Part shown: positions 1 to 64,000 of the stretch, one piece after another | Layout: the number at the start of each line of letters is the position of its first letter | Position numbering within the stretch: the first letter of the stretch is position 1 | Assembly (NCBI RefSeq): GCF_020215665.1 | Contig: NZ_CP084061.1 | Coordinates: 4,138,501 to 4,202,500 of the forward strand | Length of the DNA: 64,000 nucleotides | Direction: 5' to 3' | Origin: Blautia parvula | Lineage (GTDB): Bacteria; Bacillota; Clostridia; Lachnospirales; Lachnospiraceae | Notes under the pieces: generated by a model | Seen by the model: only the letters and a program-made list of their open reading frames with translations | Told to the model about the DNA's origin: nothing | The model's database searches: none | Made by a program: the position numbers and the translations under genes

Positions 1-593
1 CCAATGACACAGGAAATCTGGGGTATTCCCTGAAAGACCTGATCTCTCAGTTAGAGCAGAAGATTCCGTATTCCAAAGATGTACATATGTCCCGCAAATT
101 CACTGCCCCGGACACGGATTACCTTATCCGGCTGCTGTTTTTCCGCACCATGCTGGAGCTGTCCCAGTGTCTTCTGGAAAATAACAAGGCAACAGGTGCC
201 GTATACCTGAAAAAAGCCTTACTGTATATCTCTGCGCATCTGACAGAAGATATACGGATTCCGGAACTGGCTGCTTACGCCGGAATTAACAAATCTTATC
301 TCCAATCCCTGTTTTCCAGACATATGCACTGCACGATTACAGATTATGTCAACCGAAAAAGATTGGAACAGGCTGCTTTTCTGCTGACAAACAGTTCTCT
401 GTCCGTGACAGATATTGCGTTCCATGCAGGATACAACAGCCGCCAGCATTTTGGCAGCACTTTTGAAAAATATTATGGAACAAGCCCCAGGGCTTACCGT
501 CAGCTTCATGAAAAGAAGATAGATACTTCTACCGGACATGGACAGTATACGATTCGGGAGGATGGAACCTGGGATACGGAACCGCTGGAATAA
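1..593 (+). CDS. AraC-type DNA-binding regulator, C-terminal part (5' end outside window)
   Basis: The reading frame is open from base 3 with no stop, so the gene starts before the window; an internal ATG at 87 is not the real start. The last ~100 residues form a double helix-turn-helix AraC domain: an IRIPELAAYAGINKSYLQSL first helix pair, and a second pair with SVTDIAFHAGYNSRQHFGSTF ending in the family signature YYGTSPRAYR. The part before it (about 95 residues visible) has no recognisable domain and could be the linker of a YesN-type two-component response regulator, common in this family; the receiver domain, if any, is out of view. A terminator hairpin follows directly. Confidence 0.85.
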   Translation, partial: NDTGNLGYSLKDLISQLEQKIPYSKDVHMSRKFTAPDTDYLIRLLFFRTMLELSQCLLENNKATGAVYLKKALLYISAHLTEDIRIPELAAYAGINKSYLQSLFSRHMHCTITDYVNRKRLEQAAFLLTNSSLSVTDIAFHAGYNSRQHFGSTFEKYYGTSPRAYRQLHEKKIDTSTGHGQYTIREDGTWDTEPLE

Positions 594-598
594 AAAAA

Positions 599-687
599 CA
601 GGAGAGTGAAGTAACCGTTATGGTTATCCGGCAACAGCTCAGCTATCCGAATTTTGCTGAGCTGTTACGTTATCTTCACTCTCCTGG
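599..687 (-). terminator. Long nested hairpin, terminator for galactokinase
   Basis: Outer arms CAGGAGAGTGAAG (599-611) and its complement (674-686) enclose inner arms AACAGCTCAGC (633-643) and GCTGAGCTGTT (656-666). Read leftward, the outer stem is followed by seven T residues, the layout of an intrinsic terminator for galK. It lies between two convergent genes and may also stop the rightward regulator transcript, although the rightward T-tract is poor. Confidence 0.8.
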
Positions 688-715
688 CTTATTTATGATT
701 CTGCCTTCAGAAATT

Positions 716-1972
716 TTAGAAATCCATATGTACTGCGCCTGTCTGGCGAATCTGCATTACATAAATATTTTCTTTACCCATGTATGGTGTCATGTATTCT
801 ACATAATCTGCTGTCATATCTTTAGGAAGCACTGCTGCGATCACACCGGCAAATCCACCGCCGTGGACTCTGCAGTAACCTCTTCCGGCCTCTTCGATGA
901 ACATTTCTGTCAGAGCCAGGGCTACCGGAACCGCCTGTTCTGTCTCATCCTTAGTTGCAAAACAGTTCTGCAGCCATTTCCAAGAACTATTACCTGATTT
1001 TGTGATGCACTGTAAAAAGGTATCGTAATCCTTTTCTTTGATCGCTTTCACTGCAGCATCCACACGGTTCTGCTCCGCGAAGAAATGCAGTGCGCGCATA
1101 ACAGCTCTGTCTCCGGCTTCTTTTCTGACTTTGTTCAGATTCTGCATAAACTCTTTTTCATCCACATCGGCAAGCACTTCTTTGCCCATAACCTGTGCTG
1201 CTTTTTTCATTTCGATGGGGACAGAGGAATACTCTGCACTTAAATCCGCATGGCCTTTTCCTGTATTTACAATGATCAGGTCATATCCAAGCTGGTCATA
1301 TCCGAAATCCAGCTTCTCTACTTTCGGCATTTCCTCTTTGAAATCAATGGTGATCACACCGCCCACTGCACATGCCATCTGATCCAGCAGACCGGACTGT
1401 TTTTCCCAGTATTCATGCTCTGCGTACTGGCCGATCTTAGCGTATTCAACATAATCTATTTTTCCGTCATTGCTGAAATAATCAACGATGGCACAGATAA
1501 GCATTTCAAATGATGCGGAGGAGCTTACCCCTGCTGCGCCGATAACATCTGTGGACACATATGCGTCAAAGCCTTCCACTTTATATCCCTTTTTCACAAA
1601 TCCCTCAAACATACCGATCAGCAGGGAAAGTGTTCCCTGGCATTTACAGGTTGTGTCCATATTGTCTAAATCAACGGTAATGCTCTGGTTATAATTCTCG
1701 CTGATCACGTGAACCAGTGAGGTGCCGTTCTTCCTTGCCGCAGCAATCGTATCCATAGCAATACTTCCGGTCAGCACCTTACCATGGTTGTGGTCCGTAT
1801 GGTTGCCCAGGATCTCTGTTCTTCCCGGTGATGTGAAGAAGTCAGCTTCACCTTCGCCAAATGCTTTCACAAATTCCCGGTACAGATGATTGTAGCGCTC
1901 CTGCTCCATCTGCAATTTCTCTTCACCGTAAACTGTTTTCAGAGTTGCAACTGCTTTTTCATTTTCAAACAT
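716..1972 (-). CDS. galK: Galactokinase
   Basis: Phosphorylates D-galactose to galactose-1-phosphate, first step of the Leloir pathway, in the cytoplasm. The 418-residue protein has the GHMP-kinase layout: the galactokinase signature GRTEILGNHTDH at residues 50-61, the ATP-binding loop GAAGVSSSASFE at 145-156, the catalytic Asp region KQSGLLDQMA at 191-200, and a C-terminal GGGFAGVI motif. The ATG at 1972 has GGGAGG nine bases upstream. It is slightly longer than the ~390 residues of E. coli GalK. The gene diverges from an AraC regulator at 2109, a likely local controller. Galactose released by the two alpha-galactosidases in this window would feed this enzyme. Confidence 0.95.
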   Translation of the reverse strand: MFENEKAVATLKTVYGEEKLQMEQERYNHLYREFVKAFGEGEADFFTSPGRTEILGNHTDHNHGKVLTGSIAMDTIAAARKNGTSLVHVISENYNQSITVDLDNMDTTCKCQGTLSLLIGMFEGFVKKGYKVEGFDAYVSTDVIGAAGVSSSASFEMLICAIVDYFSNDGKIDYVEYAKIGQYAEHEYWEKQSGLLDQMACAVGGVITIDFKEEMPKVEKLDFGYDQLGYDLIIVNTGKGHADLSAEYSSVPIEMKKAAQVMGKEVLADVDEKEFMQNLNKVRKEAGDRAVMRALHFFAEQNRVDAAVKAIKEKDYDTFLQCITKSGNSSWKWLQNCFATKDETEQAVPVALALTEMFIEEAGRGYCRVHGGGFAGVIAAVLPKDMTADYVEYMTPYMGKENIYVMQIRQTGAVHMDF

Positions 1973-2014
1973 TGTAAAATACCTCCCGTTTTTCTTGACT
2001 CATACTTTACTTGT

Positions 2015-2020
2015 ATTATA
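2015..2020 (-). promoter_or_regulatory. Probable -10 box of galK promoter
   Basis: Read leftward, a perfect TATAAT lies about 45 bases before the galK start. No good -35 hexamer is visible at normal spacing, which fits a promoter needing an activator such as the divergent AraC protein (inference). Confidence 0.4.
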
Positions 2021-2108
2021 ATGTAGATATGAAGTGTATTTCTAGGAATATCTTGAAGAATATATGGACGATATTGAGATTTTGGCATTTTACCGGGAAG
2101 GGAAAAGG

Positions 2109-3023
2109 ATGCAGATACAGACAAACAGGAATCAGAGGGAAATTAAGGCGCATGGGGACTTTACATTTCCTGTACTGGTGAGTAAAGAGTGTATTACGGA
2201 CTATGAATTCGGAACATTTTCCTGGCATTGGCATTCGGAGATTGAGATGACACTGGTGGAGGACGGGGAGATGATCTACCAGGTGAACGGAGCGGATTTT
2301 CATCTGCAGGAGGGGGACGTGATGTTCGGCAATGCCAATACACTGCACAGCGGGCATATGGTTGAGGGGAAGGACTGCCATTACTGGAGTATTACCTTTG
2401 ACCCCAAGATTGTGTATGGGTTTGAGAAGAGTCTGATACAGACAAAATACGTGGACCTGGTGGTAAATGGACATGAGTTCTCGGCGCTTTGGTTTGATGG
2501 GAGTGAGGAGTGGCATGGGGATATCAGGGAGAAAATGAAGAAGGTCATAGAGCTGGATTTGGAGAGGCCGGATTTTTATGAGATGGAAGTGCAGATGCTG
2601 TTGTCGGAGATCTGGCTGGTTTTGCTGCGCCATCAGGGGGCTTTTAATCAGGATGCGGAATCGCTGAATCCTAAGGAGCTGGCAAGGCTTAAGACTATAT
2701 TGGGGTTTATTCATGAGAATTATGATAAGAAAATCACCCTTACAGATATTGCAGATTCCGTGCATATCTGTAAGAGTGAGTGCTGTCGTTTTTTTAAGAA
2801 ACATATGAATGAGTCTTTGTTTGATTATCTGCTGCGCTATCGGGTGGAGCAGAGCATTCCTTATCTGCGGGATGAGGAGTATAGTATCACGGATGCGGCG
2901 TTTAGTGCGGGGTTTACGGACGCGGGGTATTATTCTCGGGTGTTTCGGAAATGTACCGGGGTTTCGCCGCGGAAATTCCGGAAAGACAGCTATCTTATAC
3001 CAAACTCTCTGAATTACTCGTGA
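2109..3023 (+). CDS. AraC family regulator with cupin sensor domain
   Basis: About 304 residues. The N-terminal half has the AraC-type cupin pattern (FSWHWHSEIEMTLVEDGEM, then a QEGDVMFGNANTLHSGH stretch), a small-molecule pocket typical of sugar-responsive regulators. The last ~100 residues are the double helix-turn-helix, ending YYSRVFRKCTGVSPRKFRK. The ATG at 2109 is preferred because AAGGG lies six bases before it; an in-frame ATG at 2064 has no clear ribosome-binding site. It diverges from galK, so regulation of galactose use is plausible, but the ligand cannot be read from sequence. Confidence 0.85.
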   Translation: MQIQTNRNQREIKAHGDFTFPVLVSKECITDYEFGTFSWHWHSEIEMTLVEDGEMIYQVNGADFHLQEGDVMFGNANTLHSGHMVEGKDCHYWSITFDPKIVYGFEKSLIQTKYVDLVVNGHEFSALWFDGSEEWHGDIREKMKKVIELDLERPDFYEMEVQMLLSEIWLVLLRHQGAFNQDAESLNPKELARLKTILGFIHENYDKKITLTDIADSVHICKSECCRFFKKHMNESLFDYLLRYRVEQSIPYLRDEEYSITDAAFSAGFTDAGYYSRVFRKCTGVSPRKFRKDSYLIPNSLNYS

Positions 3024-3330
3024 AATGTAGAACGGCTGCAGACACTTCTATGCGCAAGCAAAACACAGACTAATTGATTGACGTACAGGGATAAATTAGG
3101 ATAGTTTTTATTAAGACTATGGAGAACAGTTTGTAAATAAATATCATAAATGGAGAGGGCGTAAAAATTTCTGTGTCTATAGGAAATGCTTTTTCCTGAT
3201 AAGAATCAGATATGTATAGAAATCTTGTCGATAATGGTTTTTTTATCGTGTCGAATTTCTTTTCTAATTATAGTATTGCCAGATCTGCTCAATTTATACT
3301 TCTTTTTCTATTTTTTTGCATTACAATTAA

Positions 3331-3420
3331 GGCATTAGTTTGTATTACTTAAAACGTGGGCGCTGCCCACACCCGGCCTCTGGAATAAGATTGGGGATTC
3401 CTGGTAATATTACTAATGCC
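3331..3420. repeat. 90-base inverted-repeat segment, possible miniature element
   Basis: The segment opens with GGCATTAGTTTGTATTAC and closes with GGTAATATTACTAATGCC, imperfect inverted ends of about 17 bases. Inside is a tight GTGGGC-GCT-GCCCAC hairpin (3356-3370). The layout resembles a small non-coding mobile element or a transcript hairpin; no flanking duplication was established. Confidence 0.4.
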
Positions 3421-3430
3421 GAAGGAATAA

Positions 3431-3470
3431 GGTCGGAACGTTCAGTCCAAGTAAAGCTGCCGTTCCGGCC
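3431..3470. terminator. Bidirectional hairpin behind the transposase
   Basis: Arms GGTCGGAACG (3431-3440) and CGTTCCGGCC (3461-3470) pair with one G-U, loop 20. Rightward it is followed by CTTTTTATTTT; leftward it ends the transposase transcript, 10 bases past its stop. Confidence 0.6.
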
Positions 3471-3479
3471 CTTTTTATT

Positions 3480-4691
3480 TTAAAGATATTGGGTAAGTCT
3501 TTCTCCATAAAGGACAATCAGCTGGTTCAGCACCTGGTCCCAGTTCCGGTATCTCTGGGTCCATTTTTTTATGACATTTTCACTTGCAAGATATAACATT
3601 TTCTTCAGTGATACATCACCTGGGAATACACTTTTTGTTTTGGTTACCTTTTGGTACTGACGGTTCAGCCACTCTATGATATTCGTATACATAATGCGCC
3701 GGATATCTTCAGAAAATTGAAAGAAGGAATTAACATCTTCCCAGTTGTTTTCCCAGTTACTGATCGCGTAGGGATATTTCTTTCCCCATTTTTCTTTTAT
3801 ATTTTCCAGTTCTGAGAGTGCGGCAGCCTCATTGGAGGCATTGTATACCGCCTTGAAATCAGAAGAAAACTTCTTCAAATCCGTGTAATTCACATATTTA
3901 AAAGAATTGCGGAGCATATGGATGACACATCTCTGAATCTCAGCCTGTGGATACACAGCCTGGATGGCTTCTTTGAAGCCTGACAGTCCATCCACACAGA
4001 AAAACAACACGTCTTTCACCCCACGGTTCTTCAGGTCATTGAGCATTCCAAGTCAGAACTTGCTGGTTTCATTCGCTCCGACAGTAATGCTGAGAATGTC
4101 TTTATATCCCTCGGTTGTCACTCCCAGCACTACATAGGCTGCACGGCTGAGGATCCTGCCGTCTTCCCGTACTTTGTAATGGATGTAGTCCATAAAAACA
4201 AAGGGATATATGGGATTCAGCGGACGTGACTGCCATTCCTTAACTTCCGGAAGGATCTTATCCGTTATTTTACTGACCATCTCTGCAGACAACTCAATTC
4301 CGTAGAGGTCCTGGAGCTGGTCATGGATATCCCTTGTGCTCATGCCTCGGGCATAAAGGGAAATGACCTTTTCCTCGATGCCGGAGATATCCCGCTGATA
4401 CTTTGGAACCAGTTTGGGCTCAAAATCCCCATTCCGGTCTCTGGGGACATACACCTGAAATTCCCCATACTGACTTTTGAGTGTTTTGGCAGAATGCCCA
4501 TTTCTCTTGTTGTTGGTAACTAAATCCCCTTTTTTATTTTTTTCGTATCCAAGAGTGGCATCCAATTCTGCCTCCATAAGTTCTTGAAGGATATCCTTGA
4601 AACTTTCTTTTAGTAGTGCATAGACATCCGTAACACTGGTAATGTTGTTTTCTGAAATAATCTGTCGAATTTGTTCCTTTGCTACTGGCAT
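3480..4691 (-). pseudogene. IS256-family transposase interrupted by one nonsense codon
   Basis: A Mutator/IS256 DDE transposase of 402 residues in a single frame except for one TGA at 4055-4053. The protein reads ANETSKF, stop, LGMLNDLKNRGV; in relatives this site is normally Trp (SKFWL), so one TGG-to-TGA change explains it. The first catalytic Asp lies before the stop (FVFMDYIHYKV), the second Asp (FFCVDGLSGFKEA) and the Glu (NIIEWLNRQYQKVTK) after it, so neither fragment can be active alone. Ribosome-binding site AAGGAG precedes the ATG at 4691. The downstream fragment could restart at the ATG at 4046 but would lack part of the DDE triad. Confidence 0.9.
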
Positions 4692-5075
4692 AAAAATACT
4701 CCTTTTCGATAAGAATTGTCATATCTTAATTCTTACCAAAAAGGAGCCACTTTTTACCAAAGACACAAATTAATTTACACTACCTAAATGGAAGGTATAT
4801 CGCTTGCTTGTTTGTTAATCATTCCGAGATCTTAAAGCTGTAGATAACTTCAATGATTTCTTATATCTGCCAGGTAGTCATTCATTTTGCATACATGGAA
4901 ATAATCTTTTAATCAATATTGGAAGTGTTTTTTTGCCATTTTTTTAACCACTTGCGATCCAAAAGTAAATTTTCGGTCTCACGGCACATCTATCACCAAG
5001 GCACCGTAATTGCTGTTTATGCGTTAACGCTTGTATCCATTGTGAAAATAATCCTTGCCTGAATGTTCTGATTTT

Positions 5076-5210
5076 TCATAATCCTAAATACTTATCCCGT
5101 TTAGCTTCCATTATTTCCTTAATGGTTCCACCAAGGCAATTTTTCAGGGAATCTTGAATTTCTTCATATGTTTGAATATCACATTCTCCCGAAAGCTGAT
5201 AAATTATGTT
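5076..5210 (-). pseudogene. Remnant of a second IS256-family transposase (N-terminal fragment)
   Basis: Read leftward, 44 codons give a peptide containing EIQDSLKNCLGGTIKEIMEA then KRDKYLGL and a stop. This matches the N-terminal block of another IS256 subgroup, where LGGTIKEMMEAELDDHLGYEK is typical; it differs from the neighbouring transposase (ILQELMEAELDATLGYEK). A stop closes the frame on both sides. It is an old decayed fragment, suggesting repeated insertion at this spot. It is too short for certainty. Confidence 0.6.
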
Positions 5211-5268
5211 TCATTTTCCTTCTATTATTTGTACTCTGTGTACTGATTTCTTTTATCTTACCATAATA

Positions 5269-5311
5269 AAAGGTCCTCTTATGATTATTATTTTATCATA
5301 AGAGAACCTTT
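5269..5311. terminator. Strong AT-rich hairpin
   Basis: Arms AAGGTCCTCTTATGAT (near 5269-5285) and ATCATAAGAGAACCTT (5295-5311) pair with one mismatch around a 9-base AT loop. It lies about 170 bases beyond the surface operon and may end its leftward transcript, or be the end of the old transposon. No clear T-tract follows on either strand beyond short TTATT. Confidence 0.5.
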
Positions 5312-5483
5312 ATTAATTCTATTTTATAGAAAAAGTTTCACACTCTCTCAATCCTTACCCGAAAGAATTTACTTTATATAAAAATAAAATAAGTAAATTT
5401 ACAATACCCTATTTAACACTAAAGATTTGCACTTAATTTTACTAACAAATACATACAGATTACTATTTACACATTAAATATTT

Positions 5484-5972
5484 TTATAAATCGCTAGCAC
5501 CCGTATATTTTATCGTAAAATTAATAGTACCACTATAATGCCCCGCATTCGTTATACTTGCTTCATCAGGAGGTGTTAACTTATATATTTTTGATGTATT
5601 ACTACTATCAAGTGTGGCTTTTTCTACAGTGTCAAGCGTTGCTTTTATTTCACTACTTGAATTACCTTTATCCACCAAAGTTAATGTATTATCAGTTGTG
5701 TCCAACCCTGTTCCACCTAACTCCACCTCCACTTTTTTATCTAATTCCAACATGTAATCTTTTATACCAACAGTAATTTCTTGTATAGTATTACCAGCTG
5801 TAATTGACATATCCGCCGGAATTGTTACTGTATATTTTACTGGCTGATCCAATGAAATGGTTAGACTCCCACTGTCAGTTCCTTTACTAATATCTTGAGC
5901 CAACACCGGCACACACATCCCAATCGTCATAACCCCTGCCAACCCCATAGCTACTAACCCTTTTTTCTTCAT
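5484..5972 (-). CDS. Small secreted beta-rich surface protein
   Basis: 162 residues. A signal peptide (MKKKGLVAMGLAGVMTIG to about residue 23, cleavage near VLAQ-D) is followed by an exported domain rich in Thr, Ser and beta-formers. The domain opens with YTVTIPADMSIT and closes with GHYSGTINFTIKYT, a pattern also seen at the C-terminus of the preceding gene product, so the two likely share a fold. No cell-wall sorting motif or WxL motif is visible. The start is ATG at 5972, eight bases after AGGAGG; a TTG at 5978 is too close to the ribosome-binding site. Last gene of the riboswitch-controlled operon. The function is unknown; a structural surface subunit is my inference. Confidence 0.75.
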   Translation of the reverse strand: MKKKGLVAMGLAGVMTIGMCVPVLAQDISKGTDSGSLTISLDQPVKYTVTIPADMSITAGNTIQEITVGIKDYMLELDKKVEVELGGTGLDTTDNTLTLVDKGNSSSEIKATLDTVEKATLDSSNTSKIYKLTPPDEASITNAGHYSGTINFTIKYTGASDL

Positions 5973-5997
5973 AACCAAATCCTCCTAAATTATAATT

Positions 5998-7287
5998 TTA
6001 ATTAATTTCCATTTCAAAATTCTCGACTCTACTCTCATACACCACATGGAACACCAGCACTCCCGAATATTCCCCCGCACACAAATCAATATTATTTTCC
6101 GGCAGAATATTCACATCCTGTGCCTCACTCCACCCATCCAGAATCGCCTGATTCTCTTCCGGTGTAATCAAGTTCCCGGCTATCTCCAGCCGGTATTCCC
6201 AACTGTTTTCTCCGCAGTACAGTGCGAAGTTCTTCCTGTCTCTGCTCTCAGTTCCTTCCACTGTGACTACAAGCTCTCCATCCTCTTCCGGTATCAATTT
6301 CTTAGTCTGAATCGTAAAGCTGTCCGTGTCATCTGTCAGTTTTACCTGTGAAGGAATTTCGACTTCATATACAGGTTCATTTGACGGCAGCGGTTCTTTT
6401 TCAGCATCCAGGTCTTCCGGGGTATTCTCCATATCTTCCGTTCCATCTATGGCTTCCCCTTCATCCTTTCCACTGGTATCCGCTGTCTCTTCATCTTCTG
6501 CGTCTGTTTCCTCAGAAATATCCTCCTGTCCTTCCGTTTGAGGTGAGGTCACCTCATGGGCCTCTTCATCCATATGGGAAATATTATCCTTCTGGCCCTG
6601 ATTTGTTATTCCGGACGGTGTATCTTTCTGACTGTCACCGCTTTCTTCTCCTCCGTTCTCATCTTCTTTCTTATTATTTTGTCCGTCTGTTTCCCCGGAT
6701 TCTTCCGGTTTGGAATCCTTCTGTTCAGGATTTTCACTTTCGGGGTCATCTTCCCCCTGCTGCTCTGAATCCTGGTCTTCCTCCTCCAAATCCTTACTTT
6801 CCTGCTGTTCCTCCAGCTCCTGCTGCTTTTTCAGCTCTTCTTCTGCTTTCAGCTTTTCCAGCTCATACTTGCAGGGAACCGCTTCAACTGCAGGCCGGTA
6901 CGCACATTCCGGACAATGATTTGTAATGCCGTCCCCATCCGTATCCACACACTCATGGTCACATGGTATTTCCGGCACTGCCTCTCTATAGCCACAGAAT
7001 TCATCGTGATGATGCACTCTGTTGACTTCATCCTTTTCTTCCTCATTTTCTTCCTGAAGACTATCTTCTGTTTCCTCTTCTTCGTCAAAGTCCTGAGGTT
7101 CTTCTATATCTGCTGAAATCCAATTTCCGTCCACATCCCGGACAAGCTCCTGTGATACTGCAGGATCTGCTTCCCCGTCTTCATTAAATTGCTCCGCGTC
7201 AGCAAAGGCCATCCCTGTATTTCCAACTACAAGTACCGCTGACGTGATAACAGAAATTACAATCCCTCTCCAATTCCTGCTGTCCAT
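5998..7287 (-). CDS. Acidic low-complexity exported surface protein
   Basis: 429 residues. A signal peptide or anchor spans about residues 7-29. Residues ~90-142 form a Cys/His-rich patch (HHHDEFCGY, then CDHECVDTDGDGITNHCPEC), where DTDGDG resembles a calcium-binding loop. A long Glu/Asp/Gln/Lys-rich, probably disordered stretch occupies ~143-305. The final ~120 residues form a beta domain (YEVEIPSQVKLT to GEYSGVLVFHVVYE) resembling the small secreted protein encoded next. The ATG at 7287 has GGTGG close upstream. It is the middle gene of a three-gene operon. The acidic stalk plus end domain suggests a spacer-type surface protein; this is inference, and no known family was recognised. Confidence 0.75.
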   Translation of the reverse strand: MDSRNWRGIVISVITSAVLVVGNTGMAFADAEQFNEDGEADPAVSQELVRDVDGNWISADIEEPQDFDEEEETEDSLQEENEEEKDEVNRVHHHDEFCGYREAVPEIPCDHECVDTDGDGITNHCPECAYRPAVEAVPCKYELEKLKAEEELKKQQELEEQQESKDLEEEDQDSEQQGEDDPESENPEQKDSKPEESGETDGQNNKKEDENGGEESGDSQKDTPSGITNQGQKDNISHMDEEAHEVTSPQTEGQEDISEETDAEDEETADTSGKDEGEAIDGTEDMENTPEDLDAEKEPLPSNEPVYEVEIPSQVKLTDDTDSFTIQTKKLIPEEDGELVVTVEGTESRDRKNFALYCGENSWEYRLEIAGNLITPEENQAILDGWSEAQDVNILPENNIDLCAGEYSGVLVFHVVYESRVENFEMEIN

Positions 7288-7299
7288 GAAACACCACCC

Positions 7300-7884
7300 T
7301 TATCTCACATCGAGCACGGTCTCCATATTTGCTCCGTTCATGGGGGATAAGTCCACAATACTTGCCGTTGTGATTCTCAATTCAGCCGCATATTCCCCTG
7401 CATCCAAAGCCTTGCTGAATGTAGCTGTTGTAATCGCCTCCCCGGGAGGCACCTGTTTTGATTCATAAAGCACTTCCCCGCTGTCCTTGAGCACAAGCTG
7501 GAATGTAAAATAACAGGGGTTCCCTTCCGGGTTGGAAAATGCCACATCCACATCTGTCTGTCCTGCAGGAATATATATCTTAGGATATCCCGGTAATTCT
7601 ATATTCTCCGCATTGGGATCGCCTTTCGGGGCCTCCGGGATAGTTCCGTCCCAGTCCCCTGCATTTGGATCAATATCCGCTGATACCTGCTCCTCCTGTG
7701 CCTTGTCATTGTCTCCGCCAAACCATCCGAGCTTATACCCCGCTGCACCGGCACCGCCCACTGCTATAACACCTACAAGGGCTCCGATCATGATTTTCTG
7801 TCTCAGTACCGCTTTCTGAAGTTTCAGGGCATTATCAGTGACCATCTCACCGGTGCTCTTTGTTTTCTTCTCTTCTTCACTCAA
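7300..7884 (-). CDS. Single-pass membrane protein with extracellular beta domain
   Basis: 194 residues from the TTG at 7884, chosen because AGAGGTGAG lies just upstream; an in-frame GTG at 7914 would add ten residues but has no ribosome-binding site. About 30 charged cytoplasmic residues are followed by a membrane helix at ~31-52 (IMIGALVGVIAVGGAGAAGY), an acidic linker and an extracellular domain (PKIYIPAGQTDVDVAF to GEYAAELRITT). First gene of the surface operon, 12 bases before the acidic protein. It could anchor or nucleate the other two; the family is not recognised. Confidence 0.7.
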   Translation of the reverse strand: MSEEEKKTKSTGEMVTDNALKLQKAVLRQKIMIGALVGVIAVGGAGAAGYKLGWFGGDNDKAQEEQVSADIDPNAGDWDGTIPEAPKGDPNAENIELPGYPKIYIPAGQTDVDVAFSNPEGNPCYFTFQLVLKDSGEVLYESKQVPPGEAITTATFSKALDAGEYAAELRITTASIVDLSPMNGANMETVLDVR

Positions 7885-7946
7885 TTCTCTCACCTCTGAA
7901 ATTTTTGGCCGCACGGAATTATATTTTATGTCTTCAGGATGTTTTT

Positions 7947-7993
7947 GTTATTATAGGTATAATAACAAAGAGAGTATGCCTAGGCATACTCTC
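7947..7993. promoter_or_regulatory. Two adjacent perfect palindromes before the surface operon
   Basis: GTTATTATA-GG-TATAATAAC (7947-7966) is followed three bases later by GAGAGTATGCC-TA-GGCATACTCTC (7970-7993), a 24-base perfect palindrome. Both lie 60-110 bases upstream of the first gene's start. They could be operators for a dimeric protein or RNA hairpins in the leader; there is no T-tract to make them terminators. Confidence 0.5.
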
Positions 7994-8002
7994 GCGCGGT
8001 TC

Positions 8003-8127
8003 CTGATTTTTTTCAGTTTCGGATGTTTGTGCGGCAAACTCCGGCGCTATGCCTGAACTTTGCACAAACCTAAAGGATTCTGCTGCCTCCGGCAGGGGCG
8101 TTCTTTCATTTTTTGTACAAAAAGAAC
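8003..8127 (-). other. Series of four small hairpins in the leader RNA
   Basis: CTGA/TCAG (8003-8016), GTTTGTGC/GCACAAAC (8025-8069, 29-base loop), CTGCC/GGCAG (8083-8095) and GTTCTTT/AAAGAAC (8100-8127) stack between the riboswitch terminator and the operon. I see no match to a known RNA class. The run could be a second regulatory RNA, a processing site or a dispersed repeat. Confidence 0.35.
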
Positions 8128-8194
8128 ATACTTATCCTGTGACAAGTATCTACCGGCTTTTTACCTCGGGATACACTTTTCCCCGAAATAAAAA

Positions 8195-8218
8195 CTGCCT
8201 GCAGCAATTTGCAGGCAG
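8195..8218 (-). terminator. Riboswitch-linked intrinsic terminator
   Basis: CTGCCTGCA and TGCAGGCAG form a perfect 9-base stem (8195-8218) followed leftward by TTTTTATTTC. It lies about 45 bases downstream of the riboswitch, in the position of an expression platform, so ligand binding likely decides whether the surface operon is transcribed. Confidence 0.85.
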
Positions 8219-8261
8219 AAGCGTATCAAAATAAAGCAAGGTATAAAAATCACCTTACAAA

Positions 8262-8356
8262 AAATAATACGGCAACTGGCTGTCATAGTCATGCTTGTTA
8301 GACCTTAGACCCTTTAGCTTTGTGTCACTGCCTTTCGACAGCTTTACTATTATCGA
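8262..8356 (-). promoter_or_regulatory. GEMM-I (c-di-GMP-I class) riboswitch with A at the ligand-reading position
   Basis: Read leftward the RNA has the class hallmarks in order: CGATAATAGTAAAG, then stem CTGTC-GAAA-GGCAG with its GAAA tetraloop (8333-8336), GACACAAAGC, the GGGTCTAAGG stem start, and 3' GACAGCCAGTTGCCG. Aligned to Vibrio cholerae Vc2, C13-G14 fall at 8355-8354 and the conserved G21/C46 pair is kept, but position 20 (8348) is A, not G. In known members G20 contacts one base of c-di-GMP and A20 variants (GEMM-Ib) can prefer 3',3'-cGAMP. A promoter lies just upstream and a terminator just downstream. Identity as GEMM-I is near certain; the ligand is open. Confidence 0.9.
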
Positions 8357-8373
8357 ATATTTATCTTAAACTC

Positions 8374-8402
8374 ACCATACTCCATTTCGTGTTAAATGTC
8401 AA
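8374..8402 (-). promoter_or_regulatory. Promoter of the riboswitch/surface operon
   Basis: Leftward TTGACA (8397-8402), 17-base spacer, TATGGT (8374-8379). Transcription would start about ten bases before the riboswitch. Confidence 0.75.
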
Positions 8403-8576
8403 CATGTATTTACAGAGTACCAAAATTATACTATTTATGCCAAGAATGTGCAAATATGACTTTGCACATCCAGTATGACAAAAATATTTCTTCACAATAT
8501 ATTCGCAATGTTATACCCTGCATTATTTTAATATTTTTAAATTCATCCGCATTCCCCGAAACAATCCTGTCCCATC

Positions 8577-9377
8577 TCAATTCCCACTACTCTCATACCT
8601 CCCAAGCCCCCTCTTAAGCACAATCACAGCCACCCCCGTCATCACCGCACATACAGCCGGCATAACCATCACCCCGGCACGCATCCCGCTCTTTCCCAGC
8701 AGATACCCCACCGGATAGTAACTGACAAACGCATACGGAATCAAATACGCGAATATCCCCTGCAGTACAGGCGGATAAATGATCAGCGGATATTTCGCCA
8801 TCTCCCCAATGGAAATGGCAAAGAAATTCAAACTGTTCTTCCCTCCCTCCATCCAAAATGAGGCACAGCTTGCAATCCAGATCATACACACACGAATCAC
8901 ACAACATTCCACAAGAAACACCGCCAGACAGACAATTTTCCACAAACTCCACCTGATATTACAGTGACTTGCCCCCAGAGCAAACACAGCCGCCGCAATC
9001 CCCATCTTATTCAGCCCGTCAAAGTCAATCCTGGCCGTGAGAAGCTGCAGCCCCACGGGAAGCGGCCGCACCAGAAACCGGTCCAGATCGGCCAGATTGA
9101 TCATCTCCGCAATCTTCCAGGTTCCCTGAAAAAAGAAGTTAATACACCCCTCCGAGAACAACAGAAAACTGTACAAAAGCAGTATCTCCCACAGCTTCCA
9201 GCCCCCCACCTCAGGGATATTACTGTAAATGATCCCAAGCACCCCCAGATTACAAACCTGAGAAAACCCGGTAAAAAATACCATCATCAGGAAATCCGTC
9301 CTGTACTCAGCCAGGGACTTCATATTCTGCATCTGAATCTGCCCATACATCCTCAGATAATGCCTCCATCTCCTCAT
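8577..9377 (-). CDS. ABC-2 type exporter permease
   Basis: 266 residues with about six membrane helices and the ABC-2 permease pattern of the COG3694 group, usually paired with a COG4587 permease and a NatA-like ATPase. An early amphipathic region (NMKSLAEYRTDFLMM) precedes the first helix. The ATG at 9377 has GGAGGGTG upstream and lies three bases past the preceding permease. Last gene of a three-gene exporter. The substrate is unknown; related trios are annotated only as uncharacterised transport systems. The gene body is unusually C-rich on the plus strand, unlike the AT-rich flank. Confidence 0.85.
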   Translation of the reverse strand: MRRWRHYLRMYGQIQMQNMKSLAEYRTDFLMMVFFTGFSQVCNLGVLGIIYSNIPEVGGWKLWEILLLYSFLLFSEGCINFFFQGTWKIAEMINLADLDRFLVRPLPVGLQLLTARIDFDGLNKMGIAAAVFALGASHCNIRWSLWKIVCLAVFLVECCVIRVCMIWIASCASFWMEGGKNSLNFFAISIGEMAKYPLIIYPPVLQGIFAYLIPYAFVSYYPVGYLLGKSGMRAGVMVMPAVCAVMTGVAVIVLKRGLGRYESSGN

Positions 9378-9380
9378 CTC

Positions 9381-10169
9381 TCACCCTCCATACAGGGAAA
9401 TGACCCCTGATGCTTTCTTCCAAAAAAGTACCCCGAACACCCACAAAATTCCAATCCAAACAGCCTGTACCGCAATCCCCCGAAGACTCTCCTCCATGGA
9501 AAAAGTCCCTATAAAAATGCTGCATGGCGTAAACACGATTCCCTGAAAAGGCAGCGCCTCCACAACCCTTCTAAGCCCCCCGGGAAACATCACAAGCGGC
9601 AGGATCGCCCCGGAAAAAAAGTTGGTCAGCACCTCCCTGGCCTTAGTCACCCCATAAGAATTATCCGTATAAAAACACAGCAGGGAAAACAAATACTGTA
9701 TCCCAAACTTTATCCCCATTCCCAAAAACAGGGACACCAAAAACAGCAGCACCCTCTCCAAACGGATTCCCGCCGCGCCGTTCACCGACAGATACAGACA
9801 CCCGACAAGTATCAGCGTCACCCCGAATTCCATCCCGGCTGTCCCCAGCATCCTGAAAAAAAGCATTCCCCTGTAAGGCACCGGCTTGAGCAGATCAAGA
9901 ATGATATCCCCCTTTATGATCCTCTTCGCCGTATTCATCTCAAACCCAAAAGAAAAGGAACAGTTACACAAAAAGGCTACAAACACATACTTCCTCATAA
10001 TTTCCCAGGTATACCCATTTACCACCCCCTGATACCTGAAAATACTCCTCCATACATAATAGAGCACTGCAGCCTGGATAAAATTAGCCAGCATCCCCGT
10101 AATAAAATTGCTCCGGTACGCACATCCCTCCAAAAACCCGCACCGCATATAAGCCATGTACTTCTTCAT
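9381..10169 (-). CDS. ABC-2 type exporter permease (partner subunit)
   Basis: 262 residues, about six predicted membrane helices, beginning MKKYMAYMRCGFLEGCAYRS and carrying the conserved KRIIKGDIILDLLKPV segment typical of COG4587 permeases. It overlaps the ATPase gene by four bases (ATGA), so the two are translationally coupled. ATG at 10169 has AGGAG upstream. With the other permease it would form the membrane channel of the exporter. Confidence 0.85.
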   Translation of the reverse strand: MKKYMAYMRCGFLEGCAYRSNFITGMLANFIQAAVLYYVWRSIFRYQGVVNGYTWEIMRKYVFVAFLCNCSFSFGFEMNTAKRIIKGDIILDLLKPVPYRGMLFFRMLGTAGMEFGVTLILVGCLYLSVNGAAGIRLERVLLFLVSLFLGMGIKFGIQYLFSLLCFYTDNSYGVTKAREVLTNFFSGAILPLVMFPGGLRRVVEALPFQGIVFTPCSIFIGTFSMEESLRGIAVQAVWIGILWVFGVLFWKKASGVISLYGG

Positions 10170-10963
10170 CCGCAGCTCCTCCTGTTAAAAAGCCCGATCA
10201 CGATATGCTCCAGCGTGGTCCCTTCAGGATACTGTTCAAAAATCTTATCCATCCTGTCATCAAATAAAATCTCCCCCTGCTCCAGAATGATCAAACGCCC
10301 GCACAGGGATTCCAGGTCATTCAGGTCATGGCTGGTCAGCAGAATCGTCGTATTCTTCTCCTCATTGATTCTTCGCAGAAACGCATAAATCTTCTGCTTC
10401 ACCGCCACATCAAGTCCAATGGTAGGCTCATCCAGAAAGAGGATTGGCGGCTCATGCAGAAGTGCCGCCGCCATATCTGCCCGCACCCGCTGCCCCAGCG
10501 AGAGCTTCCTGGCCGGCTGCCCCAGAAATGCGTCCAAATCCAGAATCTCCCGGAATTCCCGCATATTTTTTTCGTACCTGTCATCCGGTATCTCATAGAT
10601 ATTTTTCAGCAGCTGAAAAGTCTCGATCACCGGAATATCCCACCAAAGCTGTGTCTTCTGTCCAAATACCACACCGATCTTCTTCGCGTTCTCCATCCTG
10701 TCACAAAACGGGTTCTTTCCCATTATGGACACCTCACCCCCGCTGGGCTTCAGAATCCCTGTGAGCATCTTGATCGTGGTGGATTTCCCGGCCCCGTTTG
10801 CGCCCAAAAACGCCACACTCTCCCCCTGCGCAATGGAAAAAGACACCCCCTTCACAGCCTCCTTTTTCCCATACCTGGGTTTGATAAGATGGCGGATACT
10901 CCCCCGGATTCCCTCCTCCTTTTTGACAGTCCTATACTCCTTTTTCAAATCTCTGACTTCCAT
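10166..10963 (-). CDS. ABC exporter ATP-binding protein (NatA-like)
   Basis: About 265 residues. Walker A GANGAGKST at residues 54-62, signature LSLGQRVRADMAAAL, Walker B ILFLDEPTIGLD and the switch His in LLTSHD are all present, with an extended N-terminus (IRGSIRHLIKPRYGKKEAV) typical of COG4586. Start is uncertain: ATG 10963 matches relatives, while TTG 10972 has AAAGGAAG eight bases upstream and a GTG at 10981 is also in frame. It is the first gene of the exporter operon and should power it. Confidence 0.9.
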   Translation of the reverse strand: MEVRDLKKEYRTVKKEEGIRGSIRHLIKPRYGKKEAVKGVSFSIAQGESVAFLGANGAGKSTTIKMLTGILKPSGGEVSIMGKNPFCDRMENAKKIGVVFGQKTQLWWDIPVIETFQLLKNIYEIPDDRYEKNMREFREILDLDAFLGQPARKLSLGQRVRADMAAALLHEPPILFLDEPTIGLDVAVKQKIYAFLRRINEEKNTTILLTSHDLNDLESLCGRLIILEQGEILFDDRMDKIFEQYPEGTTLEHIVIGLFNRRSCG

Positions 10964-11110
10964 CACTTCCAATTTGAGCACTTCCTTTCCCCAGTTTATT
11001 ACCTGTTTGAAGGATAACAGACCCTCCGCAAAATGGACATATGGTTTTCTAAGAAATACCTGTCAAAATCCAACATCTTCGCCACATCCCCTCGAATTTT
11101 ACTGCCTCCC

Positions 11111-11125
11111 GTGATAAAATATCAC
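11111..11125. promoter_or_regulatory. Palindrome GTGAT-AAAAT-ATCAC
   Basis: A perfect 5-5-5 inverted repeat in the divergent gap between the exporter operon and the AraC gene at 11204. A possible operator; no promoter could be placed with confidence around it. Confidence 0.3.
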
Positions 11126-11203
11126 TATTCAAAGTCCTGCGAAACCCAGCACGAAAGCCGGAGCAGACTATCATCCACAATACAAGAGAAAGGAAGTGCT
11201 GTT

Positions 11204-12091
11204 ATGCTCGGAAACAGGGACCTTTTGATCCACCGGACTGCCGTCAGTCTCCTGTCCCTGCAGTTCAACCACTGCGGCATCCAGGAGTGCAGTCCCGGCT
11301 ATCAGTATGGATTTTATATGAAACCCTACCACCTCATCCATTTTGTCCTGAAAGGCAGCGGCACTCTGGAGACTGAGGGAAGAACCTACAACGTCCGCGC
11401 CGGACAGGCTTTCTATATCCCCTCCGGCACTTCCGGGCACTATCAGGCCTCCCGCACAGACCCATGGAAATACACCTGGATCGGTTTTTTCTGCGATTCC
11501 CGCAGCCCCTTTGTGGAAATGCTGTTCGGCAAAGACAGGGTTGCGGATATCTGCCTGCCCCCGGATGAACTGGAGCGCCTGATATTATCTATACTCACTG
11601 TCACAGATCCCCGGCTGCAGAATGTCAGGTCCTATAGCAGAAATGAGTATCCCGGCGAACAGTTTTTCCCTGTCTCCCAGCCGGAGAAATGTCTGGAAGT
11701 GAACAGCCGTATGCTCCACCTGTTCGCACGCCTGATTGAAACACAGGCCTGCCATTGTCCCTCCTCCATCCGGGAAAAAGATTATGCGCAGGATGCCAGG
11801 GCCTTTATTGACTCCTGCTACAGCGAGCCCATCAAAATACAGGATGTAGCGGATGTACTCCATATTCATCCCAATTACCTGTGTTCTGTTTTCAAGGCAG
11901 CCTATGGGCAGACTCCCAGGGAATATTTAAAAGCGCTGAGAATGGAACGTGCCTCCACCCTGCTTCTCAGAACAGAACAGCCCGTGTCGACCATTGCCGC
12001 GTCAGTGGGCTTTTCCAGCCCCTTTCAGTTCTCCGCCATGTTCAAGAAATACTTCGGCCTCTCACCTGCCGCCTATCGAAAAGAGGGATAA
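11204..12091 (+). CDS. AraC family regulator with cupin sensor domain
   Basis: 295 residues from ATG 11204, which has AAAGGAAG seven bases upstream; an in-frame ATG at 11033 lies in non-coding-like sequence. The N-terminal cupin (GFYMKPYHLIHFVLKGSGTL, then AGQAFYIPSGTSGHY and the DPWKYTWIGF block) is followed by a double helix-turn-helix with KIQDVADVLHIHPNYLCSVF and a final FGLSPAAYRKE. The cupin type is the one found with MsmR/RafR-like regulators of alpha-galactosides. It sits convergent to a similar regulator (12142-13053) with which it shares a terminator, and divergent from the exporter. Its target is unknown. Confidence 0.85.
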   Translation: MLGNRDLLIHRTAVSLLSLQFNHCGIQECSPGYQYGFYMKPYHLIHFVLKGSGTLETEGRTYNVRAGQAFYIPSGTSGHYQASRTDPWKYTWIGFFCDSRSPFVEMLFGKDRVADICLPPDELERLILSILTVTDPRLQNVRSYSRNEYPGEQFFPVSQPEKCLEVNSRMLHLFARLIETQACHCPSSIREKDYAQDARAFIDSCYSEPIKIQDVADVLHIHPNYLCSVFKAAYGQTPREYLKALRMERASTLLLRTEQPVSTIAASVGFSSPFQFSAMFKKYFGLSPAAYRKEG

Positions 12092-12093
12092 TA

Positions 12094-12141
12094 GGGAAAA
12101 AGATACCCGCCGGCATCTCTGCCGGCGGATATCTTTTTCCC
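12094..12141. terminator. Bidirectional terminator between two AraC genes
   Basis: GGGAAAAAGATA-C-CCGCCGGCA pairs with TGCCGGCGG-A-TATCTTTTTCCC around a four-base loop. The A- and T-rich base lets it act in both directions between convergent genes. Confidence 0.9.
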
Positions 12142-13053
12142 TTATAAGGGCGCTCCCTCATAATCACCTTTTTTATTTTTGATCACCAGTTCTTCTTCTT
12201 CCTCTCTGTAAGCTCTCGGGCTCATTCCATAATGCTGTTTAAATATTTTGGAAAAAGCCAGCTGATCCACATAGCCCACGGAATTGGCAATGGCATTGAT
12301 CTGCATATCTGTGTTCTTCAGCAGGGACCTTGCTTTTTCCATACGCAGGTTCACCAGATATTCCTGGGGTGAACATCCTATGGCTTTCTTGAAACTGCTT
12401 GTCAGATAACTCCGGTTCACACCAATGTAATCCGCAAGCTCATTGATCTTGATCTTCTGGTTATAATTAAAGGAAATATATTCCATTGCATGTTTCACAT
12501 ACACAGAACCGGGATATGGATGCGGACTGCCCGAACCCGGAATATTCTTCCTGTGCTCGTCAATCAGCGCGGAAAAAAACAGCATCAGAAGCCCGTTTCT
12601 CCTCAGCTCGTCCGTGTAGGAGAGCTGGTGGGCCTCCAGCATTGCATCAATATATTCATTCAGCACCCCCATACACTCAACCTTATGCACAGGCGTCTTC
12701 ACTGAAAATCCCGCACCGTTGGCACATTCCTCAGCCTTAAACCCGGTAAAGCCCACCCACATATAAGACCACGGGTCATCCTGGTCAGCCTCATACCATG
12801 CCTCCGTGCTGGGCGGAATCAGGAACGCGTCTCCTGCGCTCAGGTTATATTTCTTTTTATATATCTCCAGAGTTCCCTTACCTTCCCTCACAATATGCAA
12901 TACATAAGAAGTCCTCTTATTCGGCCCGAAACGGTGCCCCGGGTCGCAGTATTCCCAGCCGCAGTAAATAAGACATAGCTCCACAGCTTCCCTCTGCAAA
13001 TCTTCCAGGCATCTGTATCTGGCCGAACTCGTAAATCCGGTTGTGTGTTTCAA
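12142..13053 (-). CDS. AraC family regulator of the alpha-galactoside operon (MsmR-like)
   Basis: 303 residues from a TTG at 13053, chosen because AAGGAGGG lies six bases upstream; the longer in-frame TTG at 13086 has none. Cupin half: TSYVLHIVREGKGTLEIY, LSAGDAFLIPPSTEAWYEAD, DPWSYMWVGF. DNA-binding half: KINELADYIGVNRSYLTSSF and HYGMSPRAYREEE at the end. It follows the alpha-galactosidase on the same strand behind a terminator, the gene order of raffinose/melibiose systems, so it probably activates the operon at 12.1-18.8 kb. It is clearly paralogous to the AraC protein at 11204. Confidence 0.85.
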   Translation of the reverse strand: MKHTTGFTSSARYRCLEDLQREAVELCLIYCGWEYCDPGHRFGPNKRTSYVLHIVREGKGTLEIYKKKYNLSAGDAFLIPPSTEAWYEADQDDPWSYMWVGFTGFKAEECANGAGFSVKTPVHKVECMGVLNEYIDAMLEAHQLSYTDELRRNGLLMLFFSALIDEHRKNIPGSGSPHPYPGSVYVKHAMEYISFNYNQKIKINELADYIGVNRSYLTSSFKKAIGCSPQEYLVNLRMEKARSLLKNTDMQINAIANSVGYVDQLAFSKIFKQHYGMSPRAYREEEEELVIKNKKGDYEGAPL

Positions 13054-13116
13054 CGCAATCCCTCCTTCTGCATGCATAGATGACAATGGACAAACACCAT
13101 TGCCGCAGTTAAAAAA

Positions 13117-13158
13117 CGGCGGAAATGTCCGGGAACACTACCCTGAACATTCCCGCCG
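13117..13158 (-). terminator. Terminator after alpha-galactosidase
   Basis: Leftward stem CGGCGGGAATGT / ACATTTCCGCCG with an 18-base loop, followed by TTTTTTAAC. It separates the enzyme gene from the AraC regulator gene and would lower or insulate regulator expression. Confidence 0.85.
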
Positions 13159-13165
13159 CATCATT

Positions 13166-15457
13166 CTAGTCAGTTACCTTTTTCAGGGTATAGAGCAGGG
13201 ATGCAAAATCTCCGCCCTTTTTGTTCAAATCTTCCCTGTCAATCGGTATACCCACCTGCATCAGCTCATCGCCGTATGCGCAGTAGGTTTTCACCATATC
13301 TTCATCTGTTCGTAATCCATATATTTTCGCTATATTGTCATCATAAGATGCGGAAGGAGCCAGATCACAGCTCACCTCATACAGTGTATCCGCATCCAGT
13401 CCCTGGAGCTTCAGCCTGAGCCAGGATGCATTTACCTTGTTCATTCTCTGGTAGAACGCGGCAACTGCCTGGGATTTATCCCGGGCCACTACCATCCATG
13501 CCGTGTCATTTCCCTCAAAAGGACTCAGCAGACGGTAGAAATCGCCGTCCACCTGAATCAGCTCCCTGTATTCCTTCATGAACGCAACCTGCTTTTTCAC
13601 GCTCTCCAGTTCTGCCTCTGACAGCAGGTTCAGATCCAGTTCATAGCCGAATGTTCCGAAGTACGCCACATTCGCCCTTGTCTCGATGGGCGTCATACGG
13701 TGCATCTGATGGTTCGGCACTGCTGACACGTGGGAGCCCATGCTGACAACAGGATATACATAAGAAGTACCGTACTGGATCTTGGTCCTCTCACTGGCAT
13801 CCGTATCATCACTGGTCCAGGTCTGCGGCGCAAAATACAGCATGCCCGGATCAAACCTGGCTCCGCCGCTGGCACAGGATTCAAACAGGATGTCAGGGAA
13901 CTCTGTGGTCAGGCGGGTATACAGGTCATACACACCCAAAATGTATTTATGCATCACCTTACCCTGCTGGGAGGCGTCTGCCCCTCTGCTGAAAGGCTCT
14001 GTCATATAACGGTTCATATCCCACTTGATGTAGGAGATGGAGGATTCCCGCAGTATCTTAGAGATCATTTCGTAGATATAATCTACCACTTCTTTTCTGG
14101 AGAAGTCAAGTACATGCTGATGCCTTGCGTGTGACTCAAAGCGGCCCGGCACACCGATCAGCCAGTCCGGATGTGCCCGGTACAGGTCACTGTCCTTGTT
14201 CACCATCTCCAGTTCCACCCAGAGACCAAACTTCAGCCCCAGTTCCTCCACCTTACGTGAAAGACCGGAGATGCCGTCCGGCAGCTTTTCAAGGTTGACG
14301 TACCAGTCGCCAAGACCTCTGTAGTCATCATTCCTGGCCCCGAACCATCCATCGTCAAGGACGAACAGCTCCACACCGGCCTCTTTTGCTTTCTTTGCTA
14401 TGGTTAATATTTTTTCCTCATTAAAATCAAAATATGTGGCTTCCCAGTTGTTGAGCAGGATTGGGCGCGCCTTGTCTCTCCAGGTACCCCTCATGAGACG
14501 TTTCCTGTACAGTCTGTGGTATGCCTGGCTCATCTTATTCAGGCCCTGGTCGCTGTATACCATAACCACCTCAGGTGTCTGGAAGCTCTCGCCCTGACCA
14601 AGCTCCCACGCAAAATCCTCCGGATTGATACCCAGCATAACCCTTGTCATATCAAACGTGGAGACCTCTGCCTGTGCCAAAAAGTTTCCGCTGTACACCA
14701 GACTGAATCCGTAGACCTCACCCTGATTCTCTGTGGTGTGGGGGCGTTTCAGAGCGATGAACGGATTATGTTCCGCGCCGCTGCATGTGCCATTAGACCC
14801 ATGCACAGACTGGATACCCATATCCAGCCTTCTGTTCTTCACATACCGCTCTCTGGACCATGCACCGGACAGCTGTACCAGCTCATAATCCATATCCAGA
14901 AATTCCACACTGGCGCTCATGGCCCGCTCCAGGACAATCTTCTGTGCACCTTTCTGTTCAAAACGGACATTTCGGGTGATCACCGGATAGTCCTCATAGA
15001 TCGTATAGGAAAGCACCATATCTGTATCTGTCACGTCATCGTGAAGTGTGACTTCCAGCGTCTCTGCCTCATCCTCAGACTCCGTATAGGTAGCCGGAAG
15101 AGGCGTGATCGCTTTCTTTCCTCTGTAAATCTCATGAGATACATAGGAAAAGTCCACGATTCTGCTGCCGTTTTCCTGCAGAATCGTGAGAGCAGGGCTT
15201 CTGTAGTCGCCGGTTCCATACACCGGATATTCCTGCCTTGTATACTGCATGGATAAAATACCCGGCTCCGGAATGCAAACGGACATCTGGGAGCGCATGG
15301 CTTCCTCGTGAAGATAGCTGAAGTCCTCCTTATCGCGGACAGCCTTTCCGTAATACAGATTCTCCAACTGTCCATTTTCCATGATCCTCATGAGATAACT
15401 TACTTCTCCATTAAAAATATGAAATTCTTTTGTCTTTTGATGAAATCTAATCGCCAT
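13166..15457 (-). CDS. Alpha-galactosidase, GH36
   Basis: Hydrolyses terminal alpha-1,6-galactose from raffinose, melibiose and stachyose in the cytoplasm. The 763-residue protein is full length for the bacterial GH36 group. Catalytic motifs are visible: FVLDDGWFGARNDD in the barrel, nucleophile Asp480 in YIKWDMNRY, ESCASGGARFDPG, and SDDTD at 549-553 carrying the acid/base Asp. The ATG at 15457 has AAAAGGAG upstream. No signal peptide, consistent with uptake of intact oligosaccharide by the ABC permeases encoded just upstream. An intercistronic hairpin separates it from the permease gene. A second, diverged GH36 enzyme lies at 35371. Confidence 0.95.
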   Translation of the reverse strand: MAIRFHQKTKEFHIFNGEVSYLMRIMENGQLENLYYGKAVRDKEDFSYLHEEAMRSQMSVCIPEPGILSMQYTRQEYPVYGTGDYRSPALTILQENGSRIVDFSYVSHEIYRGKKAITPLPATYTESEDEAETLEVTLHDDVTDTDMVLSYTIYEDYPVITRNVRFEQKGAQKIVLERAMSASVEFLDMDYELVQLSGAWSRERYVKNRRLDMGIQSVHGSNGTCSGAEHNPFIALKRPHTTENQGEVYGFSLVYSGNFLAQAEVSTFDMTRVMLGINPEDFAWELGQGESFQTPEVVMVYSDQGLNKMSQAYHRLYRKRLMRGTWRDKARPILLNNWEATYFDFNEEKILTIAKKAKEAGVELFVLDDGWFGARNDDYRGLGDWYVNLEKLPDGISGLSRKVEELGLKFGLWVELEMVNKDSDLYRAHPDWLIGVPGRFESHARHQHVLDFSRKEVVDYIYEMISKILRESSISYIKWDMNRYMTEPFSRGADASQQGKVMHKYILGVYDLYTRLTTEFPDILFESCASGGARFDPGMLYFAPQTWTSDDTDASERTKIQYGTSYVYPVVSMGSHVSAVPNHQMHRMTPIETRANVAYFGTFGYELDLNLLSEAELESVKKQVAFMKEYRELIQVDGDFYRLLSPFEGNDTAWMVVARDKSQAVAAFYQRMNKVNASWLRLKLQGLDADTLYEVSCDLAPSASYDDNIAKIYGLRTDEDMVKTYCAYGDELMQVGIPIDREDLNKKGGDFASLLYTLKKVTD

Positions 15458-15522
15458 ATTCTTCTCCTTTTATTTCGATCCGCGCTCAGTTATTTCATTG
15501 AGTGCGGCCGGATTTTAAAAAC

Positions 15523-15556
15523 AGGCCGGCGCAATAACACCTTATTACGCCGGCCT
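15523..15556 (-). terminator. Intercistronic terminator between permease and alpha-galactosidase
   Basis: AGGCCGGCG and CGCCGGCCT form the core of a long stem (15523-15556) followed leftward by GTTTTTAAAA. Being inside an operon it probably acts as a partial terminator or mRNA stabiliser. Confidence 0.8.
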
Positions 15557-15564
15557 TGATTTTC

Positions 15565-16404
15565 TTAAAGTTTACCACCGCTGGTTGCAATACCTTCGAT
15601 GAACTGTTTCTGGAAGATCATATAGAGGACGATCATCGGAATACAGGCAATCAGGGAAGCTGCCATCAGTTCCGGGAATTTTGAAGTATACTGTCCCTGC
15701 ATTTTTGCAAGTGCGGAAGACAGAACCAGCATATCCTTGTCTGTGTTGACGATCATCGGCCACATCAGGTCTTTGAACGCGAACACTGCCGTAAAGATTC
15801 CCAGGGCAACCATGCTGGACCGGGTAAGCGGTGCCATGATATAGAGAAATGTCTGTCCGATATTACATCCATCCAGCCTTGCTGCTTCTTCCAGGTCGTT
15901 AGGAAGTCCCATGTAGCCCTGGCGGAGCAGGAAGGTACCGAATGCGGTAACCATACCGGGGAATACCAGTGCGAAAATAGTATTCAGCATTCCCATTTTA
16001 CTTACCATCAGGTACTGGGGAATGATGAAGATCTGAACCGGAACCATCATCTGCAGAAGTACCAGGGAGAAACAGAAGTCTCTTCCTCTAAAATGCAGAC
16101 GTCCGAAAGCATAACCTGCCAAAGTAGCTGTCAGTACCGCGCAGATAACACGGAACAGGATCAGAAGCAGTGTATTCTTATACAGGATCAGGAAGTTCAT
16201 GTTCTCCATAACGGAGGTAAATGCATCTGTTCTCCATACCTTCGGGAAGATGACAAAGGGGTTAACGGATGTTGCCTCTGTCACTGATTTAAACGCTGTG
16301 AGAATCATCCATACAAACGGTATCAGCATTGTTATTGATACCAGGATCAAGATTATATGAATGAGGATGTTTATCATTTTGCTTTTTCTTTCCATACTAT
16401 CCAT
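15565..16404 (-). CDS. msmG: Carbohydrate ABC transporter permease (MsmG type)
   Basis: 279 residues, six predicted membrane helices, MalG/MsmG family. The EAA loop that contacts the ATPase reads EEAARLDGCNIGQTFLYIMAPL from the Glu-Glu onward, and the N-terminus has the usual short cytoplasmic start before helix one. ATG at 16404 has AAAGGGGG seven bases upstream. It follows the partner permease by 15 bases. The transporter gene set has no ATPase gene, so a shared MsmK/UgpC-type ATPase elsewhere must energise it (established for many Firmicutes; inference here). Symbol is by operon context. Confidence 0.85.
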   Translation of the reverse strand: MDSMERKSKMINILIHIILILVSITMLIPFVWMILTAFKSVTEATSVNPFVIFPKVWRTDAFTSVMENMNFLILYKNTLLLILFRVICAVLTATLAGYAFGRLHFRGRDFCFSLVLLQMMVPVQIFIIPQYLMVSKMGMLNTIFALVFPGMVTAFGTFLLRQGYMGLPNDLEEAARLDGCNIGQTFLYIMAPLTRSSMVALGIFTAVFAFKDLMWPMIVNTDKDMLVLSSALAKMQGQYTSKFPELMAASLIACIPMIVLYMIFQKQFIEGIATSGGKL

Positions 16405-16419
16405 ACTGCATCCCCCTTT

Positions 16420-17337
16420 CTAGTTGTAGAACACCCATTTTTTCTGCCCTATCATCTGGAACACCGTGATGATCATGGTGATGATCAGAAGCAGGATAAC
16501 GATAGTTGCGCCATAGCCCATGTTCTTGTTGATGAACGCGTATTTGTAGAACAGGTATACCAGGGACTGGGTCTTTTCCAGAGCCGGGTTGGATTTATCC
16601 ATTACCATGTACATTAAATCGAATACCTGAAGGGAACCGATGACACGTGTTACAAGAACAAAGAAGATTGTCGGGGATAACAGGGGTACTGTTATATGGA
16701 AAAAGCTCTTGATGCCTGTTGCTCCGTCGATTTCTGCCGCCTCATAATAGTCATGGGGAATCTCCTGCAGACCGGATATAAACAGTACCATGTTGTAACC
16801 AATGATAGACCATATACCGATGACAGCAATGGAGAATACTGCGATCCTGGGATCAGACACCCATTTTACATTTGTGTGGAACACGTTGTTGAGCAGACCG
16901 AAATCTGAGTTGAACAGCCATCTCCAAACCATGGCAACCGCTGCAGGAGCTGCAACCATTGGGAGGAAGATAATAGTACGGTATATACCGCGTCCCTTCA
17001 TTTTTCTGTTCAGTAAAACTGCCAGAACCAGGGCTATTATGATAGAGAAAGGAACCTCTACAATTGCATATTTAAATGTGTTGATCAGAGACTGCCACAC
17101 CTCATGGTCTCCGAAAACCTTTGCATAATTATCAAGTCCAACAAAAATATTTCCTTTTCCGAAGTCTCCTGTTTTAAAGAAACTCTGGTATAAAGTCTGG
17201 AAAATCGGGATTATATTTAAAACAACCAGTCCAATCACAGTTGGAAGGATAAACAGCCAGCCCCACAAAAACTCGCTGCGTTCCCTGCTGGTTTTCATTT
17301 GCTTCTTTGCATTCCCATTACTAGCCACGCCACTCAC
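16420..17337 (-). CDS. msmF: Carbohydrate ABC transporter permease (MsmF type)
   Basis: 305 residues from GTG 17337, MalF/UgpA family, six membrane helices, with the EAA loop YYEAAEIDGATGIKSFFHIT. The start is ambiguous: GTG 17337 lies almost inside the ribosome-binding site AAGGAG, so the in-frame GTG at 17328, eight bases beyond AGGAG, is the likelier start. It follows the binding-protein gene after an intercistronic stem-loop and precedes its partner permease by 15 bases. Confidence 0.85.
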   Translation of the reverse strand: MSGVASNGNAKKQMKTSRERSEFLWGWLFILPTVIGLVVLNIIPIFQTLYQSFFKTGDFGKGNIFVGLDNYAKVFGDHEVWQSLINTFKYAIVEVPFSIIIALVLAVLLNRKMKGRGIYRTIIFLPMVAAPAAVAMVWRWLFNSDFGLLNNVFHTNVKWVSDPRIAVFSIAVIGIWSIIGYNMVLFISGLQEIPHDYYEAAEIDGATGIKSFFHITVPLLSPTIFFVLVTRVIGSLQVFDLMYMVMDKSNPALEKTQSLVYLFYKYAFINKNMGYGATIVILLLIITMIITVFQMIGQKKWVFYN

Positions 17338-17351
17338 TCCTTTTCCAAATA

Positions 17352-17377
17352 CAGGCAGATTCTTACGAACCTGCCTG
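17352..17377 (-). other. Intercistronic stem-loop after the binding-protein gene
   Basis: CAGGCAGGTTC and GAATCTGCCTG pair imperfectly around a four-base loop. No T-tract follows. Such stem-loops commonly protect binding-protein mRNA so that it exceeds permease mRNA. Confidence 0.6.
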
Positions 17378-17412
17378 CAGTTTAATCCTCGGTCAATTCA
17401 GCTTCTCTTTGA

Positions 17413-18753
17413 TTACTCCTCGGCTAATTTCTCATTCATCTGCTCTGCCATTTCCTTGCAGGCATCTTCCATGCTCTTTTCACCGGTGTATACGCTCTTT
17501 AAGATCTCGTTGTCTTCATTTTCCCAGGTAACTGTTGTTTTGGAGTATGGTCTGATAACCATGTCATCCATCATGTTCAGGTATGCCTGTAAATTAAAGT
17601 CAGCGGATTTTGCCCATGCATCAGAAGTACCTGTGTATGCGGACATTGTAACGCCAAGTTCAGCCTGTTTTTCCTGAGCTTCTTTGGATCCCAGGTATTC
17701 GATGAGCTGCCAAGCTTCGTCTGTGTGCTCGCCGTTTGCTGATGCTGCCCATCCGAGGCCGTTATAGATAGAAGATCTTCTTCCTGTTTTGGCATTCTTC
17801 GGAAGTTCTACAACATCACAGTTTGCTGCTGTGTACTCATTGTCACGATATGCTGCCAGCATCCAGGAACCCTGGAATACCATAGCAACTTTGCCTGACT
17901 GGAACAGAACATCTTCACCGTTCTCAGACATGGTCTCGATAGAAGGCATAACGCCTGCTTTGATCCACTCTTCCAGCTGCTGCATAGCTTCGATGGTCTT
18001 CGGATCATCCCATCCTGATGTTTTCTTGTCATCGCTGATAACCGTTCCGCCGTTATCATAGATCATGTTATAGTAACCAGCCTGGTTGTTATCGTTTCTC
18101 AAAGCCATACCATACTGGCTGCCATCCTCTTTTGTCAGCTTCTTAGCTGCTTCTGTCACGTCATCCCATGTCCACTCTGAAGTAGGATATTCAAGGCCTG
18201 CTTCGTCGAACATTGCTTTGTTATACCAGAGAGCAATTGTATCTACGTCCTTAGGAACTGCATAATATTTGTCTTCGTATGTATACAGGCCCCAGATATC
18301 GGACGGGTAGTTTTCCGGGTCGATCTTATCACTGTCTTTGATCTTGTCGGTCAGATCAAGAAGCATGTCATTGGACATATATCTCTGGCTCTCGTTTGAG
18401 TGCATCCAGAATACATCCGGAAGAGAACCACCCTGCGCACCTGCCTCTAACATGGTCCAATACTCGTCCCATTTTACAACGGAGAGTTTTGTCTTGATTC
18501 CTGTCTGCTCTGTGAAATCTGCCAGAATCTCTTTGATACCCGGTTCCTGGTTGGTATCCCAGATGGATACGGAAAGTTCTGCGCCGCTGGAGCTGCTGCT
18601 TTCTGTCTTTTCGCCGTCAGTTTTCTCACCTTCTGTTTTTGTTTCGGTGTCATCTGTACCTTTGCTGTCTCCGCCGCTGTTTCCTCCACATGCTGCCAGT
18701 GAAAGTGCCATTACGCTTGCCAGTGATAATGCTGCTACCTTTCTGAATTTCAT
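17413..18753 (-). CDS. msmE: Sugar-binding lipoprotein of ABC transporter (MsmE type)
   Basis: 446 residues. The start is ATG 18753 with AAAGGAGGAG upstream; an in-frame extension to 18840 is not supported. The lipoprotein signal peptide ends in LSLAACGG, followed by a Gly/Ser/Glu/Thr-rich linker and a family 1 extracellular solute-binding domain (SVWDTNQ-like opening, VAMVFQGSWMLAAY core). Captures an oligosaccharide, most likely raffinose, melibiose or similar because an alpha-galactosidase and MsmR-like regulator end the operon. First gene after a clear promoter. Confidence 0.9.
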   Translation of the reverse strand: MKFRKVAALSLASVMALSLAACGGNSGGDSKGTDDTETKTEGEKTDGEKTESSSSSGAELSVSIWDTNQEPGIKEILADFTEQTGIKTKLSVVKWDEYWTMLEAGAQGGSLPDVFWMHSNESQRYMSNDMLLDLTDKIKDSDKIDPENYPSDIWGLYTYEDKYYAVPKDVDTIALWYNKAMFDEAGLEYPTSEWTWDDVTEAAKKLTKEDGSQYGMALRNDNNQAGYYNMIYDNGGTVISDDKKTSGWDDPKTIEAMQQLEEWIKAGVMPSIETMSENGEDVLFQSGKVAMVFQGSWMLAAYRDNEYTAANCDVVELPKNAKTGRRSSIYNGLGWAASANGEHTDEAWQLIEYLGSKEAQEKQAELGVTMSAYTGTSDAWAKSADFNLQAYLNMMDDMVIRPYSKTTVTWENEDNEILKSVYTGEKSMEDACKEMAEQMNEKLAEE

Positions 18754-19193
18754 ACTTGCTCCTCCTTTTGCATTAAAGTTTTCGTCAGAATAACAGTTTT
18801 TGCTGTATATCTGAGTGATAGCCTTATTATAGTTGCACATGGAATAATGTTAAATGGTTATATGTTTTTATAATATGTCATAATGTTATATGTTTGTGCT
18901 ATTTTTATATTTTTCGTTGATTTCATCGGCTTTTCCTTGCAGTTTAATTATTATATATGCTTTGTTTTCCATATACTTTTGGTGGTTTTCGTCACAATGA
19001 CGGGTCTATTCTCACATATCAAGAATACATTAAGTCTAAAACATATAACATTATTCCATATTTTTTACATTTTTCCTGTTTTTTCTATTATTTCACTCAA
19101 AATTACATACCGCAATTGCATTCTTCACCATTTAATGCTAGAATAGCCCTTAGAATCACATCGAAATTGTTCATATCAGAAAGGGCGGGAATT
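18754..19193. other. Divergent promoter region
   Basis: AT-rich spacer between the binding-protein gene and the YesL-like gene. It holds the leftward promoter at 18826-18853. No confident promoter was found for the rightward gene and no coding sequence was seen. Confidence 0.6.
18826..18853 (-). promoter_or_regulatory. Promoter of the alpha-galactoside operon
   Basis: Leftward TTAACA (18848-18853), 16-base spacer, perfect TATAAT (18826-18831), about 70 bases before the msmE-like start. Confidence 0.7.
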
Positions 19194-19859
19194 ATGAATC
19201 TTTTAAACGAAGACAATGTTGTTCACATTTTTCTCAGCAGGATCGGGGACCTGGTGGTGGCCAATCTCCTTTTCATTGTCTGCTGCATCCCCATTGTCAC
19301 CATAGGGCCGGCCATAACAGCGCTATATCACTGCACGCTTCGTATGGTCAAAGGAAATGACAGCAGCACATCCAAAACATTTTTCCGTGCGTTTAAACAA
19401 AATTTCCTCCAGTCTCTGGTAATCTGGCTTGGCATTCTGCTGGCAGGCGTCATATTGATCCTGAACCTTCGCTTTCTTATACAGACACAGGGGGCATCCT
19501 CCTACGGCAAAATTCTTCTCTACATGTCAGAGGCACTTATGGGCCTTTTGGTCATTGTGGCGCTCTATATCTTTCCCGTGATTGCCGCTTTTGCCAACAC
19601 AGCCGGGAAACTGCTGAAAAACGCGTTCCTCTTCGCCTTCATGCATTTTCCGTCTACGCTGGCCATTGCCGTCATTACGATTCTGCCTATGTACATGACC
19701 TATCAGGACCTTGAGCTGATGCCGCTTTACGCGTGCTGCTGGTTCTTCTTCGGCTTTGCGCTCACAGCCTACATTGACTCTTTCCTGCTGTACCGTATCT
19801 TCCGGCCTTATCTGGAAAAAGAAGAGACGCCCCCGGCAAAAGGGACGCCGCAGAAATGA
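19194..19859 (+). CDS. YesL family (DUF624) membrane protein
   Basis: 221 residues with about five membrane helices, opening LLNEDNVVHIFLSRIGDLVV, then FIVCCIPIVTIGPAITALYH, the YesL/DUF624 hallmark. Genes of this family regularly lie beside sugar ABC transporters in Firmicutes; their molecular role is not established. The ATG at 19194 follows AAAGGGCGGG; an earlier in-frame ATG at 18957 lies in AT-rich non-coding-like sequence. It diverges from the msmE-like operon and ends at a shared terminator. Confidence 0.85.
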   Translation: MNLLNEDNVVHIFLSRIGDLVVANLLFIVCCIPIVTIGPAITALYHCTLRMVKGNDSSTSKTFFRAFKQNFLQSLVIWLGILLAGVILILNLRFLIQTQGASSYGKILLYMSEALMGLLVIVALYIFPVIAAFANTAGKLLKNAFLFAFMHFPSTLAIAVITILPMYMTYQDLELMPLYACCWFFFGFALTAYIDSFLLYRIFRPYLEKEETPPAKGTPQK

Positions 19860-19868
19860 ATCGAAACA

Positions 19869-19944
19869 AAAAGACACCGCCTTTTTGCAGCAGCGCAGTT
19901 CCGTATCTTGTGGAAATCATGCAGCCGTGCAGGCGGTGTCTTTT
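19869..19944. terminator. Bidirectional terminator with long loop
   Basis: AAAAGACACCGCCT (19869-19882) pairs perfectly with AGGCGGTGTCTTTT (19931-19944). The 48-base loop is unusually long. It lies between the convergent YesL-like and isomerase genes. Confidence 0.75.
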
Positions 19945-19949
19945 CTTTT

Positions 19950-20783
19950 TTATTTCAGCAGTTCATCCAGAACCGCTTTTGCCATAACAATATCTTTTTT
20001 CTGTTCCTCACCGGATATCTCACGCTCAATGGTGATATCTCCGGCATATCCGATCTCTTTCAGTTTAGCCACAAACGCGGGGTAGTTTACCTTACCCTGT
20101 CCCAGCGGCACTTCTTCTCCCAGCATATGACCGTCTGTAGGATATTTTCCATCCTTGCCATGAATACCCATGACATACTCGCCGAACACCTCCAGAGCAT
20201 CTACAGGGTTGGCTTTACCGTACATTACCAGGTTTGCAGGGTCCAGGTTAATGCCCACATTGCCTTTGCCCAGTTCTTTCTCAATATCCTGGATAGCTCT
20301 TTTCAGCGTAACCGGTGTCTCCTGTCCTGTCTCAAAGAGGAAATTCTGTCCGTTTTCCTTACACTGTTTCACCAGTTCCTTCAGGCATGCAAGAACGCCT
20401 GCATAATTGGGGTCATAAGGATTTTCAGGCATATATCCCACATGTGTAGCCACATCCTTTACATGGATCATGGAGGCAAATGTAATGCCCTTCTGCAGCA
20501 TTTTCACCCTCTCGAAACGAAATGCCTCAGGAACCAGACCCAGGGTAAGCTGACCGTCATAGAAATCCCATACTCTCGGACCTTCCCAGCCGCACCAGAA
20601 TGCCGTGATATCTACTTTGTGATGCCCAGCAGCTGCATTTACCTTATCTGCAGTCTCCTGATTCATAATTCCCTTATCCCAGCACACAAGCTGGCAGCTC
20701 TCCATCCCCATGGAACGCAGCTCCGCGAATTTGGCATCCACATCCGTATCCCGGAAAATCTCTATCAAAACTCCTACTCTCAT
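19950..20783 (-). CDS. Sugar phosphate isomerase/epimerase (xylose isomerase-like TIM barrel)
   Basis: 277 residues with the AP-endonuclease-2/xylose-isomerase-like fold: VGINLDPANLVMYG, then VMGIHGKDGKYP with the metal-binding His, and ITIEREISG near the end. Such enzymes isomerise or epimerise keto-sugars, inosose or hexulose derivatives, usually with a divalent metal. Last gene of an operon with an oxidoreductase, a binding protein and two permeases, so it likely acts on the imported sugar after oxidation. Exact substrate unknown. ATG 20783 has AGAGAGGT upstream. Confidence 0.85.
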   Translation of the reverse strand: MRVGVLIEIFRDTDVDAKFAELRSMGMESCQLVCWDKGIMNQETADKVNAAAGHHKVDITAFWCGWEGPRVWDFYDGQLTLGLVPEAFRFERVKMLQKGITFASMIHVKDVATHVGYMPENPYDPNYAGVLACLKELVKQCKENGQNFLFETGQETPVTLKRAIQDIEKELGKGNVGINLDPANLVMYGKANPVDALEVFGEYVMGIHGKDGKYPTDGHMLGEEVPLGQGKVNYPAFVAKLKEIGYAGDITIEREISGEEQKKDIVMAKAVLDELLK

Positions 20784-20807
20784 AAAAAATACCTCTCTTT
20801 CTTTTCC

Positions 20808-21635
20808 TTAACCCTTCACAGCTCCTGCCGTAATCCCCCCCACAATGTGTTTCTGCATGATCACGAAGAAGATCAAACTGGGGATCATGGACATTACGAT
20901 ACCCGGAAGAGCGTGTTCCCAGTCCGCTGTCTGCGCGGAGAACTGCATGTAAAGCGCATTCTGAATGTTCATTGCCTTAGCATTTCCGCCTACGATCAAC
21001 TGGTTGGTGATGATATCATTCCAGGTTGCCAGAGTATCCAGAACCACAACGGTCGTCAGGATAGGTTTCAGCAGCGGAAGCACGATGTTAAAGTATGTTC
21101 TCACCTTGCTGGCTCCGTCGATGCAGGCACACTCCTCCAGCTCGATTGGTACATTTTTTACAAATCCATGGATCATATAAACAGCCAGCGGCATACAGAG
21201 TCCTGTACTTACCAGTATATAGCCTATCTTACTTCCTGTCATTCCCATGTTTGCCACCAGTCTTGTCAGGGTGATCATGTAGGACTGGAAGGGCACCATC
21301 ATCGGGATAATGATCAGGACAAAGCAGACACCTGACAGTTTTCCTTTTGTTCTTGCCAGTTTGTAAGCCGCCATAGGCGCAAGGAGCGCGATGATCAGCA
21401 CTGTACAGATGGTATACAGAAGGGTGTTGCCGATCAATAACGGGAAATCAAACTTTGTCCATGTCTCTATATACATATTCAGGCTCCAGCTCTTTGGAAG
21501 GGCCAGAAATTCCTGCAGCATATCATTATATGGTTTAAATGAGTTGATAAAAATCAGAAGCAGGGGCATCAGCCAGAATATGGAACAAATGAACACAATA
21601 ATGGAAAGAACGCTGATTTTACTCGCTTTTTTCAT
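20808..21635 (-). CDS. Carbohydrate ABC transporter permease (MalG type)
   Basis: 275 residues, six membrane helices, with the EAA loop ELEECACIDGASKVRTYFNI and C-terminal KHIVGGITAGAVKG, both standard for MalG-type permeases. Its ATG overlaps the previous stop by one base (TAATG) with GGAGGTAG upstream, so it is coupled to its partner permease. It belongs to the second sugar transporter of the window; no ATPase gene is in the operon. Confidence 0.9.
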   Translation of the reverse strand: MKKASKISVLSIIVFICSIFWLMPLLLIFINSFKPYNDMLQEFLALPKSWSLNMYIETWTKFDFPLLIGNTLLYTICTVLIIALLAPMAAYKLARTKGKLSGVCFVLIIIPMMVPFQSYMITLTRLVANMGMTGSKIGYILVSTGLCMPLAVYMIHGFVKNVPIELEECACIDGASKVRTYFNIVLPLLKPILTTVVVLDTLATWNDIITNQLIVGGNAKAMNIQNALYMQFSAQTADWEHALPGIVMSMIPSLIFFVIMQKHIVGGITAGAVKG

Positions 21636-22525
21636 TATGCCTCTACCTCCTTACTCTTGGTCACTTTAAGCTGGATCACTGTTACGATCAGTACAAATAC
21701 CACAAATACAAGGGATTTTGCGGTAGCCATTCCGTACCGATTATTGACAAACGCCTCTTTGTAAATGTTGTACGCCACAGAAATCGTGGAGTTTGCCGGG
21801 CCGCCCTTTGTAAATACCATGATCACGTCAAATAACTTGAACGCAAAGGTCAGGGATGTAAGCATACAGATCGATACCGCCGGCATGATCAGGGGCACTG
21901 TCACTTTTCTGAGTACCTGGAACTTATTGGCCCCGTCTATCTTGGCAGCCTCAATCAGCTCTTTCGGCACAGCTATGATACCCGCAATATAGTTCACCAT
22001 ATAAAATCCCAGATTCTGCCACACTGTCATGATTACCACGACAAAGAACGCCAGTTTTGCTGTTCCAAGCCAGCTCCAGTTAAACATCTCCCATCCGGTC
22101 ACCTGATACAGCGCTTCAAATCCCGGACCCAGGATAAATTTCCAGATCAAACTGATGGCAGTCAAACTGATTATGTACGGGATATAATAAAACGCACGTC
22201 CCACACTTGAACTCTTCTTCTCTTTCGCCATAACCAGTGCTACCGTAAGAGAGAGCACGTTTACGATCACAACATAGAACACTGAAAATTTTAGTGTAAA
22301 TGCAGTACTCTTCCAAAACAGTGCATCATTGGTAAATATATTTACAAAGTTCTGAAGTCCCACAAACTCCATATCCTTACTGATTCCATTCCAGTCAAAC
22401 ACAGAATAGTACAGATTCATCAGAAACGGCACATCTGTGGAAAAAAGAACAAATGCCACTGCCGGAAATACAAACAATGCAAAAATCAATAAATCTTTTG
22501 TTTTTCCTTTGCCTTTCACTTTCAT
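21635..22525 (-). CDS. Carbohydrate ABC transporter permease (MalF/UgpA type)
   Basis: 296 residues, six membrane helices, EAA loop ELIEAAKIDGANKFQVLRKV. The ATG at 22525 lies only two bases after CGGAGG; the GTG two codons later (22519) has better spacing and may be the real start. It pairs with the permease at 20808 and follows the binding-protein gene after a terminator-like hairpin. Confidence 0.9.
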   Translation of the reverse strand: MKVKGKGKTKDLLIFALFVFPAVAFVLFSTDVPFLMNLYYSVFDWNGISKDMEFVGLQNFVNIFTNDALFWKSTAFTLKFSVFYVVIVNVLSLTVALVMAKEKKSSSVGRAFYYIPYIISLTAISLIWKFILGPGFEALYQVTGWEMFNWSWLGTAKLAFFVVVIMTVWQNLGFYMVNYIAGIIAVPKELIEAAKIDGANKFQVLRKVTVPLIMPAVSICMLTSLTFAFKLFDVIMVFTKGGPANSTISVAYNIYKEAFVNNRYGMATAKSLVFVVFVLIVTVIQLKVTKSKEVEA

Positions 22526-22582
22526 TCCTCCGAATTTCCCCTTCTAAAGCGGCAGTCCATGCCGTCCGCCTGTTTTAAAAAA

Positions 22583-22610
22583 CGGGGCCGTTGCAGCCGC
22601 AACAGCCCCG
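22583..22610 (-). terminator. Intercistronic terminator after binding-protein gene
   Basis: CGGGGCTGTTGC-GGCT-GCAACGGCCCCG, with one mismatch, followed leftward by TTTTTTAAAA. As in the other sugar operon, it likely reduces permease relative to binding protein. Confidence 0.85.
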
Positions 22611-22644
22611 TCCGGTTATCGTTACCCCGCCGCAGTTTCCAACT

Positions 22645-23928
22645 TTACTGTACAACCCAGCCGTTCTGGAACTCTTCCGTTACCTGTTCTGCAGTCATGT
22701 CGCCTGTCATATAAGCCTGCAGCGCCGGTCCTACAATGTCAGCATATCCATTCGGCTCAATTGTGTGTATCCAACCGTTTGTCTTGCCTTCTTCCACGTA
22801 TGTGGACGCATCATTAGCAAGAGCACCTTTTACATCCATATCTGTCTTTGCACCCGGTACAGCGCCTACACCGTCACACATCCATTTCTGTCCTTCTTCA
22901 GATGTCAGGATATATTCCAGATATTCTTTTGCCAGGTCAAGGTTTTTGGAATCTTTGTTTACAATGTATGTCCAGTTACAGGAGGACAGCAGTGTTACAT
23001 CGTCTGCATTGTCGCTTACCGGGCAGGGAAGGAATGCCAGGTTCGCATCCGGGTTGAAGGAATCCAGTGTGGACTGGCACCAGTCACCCATATGAATGAT
23101 AGCTGCCTCGCCGTTTGCAAGCATGTTTTCACATGTCTCCCAGTCAACCTCAAGCGGTTTGTCCGGTCCGTATTTTACAGCCAGATCCAGAAGACGGAAT
23201 ATGTTCTGGAAATTCTTCATATCTTTGAATTTCAGATCTCCGCTGTTCAGTTTCTCCACAACACCCTTGGCATCCAGGGATTTGTCCATCATGAAATGTG
23301 TGGAAAGCTGCTGCAGTACCCAGGTCTCTTTTGCAGCGAGAGCAAATGCTGTGATACCTGCTGCGTCCAGCTTTTCACAGGCCGCTTCCAGTTCATCCAT
23401 AGTCTTGGGAAGCTCTGTGATGCCGGCCTTTTCAAACAGATCTTTGTTGTAGATCAGGCCCATGTTCTCATATGTCCAGGGCAGGGACATAATCTTTCCG
23501 TCAGCGTCTTTTCCTGTGTCAAGAGCCGCCTCATTAAATTTATCCAGGACGTCTTTCTCATCTGTCCAGTCGTAAGCATATTCATAGTATTTCTGTGCGG
23601 AAGTTCCGGACTCCACGTCAAACACATCCGGAATATCCCCTGAGTTGACACGAGACTGCAGCAGTGTATTGCTATCATTGGCAGCATGCTGTACCTCAAT
23701 CTTAACTCCGGGATGTGATTCTTCAAACTTTTTCGCCATTTCCGCATACTCATCCAGGCCGTAAGCGTGGGCATCGAATACTTTCAGAGTAATCTCTTCC
23801 CCGCTGCCTGCACTGTCCTTGCCGGAATCGCCCTTGGACTCCTCTGTGCTTCCGCCGCCACCGCAGGCTGTCAGGCAGGATGCTGCCAATGCCGCTGTCA
23901 TCAGAACCGCCAGTGTTTTCTTCATCAT
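22645..23928 (-). CDS. Sugar-binding lipoprotein of ABC transporter
   Basis: 427 residues from ATG 23928, preceded by AAGGAGG; an in-frame extension to 23997 overlaps the previous gene and is not supported. Lipoprotein signal MKKTLAVLMTAALAASCLTACG, with the lipobox Cys in LTAC, a Ser/Gly linker, then a family 1 solute-binding domain (LKVFDAHAYGLDEYAEMAKK opening; NGEAAIIHMGDWCQ core). Operon partners are an NAD-type oxidoreductase and a sugar isomerase, so the ligand is a sugar or polyol that needs oxidation. The ligand itself cannot be read. Confidence 0.9.
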   Translation of the reverse strand: MMKKTLAVLMTAALAASCLTACGGGGSTEESKGDSGKDSAGSGEEITLKVFDAHAYGLDEYAEMAKKFEESHPGVKIEVQHAANDSNTLLQSRVNSGDIPDVFDVESGTSAQKYYEYAYDWTDEKDVLDKFNEAALDTGKDADGKIMSLPWTYENMGLIYNKDLFEKAGITELPKTMDELEAACEKLDAAGITAFALAAKETWVLQQLSTHFMMDKSLDAKGVVEKLNSGDLKFKDMKNFQNIFRLLDLAVKYGPDKPLEVDWETCENMLANGEAAIIHMGDWCQSTLDSFNPDANLAFLPCPVSDNADDVTLLSSCNWTYIVNKDSKNLDLAKEYLEYILTSEEGQKWMCDGVGAVPGAKTDMDVKGALANDASTYVEEGKTNGWIHTIEPNGYADIVGPALQAYMTGDMTAEQVTEEFQNGWVVQ

Positions 23929-23960
23929 AATTTTTTCCTCCTTGAAATATATATTTGTTT

Positions 23961-24986
23961 TTATTTCCTGTTCACATATTCCTTTGCCCGTCTCCACTCT
24001 TCAATTCCCTGACGAACCGATTTGATGCCTTCTTCCAAAGGCGCAACTTCCACTTCTCTGCCGCTTTGGAGACACTCAATGAAATACTTGATCTCTGTGT
24101 AGTACGGCCCCAAATTGGATACGTTGATTCCCGCAGAATCATCCTTTACATCGTATTCCCGCTCAAGCTCGGGATACTCCACCGTGCCGTCGTTTTTATA
24201 AACTGCCAGAGGTTTCTCATCGCGTCCTCGAAATACTATGCTGGCATCCTCGAAACACGCATGGAAACTTGCTTCAAAAGGAAGCGCTGAACTGATATCC
24301 CAGATTCCCTCTGTCACTGCAAATACTTTTCCGAATTCATATGTAGTAAAGATCTGATTGATCATTCCGCTGGAGAATGCCGTTGCCCTCACATCAAAGG
24401 AATCCGGTTCTCCCAGCATATATCTGAGAAAATCAAGATCATGCACATGCAGATCCAGTACAACGGAACCGCTTCTGTCCTCTTTGTGGAACCAGTCTTC
24501 AAATCCCCATGCGGCGTCACCGCTCACTCTCTGCATGGTAATGGATTTCAGTTCTCCATATCTGCCGGTTTCATAACAGTCTTTCAAATACCGGTATTCA
24601 TCAAAGGAACGGACCACCTGACCAACCATAACCTGTACGTGGTTCCTCTCCTTGGCATCCAGAAGCTTCTGTGCCTCCTCCTCCGTCAGACATACCGGCT
24701 TCTCCACGAACACATTGATCCCTCTGTCCATGGCTGCCACCGCATGTTCTGTGTGGAGATAACTGGGAAGGCAGATATGCACGCTGTCCAATGTCTCCGC
24801 TTCCAGAAGTTCCATACCTGTCTTGTACAGTCTGGCATCCGGCCATTGCTCTGCTGCCTTTTCCAGAAATTCAGGTCTGCAGTCCGCCAGAGCTGTTACC
24901 TCAACATCCATCTTGGATGACAGTGCTTTCAGCGACAGGTTGTGGGTAGTTCCCATTCCTCCGCATCCTATTAATCCCACTTTCAT
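23961..24986 (-). CDS. Gfo/Idh/MocA family NAD(P)-dependent oxidoreductase
   Basis: 341 residues. N-terminal Rossmann fold with GLIGCGGMGTTHN at residues 4-16, the EKPV motif (NVFVEKPVCLTEEEA) carrying the catalytic Lys, and a C-terminal beta-sheet domain with DLHVHDLDFLRYMLG. Family members oxidise sugars, inositols or sugar acids. First gene of the leftward sugar operon, 32 bases before the binding-protein gene, behind a TTGACA promoter. ATG 24986 has AGAGGA upstream. A second family member lies at 28112. Confidence 0.9.
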   Translation of the reverse strand: MKVGLIGCGGMGTTHNLSLKALSSKMDVEVTALADCRPEFLEKAAEQWPDARLYKTGMELLEAETLDSVHICLPSYLHTEHAVAAMDRGINVFVEKPVCLTEEEAQKLLDAKERNHVQVMVGQVVRSFDEYRYLKDCYETGRYGELKSITMQRVSGDAAWGFEDWFHKEDRSGSVVLDLHVHDLDFLRYMLGEPDSFDVRATAFSSGMINQIFTTYEFGKVFAVTEGIWDISSALPFEASFHACFEDASIVFRGRDEKPLAVYKNDGTVEYPELEREYDVKDDSAGINVSNLGPYYTEIKYFIECLQSGREVEVAPLEEGIKSVRQGIEEWRRAKEYVNRK

Positions 24987-25113
24987 CTCATCATCCTCTT
25001 TTCTTTTTGTTTGTCCAGTGACCTTACTAATAAATTTTAAAATTAAAAGCCTTGTTGCTTTTCAGCTGTTTTTGGCTTTTTACGAATGTAAAATTTATTT
25101 ATTTGATAGCTAT

Positions 25114-25142
25114 ACAATAGCATTTGATGTTGTATATGTCAA
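25114..25142 (-). promoter_or_regulatory. Promoter of the second sugar operon
   Basis: Leftward TTGACA (25137-25142), 17-base spacer, TATTGT (25114-25119), about 125 bases before the oxidoreductase start. Confidence 0.7.
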
Positions 25143-25379
25143 TATGTTTTTGAATTTTTATTGCTTTGTAATGTAATTTAAGACATATTTAACATTTTAT
25201 ATCAATCTTTTTTGTGCACTTTTCACCTTATATTCATTTATTCCTGCGACATTACAATTTATTTCCACTATTTCCAGGCAAAGTATTCTCCTTACCATCC
25301 CCAACCTCCTCTTTTATTCACCATTTTATACAATTTTATCTATCTCAGTCCCTTTTTGTGTAACTTTTCACAAATAATA

Positions 25380-25408
25380 TTGCATATCTCCGCGTTTTAT
25401 GGTAGCAT
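25380..25408 (+). promoter_or_regulatory. Possible promoter of the first ROK regulator
   Basis: TTGCAT (25380-25385), 17-base spacer, TAGCAT (25403-25408), about 50 bases before the predicted start. Confidence 0.45.
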
Positions 25409-25456
25409 GCAATTAATAATACCACTTTACAATTAACTCCCAAAGGAGGTGAGCAT

Positions 25457-26662
25457 ACGAAACTTCTGACACAACAGGTAATCAAAAACACCAACATGAA
25501 GCATCTGTACTCCTCCATATACATTGAGAACGGCATCTCACGTACAGAGCTTGCCAGGCGGACTCATCTAAGCAAGACCACTGTGTCCACACTGGTTGAC
25601 GAGCTGATCGAGAGGGACTTCATTGCCGACGAAGGTGCCTCCCACTCTGACTGTGTGGGCAGAAAACCCAACTGCCTGAAAGCCCGGACCAACCAGCATT
25701 TCGTCATTGTCATAAGCTGGGTAGACAACATTGCCGAGGCACATGTGGTGGACGTGGCAGGCACATCCGTGTACAGTACCAGGCTTACACTGAAAAAAGG
25801 GGAGTCTTATATCTCCTTATCCCAGACCTGCGTCTATAAGGACATTTTGTCCAAATACGATCCCCAGCGGATTCTGGGCATTTGTGTGGTGGTATCTGCC
25901 ATGATAGATGCAGTGCGCAATGAAATATACTCCACTACCCTGAGTCTCGGACCCGGAGGGAGCGGCAATCTGATCCATGATCTGAGCTTTGCTTTCCCTG
26001 AATATCCGGTAGCTCTTCTGGAGGACACCGCCTGCTATGCCTACGCCGAAAAAATATATACACAGGTTCGGGAAAAGAACTTTGCTTTTATCAATTTCGG
26101 AAGAGGCATCGGTGCCACTATATTTATAGAAGGAAACATGCTGGGCAAGGCCAGCGGTTCTGTCACCCAGTTCGGCCATTATTCCGTCAATCCCAGGGGG
26201 CCTTTATGTATATGCGGCAACCATGGCTGTCTGGAGGCCATGTTCTCCGAATCACAGATAAAAGCCCGTCTGGAGGAGTCAGGGAAGACAAGCTGTCTTC
26301 TTGGGCGTTCTGCCATCACATTTGAAGATTTAGGAAAGGCAGCACTCTACAAAGACCCTGCTGCCATTCACACTCTGCAGAAAATGTCCCGGGACCTGGC
26401 GCTCGCGCTCAGCAACCTGATCTGCATCGTGAACCCCGAGCTGATCATTCTGGGAGGAAAAGGGCAGCACCTGGGCACATTATTTTTGGAGGAGGTGCAG
26501 CATTCGCTGAGAGATGTGGGATTCCGAAGAATGGTGGATTTCTCAGGGGTGAGATATTCCCAGCTTCAGAGCGACGCCTACTTAAACGGTGCCATGAAAT
26601 ACTTTTTCGACACTTATTATTCCTTCCTGGAACCCAGGCCGCGTGCTTTTTATATCGGCTGA
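25457..26662 (+). CDS. ROK family transcriptional regulator, apparent ACG start
   Basis: About 401 residues. N-terminal winged helix (SRTELARRTHLSKTTVSTLV) then a ROK sugar-kinase-like domain with FINFGRGIGATIFI and the zinc motif CICGNHGCLEAM. The paralogue at 26878 begins MKLVNQQLIKNTNLKQLYNS; here the aligned codons read ACG-AAA-CTT-CTG-ACA-CAA-CAG, and a perfect AAAGGAGGTGA ribosome-binding site stands seven bases before that ACG. The first in-frame ATG (25496) has no ribosome-binding site and would cut the conserved start of the domain. Either translation begins at ACG or the start codon has been lost. Divergent from the sugar operon, so a likely repressor of it. Confidence 0.8.
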   Translation, partial: TKLLTQQVIKNTNMKHLYSSIYIENGISRTELARRTHLSKTTVSTLVDELIERDFIADEGASHSDCVGRKPNCLKARTNQHFVIVISWVDNIAEAHVVDVAGTSVYSTRLTLKKGESYISLSQTCVYKDILSKYDPQRILGICVVVSAMIDAVRNEIYSTTLSLGPGGSGNLIHDLSFAFPEYPVALLEDTACYAYAEKIYTQVREKNFAFINFGRGIGATIFIEGNMLGKASGSVTQFGHYSVNPRGPLCICGNHGCLEAMFSESQIKARLEESGKTSCLLGRSAITFEDLGKAALYKDPAAIHTLQKMSRDLALALSNLICIVNPELIILGGKGQHLGTLFLEEVQHSLRDVGFRRMVDFSGVRYSQLQSDAYLNGAMKYFFDTYYSFLEPRPRAFYIG

Positions 26663-26824
26663 AATACGCCTGCAGCCTATTTGGGCAGGTTTGCACGCCC
26701 CGGAAAAATGAATTTATTTGTGCCTTATGCCTTTTTGTGATATGTTTAAAGTAACGAAATTTTAAGGTCCGCAGTACTGCATCGGACATCTCTGCAGACC
26801 GCGGCAATGCACGTAACCAAAAGG

Positions 26825-26839
26825 GTAACGAATCGTTAC
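26825..26839. promoter_or_regulatory. Operator-like palindrome before the second ROK gene
   Basis: GTAACG-AAT-CGTTAC is a perfect inverted repeat 38 bases before the start of the ROK gene at 26878. Further GTAAC half-sites occur near 26752 and 26814. Position and spacing fit an autoregulatory operator. Confidence 0.5.
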
Positions 26840-26877
26840 TGCGATATCATAACAAAGCAAAGGAAAAGCAGGATATT

Positions 26878-28074
26878 ATGAAACTGGTCAATCAACAATT
26901 AATCAAAAATACCAATTTAAAACAATTGTACAATTCCATTTACCAGAATCCGGGCACTTCAAGAGCGCAGCTTTCCAAAGACTCTCATCTGAGCAAAACC
27001 GCTGTCTCCTCTCTGGTGGATGAATTAATTGCCCGGAAATTTGTATATGATTCCGGAACAGGCGGAAGCACGACTGTGGGGCGGAAGCCCAACAGCCTGC
27101 TTCTCCGCGCAGAGCAATACTATGTGGCAGTCCTCTGTCTGGAGGAGGACAGGCTGAATGCAGCCCTGGTGGATATTACAGGAGTATCTTCCCTGCCCAT
27201 GCAGATGGAAGCCTCCTCACCGGAAGCCTACATTCCCCTGTGCCGGGATTACATAGAACAGACTGTGCTCACTCGGATTCGGAAGGAACAGCTCCTTGGA
27301 ATCTGCATCGTTGTTCCCGCCATGATAGATCCGGACAAACGCGAGATCTTCGCCACTACCCTGAATCTTCCCGAAAAAGATTTTGTAGGAGAAATACAGC
27401 GGAATTTCTCAGATTTTTCCGTCAACATCCTGAATGATACAGCCTGCTTTGCTTACGCGGAAAAAGTCTACACACAGATTTCGGAAAAGGATTTTGCTTT
27501 TATCAATTTCGGCAAAGGAATCGGTGCCACACTCTTTATCCGAAACGAAATGTTGGGACATGCCTGCGCATCTTACACCCAGTTCGGACACTACTCTATT
27601 AACCCCAAAGGAAAATTGTGTTCCTGCGGAAACAGGGGATGTCTGGAACTGATGATCGGGGAGGGTTCCTTAAAGGACAGGATCGCCCAGACCGGAAGCA
27701 GCCCGGCCTTTAAAAAATCAACTGCTGTCACATACGCTGACCTGGGCCAGGCCAGTGTATATGGGGATGTGGTCTCCCGCAAGGTAATACGGGATATCGC
27801 AGATGAATTTTCCTTGGCACTGTGCAATCTGATCTGCATGGTGCACCCAAAGCTGATCATCATCGGAGGAAAAGGGAAGGACCTTGGCCCCGTATTTTTA
27901 CAGGAGATCCAGGAATGTCTGCGCACCACAGGATTCCGCCGCATGGTAGATTCCGTCAGCGTCCGTTACAGCCTTCTGGATTCCAGCGCCCTGTACAACG
28001 GTGCTATGAAGTATTTTTTTGATATTCACTATAATTTTACGCAGGAGATGGACGGATGCTTCTTCATCGGATAA
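26878..28074 (+). CDS. ROK family transcriptional regulator (second copy)
   Basis: 398 residues, with a winged helix (TSRAQLSKDSHLSKTAVSSL) and a ROK domain with FINFGKGIGATLFI and CSCGNRGCLELM. It is a tandem paralogue of the preceding gene, alike over its full length, including near-identical blocks such as FRRMVDSVSVRYS and NGAMKYFFD. ATG 26878 has AAAGGAAAAGCAGG upstream. The gene is followed 37 bases later by an oxidoreductase gene that is probably co-transcribed. Probably senses a sugar or sugar derivative of the neighbouring operon; effector unknown. Confidence 0.9.
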   Translation: MKLVNQQLIKNTNLKQLYNSIYQNPGTSRAQLSKDSHLSKTAVSSLVDELIARKFVYDSGTGGSTTVGRKPNSLLLRAEQYYVAVLCLEEDRLNAALVDITGVSSLPMQMEASSPEAYIPLCRDYIEQTVLTRIRKEQLLGICIVVPAMIDPDKREIFATTLNLPEKDFVGEIQRNFSDFSVNILNDTACFAYAEKVYTQISEKDFAFINFGKGIGATLFIRNEMLGHACASYTQFGHYSINPKGKLCSCGNRGCLELMIGEGSLKDRIAQTGSSPAFKKSTAVTYADLGQASVYGDVVSRKVIRDIADEFSLALCNLICMVHPKLIIIGGKGKDLGPVFLQEIQECLRTTGFRRMVDSVSVRYSLLDSSALYNGAMKYFFDIHYNFTQEMDGCFFIG

Positions 28075-28111
28075 AAATCCGCTGTCTTCTCATATAAAAC
28101 GGAGGTATGAA

Positions 28112-29167
28112 ATGAAAAAACTCAGAGCTGCAATTATGGGCTGCGGCAGAATTTCCGTCTGCTACGAGGACGCCTTTAACCGTCTCTCTGATCAAGTGGA
28201 GCTTGTATGCGCCATAGATATTGACGAGGAAAAAGCAAAGGCTTTTGCAGAGAAATTTAACTGCCATTACTGTACTGACCTGGAGACTGCCCTCCAGTAT
28301 GATATTGATGTCATCCACCTGTGCCTTCCCCATTATCTGCACCCGGTCATGGCAGTAAAGGCCATGGAGGCCGGACTTCATGTGCTGACAGAAAAGCCGG
28401 TGGCTGTCTCCCTGCAGGACGCAGACAGGATGATGGAGGCACAGCAGCGCACCGGCAAAAAGCTCGGCGTTATATTCCAGACCCGGTATACCAAAAGTGT
28501 GGAAAAGCTGAAAGCACTCATGGACGCCGGATATTTCGGACGCATCCTCTCTGCCCGCTCCTATCTCACCTGGAACCGCCCGCACACTTATTATGAAGGA
28601 AGTGACTGGAAAGGCACCTGGGACAGAGAAGGCGGCGGCGTACTCATAGACCAGGCCATACACAGTATGGACCGGGTGCGCTATATGCTGGGAAGTGACA
28701 TTGAATGGATTGAAGGCAGCGTACATAACCACTGCCACGATACCGTGCATGTGGAGGATGCCGCGGAAGCTGCCATACAGTTTAAAAACGGCTGCATCTA
28801 CAACCTCTATGCCTGCAATTCCTACGCCTCAGACGCCCCCATCACCATTGAATTTCAGGGAGAAAAGGGACGCTGTGGCCTGATTCAGGATATGGGCTTC
28901 TATGAGGCTGACGGATGCTACACAGAGATTCGGAACACCTATGAGACAACCAATGTGGGACCGGATTACTGGGGCAGCAGCCACCACCTGCAGCTCAGGG
29001 ATTTTTATGATTCCATACTCTATGACCGTCCGGTTACCATAGACGCCATGGAGGGAAGGAAAACGCTGGAAATGGTAAAGGGAATCTATCTGTCCTCCCT
29101 GGAACGGAAACGGATCTATCTTCCGTTTGAAGATGTGTGTTATAAAGATTTGAATACACCAAAATAA
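28112..29167 (+). CDS. Gfo/Idh/MocA family oxidoreductase (second)
   Basis: 351 residues from ATG 28112, six bases after GGAGG; an in-frame ATG at 28019 lies inside the ROK gene. Rossmann start AAIMGCGRISVCYEDAF, EKPV motif in HVLTEKPVAVSLQDAD, and IDQAIHSMDRVRYMLG in the substrate domain. It is only a distant relative of the enzyme at 23961. Downstream of the second ROK regulator, probably one transcript. Likely a sugar or polyol dehydrogenase in the same pathway as the divergent operon. Confidence 0.9.
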   Translation: MKKLRAAIMGCGRISVCYEDAFNRLSDQVELVCAIDIDEEKAKAFAEKFNCHYCTDLETALQYDIDVIHLCLPHYLHPVMAVKAMEAGLHVLTEKPVAVSLQDADRMMEAQQRTGKKLGVIFQTRYTKSVEKLKALMDAGYFGRILSARSYLTWNRPHTYYEGSDWKGTWDREGGGVLIDQAIHSMDRVRYMLGSDIEWIEGSVHNHCHDTVHVEDAAEAAIQFKNGCIYNLYACNSYASDAPITIEFQGEKGRCGLIQDMGFYEADGCYTEIRNTYETTNVGPDYWGSSHHLQLRDFYDSILYDRPVTIDAMEGRKTLEMVKGIYLSSLERKRIYLPFEDVCYKDLNTPK

Positions 29168-29194
29168 TTACAATCCGGCAGGCCGGACTCAATT

Positions 29195-29218
29195 ACCGGG
29201 GATTTTTACATCCCCGGT
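29195..29218. terminator. Bidirectional terminator
   Basis: ACCGGGGAT and ATCCCCGGT around a six-base loop, followed rightward by AGTTTTACT. It separates the oxidoreductase gene from the convergent nuclease gene. Confidence 0.85.
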
Positions 29219-29222
29219 AGTT

Positions 29223-30056
29223 TTACTGTATAATTTCCCTGACTTTTTCCACCGGTATTCCGCAGATTTTTGCAATCGCCTCCGGGGTCTCCCCCTGCAT
29301 ATACAGCTTAAACACCTGACGGGTCCTTTCCTCCCCTCTTTCCTCCCCTCTTCTTTCCGCACTGCTTATCTGCGAGTTATAATCCCTCAAAGCCTTATCC
29401 CTGGCCTCATACTCCAGCCTCTTCTTTTCATCCGCACTCATAGTCTTCAGTGTATTATATGCTTCATTGAGATATTCGTTTGCTTTTGCCACGCGCTCAA
29501 ACTCCTCTCTGCTTTTTCCACTGAAGAACTTCATCCACAAAATGACATCCTCCCCTGTACGCACTTCCTTAGGCAGCTTTTTCAGCTCCAGAATCTGAAT
29601 CTCCATCTTATCCGTATATACTTTTCCCGTCTTATCATCTCGAAAATGAATGGTTCTGTAGCACTCATCATCATCCGGAAAATGTATAAAATCCAGAATA
29701 CTTACGTGGATACACTTCTGCAGCTTTTTATATGGTTCTCCCTTTTTTATCTGGCTCGTAAACATTCTTCCCATATAAAATAAAACACGCTCGTCCCAGT
29801 ATTCAAAGTATTTGACCTGCATTTCTATGTTCATCCTGGTCCCGTCCGCAAGCAGCACATGGACATCCAGAATTCCCAGCTTATCATCCGGCCAGTCACC
29901 TCCAAGAGATGCCTCAAGAAGTGTTGTCTCCTCTATCTCCTCCGGAGGGATGCCTATAAGCGCAGCGACAAACCCTTTTCGCACTATACAGTTTTTCATC
30001 AGTTCTGTAAAACAAAAATCCACAGTGGGCAGCATTATGAAATTGTCAGTTTCCAT
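29223..30056 (-). CDS. Rpn family recombination-promoting nuclease (PD-(D/E)XK)
   Basis: 277 residues from ATG 30056, with GGAAAGGAG upstream; an upstream in-frame start at 30182 has none. Opens MLPTVDFCFTELMKN, then the nuclease core GILDVHVLLADGTRMNIEMQV, where Asp and Glu-x-Gln match the PD-(D/E)XK metal site, and YWDERVLFYMGRMF. The C-terminus has repeated GEERGEER-like residues and a short helix-turn-helix-like end (TPEAIAKICGIPVEKVREII). Such genes occur in many copies in gut Firmicutes and are called transposase-like although Rpn proteins are nucleases. No link to the sugar genes is evident. Confidence 0.85.
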   Translation of the reverse strand: METDNFIMLPTVDFCFTELMKNCIVRKGFVAALIGIPPEEIEETTLLEASLGGDWPDDKLGILDVHVLLADGTRMNIEMQVKYFEYWDERVLFYMGRMFTSQIKKGEPYKKLQKCIHVSILDFIHFPDDDECYRTIHFRDDKTGKVYTDKMEIQILELKKLPKEVRTGEDVILWMKFFSGKSREEFERVAKANEYLNEAYNTLKTMSADEKKRLEYEARDKALRDYNSQISSAERRGEERGEERTRQVFKLYMQGETPEAIAKICGIPVEKVREIIQ

Positions 30057-30401
30057 AGATTCTCCTTTCCTGAACAGAATATACCTGATGCAGGAAAAAA
30101 TCTCTCTGTGATTTGCCTTTATTGTATCATAACTTATCAGGCTGTAAAAGACAGTAATTCTTTCCCGGACAAAATCAGCCATATCTGCTCTGTCGGCTAT
30201 ATACTTTTAAACAATGGAGTTTCACGGCGAAATGCCGATTAGAAATTAAAGAGCGAACGCTCATTGATATCTTTAATCAGAAGTGTATCACAACCCACCC
30301 CAAATAACAATTAGACAATACGACGAAATTCAAATCATGAGAAAAGGCAGTACAGCCCTGCGCCGCACCGCCTTCCTTTTCTCTCTCAATACACAAGAAG
30401 T
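30057..30401. other. Intergenic region, no gene
   Basis: Holds only the weak leftward hairpin at 30339-30381 behind the glucosidase gene (GAGAAAAGG arms). No promoter or coding sequence could be supported; the start of the nuclease gene has no clear promoter. Confidence 0.5.
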
Positions 30402-32060
30402 TTACATAACATACACAGCCGCCTCATACGGCCGCATCATACGCTCCTCCAGCGCTTCCTCTCCCTTATAATTATCAATCACAAGCACAGCCTTACCTGC
30501 ATCCAGCCCCTCAGGCATATGGAAAGGAACTTCATTCTCCGTGAAATTCAGCACCACGAACATCTTTTTGCCTTCATAATTTCTTTCATATATATAAAGA
30601 CTCTCATTCTCAGGCTCATATTCCCTGAAATCTCCGTACACAGCAACCTCATTTGCCTTCCGCATCTGAATCAGCCTTTTCATATAATAGAAAATAGAAT
30701 CCCGGTCTTCCAGCGCTTCCTTCACATTGATATCCTTGTAATTGGGATTCACCTTCAGCCACGGTGTTCCCGTGGTAAATCCGGCATTCTCGCTGTCATC
30801 CCACTGCATGGGAGTCCTTGCATTATCGCGGGAACGGAACCTGATGGCATCCAGCAGAACCTCCGGGTCCGCGCTGCCGTTAATGACACGCTCTTTCCAG
30901 AGATTTTTTACCTCTATGTCATTGTAATCCTCAATGGAATCAAAATGCACATTTGTCATTCCGATTTCCTCGCCCTGATAAATATACGGGGTTCCCTGCA
31001 TGGTCAGAAGCATAGTGTACAGCATTTTTTGGCTTTCTTTGCGGTACTGCCCGTCATTTCCCCTGCGGGACACGGTTCTTGGCTGGTCATGGTTGGTCCA
31101 GTACAAACTGTTCCATGCCTTATCCTGGAGAACCGTCTGCCATTTGCTGAAGCATGCCTTTAATTCCGGCAGCGGCACTTTCCGATAACTGTAACGCTCA
31201 GGTCCGCAGTCCAGCGTGTTCTGTTCAAACTGGAAAACCATATTAAGCTCTGTACCCTCATTATTGGCATAGCGCAGGGCATGTTCCAGGGGGACATCCG
31301 GTGTCTCGCCCACTGTCATGATATCATACTTTGATAAAACTTCCCTGTTCATCTCCTGCAGAAATTCATGGATTCTTGGTCCGTCCTGGAAATGCTCTGT
31401 TCCGGTGATCTCTGCCGGTTTTCCATCCGGAAGACCCGGTGTCTTCGAGAACAGACTCACAACATCCATACGGAAGCCGTCACATCCCATATCCAGCCAG
31501 AATTTCATCATATCATAAATCTCACCGCGCAGTTTCGGGTTCTCCCAGTTCAGATCCGGCTGCTTCTTTGAAAACAGGTGCAGATAATACTGGTCTGTGG
31601 TCTTATCATACTCCCACGCGGGACCGTAGAAATAGGAGGTCCAGTTGTTGGGCTCTCTTCCATCCCTGCCGTCTCTCCAGATATAATAATCCCTGTACGG
31701 GTTATCCCTGGATTTCCTGGATTCCGCAAACCACTGATGTTCATCTGAAGAATGGTTCACAACAAGATCCATCACCAGCTTCATGCCCCTCTCATGGATG
31801 CCTGTAAGCATTTCCTTAAAATCATCCATGGTTCCGAACTCATCCATAATATCCCTGTAATCAGAGATATCATATCCATTGTCATCATTGGGCGATTTGT
31901 AACATGGAGACATCCAGATAACGTCAATCCCCAGGTCTTTCAGATAATCCAGCCTGCTGATCACGCCCTGCAGGTCCCCGATTCCGTCTCCGTTGGAATC
32001 CATAAAACTTCTGGGATATATCTGGTAAACAACCGCCTCTTTCCACCATGCTTTATTCAT
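30402..32060 (-). CDS. malL: Oligo-1,6-glucosidase (GH13)
   Basis: 552 residues, full length. Cytoplasmic hydrolysis of alpha-1,6 (and some alpha-1,4) linkages in isomalto-oligosaccharides. Visible: calcium-type loop DSNGDGIGDL at 21-30, nucleophile Asp199 in GFRMDVV, general acid Glu252 in VGETPD, and Asp325 in TNHDQPR. The residue after the nucleophile is Val200, which in characterised family members goes with isomaltase-type rather than maltase-type preference. ATG 32060 has GAGAGGAG upstream. Divergent from a LacI regulator whose candidate operators flank both promoters. Symbol is by similarity in family and size. Confidence 0.9.
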   Translation of the reverse strand: MNKAWWKEAVVYQIYPRSFMDSNGDGIGDLQGVISRLDYLKDLGIDVIWMSPCYKSPNDDNGYDISDYRDIMDEFGTMDDFKEMLTGIHERGMKLVMDLVVNHSSDEHQWFAESRKSRDNPYRDYYIWRDGRDGREPNNWTSYFYGPAWEYDKTTDQYYLHLFSKKQPDLNWENPKLRGEIYDMMKFWLDMGCDGFRMDVVSLFSKTPGLPDGKPAEITGTEHFQDGPRIHEFLQEMNREVLSKYDIMTVGETPDVPLEHALRYANNEGTELNMVFQFEQNTLDCGPERYSYRKVPLPELKACFSKWQTVLQDKAWNSLYWTNHDQPRTVSRRGNDGQYRKESQKMLYTMLLTMQGTPYIYQGEEIGMTNVHFDSIEDYNDIEVKNLWKERVINGSADPEVLLDAIRFRSRDNARTPMQWDDSENAGFTTGTPWLKVNPNYKDINVKEALEDRDSIFYYMKRLIQMRKANEVAVYGDFREYEPENESLYIYERNYEGKKMFVVLNFTENEVPFHMPEGLDAGKAVLVIDNYKGEEALEERMMRPYEAAVYVM

Positions 32061-32139
32061 GCTGTTCTCCTCTCAAATCAAATAAGAAGTGTCGGTATAA
32101 CCACTACAACTGTGACCGCCGCCAATGTTGTGCAGCACC

Positions 32140-32156
32140 TCTATTGTTATAATAGA
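32140..32156. promoter_or_regulatory. Candidate LacI-type operator 1
   Basis: TCTATT-GTTAT-AATAGA, a perfect 6-base inverted repeat 80 bases before the glucosidase start, overlapping a leftward TATTAT. Confidence 0.5.
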
Positions 32157-32350
32157 AATTAGCACAATCCCCATTATCTGTAAATAAGTTTTACGCAAAA
32201 CCATCACGATACATAATTTATATACAGTTTTTTATACATTCTACACATAATTTCCCCTTATATAATCTTTAAATTACACATTCCCGTTTTTTATTTATCT
32301 GACAAATAAATGAACTTTCTGACACCCTCTTGCAATTCTGATTATTTCTG

Positions 32351-32364
32351 CTATTCTATAATAG
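32351..32364. promoter_or_regulatory. Candidate LacI-type operator 2
   Basis: CTATT-CTAT-AATAG resembles operator 1 and overlaps a rightward TATAAT 66 bases before the LacI-type start. Confidence 0.5.
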
Positions 32365-32427
32365 AAGTAAAATACAATACTTTCCTGTAACAGACAGCGC
32401 AGGCTGTCCGAATTTGGGGGTAACCGG

Positions 32428-33453
32428 ATGATAACGATAAAAGAAATAGCAAATATGATGAATGTCAGCCCAACCACGGTTGCCAACGTGATCCACGGCC
32501 GCACCAGCAAGGTGTCAAAAGAGAATGTGGAACGTATCCAGCAGGCCCTGAAGGAGCACAATTACGTGCCCAAGATGGGGCTGGAAGCTCTGACAAAAGG
32601 CAAGACCAGGCTGATCATTGTGGTGATCCATACCACAAAACGCTACACCCAGACCACCGTTGGTGATCCGTTCTACAGTCAGACCATCGGTGTGCTGGAG
32701 GAAAAGATACGGAGGGCCGGCTACTATATGATGCTGTATATAGACCGGAACCTTGACAATATTTTCAAGACAGCACTTTCCTGGAACGTGGCAGGGATCA
32801 TTGCTGTGACACTGTCCAAGACCAACTATGACAAGCTGTGTTCTCTGGTGGACTGCCCGGTGGTGGGAATCGACACTTTTATGGAAGATACCGCCTCACT
32901 GCCCGACCAGGGGTATCATGTCACCCTGGATGACATCAGCGCGGGGAAGCAGATGGTAAACTATCTTATTAACACAGGTTTTTCCAATATAATCGTAATC
33001 TCAGATGCCAAGATAGGCTCCTCTGCTCTGAGAACTGCAGGTGCCAAAGCTGCTCTGAAGGAGCACGGCATAAGCACTGAAAAACAATGGCACATGGTAC
33101 TGGACACACAGAAGAGACGCAGAGACAGCCAGTACAATTCCCTCCTGGCGCTGGCAGGAAAAAAATATGTACTGTTCTGCACAGCAGATCAGCTTGCCTT
33201 TGAGGTGATCGGCTATCTGAACGAACACGGCTGCCATGTTCCCCACGATATCTCTGTGTGCGGATTCGACGACAACCCTTATGCGGAGTTCTGTATCCCC
33301 AAGCTGACCACCATGCATCAGGACATTGCCAGAAAGGGAGAACTGGCCTCAGATCTCTTGTTCCGGCTGCTGTCCGGAGAGAAGGTGGAGGAGAAGGCAA
33401 TCCGCCTTCCCGTGGAGCTGGTAGTGCGGAAAAGTGTCTTTCCGCCGGATTGA
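32428..33453 (+). CDS. LacI family transcriptional regulator
   Basis: 341 residues. The N-terminal LacI helix-turn-helix reads TIKEIANMMNVSPTTVANVI with the hinge KVSKENVERIQQALKEHNYV, followed by a periplasmic-binding-protein-like effector domain (ISVCGFDDNPYAEFCIPKLT near the end). ATG 32428 follows GGGGGT. It diverges from the oligo-1,6-glucosidase gene and probably represses it, with an isomalto- or malto-oligosaccharide as likely inducer (inference). A terminator follows. Confidence 0.9.
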   Translation: MITIKEIANMMNVSPTTVANVIHGRTSKVSKENVERIQQALKEHNYVPKMGLEALTKGKTRLIIVVIHTTKRYTQTTVGDPFYSQTIGVLEEKIRRAGYYMMLYIDRNLDNIFKTALSWNVAGIIAVTLSKTNYDKLCSLVDCPVVGIDTFMEDTASLPDQGYHVTLDDISAGKQMVNYLINTGFSNIIVISDAKIGSSALRTAGAKAALKEHGISTEKQWHMVLDTQKRRRDSQYNSLLALAGKKYVLFCTADQLAFEVIGYLNEHGCHVPHDISVCGFDDNPYAEFCIPKLTTMHQDIARKGELASDLLFRLLSGEKVEEKAIRLPVELVVRKSVFPPD

Positions 33454-33472
33454 CAATTTTTTAACCATTTAG

Positions 33473-33516
33473 AATGCGGCAGATTCAGGTATTTTCCTGT
33501 TTTACCGCATTTTTTA
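33473..33516 (+). terminator. Terminator of the LacI gene
   Basis: ATGCGG (33474-33479) and CCGCAT (33505-33510) enclose an inner CAGG/CCTG pair and are followed by TTTTTTAT. Confidence 0.65.
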
Positions 33517-33530
33517 TAGGTTTTCCCTCT

Positions 33531-33547
33531 TCCTACACTTTGTAGGA
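33531..33547. promoter_or_regulatory. Candidate PucR-type operator, copy 1
   Basis: TCCTACA-CTT-TGTAGGA, a perfect 7-3-7 inverted repeat ending 31 bases before the -35 box of the methyltransferase promoter. The same motif recurs at 43771. Position suits an activator site. Confidence 0.6.
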
Positions 33548-33578
33548 AAACCTTTGAAAAATCCCCCCTTTTTGCGGC

Positions 33579-33606
33579 TTGTACTTTCTTCGCATTTTGG
33601 TACAAT
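33579..33606 (+). promoter_or_regulatory. Promoter of the methyltransferase/corrinoid operon
   Basis: TTGTAC (33579-33584), 16-base spacer, TACAAT (33601-33606), 34 bases before the start codon. Confidence 0.65.
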
Positions 33607-33639
33607 AGAGTTATAAATTTGTACAGGAGGTTTTGCAAA

Positions 33640-34458
33640 ATGATAATCATTGGGGAAAAAATCAACGGCTCCATACCGGCAGTTGCAAAAGCCATCGCTG
33701 AGAGAGATGCGGAGTTCATCAAAGACCGCGCCAGAAAACAGGCCGCTGCCAATGCCACCTACATAGACTGCTGTGCTTCCGTTCCGGAAGAGATTGAGGT
33801 TGAAACTTTAAAATGGATGATCGAATGCATCCAGGAAGTTACAGATCTTCCGATTTCCGTGGACAGTCCCAGTACCGCAGTTTTAAAAGAAGCTTATAAG
33901 TTCTGTAAGAGACCGGGTATCTTCAACTCCGTATCAGGAGAAGGTGATAAAATCGACACTATATTCCCGATCATGGCAATGGAAGAGAACAAAGACTGGG
34001 AAGTCATTGCACTTTTAAGTGATGATACAGGAATCCCCAAATCCGCAGCTGATCGTCTCCGTGTATTTGACAATATTATGGCAAAGGCAAAAGAATACAA
34101 CATCAATCCAAACCGTCTTCACATAGACCCCCTGGTAGAGATGCTGTGTACTTCCGAGGACGGTATCGCCATGAACATCGAGGTAATCGAAACTGTTCGC
34201 AAACAGTACCCGACGATTCATATTACTGCTGCTATCAGCAACATTTCCTTCAATCTGCCGGTTCGTAAGCTGATCAACTACGGCTTTATGATCCTGGCTA
34301 TGAACGCAGGACTTGACAGTGCCATCATGGACCCCACGAACCGAGATATGCTGGGTCTTGTATATGCTACAGAGGCACTTATGGGCGAAGATGATTTCTG
34401 TATGGAATACATCGGTGCTTACCGTGAAGGACTGATCGGACCTGCTCCGAAGAATTAA
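33640..34458 (+). CDS. Methyltetrahydrofolate:corrinoid methyltransferase (pterin-binding, MT-II type)
   Basis: 272 residues of the dihydropteroate-synthase-like TIM barrel: IIIGEKINGSIPAVAKAI, the PISVDSPS strand, FNSVSGEGDKID and HIDPLVEMLCTS, as in AcsE/MtrH-type enzymes. Moves a methyl group between a corrinoid protein and tetrahydrofolate, the step that feeds the Wood-Ljungdahl pathway in acetogens. ATG 33640 follows AGGAGG; a TTG at 33619 lies before that site and is not used. First gene of an operon with the corrinoid protein at 34551. Confidence 0.9.
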   Translation: MIIIGEKINGSIPAVAKAIAERDAEFIKDRARKQAAANATYIDCCASVPEEIEVETLKWMIECIQEVTDLPISVDSPSTAVLKEAYKFCKRPGIFNSVSGEGDKIDTIFPIMAMEENKDWEVIALLSDDTGIPKSAADRLRVFDNIMAKAKEYNINPNRLHIDPLVEMLCTSEDGIAMNIEVIETVRKQYPTIHITAAISNISFNLPVRKLINYGFMILAMNAGLDSAIMDPTNRDMLGLVYATEALMGEDDFCMEYIGAYREGLIGPAPKN

Positions 34459-34550
34459 CATTTATGGTGTTCGTGTTGAGGAATGGAATTACTGAAAAGG
34501 GAAATAAAAAACTATAAAATATATTTTTTAAGAAATGGGAGGAATTTATT

Positions 34551-35183
34551 ATGAGTAAGATTCAGGCTGTTGCAGATGCTGTTGCTGCTGGAAAAGCAAA
34601 ACTGGTTGGTGGATTAGTTCAGGAAGCACTGGATGACGGATGCCAGGCTGTAGACGTATTAAACGCAATGATCGACGCAATGGGCGTTGTAGGCGAGCGT
34701 TTCAAAAACAACGAGATTTTCGTTCCTGAAATGTTAGTTGCAGCACGTGCAATGAAAAAAGGTGTTGAGGTTCTGAAACCACATCTGGCAAGCGGAAGCG
34801 CCGGCGTATGCGGCAAGATGGTTATCGGAACTGTTGCCGGTGACCTTCATGATATCGGTAAAAACCTTGTTGCCATGATGATCGAGAGTGCCGGATTTGA
34901 AGTTATCGACTTAGGCGTTGATGTACCGACAGAGAAATTCATTGAAACTGTCAAAGCTAACCCGGACGTTAAGATTGTTGGATGTTCTGCTCTTCTGACC
35001 ACAACTATGCCGGCATTAAAAGCTACTGTTGAAGCTTTAAATGCTCAGGATTTCCGCGGCAATATCAAAGTTATGGTTGGCGGCGCTCCTATTACACAGG
35101 AATTCGCTGATGAAATCGGTGCTGATGCTTACACAGCTGACGCTGCATCCGCAGCTCAGAAAGCAAAAGAGCTGGCATCATAA
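34551..35183 (+). CDS. Corrinoid (B12-binding) methyl-carrier protein
   Basis: 210 residues: an N-terminal helical cap (~1-85) and a Rossmann-type B12 domain with GDLHDIGKN, whose His100 is the expected lower cobalt ligand, then VIDLGVDVPTEKF and VGGAPITQEFADEIGADAY. Same layout as MtaC/MtvA-type carriers. Accepts methyl from a substrate-specific methyltransferase and hands it to the pterin enzyme encoded before it. ATG follows GGGAGG. Its codon choice looks biased toward a few preferred codons, consistent with high expression. A terminator follows. Confidence 0.95.
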   Translation: MSKIQAVADAVAAGKAKLVGGLVQEALDDGCQAVDVLNAMIDAMGVVGERFKNNEIFVPEMLVAARAMKKGVEVLKPHLASGSAGVCGKMVIGTVAGDLHDIGKNLVAMMIESAGFEVIDLGVDVPTEKFIETVKANPDVKIVGCSALLTTTMPALKATVEALNAQDFRGNIKVMVGGAPITQEFADEIGADAYTADAASAAQKAKELAS

Positions 35184-35223
35184 TGAAATTAGCTTAAATC
35201 CATATCTGTCATGCATACCCTAT

Positions 35224-35263
35224 AAAGAGGGAGGAGGTACCGTAAGGTGCCTCTTCTCTCTTT
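35224..35263 (+). terminator. Terminator of the methyltransferase/corrinoid operon
   Basis: AAAGAGGGAGGAGGTACC pairs with GGTGCCTCTTCTCTCTTT around GTAA, then runs into T residues. Confidence 0.8.
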
Positions 35264-35275
35264 TTGCTATATTAT

Positions 35276-35319
35276 TGTCACAATGACATATTTACGTGTC
35301 CCCTCCGGTCCACTATAAT
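35276..35319 (+). promoter_or_regulatory. Promoter and possible operator of the second alpha-galactosidase
   Basis: TTTACG (35291-35296), 17-base spacer, perfect TATAAT (35314-35319). Just upstream lies TGTCA-CAA-TGACA (35276-35288), an inverted repeat that could bind a regulator. The enzyme therefore has its own control inside the methyl-transfer cluster. Confidence 0.65.
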
Positions 35320-35370
35320 GAAAACAGATGAATTATTATGTCTATTTTATCTTTTGGAGGAGAACAACGA

Positions 35371-37563
35371 ATGGCTATCAAAAAAGATACTACCGGGAAA
35401 CTATTTACCCTGCTTACCAATAACAGCATGTACCAGATGAAGGTGGACGATCTGGGATTTCTGGTACATACATGGTTTGGAAAAAGGACACCTATATTTG
35501 ACTACTCATACCTGAATGTGGGAAGAGACCGGGGATTTTCCGGCAATCCCTATATAGCAGGCGACAACCGCGCCTATTCTCTTGACACTCTTCCCCAGGA
35601 ATTCCCCACATACGGCAACGGGGACTACAGGGAGAGCGCTGTGCGGATACGCTATGCATCCGGTGCTTCCTCCTGTGAATTCCGCTATGAATCCGCTCAG
35701 ATCCTGGAGGGAAAATATTCCCTTCCCGGCCTTCCTGCTTTCTACGCGCTTAAGGAAGACACTGCTGACACCCTAGTCATCACACTGAAGGACAGCACAC
35801 AGAACGTATATGTACATCTCTATTACGGTGTCCTGGAGGAAAAGGACATTATCACCAGAAGCGTGACTGTGGAAAATAAAGGGGAATCCCCTATTTATCT
35901 GGAGCGTATCATGAGCACCTGTACGGATTTCCAGTTCGGAGACTTTGATTTTATCAGCTTCTACGGACGTCACGCCATGGAGCGCCTGCTCTCCCGCACA
36001 CAGGTCCATCACGGCATACAGTCTGTGGGAAGCACCAGAGGCGCCTCCAGCCATCACTACAATCCTTTTGTGATGCTTGCCGCACAGGGCGCTACAGAGA
36101 CCAGCGGGGAATGTTACGGTTTTTCCTTCCTCTACAGCGGTGATTTTCTGGCTGAGGCAGAGAAGGATCAGAGCGGACAGACCCGCTTCCTCATGGGTAT
36201 CCACCCGGATAATTTCTGCTATAAACTGGATTCCGGAGAAGCATTCCATGCGCCGGAGGCAGCAATGGTCTACAGTGCAGAGGGATTGGAAGCCGTCAGC
36301 CACCGCTTCCACCGCGCGATCCGCAATAACCTCTGCAGAGGTGAGTATAAGAAGGCCCGCCGTCCTGTTCTCATCAACAACTGGGAGGGCACCTACTTTG
36401 ATTTCACCGGAGACAAGCTGGTGGAAATGGCAGAGCAGGCAAAAGATATGGGAGTAGAACTGTTTGTCATGGATGACGGATGGTTCGGAAAACGTGAAAG
36501 TGACAATTCCGGTCTGGGTGACTGGATTGTAAATGAAAAGAAACTGGGATGCACCTTAAAGGACCTCTCCGCCCGCATTCATGCCCTTGGCCTCAAATTC
36601 GGCATATGGTTTGAGCCGGAATGCATCTCTGAGGACAGCGACTTATACCGGGCACATCCCGACTGGGCATTCAAGGTTCCCGAGAAATCACCTGTGAGAA
36701 GCCGTTACCAGCTTGTCCTTGATTTTTCCCGCAAAGAAGTGCGCGACCACATCTACAACATGATGTGTAATGTATTGGACAATGCGCAGGTGGAATACCT
36801 GAAATGGGATTTTAACCGCAGTATCGGGGATATTTTCACCATCGCCCTCCCCGCAGACCGCCAGGGCGAGACAGCACACAAATACATTCTTGGGCTTTAC
36901 GAGTTTCTGGAGAACCTAAACAAACGCTACCCCGGCATGCTCATTGAGGGATGCAGCGGCGGCGGCGGAAGATTTGACGCAGGCATGTTATACTATACCC
37001 CGCAGATCTGGACCAGCGATGACACCGACTCCATCGAACGGCTGAAGATACAGTACGGCACCTCCTTCTGCTATCCTGTCAGTACCATGGGCGCCCATGT
37101 CTCAGCCTCCCCTAACCACCAGACAGGCAGGGCTGCTTCCCTGAGTACAAGAGCAACAGTCGCTATGGCCGGCACCTTTGGCTACGAACTGGACCCTGCA
37201 AAACTGACGGAGGAGGAAAAGGCGGAAGTCAGGACACAGATCGAGACATTTAAGAAATATTATTCCCTTATCCAGGACGGCACCTATTACCGTCTGGCAA
37301 GTCCTTATGAAAATGAAGAATATACGGTATGGGAATTTGCCGCGGAGGATAAGAGTGAGGCACTGCTGGGCATTGTCTCCACAAAACTCACTGCAAACAA
37401 CCTCTTTACCTGCATCCGACTGCGCGGGCTGGACCCGAATGCCATGTACCGCATGGGTGACAAGACCTATTTGGGAGCTGCCCTTATGGAGGCAGGACTC
37501 CCCATGCCGGTACCGGAAACGGAATATCAGAGCTGGAATCTGCATTTAGTAAAAGAATCCTGA
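35371..37563 (+). CDS. Alpha-galactosidase, GH36 (second copy)
   Basis: 730 residues from ATG 35371, preceded by GGAGGAG; an in-frame ATG at 35338 lies before that site. Catalytic motifs match GH36: LFVMDDGWFGKRESD, nucleophile Asp480 in YLKWDFNRS, IEGCSGGGGRFDAGM, and SDDTD with its first Asp at 550. Differs widely from the enzyme at 13166, including LKFGIWFEPECI against LKFGLWVELEMV. No signal peptide. It has its own promoter and terminator and sits between two parts of a methyl-transfer cluster, with no transporter beside it. Confidence 0.93.
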   Translation: MAIKKDTTGKLFTLLTNNSMYQMKVDDLGFLVHTWFGKRTPIFDYSYLNVGRDRGFSGNPYIAGDNRAYSLDTLPQEFPTYGNGDYRESAVRIRYASGASSCEFRYESAQILEGKYSLPGLPAFYALKEDTADTLVITLKDSTQNVYVHLYYGVLEEKDIITRSVTVENKGESPIYLERIMSTCTDFQFGDFDFISFYGRHAMERLLSRTQVHHGIQSVGSTRGASSHHYNPFVMLAAQGATETSGECYGFSFLYSGDFLAEAEKDQSGQTRFLMGIHPDNFCYKLDSGEAFHAPEAAMVYSAEGLEAVSHRFHRAIRNNLCRGEYKKARRPVLINNWEGTYFDFTGDKLVEMAEQAKDMGVELFVMDDGWFGKRESDNSGLGDWIVNEKKLGCTLKDLSARIHALGLKFGIWFEPECISEDSDLYRAHPDWAFKVPEKSPVRSRYQLVLDFSRKEVRDHIYNMMCNVLDNAQVEYLKWDFNRSIGDIFTIALPADRQGETAHKYILGLYEFLENLNKRYPGMLIEGCSGGGGRFDAGMLYYTPQIWTSDDTDSIERLKIQYGTSFCYPVSTMGAHVSASPNHQTGRAASLSTRATVAMAGTFGYELDPAKLTEEEKAEVRTQIETFKKYYSLIQDGTYYRLASPYENEEYTVWEFAAEDKSEALLGIVSTKLTANNLFTCIRLRGLDPNAMYRMGDKTYLGAALMEAGLPMPVPETEYQSWNLHLVKES

Positions 37564-37604
37564 TAAATTCCTAATAAATTTCATATAAAATCTTTCATAA
37601 CTTA

Positions 37605-37628
37605 ACCGCGGCAGTTTACTGCCGCGGT
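37605..37628 (+). terminator. Terminator of the second alpha-galactosidase
   Basis: ACCGCGGCAG and CTGCCGCGGT form a perfect stem around a four-base loop, then CTTTTCTG. Confidence 0.8.
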
Positions 37629-37673
37629 CTTTTCTGTTATACTTACTCTATAGCAAAATTGGGGGAATGAAAA

Positions 37674-39410
37674 TTGAAAACACATGAAGTAACTTTTATC
37701 CGTGAAGGCAAAAGTATTCAGGCAGAAGAAGGCACTACCCTGCTGCAGGCGCAGCGTCAGGCAGGCCTTGACCCGGATGCTCCCTGCGGCGGGCAGGGCA
37801 CCTGCGGAAAATGCATGGTACACGTGACAAAAGGTCCCGTGACCGGCGTTCTGAAAGCCTGTCAGACTAAGATCACAGGGGATATGACAGTTGACACCCT
37901 TGTGAGAGAAAAGGAACATGCTATACTGGCAGAAGGCTTCTCCCGCCCGGTACCGCTCCATCCTCTGCTCCGGTTCGGCAGAATACATATCCGCAAGATA
38001 AAACCAGGGGATAATCTGTCTGACTGGGACCGCCTGAAACTGGCGCTGGAGGAATCCTTCGGGGAGAGCATGGAACATCTCAGACCGGATCTTCAAACGG
38101 CTTCCGGCCTGTATGAAATGCTCAAAGAGACGGATACCTGGTATGCGGCAGTATCCGGGGATACCCTTCTGGATCTGCAGAAAGATCCCATCAAGGGATA
38201 TCTGGCCGCATTCGACATCGGAACCACTACGGTAGTAGGGTATCTGATGGATGCACGCACAGGCAGGGTTCTGGCCGTTGAGAGCAGCATGAATCCCCAG
38301 GCCCAGTACGGGGCTGATGTCATCATGCGTGCCAACTACGCACTTGAGAACGGAACGGAGAATCTGAGCTCCTGCATCCGCCAGACAGTCCAGTCTATTC
38401 TGGACATACTGGCAGAGAAGTCAGGGATCAGCACAGATCGTATTTACCAGACCTGTATTGTGGGCAACACCTGCATGCATCATCTGTTTCTGGGTATATC
38501 CCCGGGAGCGCTTGTGCACGCCCCCTATAATCCGGCCATCAGCCAGCTTCTCTTTTTGAAAGCTTCAGACTTTGACCTGCATATCCACCCCAAAGGCCAG
38601 CTTATCCTGCTGCCCGATGTGGCAGGCTTTGTAGGCGCTGATACCATGGGATGCCTGCTCTGCATCCGACCAGACCAGCAGGATGAAATCTCTCTGATGA
38701 TCGACATCGGAACCAACGGAGAGATGGTGCTGGGCAGTAAAGAACGCCTGGCAGCCTGCTCCACAGCCGCCGGCCCTGCTTTTGAGGGAGCCAAGATCGA
38801 ATGCGGCATGAGGGGCGCATCCGGTGCTGTAGACCATGTGGAATACAGCGACGGAAAATGGAGCTACACCACCGTAGGCGGAGAGAAAGCCATCGGGATC
38901 TGCGGTTCCGGCCTTATTGACCTGATCGCCTGCCTGAGAAAAGCAGGTATCATTGACGAGTCCGGTAAGCTTTTATCCGAGGACGGCACAGCCTCCTTTA
39001 CGCTGGTTCCGGCAGACGAGAGCGGAAACGGCAGCGCTGTTTACTTAAGCCAGAAGGATGTGCGGGAGGTACAGCTTGCCAAAGCTGCCATTGCCGCCGG
39101 CATCCAGCTTCTGCAGAAAGAGCTTGGCATAACCGTTGACCAGATCGCACACGTATATATTGCGGGAGCTTTCGGCAACTATATGAATCCTGAGAGCGCC
39201 TGTGACATCGGCCTGATTCCCATATCTTTGAAAGACAGGATCGTACCCGTGGGAAATGCCGCCGGAGAAGGTTCTAAAATCGCACTCATCAACAGGGAAG
39301 AGCTGTTCTACTCGGATATCCTGGCAAAGGAGATATCTTTTGTGGAGCTGGCCGCTTCTCCGGAATTCCAGGACTGCTTTGTGGATGAACTGGAATTTCC
39401 GGAACAATAG
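37674..39410 (+). CDS. Corrinoid-activating iron-sulfur protein (RACo/ASKHA type)
   Basis: 578 residues from TTG 37674, about eight bases past GGGGGAA. N-terminal plant-ferredoxin-like 2Fe-2S domain with Cys38, Cys44, Cys47 (PCGGQGTCGKC) and Cys63, a linker, then a large ASKHA ATP-binding domain with AAFDIGTTTVVGYLM and MIDIGTNGEMVLG. Such proteins reduce inactive Co(II) corrinoid to Co(I) at ATP expense, keeping methyl-transfer systems alive. Probably serves both corrinoid proteins of this cluster. It is followed by DUF2284 and the second corrinoid protein on the same strand. Confidence 0.92.
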   Translation: MKTHEVTFIREGKSIQAEEGTTLLQAQRQAGLDPDAPCGGQGTCGKCMVHVTKGPVTGVLKACQTKITGDMTVDTLVREKEHAILAEGFSRPVPLHPLLRFGRIHIRKIKPGDNLSDWDRLKLALEESFGESMEHLRPDLQTASGLYEMLKETDTWYAAVSGDTLLDLQKDPIKGYLAAFDIGTTTVVGYLMDARTGRVLAVESSMNPQAQYGADVIMRANYALENGTENLSSCIRQTVQSILDILAEKSGISTDRIYQTCIVGNTCMHHLFLGISPGALVHAPYNPAISQLLFLKASDFDLHIHPKGQLILLPDVAGFVGADTMGCLLCIRPDQQDEISLMIDIGTNGEMVLGSKERLAACSTAAGPAFEGAKIECGMRGASGAVDHVEYSDGKWSYTTVGGEKAIGICGSGLIDLIACLRKAGIIDESGKLLSEDGTASFTLVPADESGNGSAVYLSQKDVREVQLAKAAIAAGIQLLQKELGITVDQIAHVYIAGAFGNYMNPESACDIGLIPISLKDRIVPVGNAAGEGSKIALINREELFYSDILAKEISFVELAASPEFQDCFVDELEFPEQ

Positions 39411-39436
39411 AGAATGAAATGATTGGGGGTTTTTAC

Positions 39437-39976
39437 GTGATCAACTATGAAGAACTGGAGAAGCTGGGACTGGATACCGGCTTCTCCCATATCGCACCAT
39501 TAAAATGCAGCACCATTGAACTGCTTCCCGAGGTCCGCCAGATGTGCGAAGCCAACACCTGCGGCATGTACGGCAAGCGCTGGAGCTGCCCTCCCGGATG
39601 CGGAACTCTGGAGGACTGCCGTGCCAAGATCAACCAGTATCAGGCCGGCATCTTGGTACAGACCGTGGGAGAACTGGAAGATTCCATGGACGGGGAAACC
39701 ATGATGGAGACAGAGGCCCTGCATAAACAGAACTTCTACGCCATGGAAAAACTGCTCCGCGAAACATATCCCGATATGCTGGCTATCGGCGCCGGCTGCT
39801 GTACCAAATGTGAGACCTGTACCTATCCTGACGAGCCGTGCCGCTTTCCCAAGAAAGCATTTTCTTCCATGGAAGCCTATGGCATGCTGGTCACCCAAAT
39901 CTGCAAAGCCAACGATATGACTTATTATTATGGTCCCTGCACCATTGCCTATACCAGTTGTTATCTGCTGGAATAA
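39437..39976 (+). CDS. DUF2284 cysteine-rich protein
   Basis: 179 residues from GTG 39437, six bases after GGGGGT; an ATG at 39419 is in frame but lies before that site. Contains many cysteines in metal-site-like groups (RWSCPPGCGTLEDC, GCCTKCETCTYPDEPC, PCTIAYTSC), as in DUF2284 proteins, presumed to bind an iron-sulfur cluster. These genes often accompany corrinoid methyltransferases; function is not established. It lies 26 bases behind the activator gene and is probably co-transcribed; an electron-transfer or corrinoid-maintenance role is inference. Confidence 0.85.
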   Translation: MINYEELEKLGLDTGFSHIAPLKCSTIELLPEVRQMCEANTCGMYGKRWSCPPGCGTLEDCRAKINQYQAGILVQTVGELEDSMDGETMMETEALHKQNFYAMEKLLRETYPDMLAIGAGCCTKCETCTYPDEPCRFPKKAFSSMEAYGMLVTQICKANDMTYYYGPCTIAYTSCYLLE

Positions 39977-39986
39977 AGACTATTTC

Positions 39987-40014
39987 GTAACGGTTCCGCA
40001 TTCCGGTCCGTTAC
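39987..40014 (+). terminator. Possible attenuating hairpin before the second corrinoid gene
   Basis: GTAACGG and CCGTTAC form a 7-base stem followed by ACCTTTTCTTT, 32 bases before the next start codon. Confidence 0.5.
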
Positions 40015-40045
40015 ACCTTTTCTTTCATTGGAACAGGAGGACATC

Positions 40046-40681
40046 ATGACTACTTTAGAAGAACTTCGTCAGGCAATTGAAAACGGGCATCCTCGTGATG
40101 CCCAGTTTCTTGTGTTCAGAGCTTTGGAGGAACATATAAATCCTTCCGTCATCGTTGAGCAGGCCATGGTGCCTGCCATGAAGACCGTGGGGGAATATTA
40201 TAAACAAAATGATGCCGATATCCCCAAAATACTGGCTGCTGCCCGCAGTGTAAGAAAGGGGTTCGACATTCTGGAAGAAAAATACGGAATCATGGAAGAA
40301 CGGAGTATAGGCACCGTTATCCTGGGCACCGTTGAGGGTGACCTGCACGATGTAGGAAAAAACCTTGTTGCGATCATGTTCCGCAGTGCCGGGTTCAAGG
40401 TCATCGACCTGGGTGTCGACATTCCGGAGAAACAATTTCTGAAGGCAGTCCGCGATAATCCGGAGGTTTCCATTGTATGCATCTCCTCCCTGCTCACCAC
40501 TTCCATACCGGAAATGCAGCAGGTCGTCAAATCCCTGCGCCGACATGACAAGGAACACCGATTGAAGATCATGGTGGGCGGAGGTGCCGTCACACAGGAA
40601 TTTGCGGACACCATCGGCGCAGATGCCTACACGGAAACAGCAGTGGATGCCGCGGAGAAAGCCAAGACATTTATCATATAA
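40046..40681 (+). CDS. Corrinoid (B12-binding) methyl-carrier protein, second
   Basis: 211 residues from ATG 40046 after ACAGGAGG. Same cap plus B12-domain layout as the protein at 34551, with GDLHDVGKN (His101), VIDLGVDIPEKQF and VGGGAVTQEFADTIGADAY. The two proteins are clearly paralogous but well diverged, especially in the cap, which suggests different partner methyltransferases. It precedes a PucR-like regulator by 13 bases. Confidence 0.95.
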   Translation: MTTLEELRQAIENGHPRDAQFLVFRALEEHINPSVIVEQAMVPAMKTVGEYYKQNDADIPKILAAARSVRKGFDILEEKYGIMEERSIGTVILGTVEGDLHDVGKNLVAIMFRSAGFKVIDLGVDIPEKQFLKAVRDNPEVSIVCISSLLTTSIPEMQQVVKSLRRHDKEHRLKIMVGGGAVTQEFADTIGADAYTETAVDAAEKAKTFII

Positions 40682-40694
40682 ACGGGGGATCATT

Positions 40695-42227
40695 TTGAAG
40701 TTATCAGCAGTGCTTTTATCTGAAATGATTAATAAAGAATTTCATGTTGTCTCACAGGGTAACCTGGAGACAACTGAGAGTTTTCTGCGTCCATTTTTAT
40801 TTGAGGATGGTTCCGGTTTCTCCACCGGGCATATCTGCCTTGTGAGAACCGGGGACACGGAGTCCCTTTCTTCCCAGCTCACGGGACCGGTCTTTCTGAT
40901 CATATCGGGAAACCTGGATGAGACCTTTTCACCGCCTCCGCACCCATATCTTGTTCTCGATGCAAGTTATTCCCTGAGCCGTATCTTTAATTTTATACAG
41001 GACCTCTATGACACATACGACAGTTGGGATGAACATCTGAGCACGATCCTGCTGAGCAACGGCAGCATTCGGGATCTCTTAAGCGTATCCCTGGAAATTT
41101 TCCATAATCCCCTGTCTGTCATCGGCCTGGATTTTGCACCCGTGGCAAGTGCAGGTACAGAACACATTCCGGAGAAATACCATATGTACTCAGAGGACGG
41201 ACTCAACATTGAGTACGTCAACGCCCTGGCTCAGGATGAGGCTTATACAAAAATGCAGGAGGCCGCTGACCCTGTATTCTACCCGGGATACATCACAGGA
41301 CTGAACACCCTGAATATGAACGTAAAACAGGACGGGCACACCACACACCGCCTTGTCCTCATCGAATACGAACATCCCCTGGACAAAGGAAACGGATACC
41401 TTCTCTCGCATCTGGCAGGCTATGTGGAATATCTGCTCTACCATGAACAGGCTCCCGCTTCACGCCAGTCGGACGCTCTGCACAAGATCCTTATCACTGT
41501 GCTGTCCGACCGCACTGCAGACTATCTGGACATCAGCCAGCGTCTGTCTGCCCTTGGGTGGAGCACACAGCACGACTATCTGTGCCTTATTTTCCAGATC
41601 ACTTACCTGGATCAGAAAAAGATCACCACAAGAGCTATCTGTAATTATCTGGACAAGCAGTTTCCCTATTCCTGCAGTTTTCTCTTCAAAGAGGAGATCG
41701 TGGCCTATTTTAATCTGAGCCGTCTGGAGATGGACGCGGACACAGTGGCGGGCAAACTCACCTATTTTATCAGGGACAGTTTCCTGAAAGCCGGATACAG
41801 CCGTCCCATGAAGGGCCACATGAACCTGAGGCGTCAGTATATCCAGGCCAGCACAGCTCTGGATGTGGGAAGCAGGAAAAAGCCTTATCTGTGGATCCAT
41901 CACTTCAACAACGTGGCTCTGACCTACATACTGGAACAGTCCACCCGAAGGCTTCCCGGCTATATGCTCTGCCATGAGAAGCTTCTGGACCTGCAGAGGA
42001 TGGACCGGGAACAGAACACGGAGTATATGCTCACACTGAGGACCTACCTGGAAGAGAATCTGAATGCCACACAGGCAGCATCCCTGCTCTTTATCCACCG
42101 CAGTACCTTCCTGTACCGCCTGGACAAGATCAAGAACATTCTGGACTCCGGACTGGATGACCCGGAAGAGATTTTTTACCTGAACTTATCTTTCCGTCTT
42201 CTGGAGCAGGAGGAGGAGAAAAACTGA
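40695..42227 (+). CDS. PucR family transcriptional regulator
   Basis: 510 residues from TTG 40695, which follows GGGGGAT; longer in-frame starts overlap the corrinoid gene. A central region has weak similarity to sensor domains, and the C-terminus is the PucR-type helix-turn-helix YLEENLNATQAASLLFIHRS plus TFLYRLDKI. PucR proteins generally activate catabolic genes. Placed next to corrinoid and methyltransferase genes, it probably responds to the methylated substrate. It converges, one base apart, on a second PucR-like gene. Confidence 0.85.
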   Translation: MKLSAVLLSEMINKEFHVVSQGNLETTESFLRPFLFEDGSGFSTGHICLVRTGDTESLSSQLTGPVFLIISGNLDETFSPPPHPYLVLDASYSLSRIFNFIQDLYDTYDSWDEHLSTILLSNGSIRDLLSVSLEIFHNPLSVIGLDFAPVASAGTEHIPEKYHMYSEDGLNIEYVNALAQDEAYTKMQEAADPVFYPGYITGLNTLNMNVKQDGHTTHRLVLIEYEHPLDKGNGYLLSHLAGYVEYLLYHEQAPASRQSDALHKILITVLSDRTADYLDISQRLSALGWSTQHDYLCLIFQITYLDQKKITTRAICNYLDKQFPYSCSFLFKEEIVAYFNLSRLEMDADTVAGKLTYFIRDSFLKAGYSRPMKGHMNLRRQYIQASTALDVGSRKKPYLWIHHFNNVALTYILEQSTRRLPGYMLCHEKLLDLQRMDREQNTEYMLTLRTYLEENLNATQAASLLFIHRSTFLYRLDKIKNILDSGLDDPEEIFYLNLSFRLLEQEEEKN

Positions 42228-42228
42228 G

Positions 42229-43755
42229 CTACTGTTTTCCCTCCTCCAGTATATAAAAGGAGACAGAGAGGTACAGCCTGGAGCGGAAATCCTCCAGATC
42301 TGTCTGTATCAGTTCACCTATCCTCTCCAGCCGGTTCAGAAAAGTACTCCTGTGGATAAACAGCTTTTTGGCTGTCACTGCCGCGTTATACCTGCACTGC
42401 AGGTAACAGTATAATGTCTTGTAATACTCTGTATGCATCTTCTCATCGTGTTCTATCAGCTTCAGAATCCCCGGCGCGCATATCTGTTCCGGCTCAAACA
42501 CCCCTCTCCCGTGAATCAGGATATAGTCAAGGGCATAGTCGTCAAACCTGAAATACCAGGGGGTGGCATCCTTTCTCATGCCCAGCTCCAGGGCAATATC
42601 CGTCTGCTTAAACGCATTCTGTATCCCGTCAAATCCCCTGAATTTTCTGCTGATCCCTGCTGCCAGGAGATTTTCCCTGAGAAAATAAGCCAGCTCGGGC
42701 TGAAAGTCCGTCATATGAAGCCTGCTTCCGTTCAAAAGTACCATGAGGCTGTCATTATGAGCCACGCAGCAGGTATCTTTCCACTGCTGCTCCATCTGCG
42801 GGCACAGGTATTTGTCATACAGGGATTTGTCATATCTGTAGCTTGGGCGCATCTGGATCAGATAGTAGGCATCTTCCTCAGACCAGGATAGATTCCCCAG
42901 TGCACTCCGCAGCCTCTCCCCCGGCACGGAGCTCCCCTTTAATGTAAGCCTCAGAAGTTCATGCAGGCTGTCAAGGGAGCGGTCAGCCATATGAAAGGCC
43001 CCGAAACGCTCATACATCCGCTCCACATATCCGGCTGCCATGAGAAGCAGATCCTTGTGATACTCATTATTCAAAGGCGATGTGCAGGATACCGCCATCA
43101 GCTTGCCGATAAATTTTCCCTCAAAGAACAGATTCCTGCACAGAAATGTCACCTGCTCCAGCGTATAAGTATACACTCCCGCAAGTGTCATGCTCCGCTG
43201 ATAGGCGGGATCTGATATAAGCTGGCTCACCATCTGCATGGGAAGAGTGCTGCTCTCATTCATAAATCCATTAGCAAACCTCCCCTCCCTGTCAGCCAAA
43301 GCCACATAGGAAAAGCTGGCATCCATCAGCGCAAGAGGCGTCTCAAAAATCCTCCCGAAGCACTCCATCAGTTCCCCGAAATCCTGATTCTCCATAAACA
43401 CTTCCGTCACGGAATACCCCATCTCCTCAAAGTATTGAAATATCTCCTGAAGGTCATTGAGCACCTGCTCCCTGGGTATCCTTTCATCCAGAACAAGCAG
43501 GTCTGTATCAATCCGACAAAATATATCATCCACTTCCCCAAAGCAGATAAAAATACAGTCCTTCCATAAGGAGGAATCCAGGCCTATTTTCATAAGTTCC
43601 TCATTGAAGATCAGCACCATATGTCCTCTGCAGTCCTGTCCATCCCTGTAGTAGACAGGCCTCTCCACCTTTATTTTACAGGGGTTGCAGGAAATCCGCC
43701 TGGCGTCGTACCTTTTTTTCAGATGATAATAAATTTGATAAAAAGTCAATTTCAT
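42229..43755 (-). CDS. PucR family transcriptional regulator (second)
   Basis: 508 residues, same layout as the convergent neighbour; its C-terminal helix-turn-helix reads YLQCRYNAAVTAKKLFIHRS and TFLNRLERI. The two are paralogues of nearly equal length. ATG 43755 follows GGAGGTGATT. It diverges from the URO-D-type methyltransferase gene, with the TCCTACA-N3-TGTAG motif between them, so control of that gene is likely. Confidence 0.85.
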   Translation of the reverse strand: MKLTFYQIYYHLKKRYDARRISCNPCKIKVERPVYYRDGQDCRGHMVLIFNEELMKIGLDSSLWKDCIFICFGEVDDIFCRIDTDLLVLDERIPREQVLNDLQEIFQYFEEMGYSVTEVFMENQDFGELMECFGRIFETPLALMDASFSYVALADREGRFANGFMNESSTLPMQMVSQLISDPAYQRSMTLAGVYTYTLEQVTFLCRNLFFEGKFIGKLMAVSCTSPLNNEYHKDLLLMAAGYVERMYERFGAFHMADRSLDSLHELLRLTLKGSSVPGERLRSALGNLSWSEEDAYYLIQMRPSYRYDKSLYDKYLCPQMEQQWKDTCCVAHNDSLMVLLNGSRLHMTDFQPELAYFLRENLLAAGISRKFRGFDGIQNAFKQTDIALELGMRKDATPWYFRFDDYALDYILIHGRGVFEPEQICAPGILKLIEHDEKMHTEYYKTLYCYLQCRYNAAVTAKKLFIHRSTFLNRLERIGELIQTDLEDFRSRLYLSVSFYILEEGKQ

Positions 43756-43770
43756 TTAAAATCACCTCCC

Positions 43771-43787
43771 TCCTACAAAGTGTAGTG
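43771..43787. promoter_or_regulatory. Candidate PucR-type operator, copy 2
   Basis: TCCTACA-AAG-TGTAGTG, the same motif as at 33531 with two mismatches in the right arm. It ends 33 bases before the -35 box of the next promoter, almost the same distance as copy 1. Confidence 0.55.
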
Positions 43788-43820
43788 TATTCATACAGAA
43801 AAGTCAATTATTTCATCGTA

Positions 43821-43849
43821 TTTACCAGACCTGACAATTCTGTTATTAT
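43821..43849 (+). promoter_or_regulatory. Promoter of the URO-D-type methyltransferase
   Basis: TTTACC (43821-43826), 17-base spacer, TATTAT (43844-43849), about 135 bases before the start codon. The leader between them contains two hairpins (TCAGCACAGG/CCTGCTGA near 43876-43903 and GTCATGG/CCATGAC near 43922-43948). Confidence 0.5.
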
Positions 43850-43985
43850 AAATTTAGTGCAGTTGTTCCATGTCAGCACAGGAAATGTGCAGTCCTGCTG
43901 AACAGTTACGATTTTGTATCAGTCATGGGGGACAGGCCTTTCCATGACACATCGTTGGGGTTTTAGAAAAGGAGGTATTCACTTT

Positions 43986-44978
43986 ATGTTAACCAGAAGA
44001 CAGAATTTATTAGAAACGATCCGAGGCGGTCATCCGGACCGTTATGTAAACCAGTACGAGGCACTGGGAATGATTTTCGGCAATCCATATACCGCTGCAA
44101 GTCCAAACCCGGAATACGGCAAGCCGCCTATTAAAAACGCATGGGGCGTTACCATGGTATGGCCGGAAGGAACTCCCGGCGGATTCCCGATTCACGACGA
44201 AGAACATATTGTCTGCAAAGATATTACACACTGGAGAGATTATGTAAAAGCACCGCGTCTGGATTATTCCGATGCTGAGTGGGAGCCATTCATCGCTGAA
44301 GCGGAAAAAGTAGACCGCAATGAATATTTTGTTACACAGTTTATCGCTCCGGGACTTTTTGAACAGTGCCATCATCTGCAGGAAATCCAGAACGCGCTGA
44401 TCAACTTCTATGAGGAGCCTGAATGCACACATGAACTGATCGAGTATCTCACCGAATGGGAATTGCAGTACGCTGAGAAAATCTGCAAATATATCAAACC
44501 GGATGCCATCTTCCACCATGATGACTGGGGAAGCCAGACTTCCACCTTCATCTCCCCGGATATGTTTGAAGAATTTTTCCTTCCGTCCTATAAGAAGATT
44601 TACGGCTATTACAGAGACCACGGTGTAGAAGTTGTGATTCACCATGCGGATTCCTACGCAGCAACTTTGGTTCCGTTTATGATCGAGATGGGAATTGATA
44701 TCTGGCAGGGATGTATGACCTCCAACAATATCGCTGACCTGATCGCAAAATACGGCGAGAAGATTACCTTCATGGGCGGCATTGACAGTGCGTCCGTAGA
44801 CCGTCCTGACTGGACACCTGAGCTGGTGGAAAAAGAAGTCCGCCGCGCATGTGAAGAATACGGAACAAAATATTACATTCCGTGTATTACCCAGGGTCTT
44901 GGAATCAGTACCTTCCCGGGTGTTTATGAGACAGCCAGTGAAGCAATTGAAAAAGTAAGCAAAGAAATGTTCAAATAG
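43986..44978 (+). CDS. URO-D family corrinoid methyltransferase (MT-I type)
   Basis: 330 residues of the uroporphyrinogen-decarboxylase-like barrel used by MtaA/MtbA/MtvB methyltransferases. Visible: IFHHDDWGSQTSTFISPDMF, VVIHHADSYAATLVPFMIEM and GIDIWQGCMTSNN, with His and Asp residues at the usual zinc and substrate sites. Likely moves a methyl group from a methoxylated compound onto one of the corrinoid proteins here. ATG 43986 follows GGAGG by ten bases; an upstream in-frame ATG at 43914 is less likely. Divergent from a PucR-like regulator. Substrate unknown; vanillate-type O-demethylation is the closest known model. Confidence 0.88.
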   Translation: MLTRRQNLLETIRGGHPDRYVNQYEALGMIFGNPYTAASPNPEYGKPPIKNAWGVTMVWPEGTPGGFPIHDEEHIVCKDITHWRDYVKAPRLDYSDAEWEPFIAEAEKVDRNEYFVTQFIAPGLFEQCHHLQEIQNALINFYEEPECTHELIEYLTEWELQYAEKICKYIKPDAIFHHDDWGSQTSTFISPDMFEEFFLPSYKKIYGYYRDHGVEVVIHHADSYAATLVPFMIEMGIDIWQGCMTSNNIADLIAKYGEKITFMGGIDSASVDRPDWTPELVEKEVRRACEEYGTKYYIPCITQGLGISTFPGVYETASEAIEKVSKEMFK

Positions 44979-44988
44979 TCAATAAAAA

Positions 44989-45024
44989 ACCGTCCGCATC
45001 AGCCCTGAAACTGCTGCGGACGGT
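44989..45024. terminator. Bidirectional terminator
   Basis: ACCGTCCGCA and TGCGGACGGT with inner CAG/CTG pairing; A-rich on one side and CCTGTTTTTTT on the other. Confidence 0.85.
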
Positions 45025-45033
45025 CCTGTTTTT

Positions 45034-45351
45034 TTAATCTTCCGGCGGCTCTCCGGTATTCCATTCTTCCTCCGGAATCTCCGTTTCATTGTCCAATGCA
45101 TCCCAATTGATGGAATCCATCAGTTCTTTTGCCTTCTCATAGACGTTTTTTCCAACCAGGATATCTGTCCCAAAAGTACCTGAAGTGCCGGCAACAATAG
45201 TGAGATATCCGCCTATGCTGTTTCCCTGCGCTATATAAGGAATGTTGTTTTCATCCAGCAGTCCGGTCAGCGCTTCTCTCTCATACACACCATAGACTGT
45301 TCTGAGATTCACCATCTCAAATTCATCTTCCTGCTTCTTTTTATGAAACAT
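45034..45351 (-). CDS. DUF2007 family small protein
   Basis: 105 residues. The central part (VNLRTVYGVYEREALTGLLD, ENNIPYIAQGNSIGGYL, GTDILVGKNVYEKAKELMDS) matches the DUF2007 'putative signal transducing protein' fold, and the C-terminus is acidic. ATG 45351 has GGAGG close upstream. It lies 16 bases behind the acetyltransferase gene on the same strand, so probably the same transcript. Its role is unknown. Confidence 0.75.
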   Translation of the reverse strand: MFHKKKQEDEFEMVNLRTVYGVYEREALTGLLDENNIPYIAQGNSIGGYLTIVAGTSGTFGTDILVGKNVYEKAKELMDSINWDALDNETEIPEEEWNTGEPPED

Positions 45352-45367
45352 ATACCCTCCTGTCAGA

Positions 45368-46009
45368 CTATTCTCTCCAGTCTTTGTTTACAGGTACGCC
45401 TTTGCGGAAATATTCCTTATCCTCATCTGTGATCTGCCTTGCAACGCGGCATGGTGTTCCGAAGGCAACCACATTGTCCGGGATATCCTTGGTGACTACG
45501 CTGCCAGCGCCGATGACCACGTTATTGCCGATCGTAACACCCGGCATGATAACCACATTTGCCCCAATCCACACGTCATTTCCGATATGCACAGAAAGAG
45601 AGAACTGGGTGCCGTCCCTTCTGTATTCCCCGTAAACCGGATGTCCGGTCACACAGATGGATACATTCGGTCCGCACATAACATAATCCCCGATAAAAAC
45701 ATCCACATCATCCACCACCACGAGTCCGTAATTGGCATAAAAATAATTGCCTACGTGGGTGTTGCAACCATAGGAAAAATTCACTGGTGACTCGATCCAC
45801 ACCTCATCCCCCATAGAACCAAGTATCTGCTGCAAAAGCTCCCGTTTCCGTCCGTAGTCAGACGGATTTGTCTGATTGTAGGCAAATGTCAGCTCTTTGC
45901 CGTGTTTTCTCTGCCTCTCGATCACCTTCTCATAGGCAATATCTTTTTCATCCTTGTGCCCGTATTCCCGGTATAAAAGACCGCTTTTCATCTGCTGTTC
46001 CAATGACAT
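45368..46009 (-). CDS. Sugar O-acetyltransferase (maltose/galactoside type, left-handed beta helix)
   Basis: 213 residues from ATG 46009, nine bases past AGGAGG; an in-frame ATG at 46051 lies before that site. Short helical start (SLEQQMKSGLLYREYG), then hexapeptide repeats (IGDYVMCGPNVSICVTGHPV, IGNDVWIGANVVIMPGVTIG, NNVVIGAGSVVTKDIP) typical of LacA/Maa enzymes. Uses acetyl-CoA to acetylate sugars, thought to detoxify non-metabolised sugars. The catalytic His is in TGHPV. Confidence 0.9.
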   Translation of the reverse strand: MSLEQQMKSGLLYREYGHKDEKDIAYEKVIERQRKHGKELTFAYNQTNPSDYGRKRELLQQILGSMGDEVWIESPVNFSYGCNTHVGNYFYANYGLVVVDDVDVFIGDYVMCGPNVSICVTGHPVYGEYRRDGTQFSLSVHIGNDVWIGANVVIMPGVTIGNNVVIGAGSVVTKDIPDNVVAFGTPCRVARQITDEDKEYFRKGVPVNKDWRE

Positions 46010-46124
46010 ATGTGTAATCCTCCTGTATGTCCGCTTTTTGTAACTGTTCATTCCGGCCTGCGCGTTTGCCGGGCTGACCGTGCATGAATGATTACCATTA
46101 TTCTATCATTCTTTTTGCATAATG

Positions 46125-46763
46125 TCACGAAGCAGCTTCCAGTAAATCGGAGAATGTGTTCAGATTATACGTCGCCCTTCCGCATTTGACCGCGTCACCG
46201 ATGGCTGCACAGTCCATGTGTCCTCCAAACGCCGCTTCCAGTCCTGATTCCGCATCCTCCACCACAAGACAGTCCTGAGGCTGCAGGTTCAGATACTCTG
46301 CTGCTTTCAGGAACACCTCCGGGTCCGGTTTGGAGCGGGAAATATTGTTGCCGTCGGAAACCGCATCAAAATATCCGGAAAGTCCCAGACGTTCCAGGAT
46401 AAATCCCGCATTCCTGCTGGATGAACCGATTGCCAAAAGAAGCCCCCTGCTTCTCAGCGCATCCAGTGTCTCCTTCACCTGCGGGTCCAGGTCAGCAGTT
46501 GTCATATTTTTCAGAAGTTCACGGTACAGGTCATTTTTTTCTGAGGCATAGCGGACTTTCTCCTCCTCTGTCATCTCACCATCGTATTTTTCCAGAATGA
46601 TCTCAAAGCTCTCCATCCGGCTCACACCCCTAAGTCTGTTGTTGATCTCCTCATCAAAATAGATTCCCAGCTTATCCGCCAGCTTCTTCCATGCCTGGTA
46701 ATGGTATTTGTCTGTGTGGCAGATCACACCGTCCAGGTCAAAAATAATTCCCTTGTATTTCAT
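46125..46763 (-). CDS. pgmB: Beta-phosphoglucomutase
   Basis: 212 residues, HAD superfamily. Nucleophile and acid/base Asp9 and Asp11 in FDLDGVICHTD, cap-domain residues RLRGVSRMES, GSSSRN, SKPDPEVFL and EDAESGLEAA. Converts beta-glucose-1-phosphate to glucose-6-phosphate. It lies 11 bases behind the GH65 phosphorylase gene, the usual pairing, since that enzyme produces beta-glucose-1-phosphate. Confidence 0.95.
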   Translation of the reverse strand: MKYKGIIFDLDGVICHTDKYHYQAWKKLADKLGIYFDEEINNRLRGVSRMESFEIILEKYDGEMTEEEKVRYASEKNDLYRELLKNMTTADLDPQVKETLDALRSRGLLLAIGSSSRNAGFILERLGLSGYFDAVSDGNNISRSKPDPEVFLKAAEYLNLQPQDCLVVEDAESGLEAAFGGHMDCAAIGDAVKCGRATYNLNTFSDLLEAAS

Positions 46764-46774
46764 GGCCTCTCTCC

Positions 46775-49060
46775 TTATCTCTCAATCTCAATGGTATCTT
46801 TCAGAAGGTACTTTGTACCGAATACGGTTATCTCCCTGGGTTCTCCCTTTTCCAGCGTAAACACAGACTTATCCCTGCCCACGCAGACCTGGATATGACT
46901 GCCTCTGTAGCTGATCTTAAAGGTATAAGATTCCCATTTGTCAGGAAGTACCGGCGCAAAGCAGATGCCTGTCTCTTTCAGCCGAAGGCCGCCGAATCCG
47001 TACACCACAGCCATATAATTTCCACCCATATTTGCTGTATGGATACCGTCCTTTGTGTTGTGGTGCAGATTGAACAGATCCAGCTTCGCGCTGTCACCGA
47101 AATAGTCATAGGCCTTATCCTTCAGTCCCAGCCTGGATGCCACAATACTGAAAATACATGTGGAGAGTGAAGAGTCATGGGTCGTCACATTCTCATAGTA
47201 CGCAAAGGACTTTCTGATGGTCTCCAGGTCCTGCGCATCCTCATAGATAAAATGCGCCAGCACGGTATCTGCCTGTTTACACACCTGATAACGGTACAGG
47301 CAGAGCGGGTGATAATGCAGAAGCAGAGGGAACTTGTCCGCAGGTGTACCCTTGATATCCCACACCTCTTTTTGAAGGAAAGAGTCATCCTGGGGATTGA
47401 TGCCTGTCTCTTCGTCATACGGCAGATACATCTGTTCCTCCGCTTTCTTAAACTCCCGGATCTCCTCAGGCTTTAATCCTATTTTTTCAGCCACCGGAGC
47501 AAGCTTTCCGGCCTCCCCCAGCAGTTCATAAAAACGCACGGCCCAATGAAGATTATACTGGGCGCCTGCATTGGTGTAATAATTGTTATTTACCAGACAC
47601 GTGTATTCATCCGGACCTGTCACATCATTGATGTGGAATTTTCCCCTGTGGAAATTCCCCGCATCCATCCACAGCCTTGCCGTCTCAAAAATGATCTCAG
47701 CGCCCTTTTCCGCCATCAGGTCCAAATCCCCGGTGGCCAGATAATAAGCCACCACCGCATAGGCAATATCCCCGTTAATATGATACTGCGCAGAACCTGC
47801 CGGGAAAAATCCCGAGCACTCAGAACCGGAGATTGTTCTCCACGGATAGAGCGCTCCTTTTCTGTGCCCCATGATTCGGGCATTTTCCCTGGCTGCATCC
47901 AGGATACTGTACCTGTACGCGATCAGGCTGGCGGATATCCGGGGATTTGTCAGGGTAAAAAATGGCTGCATATACATTTCTGTATCCCAGAAATAATGCC
48001 CCTCATAGCCCTCACCGGAAAGTCCCTTCGCGGCTATATTACTGTGCTCGTCCCTGCCCGCTGACTGGAGAAGCTGATAGAGGTTATATCTGACAGCAAC
48101 CGCCAGGTCATCGTCCCCCTCTATATCCAGCGCTGACTGTGCCCAGAACTCATCCAGGTATTCTCTCTGCTGCCTGTACCATTTTTCAAGGCTGACAGAC
48201 AGCGCCCTGTTCATAGCATTTTCCGCTTCCTTCCTGCAGTCTTTGTATCTGAGGGAATCCGTAAACACTGTATATTTCACCAGCCGGACTGTCTCACCCT
48301 CCCTGATATCTGTTTCCATTTTTCTGGTGACAGAGTGTCCTTCCTGCACGGAATTCTCCCGGCAGACTGCACCGGTTCCGCATGAAAGTACATCCTTTAC
48401 CGCCGTACACACGGTAAGCCCGGAAGTAACAGTCTCTGTGACAAGATAAGACACCCCGTCCTTCACCTCTGCACTGACCGGGCGCAGATGCTGAAAGCTT
48501 TCACCGGCAACCCTCGGATCATTGGGGTTACAGTAATTCTTCACATCCCCGTTATGTACAGAAATAAATTCCAGTGTCCCGCTGAAATTCAATGCCTTTA
48601 CCTCATAGGATATGGTGAAAAGCGGAAGAAGCAGAAAGGATGTCATTCTCCTGATGGTGATCTCCACTCTGTGCCCCCCCGGAGAGCGCCACACTACCTG
48701 TCTCTGCGTGAATCCATTCTGCATATCCAGGCTTCTGCTGCTTTTTTCCACAGTCCCCTCAAACATACAAAAGGTCTCCCCCTCAATCTTCAGAAAGATA
48801 GTCTGGGTATCTGCCACATTCAGCATTGTCTGCTTTTCCTCAGCCAGTCCGCAGAGCTTTTCGGCCTGAGACATTTTGGCAATATCATAGAATCCGTTGA
48901 TATAAGACCCCCGGATCGTATCATACCCCTGAGCATATCCCTCCTCAAAGTCAGAGCGGACCCCAATATAGCCGTTGGCATTGTGAAAGACCGTCTCATT
49001 TAAAAGACACTGCTCATTTTCAAGCCCTATGTCCTCAATCTGGTAAACCCATTTATTCAT
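46775..49060 (-). CDS. GH65 disaccharide phosphorylase
   Basis: 761 residues, full length for maltose/kojibiose/nigerose phosphorylases. General acid Glu485 in VTGPDEYTCLVNNNYYTN, and the barrel motif EGHYFWDTEMYMQPFF. Splits an alpha-linked glucose disaccharide with phosphate to glucose and beta-glucose-1-phosphate, saving ATP. Which disaccharide cannot be settled by eye. First gene of a pair with pgmB, behind a good promoter. ATG 49060 has AAAGGAAG upstream. No transporter gene is adjacent. Confidence 0.9.
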   Translation of the reverse strand: MNKWVYQIEDIGLENEQCLLNETVFHNANGYIGVRSDFEEGYAQGYDTIRGSYINGFYDIAKMSQAEKLCGLAEEKQTMLNVADTQTIFLKIEGETFCMFEGTVEKSSRSLDMQNGFTQRQVVWRSPGGHRVEITIRRMTSFLLLPLFTISYEVKALNFSGTLEFISVHNGDVKNYCNPNDPRVAGESFQHLRPVSAEVKDGVSYLVTETVTSGLTVCTAVKDVLSCGTGAVCRENSVQEGHSVTRKMETDIREGETVRLVKYTVFTDSLRYKDCRKEAENAMNRALSVSLEKWYRQQREYLDEFWAQSALDIEGDDDLAVAVRYNLYQLLQSAGRDEHSNIAAKGLSGEGYEGHYFWDTEMYMQPFFTLTNPRISASLIAYRYSILDAARENARIMGHRKGALYPWRTISGSECSGFFPAGSAQYHINGDIAYAVVAYYLATGDLDLMAEKGAEIIFETARLWMDAGNFHRGKFHINDVTGPDEYTCLVNNNYYTNAGAQYNLHWAVRFYELLGEAGKLAPVAEKIGLKPEEIREFKKAEEQMYLPYDEETGINPQDDSFLQKEVWDIKGTPADKFPLLLHYHPLCLYRYQVCKQADTVLAHFIYEDAQDLETIRKSFAYYENVTTHDSSLSTCIFSIVASRLGLKDKAYDYFGDSAKLDLFNLHHNTKDGIHTANMGGNYMAVVYGFGGLRLKETGICFAPVLPDKWESYTFKISYRGSHIQVCVGRDKSVFTLEKGEPREITVFGTKYLLKDTIEIER

Positions 49061-49110
49061 TCTGTTCTTCCTTTCTCTGTAAGCTTTATCTCTGTTCTTT
49101 TCTTGTCATC

Positions 49111-49159
49111 ATTCTAGCAACAACTTTTTTTATTTTCAATGGTTTTATGCAACACCATT
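49111..49159 (-). promoter_or_regulatory. Promoter of phosphorylase operon with possible operator
   Basis: Leftward TTGAAA (49134-49139), 17-base spacer, TAGAAT (49111-49116). AATGGT (49138-49143) and ACCATT (49154-49159) form an inverted repeat overlapping the -35 box. Confidence 0.55.
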
Positions 49160-49312
49160 AAATTACATAATAACCTTATTTTTATTTTAGCATAATAACC
49201 AAATATTTTTTCCGAAATATACAGTTTCCATAAACATTACACATCTATTTATCACCGGTCTGTCTATTCGTTCCCTTTTCATTGAAAACATTCTTCCAAA
49301 GCATTATAAAAA

Positions 49313-49341
49313 TTGATTTTTTCCCTTATATCCTCTATACT
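49313..49341 (+). promoter_or_regulatory. Promoter of the hybrid histidine kinase
   Basis: TTGATT (49313-49318), 17-base spacer, TATACT (49336-49341), 44 bases before the start codon. Confidence 0.55.
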
Positions 49342-49384
49342 TATAATTATATATCTCACCAACAAATAAAATGGGAGGCATACG

Positions 49385-52228
49385 ATGAAAAGACTTTTTG
49401 CCTTGATGCTGAGCATTATCATGCTTTTATCCATATCCGTACCCGTTTATGCCAGAGAACCGCGAAAAGTCACGGTAGCCTTTCCCAATCTGGCAGACAA
49501 TCGTCTCTATGTTGTCAATGAAGACGGAAGTCTTGGCGGCATGATGTACGAATATTTTGAAAATCTGGGAAAATGCGCCGGATGGGACATCCAATATGTA
49601 GTGGATGATATGGAAACGCTGTTCGACAGTTTTCTTAACGGGGATATTGATATTATGGGTTCTACCGGATATTCAGAGGGTATGGATGAGTACGCGGATT
49701 ACCCCTCATTATCCAGCGGCTTTGACTACACCTGTCTGGTGGTACAGAATGACAATATAGACATTACCTCAGGGGATTTGACCTCCCTTGACAATAAAAC
49801 CGTGGCGATCAGCAGTACACAGGAAAAAAACGGGAAAGAAAAGGTTCTGGAGGACTTCTGCGACAGCAATCAGATTCATCTGGATATAAAAATATATGAA
49901 TCCCACCTCGATTACTTTAACGCCCTGAAAAACGGAGAGACGGATATGATCCTGATCGGCAGTGCAGCCCGTGGATCCGATATGCGGATCGTCACACGTT
50001 TTGCCGACTCTCCCTATTACACGGTCGTATCCAAGGACAAACCGGAAATACTGCGTGAGCTCAATGCTGCCCTGTACACCATGCATGCCATGTCCCAGGA
50101 CTATATGGACCAACTGGAAAACAAATATATGAAAGGCAATGACAGCCTAGCAAATGCCTTTACCGCTGAAGAGAAGACATATCTGAGAGAAAAGGGAACC
50201 CTGACGGCTGTTCTTCCGAAAACATCATACGGAGCCTCAGACAAGCTGGGTGTCAACGGGAACTATAGCTGTCTGGACGCTGATATTGCCCAATATTTCT
50301 GCAGTGAGATCGGCATTTCAGTCAATTATATCGTTACGGACACCCTGGATCAGGCCATTGAAATGGTAAAAGAAAAAAAGGCAGATTTTCTTCCCCTTAT
50401 GATCACCCATCCCGGCAGTGAAGACACCTACAGTGAACTGCAGCTCTTTCCCTATAATACACCGGAACAGATGCGTGTCACTGCCAATCCATCTTCCAAC
50501 AAGCCTGTACTTGTCCTTCCCCAGTATGAACAGAATCTTCCTGAAATGGATGCCCTGCTGGATGATTATGAAAAGGTATTGTACTGCAGCAGCGCCGTAG
50601 AATGTCTGGAGTATGTGTCAGAAGGACGTGCCACTGAAACCATACTGGATAATTTTGCTGCCCAGTATCTTCTTATGGAGAGCAGCTACCCGAACCTCTC
50701 CATAACTCCCACTGACCTGAAACTCACCACCATGACTCTGGCCGCCCCGGCATCCGCTGATACAAACCTGCTCACCATACTGGAAAAAGCAGTGCTGAAT
50801 ATGAATGCTTCGGAAATTGATGATACGGTTTACCAGCGCATGATCACAGAACAGACAAATGCGTCTGTCACCTTAACCGCTTTCTTTAAAAAGCATGTGA
50901 TCTCCATATCTGCAGCCCTTCTGGCTGTGATCGTATTTATACTGTCCTGTATCGCGGTTGTTTTAATATCCCGCATACGGCAGAAAAGCATGCAGGAGAC
51001 ACTGGCTGAAAGAGAACGCAGTGAAAAGGAGCTCAGCCGTGCCCTGGAACGCGCCAATGTTGCGACTGAGGCTAAGACCAGATTTCTGTCAAATGTATCA
51101 CATGAGATGCGCACACCCTTAAACGGCATATCAGGAATGCTCACCCTGATGCAGAACGAGGAATCTGCACAAAAGAATAAAGAATACCTGGAAAAAGCCA
51201 GAATATCCTGCAGCCAGCTTCTTTCCCTGATCAACTCCGTTCTTGACATGTCACGGATAGAAAGCGGCAGAGAGACACTTTCCCCGGAAAGCTTCCATAT
51301 GTCCACCATTTTGGAAGAACTGCATGCCATGCTCAGCATACAAGCAGAATCCAGAAATATCCGTATGGACATCAACGGAGCCTCTATCCCGGATAGAACA
51401 CTTATCGGCGACTGCGTCAAGCTGAAACAGATATTATCCAATGTGATCGTAAATGCCATTAAATTTACACCTGAAGGCGGCCGGATCACCCTCACTGCAG
51501 AAGAAAAGGCCGCCAATGGAAAAGGTGAGATTCTCTACCTGTTTGAATGCAGGGATAACGGCATTGGTATGACCAAGGAATTCATGAAAACCATGTTCCA
51601 GCCCTTCTCCCGCTCAGTGGAGGCGGACAAAATGCAGATAAGCGGAACGGGTCTTGGCCTGTCCGTGATCAAAGGTCTGGTAGATTTAATGCACGGAACC
51701 ATAGATGTAGACAGTCAAAAGGGGAAAGGTTCTGTTTTCCGCATCATTCTTCCCTTCCCTGAGAAGCCTGATATAAAGGAGGAATCTTCTGCGGAATCAG
51801 AAAGCCAAGAGGAGCCCAAAGATTCAGCTGCTCTTCTGCAGGGAAAACGAGTCCTTGTCACAGAGGACAATGAACTGAATCTGGAAATCACGGAACAGTT
51901 CCTTGAGATCATGGGGATAGAATCCAGCCCTGCCCGTGACGGTGCCGAGGCAGTGGATATGTTTTCCTCCTCCCCGTCAGGTACCTTTGATGCCATTCTC
52001 ATGGATATCCAGATGCCCAAAATGGACGGGTATGAGGCCACAAAAGCCATCCGGAGCCTTCCCAGGGAAGATGCCGCCTCAGTTCCCATTATCGCCATCA
52101 CAGCGAACGCATTCCGGGAGGACATGGAACGGGCACTTTCCTGCGGTATGAATGACCATCTTTCAAAACCTGTAGATGTGAAAAAACTGCAGGAAATCCT
52201 TATAAAATACTGCTGCGGCAGGGAATAA
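49385..52228 (+). CDS. Hybrid sensor histidine kinase with two periplasmic binding-protein domains
   Basis: 947 residues. Signal peptide (~1-23), two successive family-3 solute-binding-like sensor domains (~27-245 and ~268-490), a membrane helix (~505-528), a coiled linker, a HisKA domain with His573 in FLSNVSHEMRTPLNG, an HATPase domain with KLKQILSNVIVNAIKFTPEG, DNGIGM and GTGLGLSVIKG, then a receiver domain with Asp874 in ILMDIQMPKMDGYEA. No HPt or DNA-binding output follows, so the phosphate must go to a partner elsewhere. Sensor domains of this kind bind amino acids or similar small ligands. ATG 49385 follows GGGAGG. Flanking genes do not encode a partner regulator. Confidence 0.93.
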   Translation: MKRLFALMLSIIMLLSISVPVYAREPRKVTVAFPNLADNRLYVVNEDGSLGGMMYEYFENLGKCAGWDIQYVVDDMETLFDSFLNGDIDIMGSTGYSEGMDEYADYPSLSSGFDYTCLVVQNDNIDITSGDLTSLDNKTVAISSTQEKNGKEKVLEDFCDSNQIHLDIKIYESHLDYFNALKNGETDMILIGSAARGSDMRIVTRFADSPYYTVVSKDKPEILRELNAALYTMHAMSQDYMDQLENKYMKGNDSLANAFTAEEKTYLREKGTLTAVLPKTSYGASDKLGVNGNYSCLDADIAQYFCSEIGISVNYIVTDTLDQAIEMVKEKKADFLPLMITHPGSEDTYSELQLFPYNTPEQMRVTANPSSNKPVLVLPQYEQNLPEMDALLDDYEKVLYCSSAVECLEYVSEGRATETILDNFAAQYLLMESSYPNLSITPTDLKLTTMTLAAPASADTNLLTILEKAVLNMNASEIDDTVYQRMITEQTNASVTLTAFFKKHVISISAALLAVIVFILSCIAVVLISRIRQKSMQETLAERERSEKELSRALERANVATEAKTRFLSNVSHEMRTPLNGISGMLTLMQNEESAQKNKEYLEKARISCSQLLSLINSVLDMSRIESGRETLSPESFHMSTILEELHAMLSIQAESRNIRMDINGASIPDRTLIGDCVKLKQILSNVIVNAIKFTPEGGRITLTAEEKAANGKGEILYLFECRDNGIGMTKEFMKTMFQPFSRSVEADKMQISGTGLGLSVIKGLVDLMHGTIDVDSQKGKGSVFRIILPFPEKPDIKEESSAESESQEEPKDSAALLQGKRVLVTEDNELNLEITEQFLEIMGIESSPARDGAEAVDMFSSSPSGTFDAILMDIQMPKMDGYEATKAIRSLPREDAASVPIIAITANAFREDMERALSCGMNDHLSKPVDVKKLQEILIKYCCGRE

Positions 52229-52229
52229 A

Positions 52230-52276
52230 AAAACAGGGTGTATGAAATCCGAAATTTCACACACCCTGTTTTTTTA
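52230..52276. terminator. Bidirectional terminator
   Basis: AACAGGGTGT-A-TGAAAT pairs with ATTTCA-C-ACACCCTGTT around CCGA, flanked by A and T runs on both sides, between convergent genes. Confidence 0.9.
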
Positions 52277-52936
52277 TACCGACATGGGAAGAACAAAGAA
52301 ATACATGACAATAAAGTGACATAAACTTCCGCCCATAACAAACAGATGAAATATCTCGTGGGAACCGAAATTCTTATGGTTTGCATTGAAGATCGGAAGC
52401 TTCAGCGCATAAATGATACCTCCCACTGTATATATAATGCCGCCTGCCAGAAGCCATCCGAAACCCGCCGGTGACAGCGCCCGGACAATGGGTACAAAGG
52501 CGAACACACAGAGCCAGCCCATTGCAATATAGATAACAGAAGAAAACCACTTGGGACAGGTGATCCAGCAGGCTTTGATCAGAATTCCCACAATCGCTAC
52601 CAGCCACACTGCTGTACAAAGGATCGTCCCCGTCCTGCCGTGAAGCACGATCAGACAGATCGGCGTATAACTTCCTGCTATGAGAATAAAAATCATCATG
52701 TGATCCATCTTGCGCAGACGCCGGTTTACCTTTTCCGTGGAATCAACGGTGTGGTAAATAGTACTCGCCGCATATAACAGGATCATGCTCAGCATAAAAA
52801 CACTCATTGCGATTATATGGATGCTGTCCGGTTCCCTGGCTGACCTGATCAGCAGCGGAGCCGCTGCCAGCACTGCCATCAGCCATCCGATAAAATGTGT
52901 AATTGCGCTGCCCGGTTCTTTGATCTTCAGTTTCAT
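52274..52936 (-). CDS. Hemolysin III family (YqfA/TrhA-like, PAQR fold) membrane protein
   Basis: 220 residues from ATG 52936, which has AGGAG seven bases upstream; a GTG at 52951 overlaps that site. Seven predicted membrane helices. Conserved family residues are visible: SAITHFIGW near the start, STIYHTVD with the conserved Ser and His, and SHEIFHLFVMGGSLCHF with the two metal-type His near the end. Homologues affect membrane lipid state; haemolysis is shown for few of them. No functional link to neighbours is seen. Confidence 0.9.
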   Translation of the reverse strand: MKLKIKEPGSAITHFIGWLMAVLAAAPLLIRSAREPDSIHIIAMSVFMLSMILLYAASTIYHTVDSTEKVNRRLRKMDHMMIFILIAGSYTPICLIVLHGRTGTILCTAVWLVAIVGILIKACWITCPKWFSSVIYIAMGWLCVFAFVPIVRALSPAGFGWLLAGGIIYTVGGIIYALKLPIFNANHKNFGSHEIFHLFVMGGSLCHFIVMYFFVLPMSV

Positions 52937-53103
52937 AACATCACTCCTCACTTTAATTATACATATAGTATGTACTTCACCTGCATTTGGTATTCTTAAA
53001 TGTTATATGTAGTTTTAATTACTACGTTTTGATATTTATTATACTACTACTCATCTACGCATATTGCAACCCTTTTTTATAAATTTTTTCTAAAAGTACA
53101 AAA

Positions 53104-53128
53104 GGAGCCCGGTATAAAACCGGACTCC
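53104..53128 (-). terminator. Terminator of the GH13_4 gene
   Basis: Leftward GGAGTCCGGT and ACCGGGCTCC pair with one mismatch around a short loop, then TTTTGTACTTTT. Confidence 0.8.
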
Positions 53129-53138
53129 AACACTAAAT

Positions 53139-54944
53139 TTATGCAAGCCATAAGTATTCATACGGCCCAAGTACAATATTATCCCACAGAGGTACTGTTT
53201 TTCCCTGAATCAGATCGTGCAGTTCCCAGGGAAGCCCGAACCAATTTACAGCATTGCAGTTTACCACCTGTCTCTCCTCACTGAAATTGGCAAGGACCAG
53301 CATTTTATCCTCCCTGTGGAACGCAAACACTGCTTTATTCCCTGTATCAATGGGAATGGAAGATATATTGGAGGCGAATATGGGATTTTCCTTCCGCACC
53401 CGGATCATTTCCCTGATACTGCTGAAAAGGATTCCCTCCACAGTGCCCATATCATGTCTGTTCCCTGCTTTCTCCCAGTCCATGGGTGCCCGGTGCAGCC
53501 AGCGGGAATCATGGGCAATGGTCTCATCCTTCTTGTAATCCCACCAGTTCAGGGTTCCGATCTCATCACCGCTGTACAGAAGAGGGATTCCGGTATAAGA
53601 AATGATCACACTGTTTAAAAGCAGGATCCTCTTGACCGCCAGCTCCAGCTTATAGCGGTCTTTCTTCAAAATAGCCTCCTCAAGACCGCACAGGGATGCC
53701 ATTGTGCCGCTGTTTCTCGCGTCCAGCGTCTCAGGATTGAACTCATAGAGCTCCCCCTTTGCAAAGCTGCCGGGGAATTTTCCTTCCATGAATTGAATGA
53801 TAAACTGCTTATGAGCCTCGGGGTCCATCCCCAGATCCCTGATGATATCCTTCTCAAATCCCCATCCGATGTCATCATGGCATCTTGCATAATTGATCCA
53901 CACCCCATCCTTTGGCGTGCCGTAATCAATAGACATGGAACGCTGCATCAGCCGCACATCCCTGGTTGCAAGCGAGTTCCACAGAAGCACCATAAGAGAC
54001 GCATTGTACATGATATGGCATTCCTTCTCCTCAGGTGTACCGAAGTATTTTACAATCTCATGAGGCTCTACGATAGCTTCCCCCAAAAAGACAACAGAGG
54101 GGCATACCTCCTCTATGATCATCTCATACATTTTCAGAAGTGTGTGCACCTGGGGCAGGTTCATGGATGAGGTTCCCAGCTCCTTCCACATATAAGGGAT
54201 GGCATCCAGCCTGAATATGTCAATCCCTTTGTTGGCAAGTGTCAAAAGCACCTCAGCGATACGGTTGAACACGTTGGGGTTCTTATAGTTCAGATCCCAC
54301 TGGAATTCATAGAAACGTGTCATGACAAACTTTCCGATATCCTCGTAGTAGGTAAAATTCTTAGGTGCAACGGAAGGGAAGATTTCCGTCAATGTCTTCT
54401 CATACTCGGAAGGAATGCCGTAATTGTCGAACATATAATACATATCTTCGTATCCCGGCTCGTTTTTCCTGGATTTCAAGGCCCACTCATGTTCCTTAGC
54501 CGTGTGGTTCAGCACAAAATCAATACAGGTGCGGATTCCCTTTTTCTTCAGTCTGTCAACCACGTGTTCAAACTGCTCTGTGGTGCCGAATTTCTTATCC
54601 ACGTTCAGATAATCGGACACTGCGTATCCACCGTCATTCTGGCCCTCTCTGGACTGCAGGAGCGGCATAAAATGCACATAAGTCACACCCAGGTCTGCCA
54701 GATAATCGATCCTCTTTTCAAAGCTGGACAGATTGTCTGAGAACTTGTCCAGATACAGCATCATTCCCACCATTTTCTCTGAAAGATACCAGTCATTCCC
54801 CTTCTTATCCTGCTTTCTCAGCGCAGTGCTCCTGCCTGCCCTGGCCTTCTCCATAATTTCCATGAGCTGGTCAAAGAAAAACTGGGTGATCCCGTTCTCC
54901 CCATACAGCCCAAAATAATATGTGCGCAGTTTATCCATAGACAT
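53139..54944 (-). CDS. GH13 subfamily 4 (amylosucrase-like) enzyme
   Basis: 601 residues, a little shorter than characterised amylosucrases (~630-650). The sequence follows that subfamily closely: EFQWDLNYKNPNVFNRIAE at ~213-231, nucleophile Asp247 in IFRLDAIPYMWK, general acid Glu289 in FLGEAIVEP, and HDD at 356-358 in ARCHDDIGW. Members transfer or hydrolyse glucose from sucrose or related alpha-glucosides. Whether this one is a transferase or a hydrolase cannot be told. No signal peptide. ATG 54944 follows AAAGGAG. It stands alone between two terminators. Confidence 0.85.
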   Translation of the reverse strand: MSMDKLRTYYFGLYGENGITQFFFDQLMEIMEKARAGRSTALRKQDKKGNDWYLSEKMVGMMLYLDKFSDNLSSFEKRIDYLADLGVTYVHFMPLLQSREGQNDGGYAVSDYLNVDKKFGTTEQFEHVVDRLKKKGIRTCIDFVLNHTAKEHEWALKSRKNEPGYEDMYYMFDNYGIPSEYEKTLTEIFPSVAPKNFTYYEDIGKFVMTRFYEFQWDLNYKNPNVFNRIAEVLLTLANKGIDIFRLDAIPYMWKELGTSSMNLPQVHTLLKMYEMIIEEVCPSVVFLGEAIVEPHEIVKYFGTPEEKECHIMYNASLMVLLWNSLATRDVRLMQRSMSIDYGTPKDGVWINYARCHDDIGWGFEKDIIRDLGMDPEAHKQFIIQFMEGKFPGSFAKGELYEFNPETLDARNSGTMASLCGLEEAILKKDRYKLELAVKRILLLNSVIISYTGIPLLYSGDEIGTLNWWDYKKDETIAHDSRWLHRAPMDWEKAGNRHDMGTVEGILFSSIREMIRVRKENPIFASNISSIPIDTGNKAVFAFHREDKMLVLANFSEERQVVNCNAVNWFGLPWELHDLIQGKTVPLWDNIVLGPYEYLWLA

Positions 54945-55030
54945 AATATTCTGCTCCTTTCACACGCCGGAAGTTCCTTCCGTATTCTCTTATATCAAGT
55001 ATACAGGATAGACGAATTTCCCACAAGCCA

Positions 55031-55067
55031 AAAAGGCACCGCCGGAAATATCCAGGCGATACCTTTT
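55031..55067 (-). terminator. Terminator of the amino-polyol operon
   Basis: Leftward AAAGGTATCGCC and GGCGGTGCCTTT pair imperfectly around a ten-base loop and lead into TTTTGG, just past the HPr-like gene. Confidence 0.65.
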
Positions 55068-55068
55068 G

Positions 55069-55305
55069 TCAGGCACAGATATACTTTTCAAATTTTTCCC
55101 TGATCATCTGTTCGTCCACACGGTCTGCATGCACCTGCATGACGACCGAACGGGCCGCGCTGATGAGCATTGCACTGATCACAGACTTCGCGTCATATAT
55201 ACAGCTTCCATACCTCAGGTCCACATCGTACTCAACTTTATTGGCCAGGTTCACAAAATCAATGACTTCATTCACATCCTTTAAATTGACCGGAAATGTG
55301 ATCAT
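55069..55305 (-). CDS. HPr-like protein lacking the active-site histidine
   Basis: 78 residues that align along their whole length with HPr: FVNLANKVEYDVDLRYGS matches the VQTASKYDADVNLEYNG region, and DAKSVISAML matches the regulatory-Ser46 helix NLKSIMGVM, with Ser41 in that place. The GIHARPA segment carrying the phosphorylated His15 is replaced by LKDVNEVID, so phosphotransfer from Enzyme I is impossible. This is the situation of Crh, which acts only in CcpA signalling when its Ser is phosphorylated; a like role is inference. ATG 55305 has GAAGGGAAG upstream. Last gene of the operon, after the ROK kinase. Confidence 0.75.
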   Translation of the reverse strand: MITFPVNLKDVNEVIDFVNLANKVEYDVDLRYGSCIYDAKSVISAMLISAARSVVMQVHADRVDEQMIREKFEKYICA

Positions 55306-55368
55306 TTCTCTTCCCTTCTTTCTTCTGTACGCCGGGCCTCCCTGCTCAGGCAGCCCGGCCCATATAAC

Positions 55369-56316
55369 TCAGCTTATCATTCTCGCTCTCTGACACTCTT
55401 CTTTCAGTCTGTTTCTGGCAAATACGGCTGCTCCTATGACGCCTTTTCCCACATATTCTTCTGAATATATATATCGGAAACCGTATCCCATCACATCTGT
55501 CCCCACCTTTTCATTTACAGCCTGCTCAAACGCCTTGCGGGGAAAATCCATCATCTCCATAACACCGCCTCCCACCACAAGGGAATCCGGGTTGAAAATA
55601 GTTGCCATCACAGCGTACACATGCGCACAGGCATCCACAAATTCCTTAAGGGGCTGCTCCTCCCTGTGAAGTGTGAACATGTCCTGAATTTCCGTATTCG
55701 GATAATACTGTTCCCGAATCTGCTGAAGCCGCCAGCCCGATGCATAACACTCACAGCAGCCTTTTTTGCCGCAGCTGCACGGGTCGTCCCCTTTGTAATA
55801 CGGAATATGGCCCAGATCCAGTTCTGCCCCGTCCTTGCCCTCCAGGGGCTTTCCGTCGATGATCACGGACGAGCCCACACCGGTACCGATATATATGCCG
55901 ACCACGATCTTCTGGTTTTCCAGATGGTTCACAGCCACATCGTACTGCAGGATATTGTTCACGTCATTGTTCACATACACAGGGACTTCAAAATATTCCC
56001 TCATTTCAGCCGCAATATTTCTGTTGAGAAATACCACTTCGCCTGCACTGTTTCTTATATTCGTTGTACAGATGACAGTCTCCTTATCATTGGAAACGGA
56101 GGATGGAACACCGATGGATATGGCCTCTATCTCTTCGATTCCGTTGGAAACTCTGTACTTCTCAATAATCTCACAGAGCTTTATCACCGGATTGTGGGCA
56201 TTGGCAATGTAAAAGCTTTTGATGACAGAGGGATTTTTCATCTCATTGTCCGGGGTCACAGCCCCGATGCGGAGATTGGTTCCCCCCAGATCAATGCCGA
56301 TTATTACATTTTTCAT
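55369..56316 (-). CDS. ROK family sugar kinase
   Basis: 315 residues. ATP-binding DLGGTNLRIGAV at 9-20, catalytic Asp in VNNDVNNILQYD, IGTGVGSSVIIDG, and the ROK zinc motif DPCSCGKKGCCECYASG. Phosphorylates a hexose, amino-hexose or similar sugar in the cytoplasm. It could be a glucokinase- or allokinase-like enzyme; the operon with a NagB-type deaminase and an aminotransferase favours an amino-sugar or deoxy-sugar. It lies 37 bases behind the ROK regulator. Confidence 0.88.
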   Translation of the reverse strand: MKNVIIGIDLGGTNLRIGAVTPDNEMKNPSVIKSFYIANAHNPVIKLCEIIEKYRVSNGIEEIEAISIGVPSSVSNDKETVICTTNIRNSAGEVVFLNRNIAAEMREYFEVPVYVNNDVNNILQYDVAVNHLENQKIVVGIYIGTGVGSSVIIDGKPLEGKDGAELDLGHIPYYKGDDPCSCGKKGCCECYASGWRLQQIREQYYPNTEIQDMFTLHREEQPLKEFVDACAHVYAVMATIFNPDSLVVGGGVMEMMDFPRKAFEQAVNEKVGTDVMGYGFRYIYSEEYVGKGVIGAAVFARNRLKEECQRARMIS

Positions 56317-56353
56317 TCTCCACTTCTCTTCTTTCTCTCTGCTATGGTCTCAG

Positions 56354-57520
56354 TTAATTATTGATCTCATCCACCCAGGCATCTCTCACCATATGAAAAC
56401 AGCCCCGCATCATGTGGTACTCGTCATACAGCGCCTGCCGCACCTCCACATGGATAGGAATAGCCTCATTGGCCAGAGACTCCACAAACGCCTGGAAACG
56501 TGTCATGATCAGCCTGCTGTAGTCACTGTAACAACTGTCCACGACCAGTGTTCCCGGGTTATAAACCCACAAAAGATTGTAAAGCACTCTGACTATGGTA
56601 TCCAGGGCTTCATCCACAATTCGCCTTGCGTCCTCCCCCTGCTCTTCATAGTCACGGATAACTTCCTTAAATGTTTTGCCGATACCCGCTTCACGAAGTT
56701 TCCTATTCAGAACAGAGACGGAGATCATATCCTCAAATGTAGTATATCTCTTCTCTGCGCTGTCTGTGAGTAGAAGCATCTTACCAACCTCACCGGCCAT
56801 CAATTCCTCCCCCATGACTGCAGTTCCCCTGTGGATAAAGAAGCCGCCCACACCGTGACCGCAGTAAAAGTAAAACTGACTGTCCGATTCAGAATCCATA
56901 CTCTCATACTCAGACCACGCAGCCGGCACCACGTCATGAAGAATCAAAATATTGCTGATCCCAAACGCGTCCGTAAACAACTGTCTGATATGCAGCTCCT
57001 TAAAATCAGCTATAAGGTCATAATTAACCAGGTCAACATCTTCATAATAGGCACTGGGAACAAACACTGCGACACCCACCGTAACCGTATGCATGGCGGC
57101 AAGCTTTTCCTTTATCATATCCACTGCGCGCAGAAGGTTTTCCCTGTAACTGCGCCCGGTATCAAATTCCAGTGTCTGCTCCTCCTTCTGTACCTCATAA
57201 ATATCATATATAAGGAAGCTGATCTCATCTACAGATGTCAGATTGATGCATACAATATTACCGTATTTTTCGTTGATCTGAAGGGCTTTGGGTTTTCTTC
57301 CCACATCATTCCCTTCACAGACCTTCTCCACAAGGATATCATTTGCGATCAGGTCATCCACAATATGCTTCACGGTCATGACGCTGATATGGTTCTCCTT
57401 GGCCAGCTCACTCCTGGTCTTGGTTTTGTCCCTGAGTATGCTCTGCATAATGTTTGCCACATTTATATTTCTGATACTGCTGACTGTCAGCGTCTGTTTT
57501 TTATCTGCATCCATAGTCAT
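56354..57520 (-). CDS. ROK family transcriptional regulator of the amino-polyol operon
   Basis: 388 residues. N-terminal winged helix with KTRSELAKENHISVMTVKHI and NDVGRKPKALQINEKYG, then a ROK domain in which the usual zinc CxCGxxGCxE motif is not evident, so it has probably lost kinase-type metal binding. ATG 57520 has AAAGGAAG upstream. Encoded inside the operon, 23 bases past the aminotransferase gene, so likely autoregulated by the pathway intermediate. Confidence 0.85.
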   Translation of the reverse strand: MTMDADKKQTLTVSSIRNINVANIMQSILRDKTKTRSELAKENHISVMTVKHIVDDLIANDILVEKVCEGNDVGRKPKALQINEKYGNIVCINLTSVDEISFLIYDIYEVQKEEQTLEFDTGRSYRENLLRAVDMIKEKLAAMHTVTVGVAVFVPSAYYEDVDLVNYDLIADFKELHIRQLFTDAFGISNILILHDVVPAAWSEYESMDSESDSQFYFYCGHGVGGFFIHRGTAVMGEELMAGEVGKMLLLTDSAEKRYTTFEDMISVSVLNRKLREAGIGKTFKEVIRDYEEQGEDARRIVDEALDTIVRVLYNLLWVYNPGTLVVDSCYSDYSRLIMTRFQAFVESLANEAIPIHVEVRQALYDEYHMMRGCFHMVRDAWVDEINN

Positions 57521-57543
57521 AAAATCACTTCCTTTAAATTATT

Positions 57544-58842
57544 TTATTTTAAACACTCCTTAAGAGATTTCTCAATGACAGCAACCGCTTCATCCACATT
57601 TTCTTTTGATGTGATCAATGCCGGATGCATGACCACAACCACATTCTCCAGGTTCTTTCTGCTCTCCAGCTCTGTGACCAGACCATTATGCAGCATAGCT
57701 TCATAAAATTCCTGGCCCAGCACATATTTATCCTCCGAAGGTGTTCCCTCCAGCTCCATACCCTGCAGAAGGCCGCGTCCGCGTACATCCTTGATGACAG
57801 GAAATTTATCCTTCAGTTCAAGAAGTCTGCTGTGCAGATAGTCACCTACCACGCGGCTGTTCTCCACAAGACCGTCCCGCTCGATGATCTCAATGTTCTT
57901 CAGTGCACTGCGGCATGCCAGCGGGTAACAGGAATGGGTATGTCCGTGAAGGCTGATCTTGCTCATTGCCTCCCCGATTTCCTTTCTGCAGAGGACTGCA
58001 GAGCCCGGAACGTATCCGCTTGTGAGCGCCTTGCCTGTTACCAGGATATCCGGAGTCACACCTTCATACTGACATGCGAACATGGTTCCCGTCTGTCCGA
58101 TACCGGTAACAACCTCATCGAAGATCAGAAGCGCACCATATTTATCACAGAGCTCTCTGACACCCTTCCAGAATCCCTTTGGCGGTACGATCACACCGCC
58201 GGCTGCAAAGATGGGCTCTGAGATCACAGCGGCAATTTTATCACCGCCCTCGTGAAGCATGGTCTGCTCCAGGTATTTCAGGCACTGCAGGCCGCAGGTC
58301 CCCGGCTCCTTACTGAAATCACAGTGGTAGCAGTAGGGCGGGGCAGAATGTACGAATCCTCTCGGCAGCAGCTCTGAGATACCGGAGTTTTCCTGTATCA
58401 TCTCAGATTTTCCCGTAGCGGCTGCCGCACCTGCGGTGGAGCCGTGGAATCCCCGGCGGAAGGAAATGATTCTTCCTCCGCCTCTGTAGTATTTTGCCAG
58501 CTTCAGCGCGAACTCGTTGGCGTCAGAACCGGTACAGCCGAACATTACCTTATCCAGGCCCTCCGGTGAGATTTCAATCATCTTTTCTGCCAGGGCTGCC
58601 CTCTCCTCTGTCGCGAAGCAGGAGGTCACGGACACAATCTTTTCAAGCTGGTCTTTTAATGCCCCGATCAGTTCCTCATTGCCGTGTCCCAGACTGCAGG
58701 CTGAGAACTGGCCCGAAAAATCCAGATATTTCTTTCCCTCGCTGTCGTACAGATACATCCCTTTTGCATTCGTAAATGCAATATCATCTGTAGTATAACA
58801 CTGAATCAGATATTTTTTATCTTTTTCTATAATCTTATTCAT
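57544..58842 (-). CDS. Class III PLP-dependent aminotransferase
   Basis: 432 residues from ATG 58842, seven bases past GGGAGG. Fold-type I, class III motifs: FGCTGSDANEFALKLAKYY, FHGSTAGAAAATG, LLIFDEVVTGIGQTG and the PLP Lys271 in VTGKALTSGY. Such enzymes act on omega-amino groups, amino-polyols or glutamate semialdehyde. Its start overlaps the NagB-type gene by eight bases (58835-58842), showing tight coupling. With a dehydrogenase and deaminase beside it, an amino-sugar or amino-polyol substrate is likely. Exact substrate unknown. Confidence 0.9.
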   Translation of the reverse strand: MNKIIEKDKKYLIQCYTTDDIAFTNAKGMYLYDSEGKKYLDFSGQFSACSLGHGNEELIGALKDQLEKIVSVTSCFATEERAALAEKMIEISPEGLDKVMFGCTGSDANEFALKLAKYYRGGGRIISFRRGFHGSTAGAAAATGKSEMIQENSGISELLPRGFVHSAPPYCYHCDFSKEPGTCGLQCLKYLEQTMLHEGGDKIAAVISEPIFAAGGVIVPPKGFWKGVRELCDKYGALLIFDEVVTGIGQTGTMFACQYEGVTPDILVTGKALTSGYVPGSAVLCRKEIGEAMSKISLHGHTHSCYPLACRSALKNIEIIERDGLVENSRVVGDYLHSRLLELKDKFPVIKDVRGRGLLQGMELEGTPSEDKYVLGQEFYEAMLHNGLVTELESRKNLENVVVVMHPALITSKENVDEAVAVIEKSLKECLK

Positions 58843-59596
58843 AAATGATCCTCCCTTTTTCCTCCTGCAGATCTGCTTCTGACAGGGCATCCTCGTCTGC
58901 GATAATAGTCACATTGGGATGAAACTGTAAGACAGATGCCGGTACTTTTGGTGTTACCGGGCCGTTAATGACCTGGTTCAGAATACCTGACTTTTCTTTT
59001 CCGCTCACGAGCAGCAGAATCTTTTTTGCCCTCATAATGGTACCGATTCCCATGGTATAAGCCCGGGACGGCACATCTTCCGCCCTTTCAAAAAAGCGTT
59101 TGTTGGCTTCAACCGTGCTTGCTGCCAAAGTGACACAGTGGCATTTTTTCTCGAAAATCTCTCCCGGTTCGTTAAAACCAATATGCCCATTGTGGCCAAG
59201 GCCCAGAAGCTGCAGATCCACTCCGCCGGATTCTTCTATAATCCTTTCATAATCACTGCATGCCTTCTCACTGTCAGGCTCCATACTATCCGGTATGTGG
59301 GTATTCTCGGGCTTTATATTTATGTCACAGAACAGGTTCTTTCTCATAAAGTAATAATACCCTTGTTCATTGTCCGGTTCCAGTCCCTTATAATCATCCA
59401 GGTTCATAGATTTCACCCGGGAGAAATCCAACAGACCCATACGGTACCATTTTTTCAGGTACCCATATGCGCCGACCGGGGTGGAACCTGTCGCAAGACC
59501 CAGCACACATTCCGGGTTTGAAATCACTTCCGCGCCCAGGATGGATGCTGCCTTTTCGCTTAGTTTATCATAATTCTTTGCCCTGTAGATTTTCAT
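58835..59596 (-). CDS. nagB: Glucosamine-6-phosphate deaminase family protein
   Basis: 253 residues from ATG 59596, with GGGAAG upstream. Substrate loop GLATGSTP at 33-40, NLDDY at 65-69 with the proton-transfer Asp, and GLGHNGHIGFNEPG with His138 and Glu143, all as in NagB. Converts glucosamine-6-phosphate to fructose-6-phosphate and ammonia. Length is normal for Firmicute NagB. The operon lacks NagA and any GlcNAc transporter, so it may act on a related amino-sugar phosphate; the symbol is by family. The gene overlaps the dehydrogenase stop by four bases. Confidence 0.88.
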   Translation of the reverse strand: MKIYRAKNYDKLSEKAASILGAEVISNPECVLGLATGSTPVGAYGYLKKWYRMGLLDFSRVKSMNLDDYKGLEPDNEQGYYYFMRKNLFCDINIKPENTHIPDSMEPDSEKACSDYERIIEESGGVDLQLLGLGHNGHIGFNEPGEIFEKKCHCVTLAASTVEANKRFFERAEDVPSRAYTMGIGTIMRAKKILLLVSGKEKSGILNQVINGPVTPKVPASVLQFHPNVTIIADEDALSEADLQEEKGRIIYE

Positions 59597-60636
59597 AAAG
59601 CTGCTTCCCACTCTCCGTATTTTGCGATCACCTTATCCTTGATCATCCGGCAGAATTCGTCTGTTACCTTGAAGTCATTTACTACTGTATACCAGTATCC
59701 GTGGCTCTCCAAGAACTCTTTCTCATATTTGATCGCTGCGAACACGTCATCCCAGGTGATCCCCATTCCTTCCGGCCTGATCTCCACTCCTGCCTTGTGG
59801 ATGATATCCAGGATCCCGTCCGGGTCATTTCCTCCCATTGCGGAGCCTACAAAGATCCCCAGGCATACCGGCTGGCCGTGGATGAATTTTTTCTTTGTCA
59901 TGTATTCCAGTGTGTAGAATAAGAAATGGTCACTTCCCTCAATGGGTCTTGGGTTCCAGCCGTTGTTGTGGAACGCTGCTCCGCCCCATCTCAGGCCCTC
60001 TGTCAGTACACGGATTCCTTTTTCATTTAACTCGTAGATGTCGTCCAGGTTGTCCACTACAGACTGGTATACCTCTTTTACCTCATCCACCATCTCCTGG
60101 TCATACGGCCATTTCTCCTCACATTTGCCCTGGCCTGCCGCATATTTCCAGTCAAACATGGAGTTGTTATAGCAGAGTACATCGCATACACCGCTTCTGT
60201 TCAGAGCTTTCGGGCCGCTCTGGATCACATCGTAGTCCACGTATACAGCTACAGGCTCCACATATCCCACATATCTCACAACACTGTTGAATCTAAGACC
60301 CGCGCGGTGTCCGAACACTGCGTTTGTGGCGATGGATGTGGGGACCTGATATAAAGGCATATGTGTCTTCCACGCAACCGTTTTTGCGTAGTCAACGGCC
60401 TGTCCGCCGCCCATTCCTATCACTGCCTCAAACTTCGGAAGCTTTTCAATATTTGCCATGATCTCATCGTATTCCAGGGTTTTTACAAAGTGTACGATGC
60501 AGTCATCGTCGAACTCATCTTTGAATTTCTCCCACAGATCCTCCATTGTCACTACCAGATAAGGTCTCTGTACGATATTTTTCAGCTCACCAACTAAATT
60601 GCGTCCGTAAATTGTTGTAAACATCTTTTTTGCCAT
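59593..60636 (-). CDS. Glycerol-1-phosphate-dehydrogenase-like iron/zinc dehydrogenase, copy 1
   Basis: 347 residues of the dehydroquinate-synthase-like fold. NAD site GMGGGQAVDYAK at 74-85, PTSIATNAVFGH at 99-110, and metal-ligand candidates in RSGVCDVLC, EGSDHFLFY and HGQPVCLG. Family members reduce or oxidise polyol phosphates or related sugars. It is almost identical to the gene at 62388; the proteins differ mainly by Gly versus Asp in KYAAGQGKC and at the last residues (EWEAAL here). Third in the operon, between the symporter and the NagB-type gene. True substrate unknown. Confidence 0.88.
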   Translation of the reverse strand: MAKKMFTTIYGRNLVGELKNIVQRPYLVVTMEDLWEKFKDEFDDDCIVHFVKTLEYDEIMANIEKLPKFEAVIGMGGGQAVDYAKTVAWKTHMPLYQVPTSIATNAVFGHRAGLRFNSVVRYVGYVEPVAVYVDYDVIQSGPKALNRSGVCDVLCYNNSMFDWKYAAGQGKCEEKWPYDQEMVDEVKEVYQSVVDNLDDIYELNEKGIRVLTEGLRWGGAAFHNNGWNPRPIEGSDHFLFYTLEYMTKKKFIHGQPVCLGIFVGSAMGGNDPDGILDIIHKAGVEIRPEGMGITWDDVFAAIKYEKEFLESHGYWYTVVNDFKVTDEFCRMIKDKVIAKYGEWEAAL

Positions 60637-60667
60637 GATTTTAATCTCCTCTTCTATTCAATCAGTT

Positions 60668-62188
60668 TTATTTGTTGTTCTTTTCTTCTGCAGCCTTTGC
60701 TGCTTTTTCCGCTCTTCTGGCCCTCACGTCCACCATACAGGCTTCCAGCTTCTTATCGCTGAGACCGTAGAACATCTGAAGGACCATATGTATAAGTGTC
60801 ACAACTGCCGGAATCACGAAGGCAAGAATTAGCAAAGAACGGATTGTCCCGTCACTCTGTGTCTGGTTAGCCACATATCCGGAGCCGTCCAGCAGAATTC
60901 CCATGATCTGTGCGCCTAGCGCGGCACCGATGGTGATACAGAATCCGTTGACTGCAGACACCACGCCTGCCTGCCCTTTTCCGTTTTTCCACTCGCCGTA
61001 GTCCACGGTTGCCGGAATCATTACATTGGAGAAAGAGTAATATGCACCGCTTAAAATTCCGTTTAATATAAACATTGCAAAGAGTAATCCGAACTGCATG
61101 GACTGGGAAGCCCCCGCCGGCCCGTAGATACTGCATACTGCGAACAGAGCAATACTGAATACAGCGCTGGATGCCATACAGATCATATACGCACGGCTGG
61201 TATCCTTAAACATCCGTATGAACGGTTTCATAAGGAAAACTCCCAGCATCAGCGCTATGGTATAGGCAAACATTGCCACCGAGTAAAAGTCTTCCAACCC
61301 CAGAAAATAGATGAAAATGTAAATAATCATCCCATTTTTGATTGCCTGCATGATCTGTTTCAGGACTTCGCCGATCTGCAGGATAATAGCCGGCCTGTTC
61401 TTTGCAAAACTCTTTAACTGGGCAAACATGGGCTCGTGCTCCACCTGTCTTAAATGCTCCCGGCAGGAACCGTCCCTGTTCAGTTCGTATTTCTTGGTCA
61501 TCTGGGCATTGAGTATCTGAAATAACATAACTGTCAATCCAATGGCAAATGCTGCCCAGAAGAAGCCCTGTGCCTCATTTCCCTTGCTGCCGCCGAATAA
61601 TTTTACCATAGGCATAAAAAGAGCTGCTGCTGCCACCTGCGCCAGATTGGTACAGAGGCTTTTTACAATGGCAATGGTCTCCCGCTCCCTCGGATTTCTG
61701 GTCATGTTACAGAACTGTGCGATCTGCGGCATGAAAGAGAACGTCGCGCCAATGGAACCAAAGCATCCGTAACATACTGCTGCCCACGCCACTTTAAGAC
61801 CTGTACTCTCCACCGGAAGAGCTGTGAATACGCCGATAAACAGAAGAAACAGCGGAATGATCCCGAAAATTGCCCAGGAACGGTAACGCCCCCATTTATA
61901 ACAGACATTGTCCAGCATATAGCCAACCCACAGGTCTGTAAAACAATCCGCCACACGGGCAAATAACATAATGGAGCCTGCGACCGTGGCGCTGAGTCCC
62001 ACCACATCCGTGTAAAAGTACACCAGATAATATCCGAAAATAACCCAGGAAACGTTAAAGCTGTATGCCCCGTACATACTGTGTATAATTTTGTCATACC
62101 ACGGTACCTTGGCGGTTGTGGATGTAAAGTCTATATCATATGGATCTTTCTTACCGTTTAACGGCATTGCCATACCATCCTGAGACAT
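60668..62188 (-). CDS. GPH-type sugar/cation symporter (MelB-like MFS)
   Basis: 506 residues from ATG 62188, six bases past AAAGGGGG; an in-frame start at 62218 is not needed. About twelve membrane helices. The GPH signatures are visible: SIMLFARVADCFTDLWVGYM with the cation-site Asp residues, KWGRYRSWAIFG, and NVMIPATVDYGEWKNGK. Imports a glycoside, pentoside, hexuronide or related compound with Na+ or H+. It lies between the two dehydrogenase copies, as the only transporter of the operon. C-terminus is rich in Ala, Lys and Glu. Confidence 0.92.
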   Translation of the reverse strand: MSQDGMAMPLNGKKDPYDIDFTSTTAKVPWYDKIIHSMYGAYSFNVSWVIFGYYLVYFYTDVVGLSATVAGSIMLFARVADCFTDLWVGYMLDNVCYKWGRYRSWAIFGIIPLFLLFIGVFTALPVESTGLKVAWAAVCYGCFGSIGATFSFMPQIAQFCNMTRNPRERETIAIVKSLCTNLAQVAAAALFMPMVKLFGGSKGNEAQGFFWAAFAIGLTVMLFQILNAQMTKKYELNRDGSCREHLRQVEHEPMFAQLKSFAKNRPAIILQIGEVLKQIMQAIKNGMIIYIFIYFLGLEDFYSVAMFAYTIALMLGVFLMKPFIRMFKDTSRAYMICMASSAVFSIALFAVCSIYGPAGASQSMQFGLLFAMFILNGILSGAYYSFSNVMIPATVDYGEWKNGKGQAGVVSAVNGFCITIGAALGAQIMGILLDGSGYVANQTQSDGTIRSLLILAFVIPAVVTLIHMVLQMFYGLSDKKLEACMVDVRARRAEKAAKAAEEKNNK

Positions 62189-62387
62189 ATAATACCCCCT
62201 TTTCATGTCCGGCAGCAAAAGCCCCCATGAAGCCTGTACTGATGCTGCGTCTTCTGCCGCCTCATAATTTTATTTTGAAGTTGATTTTTTCTTATATTTA
62301 TGTATAATGAATCTTATAAGAATACCTTTGTAGAAGATTGGCAGCCGTCCTGCAAAACGCGCCCTCTTTTATAGGTGGGTATTCTTT

Positions 62388-63428
62388 TTATTTTGCTTCC
62401 CATTCACCATATTTTGCGATCACCTTGTCCTTGATCATCCGGCAGAACTCATCCGTTACCTTGAAGTCATTGACTACTGTATACCAGTATCCGTGGCTCT
62501 CCAGGAACTCTTTCTCATATTTGATCGCTGCGAACACGTCATCCCAGGTGATCCCCATTCCTTCCGGCCTGATCTCCACTCCTGCCTTGTGGATGATATC
62601 CAGGATCCCGTCCGGGTCATTTCCTCCCATTGCGGAGCCTACAAAGATCCCCAGGCATACCGGCTGGCCGTGGATGAATTTTTTCTTTGTCATGTATTCC
62701 AGTGTGTAGAATAAGAAATGGTCACTTCCCTCAATGGGTCTTGGGTTCCAGCCGTTGTTGTGGAACGCTGCTCCGCCCCATCTCAGGCCCTCTGTCAGTA
62801 CACGGATTCCTTTTTCATTTAACTCGTAGATGTCGTCCAGGTTGTCCACTACAGACTGGTATACCTCTTTTACCTCATCCACCATCTCCTGGTCATACGG
62901 CCATTTCTCCTCACATTTGCCCTGGTCTGCCGCATATTTCCAGTCAAACATGGAGTTGTTATAGCAGAGTACATCGCATACACCGCTTCTGTTCAGAGCT
63001 TTCGGGCCGCTCTGGATCACATCGTAGTCCACGTATACAGCTACAGGCTCCACATATCCCACATATCTCACAACACTGTTGAATCTAAGACCCGCGCGGT
63101 GTCCGAACACTGCGTTTGTGGCGATGGATGTGGGGACCTGATATAAAGGCATATGTGTCTTCCATGCAACCGTTTTTGCGTAGTCAACGGCCTGTCCGCC
63201 GCCCATTCCGATCACTGCCTCAAACTTCGGAAGCTTTTCAATATTTGCCATGATCTCATCGTATTCCAGGGTTTTTACAAAGTGTACGATGCAGTCATCG
63301 TCGAACTCATCTTTGAATTTCTCCCACAGATCTTCCATTGTCACTACCAGGTAAGGTCTCTGTACAATGTTCTTCAGTTCTCCGACCAGGTTACGTCCGT
63401 AGATTGTTGTAAACATTTTTTTTGCCAT
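62388..63428 (-). CDS. Glycerol-1-phosphate-dehydrogenase-like iron/zinc dehydrogenase, copy 2
   Basis: 346 residues from ATG 63428, behind AAAAAAGGAG; a longer in-frame start at 63512 overlaps the promoter. Identical motifs to copy 1 at a constant offset of 2792 bases, with no insertion or deletion until the last codons (EWEAK here, EWEAAL there). First gene of the operon. Having two copies flanking the transporter gives either higher dose or two enzymes with subtly different properties; the few changes make the former likelier. Confidence 0.88.
   Translation of the reverse strand: MAKKMFTTIYGRNLVGELKNIVQRPYLVVTMEDLWEKFKDEFDDDCIVHFVKTLEYDEIMANIEKLPKFEAVIGMGGGQAVDYAKTVAWKTHMPLYQVPTSIATNAVFGHRAGLRFNSVVRYVGYVEPVAVYVDYDVIQSGPKALNRSGVCDVLCYNNSMFDWKYAADQGKCEEKWPYDQEMVDEVKEVYQSVVDNLDDIYELNEKGIRVLTEGLRWGGAAFHNNGWNPRPIEGSDHFLFYTLEYMTKKKFIHGQPVCLGIFVGSAMGGNDPDGILDIIHKAGVEIRPEGMGITWDDVFAAIKYEKEFLESHGYWYTVVNDFKVTDEFCRMIKDKVIAKYGEWEAK
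62388..63428 (-). repeat. Near-identical duplicate of 59596-60636
   Basis: The two dehydrogenase genes match base for base over long blocks, including about 420 bases (from near 59714 to near 60131, against 62506 to 62923), with differences clustered at the two ends of the genes. This is a direct repeat of about 1.04 kb, 2792 bases apart, able to recombine and delete the symporter gene. Confidence 0.9.
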
Positions 63429-63483
63429 AGTTTTTTCTCCTTTTTTAATTTTTAAACACCATTTATAAACCATGTTTAATATT

Positions 63484-63512
63484 ATATTACCCAAGTACTT
63501 CCATTTTGTCAA
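63484..63512 (-). promoter_or_regulatory. Promoter of the amino-polyol operon
   Basis: Leftward TTGACA (63507-63512), 17-base spacer, TAATAT (63484-63489), 56 bases before the first gene. A near-consensus strong promoter. Confidence 0.75.
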
Positions 63513-63571
63513 TTACAATTAATTCACAAAAAGTTCTGGTACAATTTGTGCACTTTTTTGCACAAAAAGAA

Positions 63572-63607
63572 GCCCGGTAATCCCCCGATTGCGGGAAATT
63601 ACCGGAC
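63572..63607 (-). terminator. Terminator of the MATE-type gene
   Basis: Leftward GTCCGGTAAT and ATTACCGGGC pair around a loop and are followed by TTCTTTTTG. An inner TTTGTGCA/TGCACAAA repeat lies just beyond (63545-63566). Confidence 0.8.
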
Positions 63608-63642
63608 CTCTGTCCAATAACAGTCAAAATATATATTACATA

Positions 63643-64000
63643 TTATACAATGCCGCTCTTCTTTTTCCACACACCTGTGAAATAGAAAAACAGGGAAATC
63701 CCCGTACCGATCACCCATCCGGCCGGCCAGGACATCCAGATACCTGCGGCGCCAAAGGGCACTGATAGCACGAATGCCAGAACTACCCTTAAAACCAGGT
63801 CCGTAAAGGTGGCGATCATAAACGCCTTCATACTTCCGGAACCTCTGAGAACGCCGTCCGCTATGAGTTTGAAAGAGATAATCATGTAAAAAGGTGATAC
63901 GATCCGCAGAAACTCCACACCAACCTGTGCTGCCGCTTCGCCTCCTTTACTCATAAAGAGCCGGATGACAGACGGGCCGAAAATAAAGAACAGAAGAAAC
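63643..64000 (-). CDS. MATE family multidrug efflux transporter, C-terminal part (5' end outside window)
   Basis: About 118 residues of the C-terminal bundle are visible and the frame stays open to the window edge (FLLFFIFGPSVIRLFMSKGG). It contains FKLIADGVLRGSGSMKAFMI, the conserved NorM-like repeat, and three membrane helices. Exports drugs or metabolites using Na+ or H+. It is separated from the downstream operon by a terminator and is not part of it. Confidence 0.85.
   Translation of the reverse strand, partial: FLLFFIFGPSVIRLFMSKGGEAAAQVGVEFLRIVSPFYMIISFKLIADGVLRGSGSMKAFMIATFTDLVLRVVLAFVLSVPFGAAGIWMSWPAGWVIGTGISLFFYFTGVWKKKSGIV

Follow-up and report, generated by a model that had tools for sequence, protein, structure and literature searches.

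A c-di-GMP-I riboswitch with A at position 20 precedes a putative surface-protein operon in Blautia parvula

The aptamer and its pocket residues

A leader RNA of Blautia parvula combines the GEMM-I fold with A at the position of G20 in the Vc2 aptamer, the key residue of the 3′,3′-cGAMP-sensing GEMM-Ib RNAs. This raises the question of which dinucleotide the RNA senses and in which direction it switches the operon behind it. In the window, which here means the whole stretch of 64,000 nucleotides analysed, the Rfam scan gave a single match at gathering score. This was the c-di-GMP-I (GEMM-I) family RF01051 at 8358–8268 on the minus strand, covering the full model (positions 1–87) with a score of 74.2 bits (E 1.1e-12; gathering score 35). 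When the leader was searched with E up to 5, two further matches appeared, each below gathering. The original prediction of a GEMM-I RNA was confirmed by this match; it had placed the element at 8262–8356, which is the right locus, with bounds that differ by a few bases from the match (8268–8358).

In the RF01051 alignment, the base at model position 11 is A (8348, minus strand). Model position 11 is the equivalent of Vc2 G20 in Cd1 (PMC9262584) and likewise in Bc1, where A38 and C81 correspond to A47 and C92 (PMC11218506). The equivalents of G21 (8347), C46 (8322), A47 (8321), and C92 (8272) are all kept. The A at position 20 and the retention of these four residues had been read earlier from the letters alone, and the covariance-model alignment agrees on each, placing A, not G, at position 20. 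A20 is accompanied by U19; the first pair of P2 is G-C, and the second is U-A (8346/8323), where the consensus has C-G. The RNA therefore scores as RF01051 and has the G21-C46, A47, and C92 equivalents of this family, while G20, which is typical of the family and not required for membership, is replaced by the A20 that characterizes GEMM-Ib. These results place the window RNA within the c-di-GMP-I class as a genuine, unremarkable member carrying a common variant of the pocket.

We surveyed 20 genomes of the genus, including that of the window, and found GEMM-I in four of them. The orthologous aptamers of two other species (G007 and G008; loci L004 and L005) both have A20, at model position 11, and the same U-A pair. 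Since the G007 and G008 orthologues share A20, this base is neither a sequencing error nor a fresh mutation.

The genome has three GEMM-I RNAs in all, namely the window aptamer, L002, and L003. L002 belongs to c-di-GMP-I-GGC (RF03167) and has G20, and L003 is a sub-gathering match (33.5 bits) in which position 20 is U. The RF03167 riboswitch with G20 (L071 9537–15273; C1:309536–315272) precedes a frame of 1852 aa with Peptidase M60 and Fn3 domains. The U20 GEMM-I-like sequence of 33.5 bits lies outside the window (L072 7432–8726; C1:3887431–3888725) and has apparently lost C92. Upstream of it are a tyrosine recombinase gene and a perfect pair of 26-base inverted repeats separated by 246 bases, and downstream of it is an operon with FctA-type pilin and camelysin-like proteins. 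L072 is thus likely to have an invertible promoter beside a decayed or variant GEMM-I.

Position 20 in other genomes and the choice of ligand

The original prediction took A20 as a sign of an unusual cGAMP or mixed response. Position 20 was read in a sample of 397 genomes of the family, 135 of which had GEMM-I. The aptamers came from 30 loci and 80 other places among the better-scoring matches listed, and the alignment model was built from 33 aptamers, with eight sources from the own genus and identical copies left out. Among the matches listed, 111 distinct aptamers from other genera of the family, some of them neighbours within one locus, had G in 94 cases, A in 16, and C in one. U19 went with A20 in 13 of 16 aptamers and with G20 in 20 of 94 (Fisher p 6e-6, relatedness uncorrected).

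When named genomes were scanned for a pattern demanding A20, at least 119 stretches were returned; in 49 of the 119 listed, the model confirmed a GEMM-I with A20, with a lowest score of 30.2 bits. Judged by title, 36 of these 49 loci among the matches listed are from Bacillota (e.g., Clostridium, Paenibacillus, Evansella, Tepidibacter, and Propionispira), two of which (L093 and L159) are counted here on a placement that we assume. In two genomes titled Geobacteraceae and Pelobacter, 23 aptamers had A (9), G (8), C (5), or U (1) at this position, after a 24th row, the cut-off second copy of an aptamer, was left out. With A20 this frequent in the family sample and in many Bacillota, the inference from A20 to an unusual cGAMP response is weak and was not supported.

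In 7 of the 49 A20 loci among the matches listed, the A20 aptamer neighbours one with another base at position 20 (G in six and C in one). Adjoining GEMM-I aptamers with A beside G were found in other Bacillota at L183 2500–3034, L172 1701–1956, and L107 2495–2699. These resemble the Desulfobacca case described in PMC9481103 and offer natural pairs for ligand comparison.

The enzymes of the genome point to c-di-GMP. There were 42 GGDEF and 14 EAL matches; the GGDEF alignment had 45 rows, three of which were second copies. The position that discriminates Hypr enzymes is position 348 of GacA, which we equate with the Asp in GHxxGD. In the 22 rows measured, the distance from this Asp to GG[DE]EF was 24 residues in 18, 23 in three, and 25 in one; Ser348 and Asp374 of GacA imply a spacing of 24 residues (PMC6456294). 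According to the same source, Ser348 marks the Hypr GGDEFs and Asp at this position the canonical ones, GGDE[F/Y] is the only form of the motif in Ser/Thr enzymes, and the Hypr type likely originated among ancestral deltaproteobacteria. In the genome of the window, the position was Asp in 38 domains, Asn in three, and Glu in one, the last four all having degenerate GGDEF motifs, and the Ser/Thr of the Hypr signature occurred in 0 of 42. A Hypr enzyme would be expected to accompany a GEMM-Ib RNA in its genome, though it does not define the RNA class. SMODS (PF18144) had no match in this genome and had matches in 3 of 14 control genomes; within the genus it was found in 1 of 20 genomes (G012), which has no GEMM-I match. 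PF21654 (DncV-like) had no match in the genome, nor in any control genome. The search for a CD-NTase or hybrid GGDEF, by which the cGAMP proposal was to be checked, accordingly returned neither; this absence is judged from the residues in the GGDEF domains and from PF18144 and PF21654, the latter of which matched no control genome.

Published A20 RNAs likewise keep c-di-GMP within reach. The binding of c-di-GMP by Cd1 is reported not to change greatly when G11 is replaced by A or C (PMC9262584). In Desulfobacca, a natural A20 aptamer is described as having gained c-AMP-GMP binding with c-di-GMP binding perhaps slightly weaker (PMC9481103). A review (PMC7288161) lists cGAMP as an additional ligand of a G20A mutant of c-di-GMP-I (PDB 4YB1) and c-di-AMP as an additional ligand of a G20A/C92U mutant; the retention of C92 in the window aptamer speaks against c-di-AMP. 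From these results, the physiological ligand of the window aptamer is most likely c-di-GMP, and its A20 pocket may also accept 3′,3′-cGAMP in vitro.

Two other assignments of the ligand were weighed against c-di-GMP. The RNA could be a true 3′,3′-cGAMP (GEMM-Ib) riboswitch served by an unrecognized enzyme. A20 is the residue whose change to G makes the Gmet_0970 RNA a c-di-GMP sensor (PMC6456294), it stands here with U19 as in A12, U13, and A14 of the Geobacter structure, and the coupling of A20 with U19 recurs in the family sample among the matches listed. However, the genome has neither a Hypr GGDEF nor a SMODS match, and the first P2 pair after A14 in the Geobacter structure is C15-G40, where the window RNA has G-C. 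The latter point is not decisive because A20 aptamers of the two genomes titled Geobacteraceae and Pelobacter also have G-C. Overall, a dedicated cGAMP switch seems very unlikely to us. A dual sensor, integrating both c-di-GMP and cGAMP inside the cell, would fit the published cases in which an A20 change confers cGAMP binding and the Desulfobacca aptamer, which keeps c-di-GMP binding; it would likewise need a source of cGAMP, which neither the GGDEF residues nor the SMODS search revealed, and we consider it improbable. Least probable of all, and little more than a long shot, is that a Bacillota species senses 3′,3′-cGAMP made by an enzyme lacking Hypr and SMODS signatures, with the A20 RNA shutting off the surface operon and, in a sister species, polysaccharide genes.

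By itself, A20 is a poor indicator of cGAMP sensing in Firmicutes: it is common there, and at least this genome has c-di-GMP enzymes and no recognized cGAMP synthase. Should cGAMP prove to be the preferred ligand of Firmicute A20 aptamers, genomes of this kind must contain a cGAMP synthase of an unknown type.

The leader and the genes behind it

A promoter-like TTGACA-17-TATGGT (8374..8402, minus strand) was found by consensus scan just upstream of the aptamer; 7700–8700 holds eight promoter-like sites on both strands, against a mean of 2.0 in shuffles, and the TTGACA is kept in the three species. Downstream of the aptamer, past an intervening hairpin, lies an intrinsic terminator (T1; 8195..8218, minus strand) followed by TTTTTATTTC. 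T1 is conserved in the three species, with one compensated pair. About 310 bases separate T1 from the likely start codon of gene 1, and this part of the leader has a second terminator-like perfect palindrome (7970..7993, minus strand) adjoined by another perfect hairpin (7944..7969, minus strand). These side-by-side palindromes with 12-base arms (7944–7993) are kept in G007 and have no match in G008.

Two other explanations of this region were rejected. A genomic repeat at 7940–8185 was not supported, as among the 20 genus genomes the stretch occurs only in the own genome and G007, once each (palindrome self-match aside). An invertible element was also considered; of five inverted-repeat pairs in 7600–8800 (two perfect with 12-base arms, which are the adjacent hairpins, one perfect of 10 bases, and two imperfect and longer), none was convincing.

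Three genes follow on the minus strand, and their products are probably one membrane-anchored and two secreted proteins. Gene 1 (7300..7884; 194 aa) likely starts at a TTG after AGAGGTG; its longest frame begins at GTG 7914, and the spacing from AGAGGTG to TTG 7884 is kept in G007. It has a membrane helix at its N-terminus and, in the predicted structure, a beta domain modelled with confidence (residues 101–194; block pLDDT 88–96). Foldseek gave no match for gene 1 at E 0.001 or better, the best being CopC, carbohydrate-binding module, and Ig-like folds. Gene 2 (5998..7287; 429 aa) encodes an acidic protein and gene 3 (5484..5972) one of 162 aa from ATG; both have signal-peptide-like starts, judged by eye, and are probably secreted. 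None of the three proteins matched Pfam at E 0.01 or NCBIfam above a curated cut-off, gene 3 alone having weak sub-threshold NCBIfam matches, and the structure model of gene 3 (mean pLDDT 51) was too poor for structure search. The downstream operon of surface-type proteins foreseen from the letters was thus borne out, with the surface location read from the protein sequences.

The same three genes lie downstream of the aptamer in G007. Gene 1 is about 95% identical to its G007 counterpart, and gene 3 is 45% identical overall with 23 of the first 25 residues (the signal peptide) identical, so the mature protein of gene 3 seems to diverge fast. In G008, the first downstream frames of at least 110 aa, about 650 bases on, are polysaccharide genes (Polysacc_synt_2, Wzz, and a ParA-like ATPase). 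All three species thus have surface-type genes behind the switch, though not one shared set. Mobile elements were also observed nearby: a Mutator-family transposase split into two frames at 3480–4691, a second transposase remnant, recognized by eye, after the operon at about 5050–5240, and, in G007, a full-length frame that looks like a Mutator-family transposase after its copy of the operon.

Switching direction and comparison with known systems

The aptamer and T1 do not overlap and can form together. When transcripts of the own species and G008 were cut before T1 was complete, the 3′ end of the aptamer, including the C92 equivalent, paired with a stretch reaching up to the 5′ strand of T1; the truncated transcript of G007 preferred a pairing of the P2 3′ strand with T1. 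From these folds and the pairs shared by the three species, we predict an antiterminator with a 5′ arm at 8266..8282, which includes the C92 equivalent (8272), and a 3′ arm at 8212..8227, which overlaps the 5′ strand of T1 (both minus strand). In alignment A9, the antiterminator joins the C92 equivalent (column 107) to G157, and 13 of its 14 pairs remain standard throughout the three species. At columns 97, 167, and 178, C, G, and C change to U, A, and U, by which the antiterminator and T1 both stay paired; this covariation is one event in three sequences, with the antiterminator read off the own sequence. The energy gap between the free and the aptamer-forced fold was matched or exceeded by shuffled platforms in 164 of 300 cases for the own species, 112 of 300 for G007, and 120 of 300 for G008. 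The gap thus does not exceed that of shuffled platforms, and folding energy does not support the antiterminator.

Without ligand, the 3′ part of the aptamer with the C92 equivalent would pair with the stretch running into the 5′ strand of T1, and polymerase would read through. With ligand, the aptamer would keep that strand, T1 would form, and transcription would stop before the three-gene surface operon. Because the C92 equivalent is paired in the predicted antiterminator, which competes with T1 and shows one compensated change, the ligand probably turns the operon off. Cd1 is such a transcriptional OFF switch, in which aptamer and terminator can form side by side, in competition with an antiterminator in which C87 is paired, while in the pilM ON switch the aptamer and terminator exclude each other (PMC9262584). 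By analogy, we favour an OFF switch like Cd1 with moderate confidence. The polysaccharide genes behind the G008 element count against this reading, c-di-GMP repression being unexpected there.

The same aptamer might instead be an ON switch, or exert its control chiefly at the second terminator-like hairpin or at translation. T1 is part of the full-length minimum-energy fold in all three species, the energy control of the antiterminator was negative, the long stretch from T1 to the likely start contains the second hairpin, and Bc1 is described as having two terminators and dual control (PMC11218506). On the other hand, the predicted antiterminator pairs the C92 equivalent in an arrangement kept in three species, aptamer and T1 are compatible, unlike those of pilM, and nothing in G008 matches the region of the second hairpin. 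We regard this alternative as possible, though rather unlikely. Our preferred reading, which we hold to be likely as a whole, is that this c-di-GMP-I riboswitch most likely responds to c-di-GMP and probably acts as a transcriptional OFF switch via the antiterminator and T1.

Among known systems, the window RNA resembles RF01051 in the whole model, the GAAA tetraloop, P2 and P3, G21-C46, A47, and C92, and differs in having A20 for G and U-A for C-G at the second P2 pair. It shares A20 with U19 with the Geobacter GEMM-Ib RNAs, whereas its genome has no Hypr GGDEF match and its first P2 pair is G-C against C-G in the crystal RNA. With Cd1 of C. difficile, it has in common a ligand-binding cytosine paired by the antiterminator, here a predicted one, and a compatible aptamer and terminator; Cd1, however, has G20 and controls flagellar genes, and the window RNA has A20 and lies ahead of an operon for surface-type proteins. 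Bc1, from the Bacillus cereus group, is similar in its long leader with two terminator-like hairpins, but has G20 and terminators 28 bp apart, as described in PMC11218506, against about 200 bases in the window leader.
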